Below are positions 1 through 46,653 of a stretch of DNA of 46,653 nt, piece by piece; position 1 is the first letter of the stretch; every line of letters starts with the position of its first letter. A program made the translations under genes and the position numbers. Source of the stretch: Photobacterium sanguinicancri (GTDB taxonomy: Bacteria; Pseudomonadota; Gammaproteobacteria; Enterobacterales; Vibrionaceae); the NCBI RefSeq assembly GCF_002265265.1, contig NZ_NOIF01000016.1, forward strand, positions 1 to 46,653, in the 5' to 3' direction. The notes beneath the pieces are model-generated. The model saw only the letters and a list, made by a program, of their open reading frames with translations. It ran no database searches and was not told where the DNA came from.

Positions 1-82
1 GATGGATGAAGGTCTACGTTTTGCTATCCGTGAAGGTGGCCGTACAGTTGGTGCTGGTGTTGTTGCAACTATCGTTGAATAA
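1..82 (+). CDS. tuf: Elongation factor Tu, 3' end only
   Basis: The last 26 codons of EF-Tu are present, read from position 2 to a TAA at 80-82; the gene starts outside the window. The residues MDEGLRFAIREGG followed by RTVGAGVV are the highly conserved C-terminal barrel of EF-Tu, the GTPase that brings aminoacyl-tRNA to the ribosome. An intrinsic terminator follows directly, and secE-nusG come next, which is the tufB position in enterobacteria and vibrios. It is truncated only by the window edge. Confidence 0.95.
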   Translation, partial: MDEGLRFAIREGGRTVGAGVVATIVE

Positions 83-101
83 TATTTGACGACACGGTAC
101 T

Positions 102-129
102 AAAAAGGGCATCATTTGATGCCCTTTTT
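102..129 (+). terminator. Intrinsic terminator of tuf
   Basis: The arms AAAAAGGGCATC and GATGCCCTTTTT are separated by a 4-nt loop and end in a T-run, 20 bp after the tuf stop. It separates tuf from secE-nusG, so that operon needs its own promoter in 131-302. A TATATT at 274-279 could be its -10 but has no good -35 partner. Confidence 0.9.
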
Positions 130-302
130 CTGCGTTAAACGTTTAAATTGCATGTTTTTTAGCCGTTGTGCGCAGAGAGAAATTCTGCAGAGATGAAATT
201 TTCTGTTCGTTAATTAATAAGTTAACGTTTAATTTCATTTTCTTTGCCTCGCTTTTGCGGGGTGATTTTCGTCTATATTGAGACTAGTTACAGGTTGGTT
301 GT

Positions 303-680
303 ATGAAAGCGAATGCCGAAAACCCAAGCAGCTCAAGCAATATGGATGGCCTTAAATGGGTTGTCGTTATTGCGCTGCTCGCTGCCGCTGTGGTTGGTAA
401 TTACCTGTACAGTGATGTTTCTGTAGTGTTGCGCGCAGGCGCTGTAGTAGTACTTGTTGCTGCTGCTGCCGGTGTTGCTGCACTTACAGCGAAAGGTAAA
501 ACCGCGATTACGTTTGCTCGTGAGTCGCGCATGGAAGTCCGCAAGGTGGTATGGCCTACTCGTCAGGAAGCTACGCAGACAACCTTTATCGTTCTAGCTG
601 TCACTGTTGTTATGGCGTTAGCCCTATGGGGCATTGACGGCATTATGGTCCGTCTAGTCCGCCTAGTTACCGGTGTGTGA
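303..680 (+). CDS. secE: Preprotein translocase subunit SecE
   Basis: SecE is the small essential subunit of the SecYEG protein-conducting channel in the inner membrane, where it clamps SecY. The protein has 125 residues, close to the 127 of E. coli SecE, with three hydrophobic segments at about 18-36, 41-62 and 93-113. The conserved cytosolic stretch before the last helix ([14 protein letters not shown], residues 76-89) is the family signature. It sits 11 bp upstream of nusG, the standard secE-nusG pair. The ribosome-binding site is weak (CAGGTTGG). The three-helix layout is the enterobacterial/vibrio type rather than the one-helix type of most bacteria. Confidence 0.95.
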
Positions 681-691
681 GGTAAAAGTTC

Positions 692-1237
692 ATGAGCGAA
701 GCTCCAAAAAAACGATGGTATGTTGTTCAGGCCTTCTCTGGTTTTGAAGGCCGTGTGGCACAATCACTACGTGAACATATCAAAATGCATGGTATGGAAG
801 ACCTATTTGATGAGGTTTTAGTACCTACAGAAGAAGTGGTTGAAGTACGTGCAGGCCAGCGCCGCAAAAGCGAGCGCAAGTTCTTCCCAGGCTATGTACT
901 TGTACAAATGGTGATGAATGATGAAAGCTGGCACTTGGTGCGTAGTATTCCTCGTGTAATGGGGTTCATCGGCGGAACGTCTGATCGCCCATCGCCTATC
1001 TCTGATAAAGAGGCCGCGGCAATCCTTAATCGTCTAGAGAAGGCGAGTGAGTCACCAATTCACAAAACGGTCTTTGAACCAGGTGAAGTGGTACGCGTTA
1101 ATGATGGCCCATTTGCTGACTTTAACGGTACAGTTGAAGAAGTTGATTATGATAAGAGCCGTATTAAGGTATCTGTCTCGATCTTCGGCCGCGCAACGCC
1201 AGTTGAGCTAGAATTCGGTCAAGTGGAAAAAAGCTGA
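692..1237 (+). CDS. nusG: Transcription termination/antitermination protein NusG
   Basis: NusG binds the RNA polymerase clamp, suppresses pausing, helps Rho termination and links RNA polymerase to the ribosome. The protein has 181 residues, as in E. coli. The N-terminal NGN domain opens with [14 protein letters not shown], and the C-terminal KOW domain contains [19 protein letters not shown] (about 125-147). It is preceded by GAGGTAAAAG and follows secE with an 11-bp gap, so the two are cotranscribed. No intrinsic terminator of its own is seen; the palindrome at 1267-1297 may partly serve as one. Confidence 0.97.
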
Positions 1238-1259
1238 TCAAAAAACAATCAGCACGATA

Positions 1260-1297
1260 TTGTCAGGGGCGTGAAATTGCATTATAATTTCGCGCCC
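1260..1297 (+). promoter_or_regulatory. rplKA promoter embedded in a palindrome
   Basis: A near-consensus sigma70 promoter is visible: TTGTCA (1260-1265), 17-bp spacer, TATAAT (1283-1288). The same bases form an inverted repeat, GGGCGTGAAATT (1267-1278) with AATTTCGCGCCC (1286-1297) around a 7-nt loop, with one T/G wobble. The -10 straddles the loop/second-arm boundary, and a short pyrimidine tract (CTTTCG) follows. As RNA read from nusG this could act as a weak terminator, and as DNA it is the rplK promoter. The leader 1298-1363 also holds small alternative stems (AGAC/GTCT), where an L1 autogenous site would be expected; I cannot prove that site. Confidence 0.75.
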
Positions 1298-1363
1298 TTT
1301 CGTTAGACGGGGAGTCTGTTTTTCAAAAAATAGACGTTTGAACCCAAATTTAGGTATATAGCA

Positions 1364-1792
1364 ATGGCTAAAAAAGTAGAAGCGTACATCAAGCTGCAAG
1401 TTGCAGCTGGTGCAGCAAACCCTAGTCCACCGGTTGGTCCAGCACTTGGTCAACACGGCGTTAACATCATGGAATTCTGTAAAGCGTTCAACGCTAAGAC
1501 TGACTCTCTAGAGAAAGGTCTACCGACTCCTGTTGTTATTACAGTATACAATGACCGTTCTTTCACGTTCATCACTAAGACTCCACCGGCAGCAGTTCTT
1601 CTTAAGAAAGCTGCAGGCGTTAAGTCTGGTTCTGGCCGTCCGAACACTGAGAAAGTTGGTACTGTAACTGACGCTCAGATCCAAGAGATCGCAGAAACTA
1701 AAGCTGCGGACATGACTGGTGCTGACATCGAAGCTATGAAGCGTTCGATTGCTGGTACTGCTCGTTCAATGGGTCTAGTGGTAGAGGGTTAA
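1364..1792 (+). CDS. rplK: 50S ribosomal protein L11
   Basis: L11 forms the GTPase-associated centre with 23S rRNA and is needed for RelA activation by uncharged tRNA. The 142 residues match the usual length. The N-terminal [20 protein letters not shown] stretch is the conserved L11 domain that carries the proline-rich thiostrepton-side loop, and the C-terminal rRNA-binding domain includes the AGVKSGSG region. It is followed by rplA after 4 bp, the canonical L11 operon, which in E. coli is autoregulated by L1 binding to the rplK leader. Confidence 0.98.
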
Positions 1793-1796
1793 GACA

Positions 1797-2501
1797 ATGG
1801 CAAAACTTACTAAACGTATGCGCGTAATCCGCGAAAAAGTTGATATCGCTCGTGAGTACGACATCAACGAAGCTGTTGCTCTTCTTAAAGAACTAGCTAC
1901 TGCGAAATTTACTGAAAGTGTTGACGTTGCTGTTAACCTTGGTATCGATGCACGTAAATCAGACCAAAACGTACGTGGCGCAACTGTGCTACCACACGGT
2001 ACTGGTCGTGATATCCGTGTTGCTGTATTCACACAAGGTGCAAACGCTGAAGCTGCGAAAGAAGCTGGCGCTGACCTAGTGGGTATGGAAGAACTTGCTG
2101 ATCAAGTTAAGAAAGGCGTAATGGACTTTGACGTTGTTATCGCATCTCCAGATGCAATGCGCGTTGTTGGTCAATTAGGTACTATCCTTGGTCCACGCGG
2201 TCTAATGCCAAACCCTAAAGTTGGTACTGTGACTCCTAACGTTGCTCAAGCAGTTAAAAATGCTAAAGCTGGTCAGGTTCGTTACCGTAACGACAAAAAC
2301 GGCATCATCCACACTACTATCGGTAAAGTGGACTTTGATGCTGCGCAACTTAAAGAGAACCTAGAAGCTCTTATCGTTGCACTGAAGAAAGCTAAGCCTT
2401 CTTCAGCTAAAGGTACTTTCGTTAAGAAAGTAAGCATCTCTACCACTATGGGTGCAGGTGTAGCGCTAGACCAGAATACTCTGGACACTAACGCACAATA
2501 A
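1797..2501 (+). CDS. rplA: 50S ribosomal protein L1
   Basis: L1 forms the mobile L1 stalk at the ribosomal E site and, in E. coli, represses its own operon. The protein has 234 residues, as expected. The conserved block [19 protein letters not shown] (about 140-158) and the C-terminal SISTTMGAG motif are diagnostic. It starts 4 bp after the rplK stop, and the ribosome-binding site (GAGGGTTAAGACA) overlaps the end of rplK, which suggests translational coupling. The rplJ promoter lies immediately downstream. Confidence 0.98.
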
Positions 2502-2502
2502 T

Positions 2503-2538
2503 TTGCAGAAACGCCAAATTGATGTATAATTTGGCGTT
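2503..2538 (+). promoter_or_regulatory. rplJL promoter embedded in a palindrome
   Basis: TTGCAG (2503-2508), a 16-bp spacer and a perfect TATAAT (2525-2530) form a strong-looking promoter just after the rplA stop. An exact 11-bp inverted repeat, AACGCCAAATT (2510-2520) with AATTTGGCGTT (2528-2538) around a 7-nt loop, covers the spacer and the -10. TAT of the -10 is in the loop and AAT begins the second arm. The geometry is the same as at the rplK promoter (1260-1297). Confidence 0.75.
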
Positions 2539-2628
2539 CACAAATTCATGGCTGAGGCTGATTATTTTATAATTAGCCTTCGTCAAAGACCGTAGGCGTT
2601 CTTTTTAAGAACTTAATATTACCTACGT

Positions 2629-2746
2629 AGACGGTGCCAGAACATGATTGATGTATATCTATCTTGGATCTGCGCCGTAAAGACTCTCCTGTCATACTGA
2701 CAGTGAGTGGTGTAATGACTGGGGAAACCCAGCAAAAATCCAGGAG
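2629..2746 (+). ncRNA. L10 leader (autogenous L10-L12 binding site)
   Basis: This 5' UTR of rplJ carries hallmarks of the L10 leader, which the L10(L12)4 complex binds to repress its own translation. ACGGTGC (2631-2637) can pair with GCGCCGT (2672-2678), next to the conserved TGCGCCGTAAAGACTC block. CTCCTG (2686-2691) pairs exactly with CAGGAG (2741-2746), which contains the rplJ Shine-Dalgarno, giving a direct way to close the start site. The ACTGGGGAAACCCAG hairpin (2718-2732) is also typical. The motif is recognised by eye; a covariance-model scan would settle its limits. Confidence 0.8.
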
Positions 2747-2754
2747 CTATTCCA

Positions 2755-3249
2755 ATGGCATTAAATCTTCAAGACAAAAAAGCAATTGTTGCTGAAGTCA
2801 ACGAAGCTGCCAATGGTGCCCTGTCTGCAGTTGTTGCTGACTCTCGTGGTGTTGCAGTTGGTGCGATGACTTCTCTTCGTAAACAAGCTCGTGAAAACGG
2901 CGTTTACCTGAAAGTTGTTCGTAACACACTAGCACGCCGCGCAGTTGAAGGTACTGATTTTGAATGTCTTAAAGACGTTTTTGTTGGTCCTTCACTAATC
3001 GGTTTCTCTAATGAGCACCCAGGTGCTGCAGCGCGTCTTTTCAAAGACTTCGCTAAAGAGAATAAAGATTTCGAGTTCAAAGCAGCCGCATTCGAAGGCG
3101 CTGTTGTTGACGCAGAAGTTCTAGCGACACTACCAACTTACGACGAAGCTATTGCACGCCTAATGATGTGCATGAAAGAAGCTTCAGCTGGCAAGCTGGT
3201 ACGTACTATCGCAGCTGTACGCGATCAGAAAGAAGAAGCAGCGGCTTAA
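2755..3249 (+). CDS. rplJ: 50S ribosomal protein L10
   Basis: L10 is the base of the ribosomal stalk and carries L7/L12 dimers on its C-terminal helix. The 164 residues match E. coli (165). The N-terminal rRNA-binding domain includes [20 protein letters not shown] and [10 protein letters not shown]; the C-terminal helix that binds L12 ends in [12 protein letters not shown]. The start follows CAGGAG at 8 nt. It lies in an operon with rplL after a 60-bp gap and is preceded by the L10 leader, so autogenous translational control is expected. Confidence 0.98.
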
Positions 3250-3309
3250 TTGCCTCTGTTTTATCTGAACGCTATATTAAATTAATTGTTGATTTCAAAG
3301 AGAATTGTT

Positions 3310-3675
3310 ATGTCTATCACTAACGAGCAAATCCTAGACGCAGTTGCAGAAATGTCTGTAATGCAAGTTGTTGAGCTTATCGAAGCTATGGAAGAAAAAT
3401 TCGGTGTTACTGCTGCAGCTGCAGTAGTAGCAGGCGGCGCAGCAGCAGAAGCTGTTGAAGAGCAAACTGAATTTGACGTTATCCTAACAGCTGCTGGTGC
3501 TCAAAAAGTACAAGTAATCAAAGCTGTACGTGGCGCAACTGGTCTTGGCCTTAAAGAAGCGAAAGCTGTAGTTGACGGCGCTCCTGCTGCTGTTAAAGAA
3601 GGCGTAGATAAAGCTGAAGCTGAAGCTCTTAAAGCTCAGCTAGAAGAAGCTGGTGCTTCTGTTGAAATCAAATAA
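3310..3675 (+). CDS. rplL: 50S ribosomal protein L7/L12
   Basis: L7/L12 is the multicopy acidic stalk protein that recruits translation factors. I place the start at the ATG at 3310 ([16 protein letters not shown]), giving 121 residues, the family length; an upstream TTG at 3286 would add eight unconserved residues. The N-terminal dimerisation helix is followed by an alanine-rich hinge (about 37-53) and the conserved factor-binding domain, with [20 protein letters not shown]. The AAAGAG at 3297-3302 is the ribosome-binding site. An attenuator downstream reduces read-through into rpoB. Confidence 0.98.
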
Positions 3676-3706
3676 TTATTTGATTTCTTAGCCTTTTTAG
3701 GCTAAT

Positions 3707-3736
3707 GGCTGGTGGCTAAATGTCACCGGCCTTTTT
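3707..3736 (+). terminator. rplL-rpoB attenuator
   Basis: GGCTGGTG (3707-3714) pairs with CACCGGCC (3724-3731) and is followed by TTTTTGCG. This closely matches the partial terminator between rplL and rpoB in E. coli, which lowers RNA polymerase subunit synthesis relative to ribosomal proteins. An extra TTAGCC/GGCTAA hairpin precedes it at 3688-3705. The remaining leader to rpoB (3737-3896) contains another small stem, CTGTCC/GGACAG (3846-3864). Confidence 0.85.
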
Positions 3737-3896
3737 GCGCTGTAGGGTAATGGTAATTTTCACATTGTTTTGTAACCATTATTCATGCAAAAAACAGCTC
3801 TATATTCTTTAGAGTTGTTCCTACAATAAACAATGTCATTAGTCACTGTCCCATTGTTGGACAGTTTGGATCACTTATCAGCGATCTGAGGAACCT

Positions 3897-6800
3897 ATGG
3901 TTTACTCTTATACCGAGAAAAAGCGTATCCGTAAGGATTTTGGTAAGCGTCCGCAAGTGTTGGACATACCATACTTGCTGTCGATCCAGCTTGAGTCTTT
4001 TAAAAAATTCATCGAGCAGGATCCTGAAGGGCATTACGGTCTAGAAGCTGCCTTTCGTTCTGTTTTTCCAATTCAGAGCTACAACGGCAATTCCGAGCTG
4101 CAATACGTTAGCTATCGTCTCGGTGAGCCGGTCTTCGATGTTAAAGAATGTCAGATTCGTGGCGTAACATATTCAGCTCCACTACGCGTGAAGCTACGTC
4201 TTGTTATGTACGATAAAGACGCGCCTGCTGGCACCGTAAAAGACATCAAAGAACAAGAAGTTTACATGGGCGAAATTCCGCTCATGACAGATAACGGTAC
4301 ATTCGTTATTAACGGTACCGAGAGGGTTATCGTATCCCAGCTGCACCGTAGCCCGGGTGTCTTCTTCGACAGCGATAAGGGTAAAACCCACTCCTCAGGT
4401 AAAGTGCTATATAACGCACGCGTAATCCCATACCGTGGTTCATGGTTGGATTTCGAGTTTGATCCTAAGGATAACGTATTCGTACGTATCGACCGTCGTC
4501 GTAAGCTTCCAGCTTCTATCATTCTTCGTGCTCTAGGTAAAACTACTGAAGAAATCCTTGACCTATTCTTCGATAAAGTAAACTTCGAAGTTCAAGGCAC
4601 TGCTTTAGTAATGGAACTAGTACCTGATCGTCTACGTGGCGAAACTGCAAGCTTCGATATCGAAGCGAACGGTAAGGTGTACGTTGAAACTGGTCGTCGT
4701 ATTACTGCCCGTCATATTCGCCAATTAGGCAAAGACGGCGTAGATCATATCGAAGTACCTGTTGAATACATTGTAGGCAAAATTTCTGCTCGCGATTACG
4801 TGAACGAAGAAACTGGTGAGTTGATCGTTTCAGCTAACCAGGAATTGAGCCTAGAATCATTAGCATTGCTTTCTCAGGCAGGTCACAAGTCTATTGAGAC
4901 GTTATTTACTAACGATCTAGACTTTGGTCCATACATGTCTGAAACACTACGTGTGGATAGCACAACAGATCGTCTAAGTGCGCTAGTAGAAATCTACCGC
5001 ATGATGCGCCCTGGCGAGCCACCAACACGTGAAGCTGCTGAGCAACTGTTTGAAAGTCTGTTCTTCTCTGAAGATCGTTACGACCTATCTGCTGTAGGCC
5101 GTATGAAGTTCAACAGCTCAATGCTACGTGACGAAACAACAGGTTCAGGCACACTAGACGAGCACGACATCATTGATGTTATGCGTAAATTGATCGAGAT
5201 CCGTAATGGCCGTGGTGAAGTTGATGATATCGACCACCTTGGTAACCGTCGTATCCGTTCAGTTGGCGAAATGGCTGAAAACCAATTCCGCGTTGGTCTA
5301 GTACGTGTTGAGCGTGCAGTTAAAGAGCGTCTAAGCCTAGGCGATCTTGATGCAATTATGCCTCAAGACCTAATTAACGCTAAGCCAATTTCTGCGGCAG
5401 TAAAAGAGTTCTTTGGCTCTTCACAACTGTCTCAGTTTATGGACCAGAACAACCCACTATCAGAAGTTACTCACAAACGTCGTATCTCGGCGCTTGGTCC
5501 AGGTGGTCTGACTCGTGAACGTGCTGGCTTTGAGGTTCGAGATGTACACGCGACTCACTACGGTCGTCTATGTCCAATCGAGACCCCTGAAGGTCCAAAC
5601 ATCGGTCTAATCAACTCACTTTCAGCGTTTGCTCAATGTAACCCTTATGGTTTCCTTGAAACGCCTTACCGTAAAGTAGTTGATGGTAAAGTTACCGAAG
5701 AAATTGAATACCTGTCTGCAATCGAAGAAGGTCAATACGTTATCGCACAGGCAAATGCCGCGCTTAACGAAGACGGTTCTTTTGCTGACGAACTGATCAC
5801 TGCGCGTCAGAAAGGTGATTCAGGTCTGCACCCACGTGACCATGTTCAATACATGGACGTTGCAACCAACCAGGTTGTATCTGTGGCGGCATCCCTAATC
5901 CCGTTCCTTGAACACGATGATGCTAACCGTGCCCTTATGGGTGCGAACATGCAACGTCAGGCAGTTCCAACACTACGTGCTGATAAGCCGTTAGTTGGTA
6001 CTGGTATCGAGCGTAACGTAGCGGTTGACTCAGGTGTTACAGCTGTTGCTAAACGTGGCGGTATGGTTCAGTCAGTAGATGCTTCTCGTATCGTTGTTAA
6101 AGTTAACGAAAGCGAGCTAGTACCTGGCGAAGCTGGTATCGACATTTACAACCTGACGAAGTACACCCGTTCTAACCAGAACACATGTATTAACCAGCGT
6201 CCAACTGTACTACCTGGCGAGCCAGTAGCACGTGGTGATGTTCTTGCTGATGGTCCTTCAACAGACCTTGGTGAGCTAGCGCTTGGTCAAAACATGCGTA
6301 TCGCATTCATGCCTTGGAACGGTTACAACTTCGAGGATTCCATCTTAGTATCTGAGCGTGTTGTACAGGAAGATCGCCTGACAACTATCCACATTCAAGA
6401 ACTATCTTGTGTGGCTCGTGATACTAAACTTGGCTCAGAAGAAATCACTGCCGATATCCCTAACGTGGGTGAAGCAGCGCTATCTAAGCTGGATGAATCA
6501 GGTATCGTTTACATCGGTGCGGAAGTTAAAGGCGGCGACATTCTGGTAGGTAAAGTGACACCTAAAGGTGAAACTCAACTGACTCCAGAAGAGAAGCTAC
6601 TTCGTGCAATCTTCGGTGAGAAAGCGTCTGATGTTAAAGACTCTTCTCTACGTGTACCAAACTCAGTGTCTGGTACCATCATCGACGTTCAAGTCTTTAC
6701 TCGCGATGGCGTAGAAAAAGACAAGCGTGCGCTTGAAATCGAAGAAATGCAGCTGAAAGAAGCGAAGAAAGACATCACAGAAGAATTCCAGATCCTTGAG

Positions 6801-7922
6801 GGTGGTCTTCTTGCTCGTGTTCGTACACTGCTTCTTTCTGCGGGTTACAGCGAAGATAAAATGTCTTCAATGAACCGCGAAACGCTGTTTGCACAAACGC
6901 TTGACGATGAAAACCTGCAAAACCAACTAGAACAGTTGGCTGAGCAGTACGATGAGCTTAAAGCTGAATTCGATAAGAAATTCGAAACCAAGCGTCGTAA
7001 GATCACACAGGGCGATGACCTAGCACCTGGCGTACTTAAGATTGTTAAAGTATACCTAGCTGTTAAACGTCGTATCCAACCTGGTGATAAGATGGCGGGT
7101 CGTCACGGTAACAAAGGTGTAATCTCTAAGATTAACCCTGTTGAAGATATGCCGTACGATGAAAAAGGTCAGACTGTCGACATCGTTCTGAACCCACTGG
7201 GTGTACCATCTCGTATGAACATCGGTCAAATCCTGGAGACTCACTTGGGTCTTGCAGCGAAAGGTATCGGTGACAAACTTAACGAGATGCTGAAACAGCA
7301 ACAAGAACTTCATAAGTTCCGTAACTTCCTGCAGAAAGTTTACGATCTAGGCGAAACTCGTCAGAACGTAGATATCGCAGAGTTATCTGACGATGAAGTA
7401 CGTACGCTGGTTCAGAACCTACGTAAAGGTCTACCAATTGCAACGCCTGTATTTGATGGTGCTCCTGAGAAATCTATCAAAGAACTGCTTAAGCTTGGTG
7501 ATCTACCAGAATCTGGTCAGTTGAAACTGTTTGACGGTCGCACCGGTGATGCGTTTGAGCGTCCTGTAACTGTTGGTTACATGTACATGCTTAAACTTAA
7601 CCACTTGGTTGATGACAAGATGCATGCCCGTTCTACCGGTTCTTACAGCCTTGTTACTCAGCAGCCGCTGGGTGGTAAAGCTCAGTTCGGTGGTCAGCGT
7701 TTCGGTGAGATGGAAGTATGGGCGCTAGAAGCATATGGCGCTGCTTACACTCTACAGGAAATGCTAACTGTTAAGTCGGATGACGTTAACGGCCGTACGA
7801 AGATGTATAAAAACATCGTCGATGGCGACCATCGTATGGAACCTGGTATGCCGGAATCCTTCAACGTATTGTTGAAAGAAATCCGCTCGTTGGGTATCAA
7901 CATCGAGCTGGAAGACGAATAA
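3897..7922 (+). CDS. rpoB: DNA-directed RNA polymerase subunit beta
   Basis: RpoB is the beta subunit, which forms half of the polymerase active-site cleft and is the target of rifampicin. It has 1341 residues against 1342 in E. coli. The Rif cluster (about 507-545, with [20 protein letters not shown] then [10 protein letters not shown]) looks wild type, so nothing suggests rifampicin resistance. C-terminal catalytic blocks include [15 protein letters not shown] and the final [18 protein letters not shown]. The ribosome-binding site TGAGGAAC precedes the ATG. It is transcribed from the rplJ promoter through the attenuator and cotranscribed with rpoC. No intein or frameshift. Confidence 0.99.
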
Positions 7923-7966
7923 GTAGGCATTAGCCAAGCTTATTAGTTACTCCGGTATATATATGA

Positions 7967-7990
7967 AGGCGCCAGCAGACTGGCGCCTTT
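7967..7990 (+). terminator. rpoB-rpoC intergenic hairpin
   Basis: AGGCGCCAG (7967-7975) and CTGGCGCCT (7980-7988) form a GC-rich stem with a 4-nt loop followed by only three or four T. A full terminator here would cut off rpoC, so it more likely stabilises or processes the mRNA, or terminates only weakly. Confidence 0.6.
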
Positions 7991-8018
7991 ATGGGTCAAC
8001 TCCTCACAGGAGCCGAAT

Positions 8019-11000
8019 GTGAAAGACTTACTTAAGTTTCTGAAAGCACAACATAAGACCGAAGAATTTGATGCAATCAAAATCGGTCTTGCTTCACCTG
8101 ACATGATCCGTTCATGGTCTTTTGGTGAAGTTAAAAAGCCAGAAACCATCAACTACCGTACCTTTAAGCCTGAGCGTGACGGTCTTTTCTGTGCACGTAT
8201 TTTTGGCCCGGTAAAAGACTACGAATGTCTTTGTGGTAAATACAAACGCCTAAAACACCGCGGTGTTATTTGTGAAAAATGTGGCGTTGAAGTAACTCAG
8301 ACTAAAGTACGTCGCGAACGTATGGGTCACATTGAGTTAGCTTCACCTGTAGCTCACATCTGGTTCTTAAAGTCACTTCCATCTCGTATCGGTCTGTTAA
8401 TGGACATCCCGCTACGTGATATCGAACGTGTTCTTTACTTCGAATCATATGTCGTTATCGAACCAGGCATGACCAACCTTGAGCGTAGCCAACTGCTTTC
8501 AGAAGAGCAGTACTTGGATGCACTTGAAGAGTGGGGCGATGAGTTCGACGCGAAGATGGGTGCAGAAGCGGTTAAAGCACTTTTAGGCAACATGGACCTA
8601 AATGCTGAAATCGAAAACATGCGCGAAGAGCTAGAAGAAACTAACTCTGAAACTAAGCGTAAGAAACTGACCAAGCGTCTTAAGCTTGTAGAAGCATTCC
8701 TACAGTCAGGTAACAACCCAGAGTGGATGATCCTGTCTGTACTTCCAGTACTACCGCCGGATCTTCGTCCGTTGGTACCGCTAGATGGTGGCCGTTTCGC
8801 TACTTCAGATTTGAATGATCTGTACCGTCGCGTAATCAACCGTAACAACCGTCTGAAGCGTCTACTGGATCTTGCAGCACCTGATATTATCGTACGTAAC
8901 GAAAAACGTATGCTTCAGGAGTCTGTTGATGCATTGCTTGATAATGGTCGTCGTGGCCGCGCTATCACAGGTTCGAACAAACGTCCTCTGAAATCTCTTG
9001 CTGATATGATCAAGGGTAAACAAGGTCGTTTCCGTCAGAACTTGCTTGGTAAGCGTGTAGACTACTCAGGTCGTTCTGTTATCACCGTAGGTCCATACTT
9101 ACGTCTGCATCAGTGTGGTCTTCCTAAGAAGATGGCACTTGAGCTATTCAAACCGTTTATCTACGGCAAACTAGAGACTCGTGGCCTAGCAACGACAATC
9201 AAAGCTGCTAAGAAAATGGTTGAGCGCGAAGAAGCTGTTGTTTGGGATATCCTAGACGAAGTGATCCGCGAACACCCAGTAATGCTTAACCGTGCACCAA
9301 CACTGCACCGTTTAGGTATTCAGGCATTTGAACCAGTACTAATCGAAGGTAAAGCGATTCAGCTTCACCCACTAGTGTGTGCGGCATACAACGCCGACTT
9401 CGATGGTGACCAGATGGCGGTACACGTACCTCTAACTCTGGAAGCACAGCTTGAAGCACGTGCACTGATGATGTCTACCAATAACATCCTATCGCCAGCG
9501 TCTGGTGATCCGATCATCGTTCCTTCTCAGGATGTTGTATTGGGTCTTTACTACATGACGCGTGATCGTATCAACGCGAAGGGTGAAGGCATGTACCTTG
9601 AAGGCTCATCTGAAGCTGAAAAGGCATACCGTACTGGTAACGCAGAACTACACGCTCGCGTTAAAGTTCGCATCACCGAGCACAGCTACGACGAGCAAGG
9701 CAACCTAGTTGCTGATACTAAGCTTGTTGATACAACTGTTGGTCGTGCAATCCTATGGCAAATTGTTCCTAAAGGTCTTTCATACGATCTTGTGAACACT
9801 GAAGCACTAGGTAAGAAACAAATTTCTAAACTGCTTAACACTTGTTACCGTGAATTGGGCATGAAAGACACTGTAGTCTTCGCTGACCAAATCATGTACA
9901 CAGGTTTTGCTTACGCTGCACTATCTGGTGTGTCTGTTGGTATCGACGATATGGTTGTACCTGACGCGAAGTACACTAAGATCGCAGAAGCAGAAGCAGA
10001 AGTTGCTGAAATCCAAGAGCAGTTCCAATCTGGTCTAGTAACAGCTGGCGAACGTTACAACAAAGTTATCGATATCTGGGCAACAGCGAATGAGCAAGTT
10101 GCTAAAGCGATGATGGATAACTTGTCGTTTGATACTGTTATTAACCGTGACGGTGAAGAAGAACAACAGAAATCGTTCAACAGTGTTTACATGATGGCCG
10201 ATTCTGGTGCTCGTGGTTCTGCAGCGCAGATTCGTCAGCTTGCTGGTATGCGTGGTCTGATGGCTAAGCCGGATGGCTCAATCATCGAAACGCCGATCAC
10301 TGCGAACTTCCGTGAAGGTCTGAACGTACTACAGTACTTCATCTCTACGCACGGTGCTCGTAAGGGTCTTGCCGATACCGCACTTAAGACAGCGAACTCC
10401 GGTTACCTAACACGTCGTCTAGTAGACGTAGCACAAGACGTAGTAATTACTGCGGATGATTGTGGTACACATGCTGGTATCACTATGATGCCACTAGTTG
10501 AAGGCGGTGATGTTAAAGAACAACTAGGCGATCGTGTTCTTGGTCGTGTTGTTGCTGAAGACGTTATCAAACCTGGTACTGATGAAATTCTTGCTCCACG
10601 TAACACCCTTCTTGATGAGAAGTGGTGTGAAATCCTGGAAGAGAACTCTGTCGACCAAGTTAAAGTACGCTCTGTTGTAACATGTGAAAATGACTTCGGT
10701 TGTTGTAAGAACTGTTACGGCCGTGACCTAGCACGTGGTCACTTGGTTAACACTGGTGAAGCAGTAGGTGTTGTTGCTGCACAATCAATCGGTGAACCAG
10801 GTACACAGCTAACGATGCGTACGTTCCACATCGGTGGTGCGGCATCTGCAGCAGCTGCGGAAAACAGCATTCAAGTTAAAAACAAAGGTTCTGTGAAACT
10901 ACAGAATGCTAAGTTTGTAACAAACAGCGATGGTAAGTTAGTTATTACTTCTCGTGCGTCTCAAATGAGCATCATTGATGAATTTGGCCGTACTAAAGAG

Positions 11001-12233
11001 AACTATAAACTACCTTACGGTTCACACCTGTCTCGTGGCGATGGTGATTTGGTTGCAGCTGGCGATGTAATCGCTAACTGGGATCCGCACACAATGCCAA
11101 TCATCACTGAAGTGGCTGGTCGTATCCAGTTCGTTGATATGATTGATGGCGTGACGATCTCTCGTCAAACTGATGACCTAACGGGTCTGTCTATGATTAC
11201 CCTACTAGACGCTGCTGAGCGTACTGGTGCAGGTAAAGACATGCGTCCAACGGTTAAGCTAGTTGATGAGCAAGGTAACGATGTAATGATCGCCGGCACT
11301 GAAATGCCAGCACAATACTTCCTACCTGGCAAAGCGATCGTTCAGCTTGAAGACGGTGCAATGGTTGGTATCGGTGATACGCTTGCACGTATCCCACAAG
11401 CATCAAGTGGTACTAAAGATATCACCGGTGGTCTACCTCGCGTAGCTGACTTGTTCGAAGCACGTAAACCGAAAGAGCCTGCAATTCTTGCAGAAATCAC
11501 GGGTACGGTTTCGTTCGGTAAAGAAACGAAAGGTAAGCGTCGTCTAATCATCACGCCTGCTGAAGGCAACGCATACGAAGAAATGATCCATAAATGGCGT
11601 CAGTTGAACGTATTCGAAGGTGAGAAGGTTGAGTGTGGTGATGTAATCGCCGATGGTCCTGAAACTCCGCACGATATTCTACGTCTACGTGGTGTTCACG
11701 CAGTAGCAGAATATATTGTGAACGAAGTACAGGAAGTTTACCGTCTACAAGGCGTTAAGATTAACGATAAGCACATTGAGACTATCGTTCGTCAAATGCT
11801 ACGTAAGGTAACTATCGTTGTGGCTGGAGATTCTGATTTCCTACCTGGCGAGCAAGTTGAGTTCTCTCGTGTGACTATTGCAAACCGTCAGCTAGAAGCT
11901 GAAGGTAAGCGCATCGCAACGTTCTCTCGTGACCTTCTAGGTATCACGAAAGCATCGCTAGCGACTGAGTCATTCATCTCAGCTGCATCGTTCCAAGAAA
12001 CGACGCGCGTACTTACTGAAGCTGCGGTTTCTGGTAAGCGTGATGAGCTTCGTGGTCTGAAAGAAAACGTAATCGTGGGTCGTCTGATCCCAGCGGGTAC
12101 AGGTTTCTCTTACCACCAGCGCCGTCAGAACGAGCGTAATGCAGAGCTTGAGCCAGTAGCGCCTCAAGTAGATCAAGAGCAAGCGACTCAAGATCTAGCA
12201 GCACTGCTTAATGCGGGTCTGAACGACGATTAA
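8019..12233 (+). CDS. rpoC: DNA-directed RNA polymerase subunit beta'
   Basis: RpoC carries the catalytic magnesium and completes the core polymerase. It has 1404 residues, close to the 1407 of E. coli. The start is GTG at 8019 after ACAGGAG; it gives [10 protein letters not shown], as in E. coli, whose rpoC also starts with GTG. Visible motifs are the N-terminal zinc site (CLCGKY...CEKCG, about 70-88), the catalytic NADFDGD (about 458-464) and the second zinc-binding region ([13 protein letters not shown], about 888-900). A strong terminator follows at 12261-12290. Confidence 0.99.
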
Positions 12234-12260
12234 TCATAGTATTCATACTTGATTGATATA

Positions 12261-12290
12261 AAAAAGGCATCCTTCGGGATGCCTTTTTGT
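12261..12290 (+). terminator. Intrinsic terminator of rpoBC
   Basis: AAAAAGGCATCC and GGATGCCTTTTT enclose a TTCG tetraloop, with further T after the stem, 28 bp after the rpoC stop. This ends the rplK/rplJ-rpoBC transcription unit. Confidence 0.95.
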
Positions 12291-12549
12291 TTTCTGGCGA
12301 TCAGGAATATTTGATAGGAGTGGATCTGTAATGAAATCAGAGGGGGCTGGAAGTGTTTAATGCTCTGATATTAATCCCTATATTGAGAGGCAGTGTGGGT
12401 ATTAATATGGGTATTTTAAGAGGGGTCAGCGAGTATCTTCACGTGGTTTCGCGGAGGGCAACGAAACACGTGAGGAGTATTTCAGATATGACAGGCGCAA
12501 CGAGAAGCAGCATCGCTGCCTCACCGTTTATATAAGACGATGATGAGTA
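12291..12549. other. Non-coding gap rpoC-rsd with a stem-loop
   Basis: No convincing gene is seen. A 60-codon frame from a GTG at 12353 lacks recognisable features and a good ribosome-binding site. The notable structure is an inverted repeat at 12436-12476: TCTTCACGTG-g-TTTCG pairs with CGAAA-CACGTGAGGA around a 10-nt loop, with one bulged base and one wobble. In E. coli the thi operon lies between rpoC and rsd. No thi gene remains here, and no terminator for rsd (minus strand) is visible. Confidence 0.5.
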
Positions 12550-13032
12550 CTAGGCGCCCGGAGGGCAAGCCAGACTTTCGCTAATGAGCTCGATAAGTTG
12601 ATCTTCTAGCGCAAAGCGTTGCTCAATAAGTTCACCGACTGCTGATAGGTGCAGGTCAAAATCATCCATGGTGCTTGCTTCATCTGCATCACAGTAGCGA
12701 TCTGCAAAGTTTAATAAAGGGTCAGTGGTTTGGGTGATTTTAGCGTATAGCAGAGAAATGTCTTCAGTTGGTGAATACCCCGTATCATTCCAACGAGCCA
12801 TTACCATGTCGTAGATTTTAAAATGACCAGCTGAGATATAATCGACGAGTTGCTGTGAGAAGAGCTGTAATTGAGAGGCTTCAGGTAGTTGATTTTTACT
12901 GTTATCAAAGGGTGGTAGCCCTGCAAGTTTACAGTAATCAATGAGCAACTGCTGACGTGACATTAACCAGTGATCAATAACATCGCTGGTGCCGCCCCAT
13001 TGTTGTTTTACTTGTTCAAATTTACTTAACAT
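12550..13032 (-). CDS. rsd: Anti-sigma70 factor Rsd (regulator of sigma D)
   Basis: Rsd binds region 4 of sigma70 and frees core polymerase for alternative sigma factors in stationary phase. The protein matches the Rsd/AlgQ family over its length, with DHWLMSRQQLLIDYCKLAG, LVDYISAGHFKIYD and a C-terminal RFALEDQLIELI helix. I choose the second ATG (13032, MLSKFEQ, 160 residues): it has GAGGG 7 nt upstream, whereas the ATG at 13038 is only 1 nt from GAGGG. It is divergent from nudC, the E. coli arrangement. The ribosome-binding site lies in the loop of a perfect 7-bp hairpin (13033-13050). Confidence 0.9.
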   Translation of the reverse strand: MLSKFEQVKQQWGGTSDVIDHWLMSRQQLLIDYCKLAGLPPFDNSKNQLPEASQLQLFSQQLVDYISAGHFKIYDMVMARWNDTGYSPTEDISLLYAKITQTTDPLLNFADRYCDADEASTMDDFDLHLSAVGELIEQRFALEDQLIELISESLACPPGA

Positions 13033-13050
13033 GATCATGCCCTCATGATC
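13033..13050 (-). promoter_or_regulatory. Hairpin displaying the rsd Shine-Dalgarno
   Basis: On the minus strand, GATCATG (13050-13044) and CATGATC (13039-13033) pair perfectly around the 4-nt loop AGGG, which is the core of the Shine-Dalgarno. The preferred start ATG (13032-13030) follows the stem directly. Such a fold would affect ribosome access. It is seen directly as sequence; the regulatory role is inferred. Confidence 0.5.
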
Positions 13051-13167
13051 TAGCAGTATCCTAACAAGATACTATACCCATGAAACTCTTAATAAAGAGA
13101 ACCTTGTATGCGGATTCATATTCCGTTATCAAGTTTAGATTGCCAGTAAAAACGAAACCCTGCAAGG

Positions 13168-13956
13168 ATGGATGTGACATTGATGTTAAAAAAACGAGAA
13201 TTAGCGTATTGGTGTGTAGTACAAGATCGTAAGCTTTACCTTACACAAGGGGCTCTTCCTCTGCTAGATGCTAAAGAGTTGGCGTTTGGTGCTGATATGG
13301 CAGTCAAGATTGGTGAATACGACAATCGCCCAGTGTATTGGTTAGAGGCACCTGAAGGTGCTGATAGTTCAGGATTTTACACGCAAAGAGAATTACTTGG
13401 GTTACCGCCTGCGTTATTTGATTTAGCTGGGCGTGCGACGCAACTATCTCACATGTTCCACACTCAAGGCTTTTGTTCTGCCTGTGGCGGTACATGTGTG
13501 CTTGGAACAAAAGAATTAGCCATGGTGTGTCAGCAGTGCGGTAGCCAGCATTATCCGCGTGTTTCACCGTGTGTCATTGTTGCTGTACGCCGAGAGCATG
13601 AATTGCTACTTGCTCAGCACCCTCGCCATAAAACGGGAATGTACACCGTTATCGCGGGCTTTGTCGAAGCGGGAGAAACCTTAGAGCAATGTGTTGCGCG
13701 TGAAGTCCTAGAAGAAACAGGGATAACGGTTGCCAATATTCGTTATGTTGGTAGTCAGCCTTGGGCATTCCCGTCCAATGTGATGATGGGCTTCTTGGCT
13801 GATTATCAAAGTGGTCAATTAAAACCGGATTATACCGAGTTGAGTGATGCGGTTTGGGCGACAAAAGAGAATATGCCCGAGGTTGCCCCGGCGGGAACGA
13901 TTGCACGGCATCTGATTGAGTTATCACTCGAGTTAATGAATAACCCTAAAGTGTAA
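13168..13956 (+). CDS. nudC: NAD(+) diphosphatase / RNA deNADding enzyme NudC
   Basis: NudC hydrolyses NAD(H) to NMN(H) and AMP and removes NAD caps from RNA 5' ends. The 262 residues show the full architecture: an N-terminal domain, a zinc ribbon with C103-x2-C106 and C121-x2-C124, and a Nudix box at about 164-186 (G-x5-E-x7-REVLEETGI). The family-specific SQPWAFPSN (196-204) follows. The order rsd-nudC-hemE is conserved with E. coli. The start is uncertain between ATG 13168 (AAGG directly adjacent) and ATG 13183. No + strand terminator follows, so read-through to hemE is possible. Confidence 0.95.
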   Translation: MDVTLMLKKRELAYWCVVQDRKLYLTQGALPLLDAKELAFGADMAVKIGEYDNRPVYWLEAPEGADSSGFYTQRELLGLPPALFDLAGRATQLSHMFHTQGFCSACGGTCVLGTKELAMVCQQCGSQHYPRVSPCVIVAVRREHELLLAQHPRHKTGMYTVIAGFVEAGETLEQCVAREVLEETGITVANIRYVGSQPWAFPSNVMMGFLADYQSGQLKPDYTELSDAVWATKENMPEVAPAGTIARHLIELSLELMNNPKV

Positions 13957-13973
13957 GTGCTAACGGAAAATAT

Positions 13974-13996
13974 AAAAAAACCCTCCAATGGGAGGG
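13974..13996 (-). terminator. Minus-strand intrinsic terminator, no gene upstream of it
   Basis: Read on the minus strand, CCCTCC-CATT-GGAGGG is followed by seven T. On the + strand the same hairpin is followed by AAAGG, so it is not a nudC terminator. No minus-strand coding gene lies upstream (hemE and nudC are both +). It therefore suggests a short minus-strand RNA. Confidence 0.65.
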
Positions 13997-14053
13997 AAAG
14001 GTGTGAATCATTACTCTCTATAGAGTAAGTAGTTGTTATTATTGCTAGCACGT
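13974..14053 (-). ncRNA. Candidate small RNA (about 80 nt)
   Basis: A minus-strand promoter-like pair, TTGTGA (14087-14082), 18-bp spacer and TACAAA (14063-14058), would start an RNA near 14051. That RNA would contain a stem TTACTC...GAGTAA (14030-14013) and end in the terminator at 13974-13996. Promoter, internal stem and terminator together are typical of trans-acting sRNAs. No known sRNA family is recognised, and the promoter is only moderate. Confidence 0.35.
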
Positions 14054-14139
14054 CCGTTTTGTATCACGTCTGGTGGGGTTCTCACAAATAGAGTAATGAG
14101 AATGTTGCAGTAAACTTGATCTGCTTAACAATTGCCCTC

Positions 14140-14167
14140 TTTTGTTGCCGCTAGGGAGTGATACAAT
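14140..14167 (+). promoter_or_regulatory. Possible hemE promoter
   Basis: TTTTGT (14140-14145), 16-bp spacer and TACAAT (14162-14167) could drive hemE, with transcription starting near 14174. That would leave a leader of about 24 nt carrying the GGAG at 14188-14191. Confidence 0.4.
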
Positions 14168-14197
14168 ACGCGACAGAATTTACCCATGGAGTTTCAA

Positions 14198-15265
14198 ATG
14201 AGCGAATTAAAGAATGACCGTTACCTACGTGCGTTGCTGAAGCAACCTGTAGATTGCACCCCTGTGTGGATGATGCGTCAAGCTGGCCGTTATCTTCCAG
14301 AGTACCGTGCAACACGTAGCGTCGCTGGTGATTTCATGTCGCTATGTAAGAATGCTGAGTTGGCAAGTGAAGTAACCCTTCAGCCATTGCGTCGTTTCCC
14401 GCTGGATGCGGCGATCCTATTCTCGGACATTCTGACCATTCCAGATGCGATGGGTCTTGGTCTGTACTTTGAAGCGGGTGAAGGCCCTAAATTTGAGCGC
14501 CCAATTACCTGTAAAGCAGACGTAGAGAAGATTGGCCTGCCCGATCCAGAAGGCGAGCTGCAATACGTGATGAACGCCGTTCGTCAGATCCGTAAAGATC
14601 TGCAAGGCGAAGTACCGTTGATTGGCTTTTCTGGTAGTCCATGGACACTAGCGACATACATGGTTGAAGGTGGCAGCTCGAAAGCGTTCACTAAGATCAA
14701 GAAGATGATGTACGCAGAGCCACAAACCCTGCACCTGTTACTTGATAAGCTAGCAGATAGCGTGATTGAATACCTGAATGCGCAAATTAAAGCGGGTGCG
14801 CAATCTGTAATGGTATTTGATACATGGGGTGGTGTATTAACGCCACGCGATTACAACGAATTCTCACTGCGTTACATGCACAAAATTGTTGATGCACTGA
14901 TCCGTGAAAATGAAGGTCGTCGTGTACCTGTCACCTTGTTCACCAAAAATGGTGGTATGTGGTTAGAGCAAATTGCAGCGACAGGTTGTGATGCGGTTGG
15001 CCTAGACTGGACGATTAATATCGCAGATGCGAAAGCGCGCATTGGTGATAAAGTTGCTCTACAAGGCAATATGGATCCTTCAATGCTTTACGCCCAGCCT
15101 GAGCGTATTCGCCAAGAAGTGGCTACTATCCTTGAAGGATATGGCGATGAAGGTACAGGCCACGTGTTTAACCTTGGTCATGGCATCCACCTTGATGTGC
15201 CGCCTGAAAATGCAGGTGTGTTTGTTGACGCGGTCCACGAGCTGTCGAAGCCGTACCACAAATAG
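14198..15265 (+). CDS. hemE: Uroporphyrinogen decarboxylase
   Basis: HemE removes four carboxyl groups from uroporphyrinogen III to give coproporphyrinogen III in haem synthesis. The start is ATG 14198 ([14 protein letters not shown], 355 residues; E. coli 354), because GGAG sits 6 nt upstream; the in-frame ATG at 14186 would leave no ribosome-binding site. The signature [16 protein letters not shown] (about 22-37) contains the substrate-binding arginines, and [14 protein letters not shown] is the second family signature. A terminator follows at 15331-15362. Confidence 0.97.
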
Positions 15266-15330
15266 TACGCTGACGCTTTGCTCATAACCCCAGCAGTTTG
15301 AGGCAACGCGTTACATCAATACTATTGAAG

Positions 15331-15362
15331 AGCCCATGCCGTTTTACGGTGTGGGCTTTTTT
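15331..15362 (+). terminator. Intrinsic terminator of hemE
   Basis: AGCCCATGCCG pairs with CGGTGTGGGCT (with wobble) around a short loop and is followed by a run of T. Confidence 0.85.
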
Positions 15363-15378
15363 ATGCTAAGAGAAGCGG

Positions 15379-15966
15379 TTACAGCTTTAGATGCTGGTGG
15401 ACGTAATCACGAATATAAGGCACCACCTCATCTTCAAACCAGGGATTACGTTTTAGCCATAGCGTATTGCGCGGTGATGGATGGGGTAAAGGTAAATAGC
15501 GGGGTGCCCATGTTTGCCATTGCTTGACTGTTTCTGTCAGGGTCTTTGGTTTATCACTGAGGTAATAATTCTGCGCATACTGGCCAATCAGTAATGTCAT
15601 GCCCACATTGGGCAGGGCTGGCAATAGTTGCGGATGCCAAAGCGATGCACATTCTGGTCGTGGCGGTAAGTCACCGGATTTCCCTTTACCTGGATAGCAA
15701 AGGCCCATCGGAACAATGGCGATTTGTGTCTCGTTATAGAATATTTCAGATGGCAGATTGAGCCAGCGGCGTAACCGCTCCCCGCTGGGATCATTCCAAG
15801 GAATGCCACTTTCATGCACGCGAAGACCCGGCGCCTGCCCTATGATCAGAAGCTTGGCTTTCGGGCTTGCTTGAATGATCGGACGTACACCATGACTGAG
15901 ATGATCCTGGCAGATCGTGCACGCTCGCACACGATCCAGTAAGTTACTAAATTGTTGCGTTGCCAT
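15379..15966 (-). CDS. Uracil-DNA glycosylase superfamily protein, Fe-S type
   Basis: This 195-residue protein belongs to the uracil-DNA glycosylase fold. It has motif A-like GQAPGLRVHESGIPWNDPSG (44-62) and C-terminal HPSPRN (motif B-like). Four cysteines, C16-x2-C19 plus C90 and C106, are spaced as in family-4 UDGs that carry a 4Fe-4S cluster. Motif A differs from the classical GE(A/G)PG...PFVG.AG form, so substrate specificity is uncertain; excision of a damaged or deaminated base is the family expectation. It starts 1 bp after the downstream end of the dehydrogenase gene, so the two form an operon. In E. coli this position between hemE and yjaG holds nfi (endonuclease V), another repair gene. 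Confidence 0.85.
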   Translation of the reverse strand: MATQQFSNLLDRVRACTICQDHLSHGVRPIIQASPKAKLLIIGQAPGLRVHESGIPWNDPSGERLRRWLNLPSEIFYNETQIAIVPMGLCYPGKGKSGDLPPRPECASLWHPQLLPALPNVGMTLLIGQYAQNYYLSDKPKTLTETVKQWQTWAPRYLPLPHPSPRNTLWLKRNPWFEDEVVPYIRDYVHQHLKL

Positions 15967-15967
15967 C

Positions 15968-16879
15968 TTAATAGCCTTGGTCGAAATCGACTTGATATTC
16001 TAAGGGCAGTTGCTGGCGGTATTGATGATAATTCTTCGTAAAAATGGTCATGACTTGATCCGGAAAACTTTCAGCGGCGATATGAGGAGTAATTGTGATC
16101 TGACTATGCCCCCAGAAAGGATGGGCAGGGGGCAGGGGTTCTTGCTTGAATACATCAAGGTAAGCATGGGCTATTGCACCATTATTGATCGCTGTTAATA
16201 AACCGTGTTCGCAAATGGCGTTACCTCGCCCCACATTAAAGAGTAACGCACCTTGGCAGTAGCTTAGACTATCTGTATTAAGAATATCATTGGTGTTATC
16301 TGTCGCCGGTAATGTCGATACGATGATATCGGCTTCAGAAAAGGCATCTGAGAGTTGGTTATACGAATAGTTACGATTAAACGCTGGTGATGCAGCGTGG
16401 CCACTGCGATTCACTCCGATGACATCGAGCCCTAGCGCTTGGCAAGCCTGAGCAAGATGGGCACCGATTGACCCTGTACCTAGAATAACCATCTTGAGAT
16501 CAGCTAAAGAACGATAGGGCTGAGGTTGCCACTGCTGCTGATGATGCAGCTGCTGGTAATGGCTAATATGGCGGAAACGGTCGATTAAAAAGCCCAGTAC
16601 ATATTCGCTGATCAGTTGGCCAAAGTAGCCTCGCACATTGGTTAAGCAGTAATCACGGCGTAATGCTGGTTTGGTGAGTGCATCAACGCCCGCGAATGTC
16701 GATTGTAGCCACTTGAGTTGCGGGTAATCGCCTAGCTGAGATGCAATGCGTGGCGGATCCGCTAAAATGATAGTGGCTTGCTGAGGATCGTCTGTTATTG
16801 AAAGATCAGGCAAAGCGGCTTTAGCCAATAAATCACGGTAGGTTCGGTGTTGACGAGAGACGATCAGTACCTGGTGCAT
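15968..16879 (-). CDS. D-2-hydroxyacid dehydrogenase (GhrA-like)
   Basis: This is an NAD(P)-dependent D-isomer 2-hydroxyacid dehydrogenase of 303 residues. The Rossmann motif is LGTGSIGAHLAQ (about 137-148), the arginine motif is NVGRG, and the catalytic histidine lies in ITITPHIAAES near the C-terminus. It resembles the glyoxylate/hydroxypyruvate reductase A group, but the substrate cannot be fixed from sequence alone. The start is ATG 16879 (MHQVLIVSRQ) with AAGGA 7 nt upstream; the longer frame from a TTG at 16900 lacks such a site. It overlaps nothing and leads into the UDG-like gene with a 1-bp gap. Confidence 0.85.
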   Translation of the reverse strand: MHQVLIVSRQHRTYRDLLAKAALPDLSITDDPQQATIILADPPRIASQLGDYPQLKWLQSTFAGVDALTKPALRRDYCLTNVRGYFGQLISEYVLGFLIDRFRHISHYQQLHHQQQWQPQPYRSLADLKMVILGTGSIGAHLAQACQALGLDVIGVNRSGHAASPAFNRNYSYNQLSDAFSEADIIVSTLPATDNTNDILNTDSLSYCQGALLFNVGRGNAICEHGLLTAINNGAIAHAYLDVFKQEPLPPAHPFWGHSQITITPHIAAESFPDQVMTIFTKNYHQYRQQLPLEYQVDFDQGY

Positions 16880-16949
16880 GCCATTTTCCTTTTGTGCCAA
16901 TGTTTATGATATGAATCTTATCGATCTTGCTGTTGAAACCCGTAGTTAA

Positions 16950-16978
16950 TTGTTCAGCTTGGTATTATCAAGTAGAAT
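16950..16978 (+). promoter_or_regulatory. Probable yjaG promoter
   Basis: TTGTTC (16950-16955), 17-bp spacer and TAGAAT (16973-16978). The predicted transcription start near 16985 is downstream of the first in-frame TTG (16982) and so supports the ATG at 17009 as the yjaG start. Confidence 0.55.
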
Positions 16979-17008
16979 TCGTTGCAAACCACTATCGCAG
17001 ATTATTCC

Positions 17009-17596
17009 ATGTTAAAAAATCCAGTTCAGCTTCGTTTAGAGAAATTAGAACCGTGGCAACACCTTACTTTTATGGTGTCGCTATGTGAACGTATGTATCC
17101 CAATTATGTGCTGTTCTGTGAGGAAACGGAGTTTGCTGATGCTTATACGTACCGAATCATCCTCGATAGTATCTGGGAAATTTTAACGGTTAAGTCAGCG
17201 AAAATTAATTTCGAAAAGCAGCTAGAAAAGTTAGAAGATCTTGTGCCGAGCGCAGATGATTTTGATATTTATGCGGTTAACCCAGCGATTGATGCTTGTG
17301 TTGCTTTAGCGGATTTACTTCATGCAATACTTGATCGCGATCTAATGCTTGAGACTATCAATAAGATCAGTACCTTGTCTGCAGAAACCGTTGCTGATTT
17401 AGAAACAGCACGTTCTGGTGAGGAAATCACTCACGAGAATCAGAAAGGAAATGAAGCCGTATGTGAAGAGTGGGATGTGCAGTGGGCTATTTTCCGTGCA
17501 CTAAAAGATGCAGAAAAGCGTGACATTGAATTAATTCGTAGCCTACGTGAAGAGCTACGTGATGAACCCGTCAGTAATATTGGTGTTGCACTGTAA
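17009..17596 (+). CDS. yjaG: YjaG family protein (DUF416)
   Basis: The protein is a conserved DUF416 protein of unknown function, 195 residues, largely helical and acidic, with no signal peptide. It matches E. coli YjaG closely: MLKNPVQLRLEKLEPWQHLTFM at the start, CERMYPNYVLFC, and PSADDFDIYAVNPAIDACVALAD in the middle. The ATG at 17009 is chosen because it reproduces the YjaG N-terminus. The usual neighbour hupA is about 3.3 kb further on, separated by brnQ and a CNNM-type gene. A terminator follows at once. Confidence 0.93.
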   Translation: MLKNPVQLRLEKLEPWQHLTFMVSLCERMYPNYVLFCEETEFADAYTYRIILDSIWEILTVKSAKINFEKQLEKLEDLVPSADDFDIYAVNPAIDACVALADLLHAILDRDLMLETINKISTLSAETVADLETARSGEEITHENQKGNEAVCEEWDVQWAIFRALKDAEKRDIELIRSLREELRDEPVSNIGVAL

Positions 17597-17621
17597 GCGT
17601 TATTAAATAGCGCAATACTAT

Positions 17622-17646
17622 AAAGGAGCCTGATGGCTCCTTTTTT
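17622..17646 (+). terminator. Intrinsic terminator of yjaG
   Basis: AAAGGAGCC-TGAT-GGCTCC followed by six T. Confidence 0.9.
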
Positions 17647-17799
17647 GTGCGTGTTGTTTGTGGTTTGCCCAATATGTTGAATGGCAGCACTTGTTGTTGA
17701 CTTGTTAAGTTGATAGTTCTGAATTTAAATTGAAAAAGCAGCTTAATATGCTAGTTATCGGTTGTGATGTAACCCAAATCACTTATTTAATTTTGGTGC

Positions 17800-17828
17800 T
17801 TGTTTGTCATCGCTTAGACGTTTATAAC
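17800..17828 (+). promoter_or_regulatory. Promoter of the brnQ leader
   Basis: TTGTTT (17800-17805), 17-bp spacer and TATAAC (17823-17828) predict a start near 17835, giving a leader of about 340 nt before brnQ. The bases between the yjaG terminator and this promoter (17647-17799) are AT-rich with no gene. Confidence 0.6.
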
Positions 17829-17903
17829 ATTAGTTATCGAACGAAAGGATAAATAATTTCTTTTCGTGATTATGGATAGTCCCTGTTTAGGGTAGGAGTT
17901 ACT

Positions 17904-17996
17904 GTGAATACAATCGTACGCACACATTGTCAGAATATCGCACTGGTTGCGATGCCTGCGCTACTCCTCCTCTCTTTGAACCTGATTCGGAGCTGA
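17904..17996 (+). CDS. Putative leucine-rich leader peptide of brnQ
   Basis: A 30-codon frame starts with GTG at 17904, has TAGGAG 5 nt upstream, and stops with TGA at 17994-17996. Its C-terminal half reads PALLLLSLNLIRS, with CTA-CTC-CTC-CTC as the Leu run, plus further Leu, Ile and Val codons; 12 of 30 residues are branched-chain. A hairpin ATCGCA/TGCGAT lies inside the frame (17937-17953). Position, size, ribosome-binding site and codon content are those of an attenuator leader peptide (compare leuL and ilvL), here ahead of a branched-chain amino acid transporter. It is inferred as a sensor, not as a functional protein. Confidence 0.65.
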   Translation: MNTIVRTHCQNIALVAMPALLLLSLNLIRS

Positions 17997-18174
17997 CAGG
18001 CTGTACGCAATTTCTGTTAGCTTGAGTAAAGTTAGCAGGAATAATATCCATAATATCCCTCCTTACTAACTTTCCTCCAAGCTGATTTCATCTACAACAC
18101 TATACCAATGCAAACACAGCCATTTCGGTCACTTTTTTGATCAGGGCTTTGGTAATGAAACGCTGAGGATAACT
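17997..18174 (+). promoter_or_regulatory. Candidate brnQ attenuator / SD-sequestering leader
   Basis: Two mutually exclusive hairpins follow the leader frame. CTGTTAGC (18014-18021) can pair with GTTAGCAG (18031-18038), and AAAGTTAG (18028-18035) pairs exactly with CTAACTTT (18066-18073). Further on, the almost continuous 3' strand 18145-18169 pairs with 5' blocks: GGCT with AGCC (18118-18121), TTGGTA with TACCAA (18103-18108), ATGAAA with TTTCAT (18086-18091), GCT with AGC (18080-18082), and GAGGA with TCCTC (18073-18077). GAGGA (18165-18169) is the brnQ Shine-Dalgarno. No GC-rich hairpin with a U-run is seen, so control of translation is more likely than termination. Confidence 0.5.
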
Positions 18175-19491
18175 ATGTTAAGTACACGCAATATTGCCGC
18201 TTTAGGCTTTATGACTTTCGCCATGTATTTGGGCGCAGGTAATCTAATTTTCCCTCCATTTTTAGGCTATCAAGCCGGTGACCACTTTCTGAGTGGTATG
18301 GTGGGATTCCTGCTAACAGGCGTTGGCTTACCAGCACTGGCTTTGGTGATGGTCGCTATCGTTAATGGTTCCGATAACTTAACCGCAGCGTTACCACGCC
18401 GTGTAGCGACTAGCTTTTGGGTAATGGTCTTTATTGTTATTGGGCCTGCTTTTATTATTCCTCGTGCCATAACTGTTGCTTACCAATTTACCTTTTCGCC
18501 ATTTGTCGGTGATACCGCGCTTCCCTTCTTTTCAGCAGCCTTTTGTTTAGCGGCGATCTTATTTTCCTTATACCCAGGTAAGCTGGTGGATTCTTTAGGT
18601 AAGTGGTTAACGCCAGTATTGATTGTGATGCTAACAACGTTAGGTGTCTTCGCGATTGCATTCCCTGGTGGTGATGTGATGACGACGGCAGAGGTTTACC
18701 AACAGAACGCGTTAGCAGAAGGCCTAACCCAAGGTTACATGACCATGGATGCGCTGGGCTCTATTGGCTTTGGTTGGGTAATCTTCCGAGCGATTCAAGG
18801 GATGGGTGTAACAGAACCTAAAGCGATTGCGAAATACACTTTCTACGCAGCTGCGATGTATGCTGTTGCCATGGCGCTGGTTTACATTGCATTGGCTTAT
18901 ATTGGTAGCACGAGTGCTGATTTAGGCACTAGCTTCTCTAATGGCGGTGAAATTTTAACGGCGTTCACCACCTTGCACTTCGGTGTGTATGGTACTTTGT
19001 TATTGGGCTCTGTCATGGTGTTGGCGTGTTTAACGACAGCAATTGGCGTGACGACTGCGGGCAGTGAATTTTATAGCCGTACCTTTACTCCGGTGTCGTA
19101 CAGAGCGAGTGTATGGGCGACCATGATTGCATCTGGTTTGGTTGCTAACGTCGGTTTGGATCAGTTACTGGCCATTACTTTGCCTGTGGTTGTTGCTCTA
19201 CACCCGATTGCAATTGTGTTGCTTTTTATTGCCCCAGTGCGTAAGCGTTTAACCCAAGGTGCAGTGATGGCAACAGTTATTACCACAACGGCATTTGGCT
19301 GTGTTGATGCTTTGCATGTCCTTGGTAAGATGCCAGCAGGCTTAAATGAGATGTTTGAGCACTCGTTGCCACTTTATGATTTCTACGCAAGCTGGATTAT
19401 ACCTGCGATTGTAATGCTGGTGATGAGCTTGGTATATTCAACCTCGAAAGTAAAAGCGCGTTCTACAGTGGTAGCATCAGCTGCGTCGTAA
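18175..19491 (+). CDS. brnQ: Branched-chain amino acid carrier BrnQ (LIV-II)
   Basis: BrnQ is a cation-coupled symporter for leucine, isoleucine and valine in the inner membrane (LIVCS family). The 438-residue protein is hydrophobic throughout, with about 12 membrane segments. The N-terminus, MTFAMYLGAGNLIFPPFLG, is the family signature, and the GFGWVIFRAIQGMG region (about 197-210) is also conserved. The start follows GAGGATAACT. It is transcribed alone: there is a long leader with a leucine-rich peptide upstream and a terminator downstream. It is inserted between yjaG and hupA relative to E. coli. Confidence 0.95.
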   Translation: MLSTRNIAALGFMTFAMYLGAGNLIFPPFLGYQAGDHFLSGMVGFLLTGVGLPALALVMVAIVNGSDNLTAALPRRVATSFWVMVFIVIGPAFIIPRAITVAYQFTFSPFVGDTALPFFSAAFCLAAILFSLYPGKLVDSLGKWLTPVLIVMLTTLGVFAIAFPGGDVMTTAEVYQQNALAEGLTQGYMTMDALGSIGFGWVIFRAIQGMGVTEPKAIAKYTFYAAAMYAVAMALVYIALAYIGSTSADLGTSFSNGGEILTAFTTLHFGVYGTLLLGSVMVLACLTTAIGVTTAGSEFYSRTFTPVSYRASVWATMIASGLVANVGLDQLLAITLPVVVALHPIAIVLLFIAPVRKRLTQGAVMATVITTTAFGCVDALHVLGKMPAGLNEMFEHSLPLYDFYASWIIPAIVMLVMSLVYSTSKVKARSTVVASAAS

Positions 19492-19514
19492 TACTTTGTC
19501 TTAGTTATTATGCG

Positions 19515-19541
19515 TAAAAAAAGGGACCTTGCGGTCCCTTT
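19515..19541 (+). terminator. Intrinsic terminator of brnQ
   Basis: AAAAAAAGGGACC-TTGC-GGTCCCTTTT; the flanking A-run also makes it usable from the minus strand for the convergent CNNM-type gene. Confidence 0.85.
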
Positions 19542-19576
19542 TGAGTTTAAGCCTGAATGACGGTTATAAGCTTGGC

Positions 19577-20644
19577 TTATTCGTCGTCTTTACTTTCTAT
19601 CACGCCATGAAGCTTCTTCCAGCGTTCCCAGCGTTGAAATGCCAGTTGCTGCATGTCGGTATTGGTGTCGGCTTCATCGACAATCTCCTCACCCACCAAG
19701 CTTTCAAACACATCTTCAAGTGTGACAAGTCCTTGCACTGTACCGTATTCATCTACGACGAGAGCCAGCTGAGATCTGTCTTTCATCAAACGCTCAAAGG
19801 CTTTCGGTACGCTCGCGGTGTTTAATACCACGGGAATAGGGCGCATAAGGGCGCCGATTTCTTGGCCGCCACGGCCTGCTTGGCTTTCGGCAAACAGTTC
19901 TAAGCGGTGAACAAAGCCAAGAATGTTGTCTTTTTGCTCGCTGTAAACCAACGGGCGAGAAAACGGGCTTTCTTTATGTTCCGTTAGGAAAGTATCGATG
20001 GATTGTTCAGCCTCAATCCGAAATAGCACCGGGCGTGGTGTCATGATTTTAGTGATGCTCACATTTCGAAATTCGAGCAAGTTGACCAAAATTTTTGATT
20101 CACCTTCAGCCAATTCCCCCGATTCACGTGCCAGCATCGCCATCGCTGATAGTTCATCGCGCAGCTTGGGTTGCTCATGACCGTGGGCTAAACGACGCGT
20201 GATTTGCTCTGACACCCATACAAATGGAGTGAGAGCCCATACCATCCAGCGTAAGATTGAGGCCGACATGGGGGCGAGTTGACGCCAATAAGTTGCGCCG
20301 ATAGTTTTCGGAATAATCTCTGAAAAAAGCAGAATAGCGAACGTCAGAACAGCCGAAAACACACCCAACCATTGGTTACCAAAAACAACCGCAGCTTGTG
20401 CACCTGCAGTGGCAGCACCAACGGTATGAGCAATGGTATTTAAGGTTAGGATTGATGCGAGAGGACGATCAATGTTTTCTTTTAGTGCGGCTAAACGAGG
20501 AGCCATCGGGTGGTTTTGCTGACGTAATGTGCCAATGTAACTTGGCGATATACTCAAAAGAACGGCTTCTAATACCGAACATATAAACGAAACACCAATC
20601 GCAACAGCGATGTAAATCGTAAGGAGTAACATGGTTACCTGCAT
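19577..20644 (-). CDS. CNNM-domain (DUF21) and CBS-domain membrane protein
   Basis: This 355-residue protein has an N-terminal CNNM/DUF21 domain with four hydrophobic segments (about 5-30, 60-80, 88-110, 125-145, including LLFSEIIPKTIGA). It continues into a CBS pair (about 205-325, with MTPRPVLFRI and ALVVDEYGTVQGLVTLEDVFESLVGEEIVDE). The family includes CorB/MpfA-type proteins linked to magnesium or divalent-cation export and older 'hemolysin' annotations; the cation is not determinable here. The C-terminal CorC transporter-associated domain is missing or very short, unlike full-length CorB/YfjD. The start could also be ATG 20632, which has AGG spaced 7 nt upstream. Confidence 0.87.
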   Translation of the reverse strand: MQVTMLLLTIYIAVAIGVSFICSVLEAVLLSISPSYIGTLRQQNHPMAPRLAALKENIDRPLASILTLNTIAHTVGAATAGAQAAVVFGNQWLGVFSAVLTFAILLFSEIIPKTIGATYWRQLAPMSASILRWMVWALTPFVWVSEQITRRLAHGHEQPKLRDELSAMAMLARESGELAEGESKILVNLLEFRNVSITKIMTPRPVLFRIEAEQSIDTFLTEHKESPFSRPLVYSEQKDNILGFVHRLELFAESQAGRGGQEIGALMRPIPVVLNTASVPKAFERLMKDRSQLALVVDEYGTVQGLVTLEDVFESLVGEEIVDEADTNTDMQQLAFQRWERWKKLHGVIESKDDE

Positions 20645-20857
20645 TTTATTAATAAATTACATTTATATTATTCGGCCTTGCGATAAGTAGATACAATTAT
20701 TTCTCTTGTTAAATGCGTAACATTTTGTGAACTTGCGCTCAGTTTATGGTTAAAGAGTCTGCATCTGAGCAAATGATGGCTGACAAACCTTTGCCACAAA
20801 GGCTTCTTTTGAATTAGAGTTGTTCCGTCTGAAGAAAAACCTTAGAAGGGACACCAA

Positions 20858-21130
20858 ATGAACAAGACCCAACTGATTGACCTGATCGCAGAAAAAGCGG
20901 ATCTTTCTAAAGCTCAAGCTAAAGCTGCACTAGAGTCAACACTTGAGGGCATTACTGACGCGCTTAAAGATGGCGACCAAGTTCAACTTATTGGCTTTGG
21001 TACATTCAAAGTGAACCACCGTGCAGCTCGCACTGGTCGTAACCCACAAACGGGTCAAGAGATTCAAATTGCAGCTGCAAATGTTCCTGCATTCGTTTCT
21101 GGTAAAGCACTGAAAGACGCAGTGAAATAA
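20858..21130 (+). CDS. hupA: DNA-binding protein HU-alpha
   Basis: HU is a small nucleoid protein that bends DNA. The 90 residues match the family exactly: [20 protein letters not shown] at the N-terminus and the DNA-binding arm [21 protein letters not shown] (about 46-66). The AAGGGACACC ribosome-binding site is strong. The order hupA-yjaH follows E. coli. The 213-bp upstream region contains a CCTTTG/CAAAGG hairpin (20788-20802 region) but no promoter I can place confidently. Confidence 0.98.
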
Positions 21131-21135
21131 TCTAT

Positions 21136-21169
21136 ACTCCGCCAGTATCCTTATTCTGGCGGAGTTTTT
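21136..21169 (+). terminator. Intrinsic terminator of hupA
   Basis: ACTCCGCCAG (21136-21145) and CTGGCGGAGT (21156-21165) form a perfect 10-bp stem followed by T. It ends only a few bases before the yjaH start, so its T-rich tail serves as the yjaH leader. Confidence 0.93.
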
Positions 21170-21174
21170 CTTTT

Positions 21175-21870
21175 ATGAAGCGATCTTTTCTCTTTCTCCT
21201 CTCATCGTTTCTGCTTGCCGGTTGTGAGTCAGCCAACATTCCTAATAATCCTGTAACTCAAATTGAAACCGACATTGGTGGCCAAGTACTTGGCGATACT
21301 ACGTCTGTCTATTGGTATACCCATCGTCAAAACCGCCCTGTCGATTTAGCTGAACAAGTGTGGATGGGAGACTACGGTGACTATCAATCAGTCTACCGCT
21401 GGCGTGCTGGTAAACTACGTGAAGTGAAACGCGCAGGGCAGCAACTACAAGGTGATAGTGTTAAACCTTTTTCCTTACATGTTCGTTATGACACCCAAGG
21501 TAAAGCGGTTTTCCAGCGTTATTTGGTGGATGAGATTGTCTTGCCACTTTCAGATGCTCAGCTTTTTCGTTATACCGAACAGGCTGATAGAGCTCTGGAT
21601 ACCATGAAAGCACAAAGCAAAGAGGGAGAGCGCTTGGTGCAAGGTCAGTGGCAAAATGGGACGTTAGTGCGTTGTGATGACGGGAAGGCACTAAAAGTGA
21701 CGTTTACGTCGGTATTACCTGATAACCTGACTAAGCAATTAGCATCGTCTCAGGATAGCTATTTTGTTGCGCTAGTAGGGAAAGTCCGTCGAAGTGAAGT
21801 AACCGCTTCAGAGTTACTGCTGTTGAAGGAAGGAGGAAGCTGTTTAGTCCCCCCCTCGATTGCAGAGTAA
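21175..21870 (+). CDS. yjaH: YjaH-type lipoprotein (DUF1481)
   Basis: The 231-residue protein has a lipoprotein signal (MKRSFLFLLSSFLLAGC, Cys17 in the LLAGC lipobox) and so should be a lipid-anchored envelope protein. The remainder fits the DUF1481 family found next to hupA in enterobacteria and vibrios, with a conserved VYWYTHRQNRP stretch and WMGDYGDYQSVYRWR. Function is unknown. It follows hupA by 44 bp with a terminator between. It is convergent with purD across a bidirectional terminator. Confidence 0.85.
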   Translation: MKRSFLFLLSSFLLAGCESANIPNNPVTQIETDIGGQVLGDTTSVYWYTHRQNRPVDLAEQVWMGDYGDYQSVYRWRAGKLREVKRAGQQLQGDSVKPFSLHVRYDTQGKAVFQRYLVDEIVLPLSDAQLFRYTEQADRALDTMKAQSKEGERLVQGQWQNGTLVRCDDGKALKVTFTSVLPDNLTKQLASSQDSYFVALVGKVRRSEVTASELLLLKEGGSCLVPPSIAE

Positions 21871-21924
21871 ATAGCTCATCAGGCATATAATCACGAATCA
21901 CTAGGCGACTGAGTGATTGATAAT

Positions 21925-21951
21925 AAAAAACGCGCATCAAGCGCGTTTTTT
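21925..21951. terminator. Bidirectional terminator yjaH / purD
   Basis: AAAAAACGCGC and GCGCGTTTTTT flank a 5-nt loop, so it works in either direction between the convergent yjaH and purD. Confidence 0.92.
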
Positions 21952-21998
21952 ATAGCAAGTCTGTACGGCTCAATGATGAGCAATACGGAAAAGGGCGA

Positions 21999-23285
21999 TT
22001 AGCCATTTTCGCGTGCAATCGCACGATAGCCGATGTCGTTGCGATGGAACATGCCATCCCAGCTAACTTGCTTAGTTAGCGCGTAGGCACGCTCCTGTGC
22101 TTCAGAAACGCTATTACCTAGAGCAGTTGCACAGAGTACACGACCGCCGTTCGTCACAACGTCGCCAGATTCGTTATTGGTTGTGCCCGCATGGAAAATC
22201 TTCTGGCCTTCAGATTCCACTACTGGCAGTGAAATGACATCACCTTTGGTGTAATCCGCAGGGTAACCACCGGCAGCTAATACTACACCGATAGAGGCAC
22301 GTGGGTCCCATTTCGATTCTGCTTGGTCAAGTTTCTCATCGATAGCCATTAGGCAGAGTTCGACAAGGTCCGATTCCATACGCATCATGATAGGTTGGGT
22401 TTCTGGATCACCAAAGCGGCAGTTATATTCGATCACTTTTGGCGTACCGTCTTCATCGATCATTAAACCCGCGTAGAGGAAACCAGTGTAAGGTGCGCCC
22501 TCTGCATCCATCCCGCGTACGGTTGGGTAAATAACTTCTTCCAGAATTCGGTTATGGATTTCAGGTGTTACTACAGGCGCTGGTGAATAAGCCCCCATGC
22601 CACCGGTATTCGGGCCAGTGTCTTGGTCGCCAACACGTTTGTGGTCTTGGCTGGTGGCCATAGGTAACACGCTAGCACCATCAACCATGACGATGAAGCT
22701 CGCTTCTTCGCCTTCTAAGAATTCTTCGATGACGACACGGCTGCCAGCTTCGCCAAATGCGTTGCCTGCTAGCATGTCTTTGATTGCGTCTTCAGCTTCT
22801 TCAAGAGTCATAGCGACGATAACGCCTTTACCCGCCGCAAGGCCATCCGCTTTCACTACAATCGGGGCACCTTGCTCACGTACATATGCCAGCGCAGGCT
22901 CAATCTCGGTGAAATTCGCGTAAGAGCCCGTTGGGATCTTGTGGCGCGCAAGGAAATCTTTGGTGAAGGCCTTAGAACCTTCAAGTTGTGCCGCAGCTTG
23001 TGTTGGGCCAAAAATAGGTAACCCCGCATCACGGAATGCATCCACCACGCCGATAACCAATGGCGCTTCTGGGCCAACAATCGTTAGCTCGATGGCGTTT
23101 TCTTTCGCAAATGCTACGAGTGCTGCAATGTCTTCAACCCCGATAGCCACATTCTCTAGCTTAGGTTCAAGCGCAGTACCTGCGTTACCAGGAGCAACAA
23201 ACACGGTTTCAACATTTGGGTTTTGTGCTGCTTTCCAACCTAGTGCGTGTTCACGACCACCATTACCGATAACTAAAACTTTCAT
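21999..23285 (-). CDS. purD: Phosphoribosylamine--glycine ligase
   Basis: PurD (GAR synthetase) joins glycine to phosphoribosylamine with ATP, the second step of purine synthesis. The 428-residue ATP-grasp enzyme shows MKVLVIGNGGREHALGWK at the start, VVKADGLAAGKGV (about 144-156) in the ATP-binding core, and GMGAYSPAP and YNCRFGDPETQ in the catalytic domain. It lies 122 bp downstream of purH, with a terminator-like hairpin between them, so purD expression may depend on read-through or on an additional promoter. Confidence 0.98.
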   Translation of the reverse strand: MKVLVIGNGGREHALGWKAAQNPNVETVFVAPGNAGTALEPKLENVAIGVEDIAALVAFAKENAIELTIVGPEAPLVIGVVDAFRDAGLPIFGPTQAAAQLEGSKAFTKDFLARHKIPTGSYANFTEIEPALAYVREQGAPIVVKADGLAAGKGVIVAMTLEEAEDAIKDMLAGNAFGEAGSRVVIEEFLEGEEASFIVMVDGASVLPMATSQDHKRVGDQDTGPNTGGMGAYSPAPVVTPEIHNRILEEVIYPTVRGMDAEGAPYTGFLYAGLMIDEDGTPKVIEYNCRFGDPETQPIMMRMESDLVELCLMAIDEKLDQAESKWDPRASIGVVLAAGGYPADYTKGDVISLPVVESEGQKIFHAGTTNNESGDVVTNGGRVLCATALGNSVSEAQERAYALTKQVSWDGMFHRNDIGYRAIARENG

Positions 23286-23367
23286 CTCTCAATCCTTATC
23301 ACCACGCCATGTTAACGGTGAACGCAAAATGGCAAAGTTTGAAATATTTGTCATGTAGCTTAACGAG

Positions 23368-23395
23368 AAAAAGCGAGAGTAAACTCTCGCTTTTT
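23368..23395. terminator. Symmetric hairpin between purH and purD
   Basis: AAAAAGCGAGAGT (23368-23380) and ACTCTCGCTTTTT (23383-23395) form a 13-bp perfect stem with a T-run on either strand, 12 bp after the purH stop. It is a full intrinsic terminator in appearance inside what is normally one purHD operon. Confidence 0.8.
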
Positions 23396-23407
23396 AGTCA
23401 CATAATA

Positions 23408-25000
23408 TTAGTGACGGAAGTGGCGCATGCCAGTGAATAGCATCGCCATGCCATGTTCGTCGGCAGCCGCAATCACTTCGTCATCACGCATTGAACCACC
23501 AGGCTGAATGACACAAGTAATCCCTGCTTCTGCTGCGGCATCAATACCATCGCGGAATGGGAAGAATGCATCTGATGCCATTACACTACCCGCAACTTCA
23601 AGGTTTTCGTCAGCAGCTTTGATTCCGGCAATTTTTGCCGAGTAAACGCGGCTCATTTGGCCAGCGCCGACACCGATAGTCATATTGCCTTTCGCGTAAA
23701 CAATCGCGTTTGATTTCACGTACTTTGCTACCTTCCAACAAAATAGCGCATCACGCAGTTCGTCAGCGTTTGGCGTACGCTGAGAAACAACTTTTAGGTC
23801 GTCTTCGTTAACCATACCTTGGTCGCGGTCTTGAACTAACAGGCCGCCATTAACACGCTTAACATCGAAACCGGTTGTTTTCGTCGTCCACTCGCCACAC
23901 TCAAGAAGGCGTAGGTTTTTCTTGGCTGTAATAATTTCAATGGCGTCAGCAGAAACAGAAGGGGCGATGATCACTTCAACGAACTGGCGCTCAGTGATAG
24001 CCGTTGCTGTTGCCGCATCTAGCTCGCGGTTAAATGCGATAATGCCACCAAATGCCGATGTTGGGTCTGTTTTGTAAGCGCGGTCGTAAGCCTCAAGAAT
24101 GTTATCGCCTAGCGCAACACCACAAGGGTTAGCATGTTTTACAATGACACATGCTGGAAGGTCGAATTCTTTGACGCACTCAAGTGCCGCATCAGTATCA
24201 GCGATATTGTTGTAAGACAGCGCTTTACCTTGGATTTGACGTGCGGTTGAAACAGACGCTTCTTCTGGGTTCGCTTCAACATAAAAAGCCGCCGCTTGGT
24301 GGCTGTTCTCGCCGTAGCGCATATCTTGTTTTTTCTCGAACTGCTGGTTGAACGTACGAGGGAATTTAGACGCTTGGTCTCCGTCTTTGTTCTCACCGTA
24401 AGATGGCACCATAGTACCAAAGTAGTTAGCGATCATACCGTCGTAAGAAGCCGTGTGCTCAAACGCTGCAATCGCTAGGTCGAAACGAGTTTCAAGTGTT
24501 AGAGATTTGTCGTTTGCGTCCATTTCCGTGATAACACGGCCATAGTCGTGTGCGTTAACCACGATAGCGACATCTTTGTGGTTTTTCGCCGCTGAGCGAA
24601 CCATTGTTGGACCACCGATGTCGATGTTCTCAACCGCGTCAGCAAGAGTACAACCTTCTTTAGCGACGGTTTCAGCGAAGGGGTAAAGGTTGACCACGAC
24701 CATATCGATAGGGTTGATACCGTGTTGTGCCATTACCGCATCGTCTTGACCACGACGGCCAAGAACGCCACCGTGTACTTTAGGGTGAAGGGTTTTAACA
24801 CGGCCATCCATCATTTCTGGGAAACCAGTGTAATCAGAAACTTCAGTAACTTTGATACCTTGCTCAGCAAGTAGGCGAGCAGTACCGCCAGTTGATAAGA
24901 TATCAACACCACGGTTGGCTAGCGCTTGTGCGAATTCTACAATACCAGTTTTGTCTGATACGCTAATTAGCGCACGGCGGATAGGACGAGCGTTTTCCAT
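23408..25000 (-). CDS. purH: Bifunctional AICAR transformylase / IMP cyclohydrolase
   Basis: PurH performs the last two steps of IMP synthesis. The start is ATG 25000 ([19 protein letters not shown], 530 residues; E. coli 529); a longer frame from 25018 adds six unconserved residues. The N-terminal IMP cyclohydrolase domain has the MGS-like fold ([15 protein letters not shown]), and the C-terminal transformylase domain carries the catalytic Lys-His in [10 protein letters not shown] (about 260-270). It ends with the conserved [12 protein letters not shown] PurR box overlaps its promoter and a long stem occupies the 5' UTR. Confidence 0.98.
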
Positions 25001-25029
25001 TGCAAGCATCTCTTTCAATACACGGGGAT

Positions 25030-25088
25030 AGGATATTTTCCAAAACTAAGCTGAATAAAAGCCATAGTTTGGTTTTGGGAAATATCCT
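25030..25088 (-). promoter_or_regulatory. Long stem-loop in the purH 5' UTR
   Basis: AGGATATTTTCCAAAAC (25030-25046) and GTTTTGGGAAATATCCT (25072-25088) are inverted copies matching at 16 of 17 positions around a 25-nt loop. The structure ends about 30 nt before the purH start and has no U-run, so it is not a terminator. It would be the dominant structure of the purH leader RNA. Confidence 0.6.
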
Positions 25089-25144
25089 CGGCTAAAATCG
25101 CGTAGTGCCGAGTCATTTAATGGTGTGATAGGTTGATGACGCAT

Positions 25145-25182
25145 ATTTTACATGATTCTGACTGTTGCGCAAACGTTTGCCT
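25145..25182 (-). promoter_or_regulatory. purH promoter with PurR operator
   Basis: On the minus strand, TTTGCG (25173-25168), 17-bp spacer and TAAAAT (25150-25145) form a promoter. GCGCAAACGTTTGCCT (25167-25182) matches the 16-bp PurR consensus palindrome at 14 positions by eye and overlaps the -35. This placement is the classical one for repression by PurR with hypoxanthine or guanine. The operator also lies about 40 bp upstream of the divergent zntR start. Confidence 0.8.
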
Positions 25183-25222
25183 TGTGATTTCCATAGAGAT
25201 TTAGCGAGGAAAGGAGAGAGAG

Positions 25223-25687
25223 ATGTATTTGATTGGTCAACTGGCCAAACGCTCAGGGGTAAGTAGCGATACCTTAAGGTTTTATGAAAAGAATGGCTTG
25301 CTTCAGCCCGCAGGGCGCAGTGATAGCGGTTATCGCCTTTATAGCGAAGAAAATTTATCACGGGTGAAATTTATTATTCGTTCGAAAACGATCGGCTTGA
25401 GTTTAGATGAAATTCGAGAGCTATTAGATATACGTTTAGAAGCAAGTCAGCATAGCTGCGCGGAGGTAAAGGCAATCACCCAAGCCAAGCTGGACGAAGT
25501 CGATACCAAAATATCGGAGTTAAAGCGTATTCGTGTCGCATTGAAAAAAATCAATGATGCTTGTTGTGGGCATGACGATGATAATGCCAGCCATTGCTCT
25601 ATCTTAGAAGCACTTGGTGATCACCAAGGTGATAAAACAAAAGCCCCGACAGACGTATGCTGTGCAGGGCAATGTCGCAATAAGTAA
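25223..25687 (+). CDS. zntR: Zn(II)-responsive MerR-family regulator ZntR
   Basis: ZntR senses zinc and activates the ZntA exporter promoter by distorting DNA. The 154-residue protein has the MerR winged helix (MYLIGQLAKRSGVSSDTLRFYEKNGLL), a coiled coil (about 75-110) and the Zn-binding residues of the ZntR type: C79, then C114-C115, H117/H124 and C125 (DACCGHDDD...HCSILEAL). E. coli ZntR uses the equivalent C79, C114, C115, H119 and C124. The tail has three further cysteines (CCAGQC), possibly extra metal ligands. A GAAAGGAGAGAGAG ribosome-binding site is very strong. No zntA is in the window. Confidence 0.9.
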   Translation: MYLIGQLAKRSGVSSDTLRFYEKNGLLQPAGRSDSGYRLYSEENLSRVKFIIRSKTIGLSLDEIRELLDIRLEASQHSCAEVKAITQAKLDEVDTKISELKRIRVALKKINDACCGHDDDNASHCSILEALGDHQGDKTKAPTDVCCAGQCRNK

Positions 25688-25708
25688 GGGCGGCATAACG
25701 TCGGCGGC

Positions 25709-25915
25709 TTAGCTTTCGTCTGATGTCGCTTCTTTCGCATTGTCGATTGCATCTTTGGTGGTGTCACGGAAAAAGTGTCCCGTTGCTTTGGTTGCATCAC
25801 GGGTGGCATGGCCAATATCACGAAAGCCGTCTTTGATGCCTTGCTTTTCTTGTGCAGAACAACCCACTAAAACTAGGCTGCTAAGGGCCGCAACCATTAG
25901 GATTGCTTTCTTCAT
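25709..25915 (-). CDS. Small lipoprotein, entericidin-like
   Basis: This is a 68-residue protein with a lipoprotein signal peptide (MKKAILMVAALSSLVLVGC, Cys19). The mature part is about 50 residues and is one probable amphipathic helix with repeated TKA/TKDA units (GHATRDATKATGHFFRDTTK). The size and composition recall entericidin-type or stress lipoproteins, but no family can be assigned with confidence. It is convergent with zntR, with only 21 bp between stops and no clear terminator. Confidence 0.7.
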   Translation of the reverse strand: MKKAILMVAALSSLVLVGCSAQEKQGIKDGFRDIGHATRDATKATGHFFRDTTKDAIDNAKEATSDES

Positions 25916-26078
25916 CGTTATTTATCCAATTCATGAGTGGTCGTAAGATTGATAGTGTATCGAAATCTCGCGATTAAAAAACCCTAAGATAGCGCTGAAT
26001 GTGGCATAACATACGCTAGTGAAAGAGAATTAACTGTGTTAGCTTCAGGGTATTAAGTAGCTGTATATAGGGATTATC

Positions 26079-26360
26079 ATGCTAAAAAATAACGAATATT
26101 TTGATGGTCAGGTGAAGTCGATTGGGTTTGAAACTCAGGGCGATCACTGCAGTATTGGTGTCATGGCGATTGGTGAATACAAGTTTGGTACGGCAGCGCC
26201 AGAGAAAATGACCGTCGTAAAAGGCGCATTAACAGTGAAATTACCCGGCCATGTTGAGTGGGAAACTTACAGTGCTGGAGATTCGTTCGAAGTGCCGGGC
26301 GATTCCGCTTTTGAGGTCAAGGTGGACGTGCCCACCGCTTATTTATGTGATTATTTATAA
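26079..26360 (+). CDS. ppnP: Pyrimidine/purine nucleoside phosphorylase PpnP
   Basis: PpnP (YaiE, DUF1255) is a small cupin that phosphorolyses several nucleosides to bases and ribose-1-phosphate. The 93 residues match the family length. Conserved features are [13 protein letters not shown] at the start, the [20 protein letters not shown] cupin strand and [14 protein letters not shown] near the end. The gene is monocistronic with a terminator directly after its stop. Confidence 0.93.
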
Positions 26361-26366
26361 AAAGAA

Positions 26367-26393
26367 GAGCTTCGCGTTGCGGAGCTTTTTTTT
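26367..26393 (+). terminator. Intrinsic terminator of ppnP
   Basis: AGCTTCGC-GTT-GCGGAGCT with one wobble, followed by eight T. Confidence 0.9.
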
Positions 26394-26432
26394 GTCTGAA
26401 ATTTGAGTTCAGCAAATAGATAGGAGTAATGC

Positions 26433-26738
26433 ATGGTACTGGAAGTCGCTTTACTGGATGTGAAGCAAGGGCAACAGCAAGCGTTTGAGGCTGCATTTAC
26501 AGAGGCTCAGAGCATCATCAGTGGTATGAGTGGGTATCTTTCACACCAACTGCAAAAGTGTATCGAAAAGGACAATCGTTACGTCTTGCTAGTGAACTGG
26601 GAAACATTGGCTGATCACCAAGTGGGATTCCGTCAGTCGGCAGAGTATCTGCAATGGCGTGATTTATTGCACCACTTCTATGAAACATTCCCTGAGGTGG
26701 AACACTTCACGGCGCTGTATCCAAATGAAGTGGCGTAA
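26433..26738 (+). CDS. Antibiotic biosynthesis monooxygenase-fold protein
   Basis: This 101-residue protein has the dimeric alpha/beta-barrel (ABM) fold pattern: VLEVALLDVKQGQQQAFEAAF, then GMSGYLSHQLQKC, YVLLVNWETLADHQVGFRQS and a C-terminal helix ending in FTALY. Such proteins include cofactor-free monooxygenases (YgiN-like) and detoxification enzymes; the substrate is unknown. The start has TAGGAG 7 nt upstream. It is convergent with fis across a shared terminator. Confidence 0.8.
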   Translation: MVLEVALLDVKQGQQQAFEAAFTEAQSIISGMSGYLSHQLQKCIEKDNRYVLLVNWETLADHQVGFRQSAEYLQWRDLLHHFYETFPEVEHFTALYPNEVA

Positions 26739-26769
26739 AGTTTAAGGCTATGTCTGGCCCTTAAAACAC

Positions 26770-26799
26770 AAAAAGCCCCGCTCGTGAGCAGGGCTTTTT
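26770..26799. terminator. Bidirectional terminator, ABM gene / fis
   Basis: AAAAAGCCCcGCTC and GAGCaGGGCTTTTT pair around a GT loop with one mismatch; A- and T-runs make it active from both sides. Confidence 0.9.
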
Positions 26800-26822
26800 G
26801 AAAAAATAGCAAAACTATTGGA

Positions 26823-27119
26823 TTAGTTCATGCCGTATTTTTTTAGTTTCTTGCGAAGAGTGCCACGGTTGATACCCATCATGGTCGCAGCGCGTGTTTG
26901 GTTACCGCGCGTGTACTGCATGATGGTGTCTAGTAGCGGTTGCTCAACTTCAGCAAGTACTAGCTCGTACAGATCATCGACTTCTTGACCATTTAGTTGA
27001 GCAAGGTAGTTTTTAAGTGATGCTTTCACAGAGTCACGTAGTGGCTTCTGTGTGATTTGGTCTTGTGAAGTTACAGTTGTTACTGTTAGTGCTTCGGAAG
27101 TCAGATTTTGTTCGAACAT
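26823..27119 (-). CDS. fis: Nucleoid protein Fis
   Basis: Fis is a DNA-bending dimer abundant in fast growth that activates rRNA operons and helps site-specific recombination. The 98-residue length and the helix-turn-helix C-terminus ([20 protein letters not shown] followed by [12 protein letters not shown]) are identical in form to E. coli Fis. It is the second gene after dusB with a 23-bp gap, the conserved dusB-fis operon, so its expression should follow the dusB promoter at 28144-28171. Confidence 0.98.
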
Positions 27120-27142
27120 AATTCTGTAAGCTCTTCTAATAT

Positions 27143-28108
27143 TTATGCAACGTTTTCGAAGTAGCCTTGCAGCGCATCGATTTGCTGTTGGGCATCCTCG
27201 ATAGCGTTGAAGGTCCGGCGAAAATCACCGGCTGGTGCATGTTCTTTTAAGTACCAAGACACGTGTTTACGTGCAATGCGCAACCCTAAGTACTCACCGT
27301 AGAAACGATGAAGTTCTTGAACATGGCCCAGCATGATTTCACTCACTTCAGCCATTGCTGGGGAAGGTAAGTGTTCACCGGTTGTTAAGTAATGATGGAT
27401 CTCGCGAAAAATCCACGGACGCCCTTGTGCAGGACGACCAATCATCAAAGCATCGGCACCCGTATAATCGAGTACAAAGCGTGCTTTTTCTGGTGAATCG
27501 ATATCACCGTTAGCGATCACGGGAATAGACACCGCTTGTTTCGCTGCTCTGATGTATTCATATTCTGCCTCGCCTTTGTACATGCAGGTTTTAGTCCGGC
27601 CGTGAAGGGCCAGTGCCTGAATGCCGCATTGCTCGGCCATTTTTGCGATATCGACACAGTTACGGTTTTCCAGATCCCAACCTGTTCGCGTTTTCAGCGT
27701 AACAGGTACATCGACGGCATCGACCACGGTACGAAGAATATCCTCGATAATCGCGGGATACTGTAACAGGGCTGAGCCTGCCAGCTTCTTGTTGACCTTT
27801 TTCGCAGGGCAACCCATGTTGATATCGATGATTTGCGCACCGTTTTCAACGCTGAATTGAGCCGCTTCGGCCATCAATTTTGGATCGGCGCCAGCGATTT
27901 GCACTGAACGGATCCCCGATTCGCCTTCATGAACCATACGGTTCTGAGATTTAGCCGTTTTCCAGAGGTCTGGATTGGATGACATCATTTCACTGACAGC
28001 CATCCCCGCACCGTAACGGAGACACAGCTCACGAAACGGACGATCGGTCACACCCGCCATTGGCGCGACAATTAACTGGTTTTTAAGTTGATAAGGACCG
28101 ATATGCAA
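27143..28108 (-). CDS. dusB: tRNA-dihydrouridine synthase B
   Basis: DusB is an FMN enzyme that reduces uridine 17 of tRNA to dihydrouridine. I place the start at the TTG at 28108 ([18 protein letters not shown]), giving 321 residues, the same length as E. coli DusB. The longer frame to 28189 would begin upstream of the apparent promoter and adds an unconserved Cys-rich stretch. The catalytic Cys is C100 in [37 protein letters not shown] binds FMN phosphate. The gene leads the dusB-fis operon, and a TTG start would keep its translation low relative to fis. Confidence 0.93.
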
Positions 28109-28134
28109 AACGTCTACACCTGACTGTGCCAGTA

Positions 28135-28171
28135 AGGGCGCGCATTTTACGCATTTTTTCGCTGTCTGAAA
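28135..28171 (-). promoter_or_regulatory. dusB-fis promoter with GC-rich discriminator
   Basis: On the minus strand, TTTCAG (28171-28166), 16-bp spacer, TAAAAT (28149-28144), then the discriminator GCGCGCCC. A GC-rich discriminator is typical of promoters under ppGpp/DksA control, as known for E. coli fis. The predicted start near 28137 leaves about 28 nt before the TTG at 28108. Confidence 0.65.
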
Positions 28172-28283
28172 AGACCAATAATTGAGCATTTAAGTTTTGA
28201 TTTTCAAAACTGTATGTTTTTCAATCGATTGGCTGTTTTTTAGGCACGCGCACCCAGTATTTAATTTTATCGAATGGCGTAAA

Positions 28284-29168
28284 TTACGCTTTTCGACCCG
28301 AAATACGACACCAATCTTCACGCACTGCCACAGGGTCTAGTGCGATTTCATCGCTGTAGTATGTCGCGACATCTTCGGATTGAGTCTCTAGCACGCCTGA
28401 AATCGCCAGATCGCCACCGTCTTTGACTAGGCTCTTAATCACTGGCGATAGTTCGCGTAATGGGCCAGCAAGGATGTTAGCAACCACGATGTCGGCTTGA
28501 ATGCCTTCAGGTTGGTCCTTCGGTAGGAATAGCTCTAATTGCTCTGATACGCCGTTACGTTGAGCATTATCACGTGAGGCTAAAATAGCTTGTGGATCGA
28601 TATCGATACCGATGACACTTTTGGCACCTAATTTTAGTGCCGCAATTGCTAGGATGCCTGAACCACAACCGAAATCGATTACGGTTTTACCTTCAAGGTC
28701 TTGGCCGTCTAACCACTCAAGACACAAAGATGTCGTTGGGTGAGTACCTGTACCAAATGCCAAACCTGGGTCTAGTAAGACATTAACGGCGTTTGGTTCT
28801 GGTGCTTCACGCCAGCTAGGGCAAATCCACAAGCGGCGACCAAAACGCATTGGGTGGAAGTTTTCCATCCACTCACGTTCCCAGTCTTTGTCTTCTAATT
28901 GCTCGATTTTATGTGCAAAATCATCAGCAATCAGCGGGCTGTTTTTCAACATTGTCAGCACGAATTCCATGTCGGCTTCAGCATCGTATAAACCGATTAC
29001 ATCCGTATCACCCCATAGGCGTGTTTCACCCGGAAGTGGCTCGAATACTGGCGTATCTTGTGCATCAAGGAACGTGGCAGAGAGTGCGCCAGTTTCTTCC
29101 ATCAGCATGTCGCCAATCGCTTCAGCATTTTCAGCAGTTGCGTTCAGTTTGATTTGAATCCAAGGCAT
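28284..29168 (-). CDS. prmA: Ribosomal protein L11 methyltransferase
   Basis: PrmA trimethylates L11 (encoded here by rplK) using S-adenosylmethionine. The start is ATG 29168 ([16 protein letters not shown], 294 residues; E. coli 293); the frame stays open 52 codons further up but without family similarity. The SAM-binding motif is [20 protein letters not shown] (163-182), preceded by [14 protein letters not shown] (133-146), and the NILAGPL catalytic motif follows. It sits between panF and dusB, the E. coli gene order. Confidence 0.97.
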
Positions 29169-29315
29169 GGTGTATTCGCTTTTGTGTTGACTAAAATTGA
29201 GGGAGCGAAGTCTAGCATGATTTTTCGACAATCCACACTGGTTGCGTGGTGAATAATTATTATCGAGGTGTGATAAAAACTCGCTGAGCCGTTTGTAGCG
29301 GTGCTGCAGATCAAA

Positions 29316-29339
29316 AGATAGCACCCAAAGGTGCTATCT
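29316..29339 (-). terminator. Intrinsic terminator of yhdT-panF
   Basis: AGATAGCACC (29316-29325) and GGTGCTATCT (29330-29339) form a perfect 10-bp stem; on the minus strand it is followed by TTTTGATC. It separates panF from prmA. Confidence 0.8.
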
Positions 29340-29361
29340 GAAAAGAAAGGTTAACGGCGTT

Positions 29362-30822
29362 TTAGGCCGTCTGTGGTGGCTCTGAGGCCATCACGGGTTT
29401 AGCAAGGCTGCCTGCAATAAAAGCGACTAAACCAATGGCCAATGTTGGCACAATGGCATGTACGCCGCCCATGTCAGGCTTAAGGATGGCAAGGCTAGCG
29501 TAAGTGGTTAATCCGGTCAGCATAGAGGCCAGAGCACCGACCGCAGAGGCTTTTTTCCAATATAAGCCTAAGACTAATGGCCACAGGAAGACGGCCTGCA
29601 TCCCTCCGAAAGCTAACAGATTAAGCCAAATGAGCATGTCGGGCGGATTCATCGCCGCAACAAACACTAAGGCAGAGAAAATACCGGTTACCCACAAAGA
29701 TAGCTTTGGCAGGCGCTGTTCTGCATCAGCTGCTTCTGCCGCTTTTGGGTTGATGTAGTTGAGGTACAAGTCTTTAAGTAAGGTCGCTGAGGCTTGAATC
29801 AACTGTGAGTCGATGGTCGACATGATGGCTGCCATTGGTCCGGCTAAAAAGATACCAGCAAAGGCGGGTGGCAGTACGGTGATCATCAAGGTTGGCATGA
29901 TTTGATCTGGACTGGCGATATCCGGCACGATAGCTCGACCTAAGGCGCCAGCAAGGTGCATACCCAGCATCAGAAAAGCCACCATCGCTGTACTGATCAC
30001 CATACCTTTGTGCAGTGAAGCGCTGTCTTTATACGACATGCAACGTATAGCGGCATGGGGTAAGCCGATAACACCAAAACAAACCAGAATCCAAAAGCTC
30101 AGCATAAATGGCTGACTGAGGAAGTTATCTGGGCCAAAAGGCGTAATTAATGCGGGATCGATATTGTGCAGTTCGTGTACCAGTTCGCCAACGCTTCCCC
30201 CTGCATGAATGATGCCGACCAGCAATGCGGTAGTACCAATGATCATCATGATACCTTGGATGGTATCTGTCATCACCACTGCGCGGAAACCACCTATTGT
30301 GGTGTACAAGCCGACGGTAATGGCAAAGATCATTAAGCCTTGTTGATAGCTTAACCCTGTCATGGTTTGCAGTAAGCGAGCGCCCCCGACAAATTGCACC
30401 ACCATGGTGCCAAAAAAGGCCAGTAATAATGCTAATGAAGCAAAGATAACCACGGTGCGACTGCGGTAACGCGCGTATAAAATGTCGTTAAGAGTGAGGG
30501 CGTTATGGCGTCGTGCTTCAATGGCAAATTTCTTACCGAGTACTCCTAGGGTTAACCAAGCCGCGGGGAGCTGGATCATGGCCAGCAACACCCAGCCTAA
30601 TCCCATTTTATAGGCAGCACCTGGGCCACCTATAAAGGTGCTGGCACTGGCATAAGTCGCAGCAAGCGTCATGGCGAGAACGAAGCCACCCATGCTGCGA
30701 TTACCCAGTAGGTATTCGCTCAGGAAGTTGGAGCCTTGGGTGCGTTTTTGTCGAGCAAAGAGAGCGACGGCAAAGACGGCCAGTAAATAGAGCACTAAAG
30801 GGATCAGTAGTTGGCTATTCAT
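29362..30822 (-). CDS. panF: Sodium/pantothenate symporter PanF
   Basis: PanF is a sodium:solute symporter (SSF family) that imports pantothenate for coenzyme A synthesis. The 486-residue protein has about 13 hydrophobic segments, the early signature FLSEYLLGNRSMGGFVLAMTL, and SSF motifs near 160-190 (TIGGFRAVVMTDTIQG) and at GPMAAIMSTIDSQLIQASA. It overlaps the end of yhdT by 8 bp, so the two are translated in a coupled way, as in E. coli (accBC-yhdT-panF-prmA). Confidence 0.95.
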   Translation of the reverse strand: MNSQLLIPLVLYLLAVFAVALFARQKRTQGSNFLSEYLLGNRSMGGFVLAMTLAATYASASTFIGGPGAAYKMGLGWVLLAMIQLPAAWLTLGVLGKKFAIEARRHNALTLNDILYARYRSRTVVIFASLALLLAFFGTMVVQFVGGARLLQTMTGLSYQQGLMIFAITVGLYTTIGGFRAVVMTDTIQGIMMIIGTTALLVGIIHAGGSVGELVHELHNIDPALITPFGPDNFLSQPFMLSFWILVCFGVIGLPHAAIRCMSYKDSASLHKGMVISTAMVAFLMLGMHLAGALGRAIVPDIASPDQIMPTLMITVLPPAFAGIFLAGPMAAIMSTIDSQLIQASATLLKDLYLNYINPKAAEAADAEQRLPKLSLWVTGIFSALVFVAAMNPPDMLIWLNLLAFGGMQAVFLWPLVLGLYWKKASAVGALASMLTGLTTYASLAILKPDMGGVHAIVPTLAIGLVAFIAGSLAKPVMASEPPQTA

Positions 30823-31096
30823 GGTGCGATTCTTTCTCTATGTCTAATGACATATCTTGATAAATGTATTTAACCATTAACCCGCACAGTGCGGTGAAAA
30901 TGATGGGTCCAAGGATGCAAGCTAATAGAAACCAAAGTGGAAAGCCGAAATACAGCTCTGGCATCGAGGTATCTGTGATTGCTGGAGTAAACGCATAAGC
31001 GGAAACGTACCACCAAAGGAAATAGGCGAGCGCTAAACCCACCGCCCACTTGGCTTCGCGATGTGCTTGGCGATAGCGCTCTGATAGCGTTTTCAT
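30815..31096 (-). CDS. yhdT: YhdT family membrane protein (DUF997)
   Basis: The 93-residue protein has two hydrophobic segments (about 18-38 and 48-75) and belongs to the small YhdT family always found beside panF. It is suspected to be an accessory subunit of the sodium symporter, like YjcH beside ActP; this role is inference. The start is ATG 31096 (MKTLSERYRQAHREAKW) with GGGAG 8 nt upstream; the upstream frame from 31135 lacks a site. Confidence 0.9.
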   Translation of the reverse strand: MKTLSERYRQAHREAKWAVGLALAYFLWWYVSAYAFTPAITDTSMPELYFGFPLWFLLACILGPIIFTALCGLMVKYIYQDMSLDIEKESHHE

Positions 31097-31237
31097 GGGG
31101 GATCTCCCGTTATTCGATTGGTCATCCATCGGCAAAGAGTCAGTCTTGGCCGATAAAGGGACGTTATTGTGGCAAAACTTATTCGGGATGCAAAGTCGGA
31201 GTTACTGGAGACTGAGTTTTCACTGCGCCAAAATAAC

Positions 31238-31264
31238 AAAAAGGCTGCCAGAGGCAGCCTTTTT
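31238..31264. terminator. Terminator between accBC and yhdT-panF
   Basis: AAAAAGGCTGCC-AGA-GGCAGCCTTTTT, a perfect 12-bp symmetric stem, 21 bp after the accC stop on the minus strand. It makes yhdT-panF a separate transcription unit needing a promoter in 31097-31237. Confidence 0.92.
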
Positions 31265-31285
31265 CAGTCACAAAGCAGAGTGTGC

Positions 31286-32629
31286 TTATTGCAGACCTAA
31301 TTTCTTCTCAAGGTAGTGGATGTTCGCACCACCGTGTTGGAAGTTTTCATCCAGCATGATTTCTTGCTGTAGCGGGATGTTAGTCTTAATACCGTCGATA
31401 ACGGTTTCTGCCAGAGCGTTACGCATACGAGAGATCGCTACATCACGGTTTTCACCGTAAGTGATTAGCTTGCCGATCATTGAATCGTAGTGCGGTGGCA
31501 CTGTGTAACCTGCGTAGATGTGAGATTCCCAACGCACACCCATACCGCCTGCGGAATGGAAACGTTCGATCTTGCCAGGGCAAGGTAGGAAACGCTCAGG
31601 GTCTTCAGCATTGATACGACACTCAACGGCATGGCCACGAATTTGAATATCATTTTGGCTGAATGACAACGGTTGACCCGCTGCAATACGCAGTTGTTCT
31701 TTGATCAAATCGATACCCGTAACCATTTCAGTTACTGGGTGCTCAACCTGAATACGGGTGTTCATTTCAATGAAGTAGAACTCACCGTTCTCGTAGAGGA
31801 ATTCAAACGTACCCGCACCTCGGTAGTTGATTTCAACACAAGCTCGACAACAACGCTCACCGATGTACTTACGCATTTCTTCGGTGATGCCCGGTGCTGG
31901 TGCTTCTTCAACCACTTTTTGGTGACGACGTTGCATTGAACAGTCACGCTCACCAAGGTGAATAGCATTGCCTTGGCCATCAGCTAAGACTTGTACTTCG
32001 ATATGACGAGGGTTTTCTAGGTATTTCTCCATGTAAACCATGTCATTGTTGAAACATGCTTTTGCTTCTGCACGCGTCATTGCGATTGCTTCGCTTAACT
32101 CGCCTTCAGAGCGAACAACGCGCATACCACGACCACCACCGCCACCAGAGGCTTTGATGATCACTGGGTAACCAATGCGTTTCGCGAACGATTTGTTACG
32201 TGCTTCATCGTCGTCCAACGGGCCGTCAGAACCAGGTACACAAGGAACACCTGCTTTTTTCATTGCACTGATAGCAGAAACTTTATCACCCATAATACGG
32301 ATTGTTTCTGCCGTCGGGCCAACGAATACGAAGCCAGAGCGTTCAACTTGTTCAGCAAAATCCGCGTTTTCAGATAGGAAGCCGTAACCCGGGTGAATCG
32401 CAACTGCGCCCGTGATTTCAGCCGCACTGATAATGCGCGGAATGTTGAGGTAGCTTTCAGTACCTTTTGCTGGACCGATACAAATGGTTTCGTCAGCAAG
32501 TAATACGTGTTTTAGATCGCGGTCAGCAGTTGAGTGTACGGCAACAGTTTTGATGCCTAGCTCTTTACATGCACGCAAAATACGTAGTGCAATTTCACCA
32601 CGGTTAGCGATAACTAATTTATCTAACAT
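31286..32629 (-). CDS. accC: Acetyl-CoA carboxylase, biotin carboxylase subunit
   Basis: AccC carboxylates biotin on AccB with ATP and bicarbonate, the first half of malonyl-CoA formation. The 447-residue ATP-grasp protein begins [20 protein letters not shown]. The ATP site [13 protein letters not shown] (about 157-169) and the catalytic [17 protein letters not shown] (about 290-306) are intact. It follows accB with a 13-bp gap and ends at a strong terminator. Confidence 0.98.
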
Positions 32630-32642
32630 AATGTCCCCGTGG

Positions 32643-33101
32643 TTACTCGATGATAACTAGAGCCTGATCGAACTCTACAGCATCGCCGTCTTCAGCAAGA
32701 ATCGCTACAACCGTACCTGCTTTATCAGATTGGATTTGGTTCATCATTTTCATTGCTTCAACGATACATAGGGTATCGCCAACATTGACAGTTTGACCAA
32801 CTTCAACGAATGCTTTCGCTTCAGGGCTTGGTGCACGGTAGAAAGAGCCAACCATTGGAGAAAGAACTTTGTGACCAGCAGGTTCTGCAGGTGCTACTGG
32901 TGCTGCAGCTTCTGCAACAGGTGTCGCTGCTGGAGCTGCAACTGGAGCAGCAGGTGCTGCCATGAACTGTTGAGCGGGAAGCGCGCTAGCCGGTACGTTA
33001 CGACTGATGCGTACTGATTCTTCACCTTCAGAGATTTCTAGTTCCGCAATACCTGATTCTTCTACTAGTTCAATCAGCTTTTTGATCTTACGAATATCCA
33101 T
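32643..33101 (-). CDS. accB: Biotin carboxyl carrier protein of acetyl-CoA carboxylase
   Basis: AccB carries the biotin that moves CO2 between AccC and the transferase. It has 152 residues: an N-terminal helix region, a proline/alanine linker (about 47-75) and the biotinyl domain with EAMKM, where K118 is the biotinylated lysine. The 'thumb' residues ([12 protein letters not shown]) are present. It is cotranscribed with accC downstream and lies 20 bp after aroQ. Confidence 0.98.
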
Positions 33102-33121
33102 TTATCTTTCTCTTATATTGT

Positions 33122-33577
33122 TCATTTAGCGTTCTGATGCAGACGGCGAGCCGCAGCATTCAGGGCGAATTCATAACCGTCGGCACCTAAACCACAAATC
33201 ACGCCTACCGCTTTATCTGATAGGTAGGAATGATGGCGGAAAGGCTCCCGTGCATGCACATTAGATAAGTGCACTTCAATAAACGGGATCGCTACCCCCA
33301 ATAATGCATCACGAATAGCGACGCTGGTATGGGTGAAAGCGGCTGGGTTGATGATGATAAAATCCACTTTGCCATGAGCTTGGTGGATCGCATCGATCAA
33401 TTCATGTTCAGCATTGGACTGAATATGCTCAAGACTAATATTCAATGCATCCGCTTTGGCTGTTAAATCTGTCACGATGTGGGTCAATGTTTGTTGACCA
33501 TAATGACCCGGCTCTCTGAGACCTAACAAATTCAGGTTAGGTCCATTAATCAGTAAAATGCGCTTAATGGTCGACAT
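33122..33577 (-). CDS. aroQ: 3-dehydroquinate dehydratase, type II
   Basis: AroQ dehydrates 3-dehydroquinate to 3-dehydroshikimate in aromatic amino acid synthesis. The 151-residue type II enzyme has [18 protein letters not shown] (11-27) with the active-site Arg21 and Tyr26, the [21 protein letters not shown] block, and [15 protein letters not shown] with the catalytic His. It heads the aroQ-accB-accC operon, an arrangement common in gammaproteobacteria other than E. coli, which uses type I AroD. A possible promoter is seen at 33688-33718. Confidence 0.97.
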
Positions 33578-34050
33578 CTTGGGGGCAACTCACTTCTTTT
33601 TGATGTTTAACTCTAACAACGTGCAAAAAGTTGCACCACTGCTTCCCTGTGCTCAAAAATAAACAGCCAAATCGTGTTTGTGGACCAATTATAGAGAATT
33701 CACCGCAATTAGCAGCAAAATACTGGTCTAATCACTGCAAAATGTAAATGGACAGCCATCTGGATGTAAAATATAGCTTGCACGCAAATGTTTCACGCGT
33801 TGTGTGTATTTGCTCACCAGGGTGGTAGATCTATGATAGTGCATAGTTTTTAGACTATCAGTAAGCCTTTCCCTCTGAACATAGATAATATTTGAAGGAA
33901 AGGCTTTGGGAGGATAGTGCTTTTGGCGGCTATTTACTGCGCACTAGAGCACGAATTGAGGGAAAGCGATAACGCGAAGTTATTGCGAAATTTTACCTCG
34001 ATATCAGCAGCTCTACAGTAGAAGCCAAGACAAGTCGTGATTTATGCGCT
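33578..34050. other. Structured non-coding gap aroQ-acs
   Basis: No gene is seen in about 470 bp. A minus-strand promoter candidate for aroQ is TTGCTG (33718-33713), 19-bp spacer, TATAAT (33693-33688). Beyond it are several inverted repeats: GATAGT/ACTATC (33835-33859 region); AAGCCTTTCC (33863-33872) with GGAAAGGCTT (33897-33906), perfect; and a nested set at about 33953-34016, where TAGAGC/GCTCTA enclose GAGG/CCTC and CGATAAC/GTTATTG. None is followed by a T-run. Confidence 0.5.
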
Positions 34051-34056
34051 CAAAAA

Positions 34057-34085
34057 AAAAGACCAAACACAATGTTTAGTCTTTT
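34057..34085 (-). terminator. Intrinsic terminator of acs
   Basis: On the minus strand, AAAAGACTAAAC and GTTTGGTCTTTT flank a 5-nt loop, and the T-run after the stem totals nine. The single non-Watson-Crick pair is a U-G wobble only when read on the minus strand, which fits acs as the gene served. Confidence 0.85.
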
Positions 34086-34109
34086 AGGGAGTCACTCGCT
34101 AGGCGGTGA

Positions 34110-36059
34110 TTACATGATCTTCTGTTTTTCTTCGATAAGCTTATCAACCACGCTTGGGTCGGCGAGGGTTGATGTATCACCTAATGTACTGGTGTCACCC
34201 GTGGCTATCTTACGGAGAATACGACGCATGATTTTACCCGAGCGTGTTTTTGGTAATGCATCGGTCCAATGAAGGAAATCAGGTGTCGCAATTGGGCCTA
34301 TTTCTTTACGTACCCAATCTTTCACTTCTTTGTGCAGTTCTGCACTTGGGATTTCGCCATCATTTAAGGTGATATAAGCGTAAATGGCTTGGCCTTTAAT
34401 GTCGTGTGGTACTCCGACGATTGCGGCTTCGGCTATTTTATCAAAGGCAACCAGTGCCGATTCAATCTCTGCCGTCCCCATACGGTGACCTGAAATATTC
34501 AGGACATCATCGACACGGCCAGTGATCCAGTAATAACCATCTTCATCACGACGCGCACCATCACCGGTAAAATACATGCCTTGGAAAGTAGAGAAATAGG
34601 TTTGCTCAAAACGTTCGTGGTCACCCCACAAGGTACGCATCTGGCCCGGCCATGAATCAACCATCACCAAGTTACCTTCAGTTGCGCCTTCAAGGATATT
34701 ACCCATGTTATCGACAATTGCAGGTTGCACCCCAAAGAAAGGACGCGTCGCAGAGCCAGGTTTCAGTGCTGTCGCCCCTGGTAGTGGGGTGATCAAAATC
34801 CCGCCAGTTTCTGTTTGCCACCAAGTATCAACAATTGGGCAGCGGCTATCGCCTATCGTGCGGTGATACCATTCCCACGCTTCGGGGTTAATCGGTTCAC
34901 CCACTGAGCCCATAATGCGTAAACTTGAACGTGAGGTGCCTTTAATGGCTTCATTCCCTTTGGCCATCAAAGCGCGGATAGCGGTTGGGGCGGTATAAAG
35001 AATGCTGACGTTGTGTTTATCGACCACTTCACTCATTCGGCTAGTGCTAGGGTAGTTAGGTACACCTTCAAATAATAATGTCGTTGCGCCGTTAGCCAGT
35101 GGCCCGTATACCAAGTAACTATGGCCGGTGATCCAACCAACATCAGCTGTACACCAGTAGATGTCCCCTTCTTGGTAATCGAATACGTATTTAAAGGTCA
35201 TAGTGGCATACACAAGGTAGCCGCCTGTTGTGTGAAGTACACCTTTGGGTTTCCCTGTCGAACCTGATGTATAAAGAATGAAAAGCGGGTCTTCGGCATT
35301 CATTTCTTCGGGTTCGCAGTTGGCAGAGGCAACGGCTGTGGCTTCATGCCACCATACATCACGTGCGCTATCCCATTCGACGGTGCCACCAGTACGCTTA
35401 AGTACCAGTACTTTTTCTACACTGGTGACATTCTCGTTAGCTAATGCGGCATCAACATTTTTCTTTAGTGGTACTGCGCGGCCTGCACGTACCCCTTCAT
35501 CGGCGGTGACAACAACTTTGGCATTAGAATCGACGATACGACCAGCAAGTGCTTCGGGCGAGAAGCCACCAAAGACGATGGTATGAACAGCACCTATGCG
35601 GGTACATGCCAGCATCGCAATGGCCGCTTCGGCCACCATTGGCATATAAAGACAGACGACATCCCCCTTACGTACGCCTTGGCTTTTTAGGGCGTTAGAG
35701 AATTTACAGACTTCTTCGTGTAATTCGTTGTAAGTCAGGGTTGCATCATCGGTAGGATCATCGCCTTCCCAGATGATGGCTGGTTGATCGCCGCGCGTTG
35801 CGAGGTGGCGGTCAAGGCAGTTGACGGACACATTTAAGGTGCCATCTTCAAACCAATTCACATTGACGTGACCAGTATCGAATGAAGTGTTTTTTACTTT
35901 AGAGAAAGGTTTGATCCAATCAAGGATCTGACCGTGTTCACGCCAGAAGCCTTCAGGGTTGATGACTGATTGTTGGTACATCTCACGGTATTTGTCTTCT
36001 GTAATGTGTGCAGTGTCTGCAATCGCTTGATTGACAGGGTAAACATGAACCTCACTCAT
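34110..36059 (-). CDS. acs: Acetyl-coenzyme A synthetase
   Basis: Acs activates acetate to acetyl-CoA via acetyl-AMP and scavenges low acetate. It has 649 residues (E. coli 652). The adenylate-forming motif [19 protein letters not shown] (about 264-282), [10 protein letters not shown] and the C-terminal TRSGKIMRR with the acetylatable lysine (about 606) are intact. AAGGAG stands 7 nt before the ATG. It is the last gene after the exonuclease and DUF294 genes, but a 268-bp gap suggests its own promoter. No actP or yjcH acetate permease genes are adjacent. Confidence 0.98.
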
Positions 36060-36327
36060 CCTATTCTCCTTGTGTTCCCATCTATAGCCGCTATCTGGGC
36101 TGGGATATTCTTGTCTGTATTCAGGTTGTTGTTTCGTTATTGTCTTTACTGGTTATTAACTTGATTCAGATTCTGGTTTGTCACAATTAGACTTTAGGAT
36201 GAGAGGGACAGATCAACTGTTATTACAGCTGTTTACATGGATGTTTCATTGAAAAAGGTGAGTAGGCAATGGTCTTATCAAGGTTTGTATCAGTACTTCC
36301 TGAGCGAAATTTTGATACCTAGCAGGA

Positions 36328-36951
36328 TTAAGACGATGTCAGCATTGGCATGTCGCCATGCTTTAAGCGGACATAAATTAAAGCAGCGGCGATGGCATCT
36401 TCGAGTGCATCGTGACGTTCTGGTACGGGTAACCCAAGGTGATGGCTAATCGCTTCTAGGCTTAAATCATAATAAGCGTTAGGTAATAAGCGCTCTAACC
36501 GTTCATGGTACAGGTGGCTGACTTCCACTAATTTGTTCGGCAGTGGGAAACCAAAGTGCTGTTGAAAATATCGGTCGAGGATCGTTTTATCGTAGCGAAT
36601 ATGGTAACCGACTAATGGGCGATTACCGATAAAGTCGAGTAATTGGGTAAGTGCTTGCTCATTGTTGAGGCCATGCTGTAAGTCTTGATGGCGGATCTGA
36701 TGAATGGCAACGGAGGTTCCATCAAGGCTGGATGGGGCTTGGAGTGAAAGATGGATGGATTGACTGGTGAGTATCCTATTCGCTTTTATACGAGTGGCTG
36801 CAATCGTGACCAACTCTGCGCTATGTGGATCTAAGCTGGTGGTTTCACAATCAAGCGAAACTAACTCATCACCTTGGTAACGTTGAAACAGCGCGGCGTA
36901 CTGACTGTGTTTGTTTTTATGCTGATACCAAGCGCGGCGAAGACTATTCAT
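36328..36951 (-). CDS. DEDDh 3'-5' exonuclease (DnaQ-like)
   Basis: This 207-residue protein is a DnaQ/RNase T-type exonuclease. Exo I is LDCETT (D34, E36), Exo II is VGYHIRYDKTILDR (114-127, with D121), and Exo III is H180-D181-ALED (D185), so all catalytic residues of the DEDDh class are present. It is annotated in relatives as a DNA polymerase III epsilon-like protein but is much shorter than DnaQ. It is paired with the upstream CNB-CBS-DUF294 gene (29-bp gap). This pair recurs near acs in other gammaproteobacteria (recalled, not checked). Confidence 0.88.
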   Translation of the reverse strand: MNSLRRAWYQHKNKHSQYAALFQRYQGDELVSLDCETTSLDPHSAELVTIAATRIKANRILTSQSIHLSLQAPSSLDGTSVAIHQIRHQDLQHGLNNEQALTQLLDFIGNRPLVGYHIRYDKTILDRYFQQHFGFPLPNKLVEVSHLYHERLERLLPNAYYDLSLEAISHHLGLPVPERHDALEDAIAAALIYVRLKHGDMPMLTSS

Positions 36952-36980
36952 CGGATTCTCTCTTACTATCGTGGCTTTGG

Positions 36981-38804
36981 TTAATCACGGATCTGGTAGT
37001 GGTAACCCAGCCATTCTTTGAATTTTTTAACGACATGTAGGCTATGACGGAGCACATCCCGTTCGGCACGGTTTAAGGTGCTGATATCAATGTGGTGCTG
37101 TTGCCCATCTTTTTGTTGGCGCAATTGTTGGTGAAGGCGCAATTTAATAAACAGTTTTAGGGCTTCACTTAAATTGTCTGCAGTACGTTGCTCCAGTACG
37201 CGTTGCTCTGTTAATACCGCAATGCGCTCAAACGTATTGTTGGGGCTAATGTTGTGTTCCAGCGCCAGTGCACGTATGCCATGTACGATGGGGAAAATCC
37301 CACCTTGCTTGATGTTCAGTCCGTGTTTGCCTGCCTTTAAGTTGCCAAATAAGGTCAACGGGATACTAAATTGCAATGCTGGGCGGGTGAAGATAGAGAG
37401 CAAACGTTCTTGGTCGGCAAGGTGTTGATGAAGGCATGCTTGTAATGGTGTCAGCAAGGCTTGGTTACCTGCAACGGCATGGCTATCGGCTAAAATGGCA
37501 AGCGTCATCATGCTATCAGGATCACCATGCTGACAGAGCTGGGTGATGTGCTGGAGCCAGATTCGCTGTGATTTAACCCAATGCGGATTACTGACCATGA
37601 CATTACCTGGACAAAGTGGGTAGCCGAGCTGTTGTAATGTATTGGTCAGTTGAGTCATCACGCTGGCGCAATCAGGCCAGTCGATACCATCTTCAATGAT
37701 TAATGCATTGTCTTGATCTGTTTTTAATATTTGCTCACCACGACCTTCAGATCCCATCACCATTAAACAACAGTGTGGTTGTAAGTGAGTGGGCACTATC
37801 AGCTTGAAGGCTTTCTCTATGATTTGTTCGTTAACGGCAGCTATCAGTTCCATTACAAATAGGGTGCGAATCCCATTGTTGAATAACGTCTCGACCAAGG
37901 TTTGCTGGCTATTAGCGGCAAGGGCTAACTCTTCGATAGTTTCAGCCCGCGCAATACGTAGTGTTAGTACATGAGAGTGAGTTGAAAACAAGCTGAGCAC
38001 TTGGGTTAAATCGAGCATACCGACCACGGCATCGTTATCGCAGACCTGTACTCGTTTTACTTTTTGGCGTGTCATTGCCAGCATGGCATTGAACAGATAA
38101 TCCCCCTTATTGACACTGACAACCGGTGTGGTGGCGATGCGACTTACCGCAGTATCGTGCGGGTGCCCATCAAGTAAAGTGGCATGTAATAAGTCGGTGC
38201 GGGTCACAATGCCGTATTGCGGCAAGTTATTGAGGGTTACAAAGGCAGCATCCAGCTCTTTGGTTTTCATTTGCTGGGTGACCGATAATAAAGGGGTGTC
38301 ATGCGGTACCACCAAGCAAGGTTGAATATTGTCATCATCAATTTTTGTCAGAATGAATTCCGCCAAGTTTTGTTGATGATGCGCTTCTTCTAATAAGGCT
38401 TGGCGTTTGGTGAGATTCGTATCGAAATAGGCTGAAAATTGACTGTTGTTTTGATAGCACTGTACGAATAATTCACGTGGTAGGGTATAACAAATCGTAT
38501 CCTCACAGGCTTTAAATGCGTGACGGCTCTGGCCTTTAATCTGGGCGCTGACATCAAATAAATCATCATTGGCGTAGTGAGCGAAGGTTTCTTTGTGGTG
38601 ATGTTCTTCAGGGTTTAACGGCGCGCTATATTCTTCGATATTGCCTTTTATGATGATGTAAAGCTGATGGCAGTCAGCGCCAGCGGCAATAACGGTTTCG
38701 CCAGCCCGAAAATAGATAACATCAAGCGCGTTACGTAATGTTTGTTGCTCGATGGCTGTTAAGCGATCGAAAGGCGGCAGCGAGGTATCAAATTTATCAG
38801 TCAT
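36981..38804 (-). CDS. CNB-CBS-DUF294 nucleotidyltransferase-like signalling protein
   Basis: The 607-residue protein has an N-terminal cyclic-nucleotide-binding-like domain (about 15-130) and a CBS pair (about 155-275). A DUF294 nucleotidyltransferase domain follows, with MGSEGRGEQ (350-358) and TDQDNALI (D363, D365), the GS...DxD pattern of GlnD-type enzymes, and then a C-terminal DUF294 helical domain. The architecture suggests allosteric control by nucleotides of a transferase that may modify a partner. It forms an operon with the exonuclease and sits beside acs. The partner and reaction are unknown. Confidence 0.88.
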   Translation of the reverse strand: MTDKFDTSLPPFDRLTAIEQQTLRNALDVIYFRAGETVIAAGADCHQLYIIIKGNIEEYSAPLNPEEHHHKETFAHYANDDLFDVSAQIKGQSRHAFKACEDTICYTLPRELFVQCYQNNSQFSAYFDTNLTKRQALLEEAHHQQNLAEFILTKIDDDNIQPCLVVPHDTPLLSVTQQMKTKELDAAFVTLNNLPQYGIVTRTDLLHATLLDGHPHDTAVSRIATTPVVSVNKGDYLFNAMLAMTRQKVKRVQVCDNDAVVGMLDLTQVLSLFSTHSHVLTLRIARAETIEELALAANSQQTLVETLFNNGIRTLFVMELIAAVNEQIIEKAFKLIVPTHLQPHCCLMVMGSEGRGEQILKTDQDNALIIEDGIDWPDCASVMTQLTNTLQQLGYPLCPGNVMVSNPHWVKSQRIWLQHITQLCQHGDPDSMMTLAILADSHAVAGNQALLTPLQACLHQHLADQERLLSIFTRPALQFSIPLTLFGNLKAGKHGLNIKQGGIFPIVHGIRALALEHNISPNNTFERIAVLTEQRVLEQRTADNLSEALKLFIKLRLHQQLRQQKDGQQHHIDISTLNRAERDVLRHSLHVVKKFKEWLGYHYQIRD

Positions 38805-39017
38805 CTTAGCTCCAAGCTGGCACCATACAAAAAGAGATAAAGTTATTGTCGGTGCTGATGCGTGATCAAGCCAGACGACTTTAGTCTAGATTTTATCTCG
38901 TATCTTCCTTCACGCCAGATCATGGCACTTTTAGGCGAAATAATGCTGCTATTACGGTGGGCGCGTGTTGAAACTTTAGGCATAATACCGCCTTATTTTC
39001 GTGCATTAGGATGTCGC

Positions 39018-40175
39018 ATGTTTCGTAGTAGTCCGTATGGTTGGACCTCGCAGTACCTGTTCGGTTTTTTCTTTAGTTATGGTGTTTATTTACCGTTTTG
39101 GGGATTGTGGTTTGCGCATCTAGGGGTGAACGCCTCAAATATTGGTTTGTTAATTGGCATGGGTTTGGCGGTGCGTTGTGTTGCTAATTTAGTGCTGACA
39201 CCACGCATTCATAAAGTGGAACATTTAATCCCTGCGCTGCGCTGGCTTGCTTTAGCCGCGTTGTTAAGTTGTGTTATTTACATATTCTGTGGGGGCAGTT
39301 TGTGGGCGTTAGCGGCTGTCACTGTGTTGTTTAATTTAGCGGCAGGTCCGGTGATCCCCTTGTCAGATGCGCTGGCCAATCACTATGCGAAGGATGGTCA
39401 CTTAGACTATGGTCGTACCCGCCTTTGGGGATCGATTGCTTTTATTGGTGGTTCAACGCTGGTGGGTTTGTTAGCCGCTCAATATGGCGCAAATGTTATT
39501 CCGTGGGTGGCGATTGCGGGCCTCGCGGCAGCATTGGTGTTTTCTATGCGAAACCCAACTATTGCTCCAAGCGCGCATGAAGAAAGTGGACAGAGTCGCC
39601 CAGCATTAAGTGAAATGTTGCGGGATAGTTTAGTGATTCGCTTATTGGTGATTGCCGCATTACTGCAAGGTAGTCATGCCGCTTATTATAGTTTTAGTGC
39701 AATTTACTGGAAAGAAATTGGTTATAGCGAAGCCATTATTGGTTACTTATGGAGTTTCAGCGTGGTGGCTGAAATTTTCGTCTTTGCCACCAGTAAGCGT
39801 TTGTTTGTCAATTGGAGTGTGGCGGGGATGTTCCGTCTAGCGGCATTTGGTGTATTGCTGCGTTGGGGGATGACCGCATCTATGACGGCACTGCCGATGT
39901 TGGTCATTGCACAGGCGTTACATGGCGTGACATTTGCAGCGGCACACTTAGCGGCCATTCGTTATATTCAGCAAGCGCCAAGTAATCAAATGGTTGCTTT
40001 GCAGGCGTTATACAATGCCTTGCCATTAGGGGCGTTCATGGCATTGATGACAGCGCTGAGTGGTTGGTTATACGGCTTATGGGGCGCTAATTTATTCTGG
40101 CTGATGGCTGTCATGGCTGTGCCTGTTCTGTTTATTCCGGTCGAAAAGAAAACCACGGCACATGCGGTTTCTTAG
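39018..40175 (+). CDS. hcaT: HcaT-like MFS transporter
   Basis: This 385-residue major facilitator with 12 hydrophobic segments matches E. coli HcaT (379 residues, putative 3-phenylpropionate transporter): FFFSYGVYLPFWGLWFAHLG, DYGRTRLWGSIAFIGGS and LLQGSHAAYYSFSAIYWKEI are close counterparts. The start is ATG 39018 with AGGA 6 nt upstream; an open frame runs up to 38862 but shows no family similarity. No hca catabolic genes are nearby, so the real substrate may differ. It is convergent with the flagellar operon across a strong terminator. Confidence 0.88.
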   Translation: MFRSSPYGWTSQYLFGFFFSYGVYLPFWGLWFAHLGVNASNIGLLIGMGLAVRCVANLVLTPRIHKVEHLIPALRWLALAALLSCVIYIFCGGSLWALAAVTVLFNLAAGPVIPLSDALANHYAKDGHLDYGRTRLWGSIAFIGGSTLVGLLAAQYGANVIPWVAIAGLAAALVFSMRNPTIAPSAHEESGQSRPALSEMLRDSLVIRLLVIAALLQGSHAAYYSFSAIYWKEIGYSEAIIGYLWSFSVVAEIFVFATSKRLFVNWSVAGMFRLAAFGVLLRWGMTASMTALPMLVIAQALHGVTFAAAHLAAIRYIQQAPSNQMVALQALYNALPLGAFMALMTALSGWLYGLWGANLFWLMAVMAVPVLFIPVEKKTTAHAVS

Positions 40176-40197
40176 TCATCATGAAATGGCTTAAATG

Positions 40198-40231
40198 AAA
40201 AACGGGGCGCCAATGAGGCGCCCCGTTTTTT
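40198..40231. terminator. Bidirectional terminator hcaT / flagellar operon
   Basis: AAAAACGGGGCGCC (40198-40211) and GGCGCCCCGTTTTT (40217-40230) form a perfect 14-bp stem with a 5-nt loop. It ends hcaT on one strand and the flhA end of the flagellar operon on the other. Confidence 0.95.
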
Positions 40232-40265
40232 ATGATAGCGGGTTTATTCTTGTGAGCGCGATAGC

Positions 40266-42365
40266 TTAGCCCATGTTGCCGACGACCGAGATATTGCGAT
40301 CATCGGGGATTTCATTGAATGACAGCACATGTAAACCACGGGCACAAATTCGAGAATAACGTGCTAGCAGTGGGCGTAATTGTGGCATCACCAATAAAAT
40401 TGGAGTATGGCTATTTAGGCGCATGTTATCCAGCACCTCTGGCAAGCTGCGTTGTAGTTTTTCAATCACGGTTGGCTCAAGGGCGAAACCATCGAGTTGA
40501 ACGTGACCACCGGCTTGCGCCTGGCTTAGCGCATTAACCAACATATTTTCGAGCTCTGCTGACAGCGTAATAGCAGGAATATCAGCCTTGGTACCCACTA
40601 AGTTGCCTAAAATGACGCGGCGTAACATGCAGCGAACATCGGCTGCTAACAAGATAGGATCTTTGGATAGTTCGGCTGATTCAACCAGCGAGTTGGCAAT
40701 CGTAACAATATCCGATAGTGACACCCCATCGACGGTCAGCTGACGGAAAACACGCAGTAGCTGTTGCTGGGTTAACTTCTGCTGTAGGTCATCTGCTAAT
40801 TTACCGTTAAGCGCCGCTAAGCGATCCATTATTCCGGTTACTTCTTCTGGGCTGAGTACTTCTTCAATACAGTCGTTGATCACTTTACTGATATGGGTCG
40901 AAATGATGGTGGCATGGTCGACCACGGTATAGCCTAGGTTCACCGCTTTATCTTTATCGTGAGGCTTAATCCAAATGGCTTCCATGTTATAAGCGGGATC
41001 GCGCGTCATAATGCCATCGACATTGCCGTAAACTTGCCCTGGATTAATGGCCAGTAGGCAGTCCATTTCGACTTCAGCTTCTACGATATTGGCACCGCGA
41101 ACGGCAATTTTATAATGATTGGCATCTAATGCTAAATCATCACGCACATGGATTTGAGGCACCACAAAGCCGCGATGCTCAGTGAGGGTTTTTCGTACAC
41201 CAAGTAAGCGACTAAGTAATTCAGCACCTTGCTTTCGGTCGATCAAGTTCACTAAGCGATAGCCCACATTCAGACTGATAGCGTGAACGAGAGGAATATC
41301 TTTTGACGCAATTTCACGTTGGTCGGGTTGATCATGTTGTTCAACGATCTCTTCGGCACGCGCCAAATCGTCATGATTGATCGTCGGTGCTTCTTCCCGC
41401 ATTTTCCAGCCAGCAAACGCAACGACGGCAGCAAAACATAGAAATGCCACATGGGGCATGCCAGGGATCAAGCCTAACACCAGCATGATACCTGCCACGA
41501 CATACAGTGCGCGCGGCGATGCCAGCATTTGGCTGGTAATTTGATTGGCTAAATCATTGCTGTCGGTAACGCGAGTTACCACAATAGCCGCAGATGTTGC
41601 TAGTAATAGCGATGGAATTTGCGCTACAAGGCCATCACCAATGGTGAGCAGCACAAAGGTTTGGAACGCGTCTGAAAAGCCTAAGCCATGTTGAAATACA
41701 CCAATGCTGACACCACCAATGATGTTGATAAATAGGATCAACATCCCCGCGATAGCATCACCACGAACAAACTTGGACGCACCGTCCATCGAACCAAAGA
41801 AGTCGGCTTCTTGGGCGACATCTTCACGGCGTTTCTTGGCTTGGTTATGGTCGATAATACCTGCGTTTAAATCCGCATCGATCGCCATCTGTTTACCGGG
41901 CATCGCATCCAAGGTGAAGCGGGCGCTAACTTCTGAAATTCGCTCGCCACCTTTGGTGACCACCACGAAGTTGATGATCATCAGAATAACGAACACCACC
42001 ATACCGACAACATAGTTACCACCGATAACCACATCACCAAAGGCTTGAATTACCTTACCTGCCGCATCGCCACCTTCGTGACCATGGAGTAATACCACCC
42101 GTGTTGATGCCACGTTCAATGCCAGACGGAGCAATGTCGCAATCAGCAAGATACTCGGAAATACCGAGAAATCGAGCGAACGTTTACTGTAAACACTGAC
42201 CAAGGTCACCAACAAAGCCAAGACAATGTTGAAGGTGAACAGCATATCCAGAATAACGGGAGGCACGGGTAAGATGACCATTGCAAGAAGGGTCATCAGG
42301 AGGAGCGGGATCCCTATTTGCCCTTTGCTAAGCACGGACATAATGGGAGCGAGTTTCTGTTTCAT
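40266..42365 (-). CDS. flhA: Flagellar export gate protein FlhA, lateral type
   Basis: FlhA forms the nonameric export gate of the flagellar type III secretion system. The 699-residue protein has eight hydrophobic segments in the N-terminal half and a long cytoplasmic C-domain. The FHIPEP-family block LRLALNVASTRVVLLHGHEG (about 80-99) and the FLMDAMPGKQMAIDADL-like loop with the KKRREDVAQEADFFGSMDGA segment are intact. It is the last gene of the operon (15-bp gap after flhB) and ends at the terminator. The lateral assignment (lfhA) rests on operon composition. Confidence 0.95.
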   Translation of the reverse strand: MKQKLAPIMSVLSKGQIGIPLLLMTLLAMVILPVPPVILDMLFTFNIVLALLVTLVSVYSKRSLDFSVFPSILLIATLLRLALNVASTRVVLLHGHEGGDAAGKVIQAFGDVVIGGNYVVGMVVFVILMIINFVVVTKGGERISEVSARFTLDAMPGKQMAIDADLNAGIIDHNQAKKRREDVAQEADFFGSMDGASKFVRGDAIAGMLILFINIIGGVSIGVFQHGLGFSDAFQTFVLLTIGDGLVAQIPSLLLATSAAIVVTRVTDSNDLANQITSQMLASPRALYVVAGIMLVLGLIPGMPHVAFLCFAAVVAFAGWKMREEAPTINHDDLARAEEIVEQHDQPDQREIASKDIPLVHAISLNVGYRLVNLIDRKQGAELLSRLLGVRKTLTEHRGFVVPQIHVRDDLALDANHYKIAVRGANIVEAEVEMDCLLAINPGQVYGNVDGIMTRDPAYNMEAIWIKPHDKDKAVNLGYTVVDHATIISTHISKVINDCIEEVLSPEEVTGIMDRLAALNGKLADDLQQKLTQQQLLRVFRQLTVDGVSLSDIVTIANSLVESAELSKDPILLAADVRCMLRRVILGNLVGTKADIPAITLSAELENMLVNALSQAQAGGHVQLDGFALEPTVIEKLQRSLPEVLDNMRLNSHTPILLVMPQLRPLLARYSRICARGLHVLSFNEIPDDRNISVVGNMG

Positions 42366-42380
42366 GGCAGATTGTTCTCG

Positions 42381-43508
42381 TTAACGACGAAGTTCTCGGG
42401 GAATAGAGACCCGTGGAAATTCAGGTTTACTTGGCTGACGCCCTTTTTGATATTCTTTCATTTGGAAAACAAACGTCAGAATATGTGCAACGGCGACATA
42501 TAAAGGAGCAGGCACTTCCTGCCATTCATTAGTGGAGTAATACACGGCACGGGTAAGCGGCGGAATTTCTACCACAGGGCAATCATGGCGGCGTGCCACT
42601 TGCTGAATTTGGAGCGCCATTTGATCGACACCTTTGGCGATCACAAAGGGTGCTCCAGCTTTATCTAAATCGTATTTCAGTGCCACCGCATAGTGCGTTG
42701 GGTTGGTAATGACGACATCCGCTTGGGGCACGGTTTGGGTCAAACTACGTTGCGACATTTGCTGTTGTAGCTGGCGAATTCGGGCTTTGACTTCAGGGCG
42801 ACCTTCGCTGTTTTTACTTTCTTCTTTTACTTCTTGTTTGGTCATCTTGAGCTGTTTGGTGTACTCCCAGCCCGAATATGGCAGTTCTAAAATCGCAATG
42901 AACAGCAGCGCTAACCCAAAGCTAAATAGCCCAAGCCATAAAAAATCGACGGTTTGTAGCATGGCTTCGGGCAGCGGTAAACGTTGTAAATTCACAATGT
43001 CGTTGAGGGTGTTTTTAATTAACAGCACCAAGGTGGCGATAATTAAGGTGACCTTGAGAATACTTTTGACCAGCTCAGCTAATGACTTGGTCGAGAACAT
43101 CCGCTTAATCCCTGAAATAGGATTAAGCTTGGAGAATTTGGGTTGGGCTGATTTTGCCGACAGGTTCCAGCCCCCGCGAAGCAGGTTGGCAAAAATGGTA
43201 ATGAGTACCAACAGTCCTAGCATAGGGCCAATGGCAGATACCATTAACCATAAACTTTCACTGAGGTTCTGAAGCATGATTTTAGTGTCAAAAGCGGCTT
43301 CTTTAGATAACCGCATATTCAGTAGGGTCACTTGACGAAACATTTCTGCCAAGGTGCCACCAAATGCCGTCAGTAGTAGTGCACTACCCAGTGTCATTAA
43401 CGCCGTTACCAGCTCTTTTGAACGAGGGAGGTTACCGTCCTCTCTGGCTTTGCGTAATTTCTGCTGACTGGGCTGTTCCGTTTTATCCTGACTACTGTCA
43501 TTGCTCAT
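42381..43508 (-). CDS. flhB: Flagellar export switch protein FlhB, lateral type
   Basis: FlhB controls the change of export substrate from rod/hook to filament. It has 375 residues, with four membrane segments and the self-cleaving motif N269-P270-T271-H272, at the same numbering as Salmonella/E. coli FlhB. The N-terminus (SSQDKTEQPSQQKLRKARED) is typical. Its ATG overlaps the fliR stop (ATGA), indicating translational coupling. Confidence 0.95.
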   Translation of the reverse strand: MSNDSSQDKTEQPSQQKLRKAREDGNLPRSKELVTALMTLGSALLLTAFGGTLAEMFRQVTLLNMRLSKEAAFDTKIMLQNLSESLWLMVSAIGPMLGLLVLITIFANLLRGGWNLSAKSAQPKFSKLNPISGIKRMFSTKSLAELVKSILKVTLIIATLVLLIKNTLNDIVNLQRLPLPEAMLQTVDFLWLGLFSFGLALLFIAILELPYSGWEYTKQLKMTKQEVKEESKNSEGRPEVKARIRQLQQQMSQRSLTQTVPQADVVITNPTHYAVALKYDLDKAGAPFVIAKGVDQMALQIQQVARRHDCPVVEIPPLTRAVYYSTNEWQEVPAPLYVAVAHILTFVFQMKEYQKGRQPSKPEFPRVSIPRELRR

Positions 43509-44281
43509 GGCCGTACCTCCTCAAGCGTTAACATCAGTGATAGGGTTTCGCTGCTTAAACGGGTGAAGTTTTCAGGAATGCCAGATGTGGTGATCAGTAA
43601 ACAGATCAGACCCAATAGCATAGTCATCGGGAAGCCAAGTGCAAACACGTTAAGCTGAGGTGCTGCGCGGTTCATCATACCGAATGATCCATTGACCAAT
43701 AACATGGCACAAACAGCGGGTAATGAGAGCAGCAAAGCGGCGGCCATCATCCAGCCAAATCGCATGATGATAGTATGCAGTGCCATTTGGCTCATCATCT
43801 CGCCTACGGGCCAAATGTTGAAGCTTTGTACCATTACATCTAACGCGACTAAATGGCCATCTAGCGCCAGAAAAAGCATTAAAGCATAGAGTTGATAATA
43901 CTTACCTAACGCAGGAATACTGACCCCATTAATCGGGTCATTCATCATCGCCATCCCTAGGCCCATTTGCATCGATAAGATCTGCCCCATCGTAGTGAAA
44001 ATGGCAAAGAGTAAATCGAGCAATAAGGCGAGCATAGCGCCGATGATCACTTGTTGCCCCGCGAGAATTAGCGCTTCAACAGAAAGGGGGTCAACCGCAG
44101 GCATTGTCGGCATTAACGGAGCGGCAAGCACGCTAATAATTAGCGATAAGGCAATGCGGACCTGTACCGGAATTTGGCTACCACCAAAGATAGGCATCAG
44201 CATTAATGCGGCACTAATACGAAAGAACGGCCACCATACCTGCCCGATTAATGCGGTGAATTGCGCTGCGGATAACTCCAT
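43505..44281 (-). CDS. fliR: Flagellar export protein FliR, lateral type
   Basis: FliR is part of the FliPQR export channel. The 258-residue membrane protein has about six hydrophobic segments and conserved WPFFRISAALMLMPIFGG near the start and a GFPMTMLLGLICLLI segment near the C-terminus. It lies 6 bp after fliQ and overlaps flhB by 4 bp. Confidence 0.93.
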   Translation of the reverse strand: MELSAAQFTALIGQVWWPFFRISAALMLMPIFGGSQIPVQVRIALSLIISVLAAPLMPTMPAVDPLSVEALILAGQQVIIGAMLALLLDLLFAIFTTMGQILSMQMGLGMAMMNDPINGVSIPALGKYYQLYALMLFLALDGHLVALDVMVQSFNIWPVGEMMSQMALHTIIMRFGWMMAAALLLSLPAVCAMLLVNGSFGMMNRAAPQLNVFALGFPMTMLLGLICLLITTSGIPENFTRLSSETLSLMLTLEEVRP

Positions 44282-44287
44282 AATGGG

Positions 44288-44557
44288 TTAACCGATTAAA
44301 TGTGGAATATCGAGGAACAGACGGGTAAATAAATCACCCAATGTGCGCAGTAGCCAAGGGCCAGCAAACCCCAGCATAGCCAAAGTAACCAGTAAGCGCG
44401 GGAGAAAACTCAGCGTTTGTTCATTGATTTGGGTGGCGGCTTGAAAAATACTGACCACAAGACCAACCAAAAGGCTTGGCACAATTAATACGCACACCAT
44501 GCTGATGATGATAACGAGTGCATCACCAAAAAATGCCGCTACAAATTCTGAACCCAT
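44288..44557 (-). CDS. fliQ: Flagellar export protein FliQ, lateral type
   Basis: FliQ is an 89-residue protein with two membrane helices (about 15-38 and 52-73) and the family block PSLLVGLVVSIFQAATQINEQTLSFLPR. It belongs to the FliPQR pore. It lies 33 bp after fliP and 6 bp before fliR. Confidence 0.94.
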   Translation of the reverse strand: MGSEFVAAFFGDALVIIISMVCVLIVPSLLVGLVVSIFQAATQINEQTLSFLPRLLVTLAMLGFAGPWLLRTLGDLFTRLFLDIPHLIG

Positions 44558-44590
44558 ATCTTATCCATTTCCCCGGTGATGAATAACTGC

Positions 44591-45319
44591 TTAGCCAAAG
44601 CTGGCACTTAATGTTCCAACCGTCATTGACCAGCCATCGACCATGACAAAAATCATTAGCTTGAATGGTAAGGAAATGATCAGTGGCGATAGCATCATCA
44701 TACCCATCGCCATCAATACGCTGGCGACAACGATGTCGATAATCAAAAAGGGGATGAATAACATAAAGCCAATTTGAAACGCGGTTTTAAGCTCACTAAG
44801 GACGAATGCTGGCATGACAATCAGAAAATCGAGGTCATCGAGATTGTCAGGGGGAGACTCGTTGGCAATACGCAGAATTTGTTCTAAGTCGGTTTCACGT
44901 GTTTGCTGCAACATAAACTGGCGCAGTGGCTTTGCCGCTGTTTGTGCCGCATCTTGCAACGTCATTTGGTTTTCTTGATAAGGAATTACCGCATTATCAT
45001 AGATGTCATAAAGCACGGGACGCATGATAAATAAGGTCATTGTCATCGCGATACCGACTAAAATACGATTGGGTGGACTTTGTTGTAAACCCATGGCCTG
45101 GCGTAAAATACCGAGCACAATAATAATGCGGGTAAAGCTGGTTACCATCAGCAACATGGCGGGTAAAAAAGCCAGCGCTGTCATGAGCAAGAAGACTTGT
45201 AGCTTTACGCTGTATTCCTCTTGCCCTGCTGGGCCGTTAATGGTCAGTAATGACAAATCTTGTGCCCATGCAGGCGTACAAGCAAAGAGCCATAAGCCCA
45301 TTAAAGCCAGATAGCGCAT
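44591..45319 (-). CDS. fliP: Flagellar export protein FliP, lateral type
   Basis: FliP is the main pore subunit of the export gate. It has 242 residues with a cleavable signal peptide (MRYLALMGLWLFACTPAWA), then SFTRIIIVLGILRQAMGLQQ and, near the C-terminus, the conserved MMLSPLIISLPFKLMIFV. Its start overlaps the fliN stop by one base (TAATG). No fliO lies between fliN and fliP, unlike polar flagellar clusters. Confidence 0.95.
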   Translation of the reverse strand: MRYLALMGLWLFACTPAWAQDLSLLTINGPAGQEEYSVKLQVFLLMTALAFLPAMLLMVTSFTRIIIVLGILRQAMGLQQSPPNRILVGIAMTMTLFIMRPVLYDIYDNAVIPYQENQMTLQDAAQTAAKPLRQFMLQQTRETDLEQILRIANESPPDNLDDLDFLIVMPAFVLSELKTAFQIGFMLFIPFLIIDIVVASVLMAMGMMMLSPLIISLPFKLMIFVMVDGWSMTVGTLSASFG

Positions 45320-45678
45320 TACTTGGTAAGCCCTTTTAGCATGTCATTGTCATCAACCACATCGACTAAACGTAGGCCGTATTTGTTGTTCACAATAACC
45401 ACTTCAGCATGGCCAAGTAGAGTACCGTTGACTTTCACATCCATCGCTTCACCGCTAAGCTTATCAAGCTCAATTACAGTGCCTAAACCGACATTCATTA
45501 AGTCACCGACCATCAGTTCAGTGCTCGCCACTTCCAGTGTCAGATTGACTGGAATATTTCGAATGAAGCTCATATCTTGCGTTGGAGTATTCATCGCAGC
45601 GGGCATTGGGTCTTGCCCTAAGCTGCCAAGATCAAGGTCATCAAGATCGATATTTAAATCAGAGACTTGTTCAGACAT
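45319..45678 (-). CDS. fliN: Flagellar switch protein FliN, lateral type
   Basis: FliN is a C-ring component. The 119-residue protein has an acidic leucine/aspartate-rich N-terminus (DLNIDLDDLDLGSLGQD) and the SpoA-type C-terminal domain (IPVNLTLEVASTELMVGDLM and HAEVVIVNNKYGLRLVDVV). The ATG follows the fliM stop by one base (TAAAATG), with its AGGAAT ribosome-binding site inside fliM. Confidence 0.94.
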   Translation of the reverse strand: MSEQVSDLNIDLDDLDLGSLGQDPMPAAMNTPTQDMSFIRNIPVNLTLEVASTELMVGDLMNVGLGTVIELDKLSGEAMDVKVNGTLLGHAEVVIVNNKYGLRLVDVVDDNDMLKGLTK

Positions 45679-45679
45679 T

Positions 45680-46579
45680 TTAATTCCTATTTTGCTTAAT
45701 CACGCTTTGGACTTGAAGAACTAGGCTGGCATTGTTTTCCGCAACGCGCGCAGTAAACAGGGCTGTATTCCCCGCCTTAACCGTAACTTCATTTGGTAAC
45801 TCAATCGGAATAACATCACCAGCTTTTAGATCCATCACGTTACCTAAAGGCAAACGGCGCTCTGCTAATGTTGTTGTTAGGTGCATTGGCGCCTGACAGA
45901 TTTTATTTTGAATTCGGGCCTGTAATTCAGGGTCGGTATCAATATCTATCGGTTTTTGCTGGTCACGTAAAAAGTCCAATCCGGCAAAAGGTAGCGAGAT
46001 CGCCAGCCAGCCCTTATGCCCGGCTACTTCCATTGTGAAGTGACAGACTTGATAGAGTTGATTGGTTTGCATCATGTTGCCGAGGCGCAGTGTATTCTTC
46101 TCGGTTAGCTCGCTTTGCCAATTAGTGATGCTGTGCCAGCCGTTGGAGAAATGCTCAAGGGCGACACAAAAAAAGCGTTCGACTAAGCGAAGTTCCGTAT
46201 CACTCATCTCAGTACGTTTTCGTTTATTACTGCCAAGACCACCAAAGAACAGATCGACCATAAAGAAAAGCAGCTCGCCATCAATCGCAATGGTGCCGTG
46301 TAAGTCATGTGGTGACACAATAAACTCACGGTACAGTGACGGCTTTGGCATCTGCTGCAAATAATCTTGAAGTTTCAGCGTGTCTTGTTGTTCAAGGCTA
46401 AACGATACAGGGTGGCGAAGTAGATGGTGGTATGACTGCCGAGCCGTTCGTTCAAATTGTTTGCAGACATTATCGATGATCGCTTGGAGCGCACCGATAC
46501 GATGTTCTGGGCTAGCAAGATCAAAATCGCGAACTTCGACTTGATCAGTATTGGATATGATTTTACTCTTTTTAGTCAT
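45680..46579 (-). CDS. fliM: Flagellar switch protein FliM, lateral type, no CheY-binding peptide
   Basis: FliM forms the middle of the C-ring switch. The start is ATG 46579 (MTKKSKIISNTDQVEVRDFD, 299 residues); a TTG at 46591 is possible but has no better site. The middle domain has the FFGGLG motif and RLVERFF, and the C-terminal SpoA domain ends in ARVAENNASLVLQV. The usual FliM N-terminus with EIDALL, which binds phosphorylated CheY, is absent. Only about 20 residues precede the conserved DFD...HRIGALQAI part. About 75 bp upstream remain in the window, with no promoter identified. Confidence 0.92.
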   Translation of the reverse strand: MTKKSKIISNTDQVEVRDFDLASPEHRIGALQAIIDNVCKQFERTARQSYHHLLRHPVSFSLEQQDTLKLQDYLQQMPKPSLYREFIVSPHDLHGTIAIDGELLFFMVDLFFGGLGSNKRKRTEMSDTELRLVERFFCVALEHFSNGWHSITNWQSELTEKNTLRLGNMMQTNQLYQVCHFTMEVAGHKGWLAISLPFAGLDFLRDQQKPIDIDTDPELQARIQNKICQAPMHLTTTLAERRLPLGNVMDLKAGDVIPIELPNEVTVKAGNTALFTARVAENNASLVLQVQSVIKQNRN

Positions 46580-46653
46580 AATCACTTGCAAATAATAAGA
46601 CTGACAGTCGGCGAATAGTGGTCATTATCAAGTTGAACAAAAACGCTTATATT

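Follow-up and report, generated by a model that had tools for sequence, protein, structure and literature searches.

The question raised by the region upstream of brnQ, which encodes a branched-chain amino acid importer in the 46,653-nt stretch of Photobacterium sanguinicancri DNA analysed here (the window), is whether its RNA leader measures the supply of leucine and, if so, at which step it controls the gene. An earlier note, from which the name of the gene is taken (18175–19491, on the forward strand, as are all leader features described below), had suggested that leucine is sensed through a translated leader peptide and that attenuation is translational. We consider it likely that the leader is a ribosome-mediated attenuator that senses leucine via charged tRNA-Leu, probably acting on the initiation of brnQ translation, and that sister leaders containing Val or Ile codons operate likewise. 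This interpretation is supported by the conserved reading frame and its tail, by covariation of the RNA pairings, by the lack of a terminator and by the Val and Ile paralogs, while the nature of the signal, the direction of the response and the translational output are inferred.

Regions upstream of brnQ were taken from genomes of the same genus and from named genomes, the named relatives found with BrnQ being mostly Photobacterium and the closest of them P. jeanii (88%). The named genomes supplied 47 loci with BrnQ, of which three were duplicates and four were left out for want of a leader (L070 and the distant L077–L079), as confirmed by the model search described below. The 40 loci that were kept and eight further same-genus loci make up the 48 distinct leaders that were aligned, from Photobacterium, some Vibrio and one Shewanella (Shewanella marina); other same-genus loci were omitted as copies of included genomes, judged from their sequences. 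For permutation tests the leaders were divided into 14 clades, defined as single-linkage groups at >80% identity and treated as exchangeable, ignoring deeper kinship.

A plain-DNA search of relatives matched 32 of 60 genomes, several through the brnQ coding start alone. A covariance model built on the 95-nt leader core found matches in 49 of 197 genomes of the family, 40 in Photobacterium and nine in one other genus, which is taken as Vibrio from the named relatives. The best 30 family loci and the window locus all have brnQ downstream on the same strand (31/31, 66–100% identity). In the order as a whole, five of 394 genomes matched, three of them already counted and two weak; the weak matches, which lie in two other families (25.1 and 23.8 bits), were rejected, there being no brnQ nearby in the loci retrieved, and G213 gave a second weak match (23.8 bits). 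Twelve same-genus genomes listed as unmatched, two being incomplete, carry BrnQ relatives of no more than 45% identity, and V. variabilis (L070) has a Leu-type brnQ without the leader. The BrnQ of Shewanella marina (L072), 77% identical over 346 residues, falls inside Photobacterium in the protein tree and its gene is preceded by the leader, raising the possibility of horizontal transfer of both as one unit.

The putative promoter, TTGTTT-17-TATAAC (17800–17828), was located where the earlier note had placed it, with TTGTTT at 17800–17805, TATAAC at 17823–17828 and a 17-nt spacer. A TATAAC or TATAAA box recurs at the corresponding place in 38 of the 48 leaders by our count, the ten without it being V. 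harveyi-type leaders. TTGTTT agrees with TTGACA at three of six positions, and a consensus promoter scan of the window did not include this promoter among its calls. A CACTTATTT-like stretch immediately upstream of the −35 box (17780–17830) is kept in many Photobacterium loci and partly in Vibrio loci, and is a possible regulator site. At the other end of the gene, a terminator-like hairpin (19521–19550, forward strand) lies 3′ of brnQ, ahead of a gene on the opposite strand. Elsewhere in the window, positions 3676–3732 match Rfam family RF00630 (P26 sRNA; 49.8 bits), between genes read as rplL and rpoB.

The leader peptide ORF (17904–17996) comprises 30 codons with a GTG start and a UGA stop, and is preceded by a TAGGAG Shine–Dalgarno (SD) sequence seen at 17893–17898. 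Its translation, MNTIVRTHCQNIALVAMPALLLLSLNLIRS, terminates in ALLLLSLNLIRS, and codons 20–23 form a Leu run, CUA CUC CUC CUC (CUACUCCUCCUC, 17961–17972). Frame, SD and Leu run occupy the positions given previously, and the proposed check of their conservation in an alignment of brnQ upstream regions came out in favour of the frame: all 48 leaders possess an ORF that has a start codon, a purine-rich SD upstream of it and a tail rich in Leu, translation not having been measured. Starts were picked by SD score except in L038 and L029, where they were set by hand. Every tail holds at least four Leu codons, mostly in an LLLLSLNLIRG-like sequence (LLMLSLKRI in one clade), and the N-terminal halves of the peptides differ from clade to clade. 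Codon choice in the tail is strongly biased: CTC accounts for 133 of 270 tail Leu codons (49%; all 48 leaders) and for 103 of 1375 Leu codons (7.5%) in the 35 window ORFs, where it is the rarest Leu codon. Tail Leu codons show synonymous variation in places. The run also includes UCCUC (17965–17969), which is able to bind the brnQ SD, as the earlier note had pointed out; such pairing remains possible, with a mean probability of 0.38 over the 14 clades in free leaders, compared with 0.27 for segment 4, described below.

Downstream of the Leu run the RNA contains a set of strands with more than one potential partner. A hairpin within the ORF, H0, in which 17976–17980 pairs with 17986–17990, lies directly 3′ of the Leu run. 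It is followed by segment 1 (GCUGACAG, 17992–17999), which includes the leader stop codon; segment 2 (CUGUUAGCUUG, 18014–18024), the switch strand; segment 3 (AAAGUUAGCAG, 18028–18038); and segment 4 (CUAACUUUCCUCCAAGCUGA, 18066–18085), which includes the anti-SD UCCUC at 18073–18077. Segment 2 has three potential partners, namely segments 1, 3 and 4, the last of which would be reached by the 3′ half of segment 2 and the loop behind it; the strand able to capture segment 4 is designated 2′ (UUAGCUUGAGUAAAGUUAG, 18017–18035). Since segment 3 is used both by hairpin 2:3 (18014–18038) and by helix 2′:4 (18017–18035 with 18066–18085), which have 18031–18035 in common, the two hairpins that had been described as exclusive are indeed so. 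Among the alternative partners of segment 2, segment 1 lies at the leader stop codon. The window leader folds more stably than its shuffles (−94.1 versus −79.8 kcal/mol, z −2.5, with 1 of 100 as good).

Covariation across the alignment was found, as the earlier note would require, for 2′:4, 2:3 and H0. Helix 2′:4 is paired in 86.9% of 755 cells, slid controls reaching at most 53.4%, and seven of its 16 pairs show two-sided changes. The 2′:4 columns were picked after viewing duplex predictions, which favours paired cells; the same freedom was given to true and swapped partners in the clade-swap test, which compares duplex energies when partners are exchanged among the 14 clades in 20,000 permutations. 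In this test the true 2′:4 partners give −19.3 kcal/mol and the swapped ones −15.8 kcal/mol, and none of the 20,000 swaps was as good. Hairpin 2:3 is paired in 97.7% of cells, with two-sided changes in three pairs (one cell each), and 205 of 20,000 swaps were as good. The 1:2 pairing is nearly invariant (98.1% of cells over 11 pairs) and gave no clear sign of coevolution in the swap test (3613 of 20,000 as good). H0 is paired in 98.3% of cells, and in 20 cells both partners have changed, a number reached by 0 of 500 shuffles; counted by pairs, however, two-sided change in H0 does not exceed that of shuffles (184 of 500). Within H0, members of the P. phosphoreum-type clade have either Leu CTG together with Gln CAG or Leu TTG together with Gln CAA, and in the angustum type CTA is paired with the stop TAG. 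RNAalifold, given the 48-leader alignment alone, proposed 1:2, H0 as a five-pair hairpin and some 3:4 pairs, the last of which were dropped as a candidate ON helix because they show no two-sided change. A short-pattern search for segment 2 was uninformative, matching 120 of 121 genomes. By comparison of the aligned leaders, the ORF, its codon bias, the H0, 2′:4 and 2:3 pairings and the match between codon run and BrnQ subfamily described below are all demonstrated at the level of sequence.

Two further elements were observed upstream of the ORF. A second CUGUC(AGC) copy, segment 0, lies beside the leader SD, 34 nt upstream of the leader start (for example in L035, L054 and L071), and can pair with segment 1 or 3 (0:3 swap test, 43 of 20,000 as good); it is weak in the window, in the angustum type and in Shewanella marina. 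In several clades (L035, L037, L020, L059 and L071) the putative transcription start is closely followed by a hairpin with a U tract behind it, resembling a terminator; no such U tract after a hairpin near the transcription start was found in the window.

In the free window leader, the anti-SD at 18073–18077 is predicted to pair with the brnQ SD, GAGGA (18165–18169), with a probability of 0.90, leaving the SD 0.04 open. The earlier note had described a long helix in blocks that buries this SD, and the minimum-free-energy structure reproduces it in the window, with blocks running from 18073 to 18121 and returning to 18169, and the SD covered. The long block helix does not hold in general, however, since it needs extra sequence between segment 4 and the SD that is present in the window species, in its sister L004 and, in shorter form, in P. 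jeanii (L033); elsewhere the leaders form only a short hairpin at this place or lack one altogether. When the interval from segment 4 to the start codon is folded locally, the SD is hidden with a probability of at least 0.9 in 17 of 48 leaders, 0.60–0.78 in six and at most 0.58 in 25, the last being the phosphoreum, angustum and harveyi types except one. Hiding is therefore strong in fewer than most of the leaders, a recount that slightly lowers our confidence in the translational reading. Longer folds that start at the Leu tail give a mean SD openness of 0.17 over clades. Coevolution of the anti-SD:SD pairing was not detectable (3032 of 20,000 clade swaps as good). In the window species the stretch between segment 4 and the SD includes a CA-rich portion (18090–18125), which we take to be reminiscent of GcvB small-RNA targets.

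A terminator was sought in all 48 Leu-type leaders between the leader stop and the brnQ start, and no terminator-like hairpin was found in any of them. The same test detects the terminator in the leuA leader of the same genome (L080), whose ORF encodes MTNRFFILLSLLLIVNNSRG and which carries an intrinsic terminator, so that the absence of a U-tract terminator asserted previously is upheld by a test with a positive control. With a terminator in the leuA leader and none before brnQ, the cell has both kinds of Leu leader.

The best reading of these features is ribosome-mediated attenuation in which each importer senses one amino acid, with signal, direction and output inferred. When leucine is sufficient, the leader ribosome would reach the stop codon and cover segment 1, allowing hairpin 2:3 to form and leaving segment 4 free, so that its pyrimidine stretch would hide the brnQ SD and expression would be off. 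When leucine is short, the ribosome would stall on the rare CUC or CUA codons, perhaps aided by H0 at the mRNA entry; segment 1 would be left exposed, and the Leu run, which can also bind the SD, would be masked. With hairpin 2:3 disfavoured under these conditions, segment 2′ would capture segment 4, releasing the SD so that BrnQ could be made.

Modelling bears on the direction of this switch in part. When the window leader is refolded downstream of a ribosome, the predicted anti-SD:SD probability is 0.69 with the ribosome at the stop and 0.11–0.18 with the A site on codons 20–22; with a stall at codon 23, it is predicted to return to 0.90. Predicted openness of the SD in the window never exceeds 0.25, being 0.24–0.25 for codons 20–22 and 0.17 at the stop. 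Equilibrium modelling over the 14 clades gives a mean SD openness of 0.25 when stalled and 0.23 at the stop, stalling making the SD more accessible in eight clades and less accessible in six, and only the harveyi type differs clearly (0.61 stalled, 0.20 at the stop). Direction is thus left unsettled by equilibrium modelling for most clades, and the proposal that starvation turns brnQ on rests on the modelled cases and on physiological sense.

Leaders of a similar kind precede other brnQ genes. When applied to the brnQ paralogs, the covariance model scored weakly (16.1 bits, E 0.002) ahead of the second brnQ in the same genome, a gene preceded by a leader ORF encoding MPMLAISSINVCSNALLNASHTVVSVVVVVSH, and another BrnQ type has an upstream ORF with an Ile run (for example IIIAIILVIIR). 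Among the best 30 loci of each type from the family search, the only ones considered (65–100% identity), a Val run stands directly ahead of the leader stop in 30/30 loci of the one type and an Ile run in 30/30 of the other. P. sanguinicancri carries all three types, the Leu type on the window contig (C16) and the others in tandem on contig C113 (Val type, 2153–3451, L131; Ile type, 3940–5235, L164). GTC makes up 118 of 147 tail Val codons (26 of the 30 Val loci), as against 168 of 1013 in the window ORFs; the Ile runs consist mostly of ATT, which is not rare. In both types the leader stop is followed by GCUGAC or GCUGGC (1), GUCAGC (2) and a hairpin partner (3), with a GCUGAC-like strand (4) farther on in many leaders, less clearly so in several Ile ones. 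RNAalifold recovers hairpin 2:3 for Val and Ile leaders alike and, for the latter, an H0-like hairpin within the ORF around the stop. This layout is similar to that of the Leu type, the only one for which coevolution data are available. Of the leaders tested for a terminator, 4 of 26 of the Val type and 4 of 20 of the Ile type gave weak hits.

In a tree of 52 BrnQ proteins the Leu, Val and Ile types form separate groups, with the exception of row L164, an artefact that arose because this locus has both tandem genes and the Val gene was taken, and without which Val and Ile are distinct groups; V. variabilis L070 lies inside the Leu group although leaderless. Leader type thus tracks BrnQ subfamily in these sequences. 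The occurrence of Val and Ile runs before brnQ paralogs in a similar layout argues strongly that the codon run is the sensor, and raises our confidence in the sensing reading; once the recount is also weighed, the overall shifts are slight. That three BrnQ importers share one switch module with an exchanged codon run, each being made when its own amino acid is short, is a more tentative proposal, which we rate at slightly less than an even chance. If true, the codon run would predict the preferred substrate of each importer, and leucine uptake would respond to the signal that also governs leuA, through translation rather than termination. A fourth BrnQ type (about 40%; L118–L127, L129 and L130) has no such leader; a conserved hydrophobic ORF, VVFxxxxLxIVFFFxIML-like, was seen by eye upstream of it and might be a mixed leader.

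The same leaders and the same sensing could be coupled to Rho-dependent termination, by way of a C-rich, G-poor linker downstream of 2:3 that is hidden or exposed according to the state of translation. Between segment 3 and the SD the ratio of C to G ranges from 1.3 to 2.6 across the 14 clades, and 14 other upstream regions in the window all stay at or below 1.2, but these were taken as 100-nt windows, for which the value of brnQ itself is 1.4. A Rho-dependent output would also fit the missing intrinsic terminator in the Leu type and the weak hiding of the SD in 25 of 48 leaders. The pyrimidine richness is, however, partly that of the anti-SD strand, the linker measures 49–65 nt in 12 of the 14 clades, and it is exactly this strand that is captured by the coevolving 2′:4 helix, so that we regard termination by Rho as unlikely without excluding it. 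The Leu-type leader probably acts on translation, a step that is itself inferred.

Two alternatives dispense with the leader as a sensor of charged tRNA. The strongly conserved RNA segments, and the extra segment 0 in many clades, could mark a target for a protein, a metabolite or a small RNA, the ORF being incidental. Given that no Rfam family corresponds to the leader and that the codon run differs between paralogs whose leaders have a similar RNA layout, we find this improbable. Still harder to sustain is the idea that the ORF encodes a small hydrophobic protein with a function of its own: the hydrophobic C-terminus and its conservation in 48/48 leaders are compatible with it, but the N-terminal half is not conserved, whether the conserved residue is Leu, Val or Ile depends on the downstream paralog, and codon choice and compensating changes point to selection on the RNA. 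Attenuation by a leader ribosome remains our preferred explanation.

Amino-acid attenuation is commonly taught as transcription termination in biosynthetic operons, and the gammaproteobacterial leu and ilv attenuators (leuL, ilvL) exert transcription attenuation by means of a leader peptide. The brnQ leaders share with these systems, including leuA of the same genome, a run of cognate codons in the leader peptide and mutually exclusive helices. They differ in that the Leu-type leader lacks a terminator, the switched strand being an anti-SD, and in that they stand before importer genes, each paralog having its own amino acid. A search with Rfam covariance models returned no family matching the leader. 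A 2004 survey reportedly covered attenuators of proteobacteria; in the literature within the scope of our search, which left out most subscription journals, we found no description of a Vibrionaceae brnQ leader attenuator.

Nearest in layout is the actinobacterial LEU element of leuA, which, according to the part of the source available to us, likewise has an upstream ORF with a Leu run and in which the Leu run can form a base stem that contains the target SD (PMC1262725); in the brnQ leader, pairing of the Leu run with the SD is predicted as possible. On the same partial evidence, the LEU element belongs to another phylum and gene and has a central pseudoknot, and its authors cite Leu codon mutations without regulatory effect and favour a protein (PMC1262725). 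The brnQ leader has a separate anti-SD strand that coevolves with segment 2′. Nearest in mechanism are erm-type attenuators such as ermC, in which, from the sections accessible to us, a stalled leader ribosome exposes a hidden SD, as is inferred for brnQ, the signal being an antibiotic (PMC10219788), whereas that of the brnQ leader is presumably uncharged tRNA. The ilvB-II uORF of Corynebacterium is also conserved and enriched in branched-chain residues but, in the text at hand, is described as transcription attenuation of a biosynthetic operon (PMC10272879), and the accessible portion of a Shewanella regulon paper names attenuators for biosynthetic operons (PMC3223726). Set beside these systems, the leaders before brnQ are best read as a new form of attenuation by a leader ribosome, which for the Leu type probably operates on translation, and in which a sensor module is placed on three importer paralogs with its codon run exchanged, alongside a classical leuA attenuator in one genome. 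This arrangement amounts to a ready-made swap experiment on the way codon runs determine specificity; it also gives a lead on which substrates the BrnQ paralogs prefer, and supplies a covariance model that can be used in annotation.
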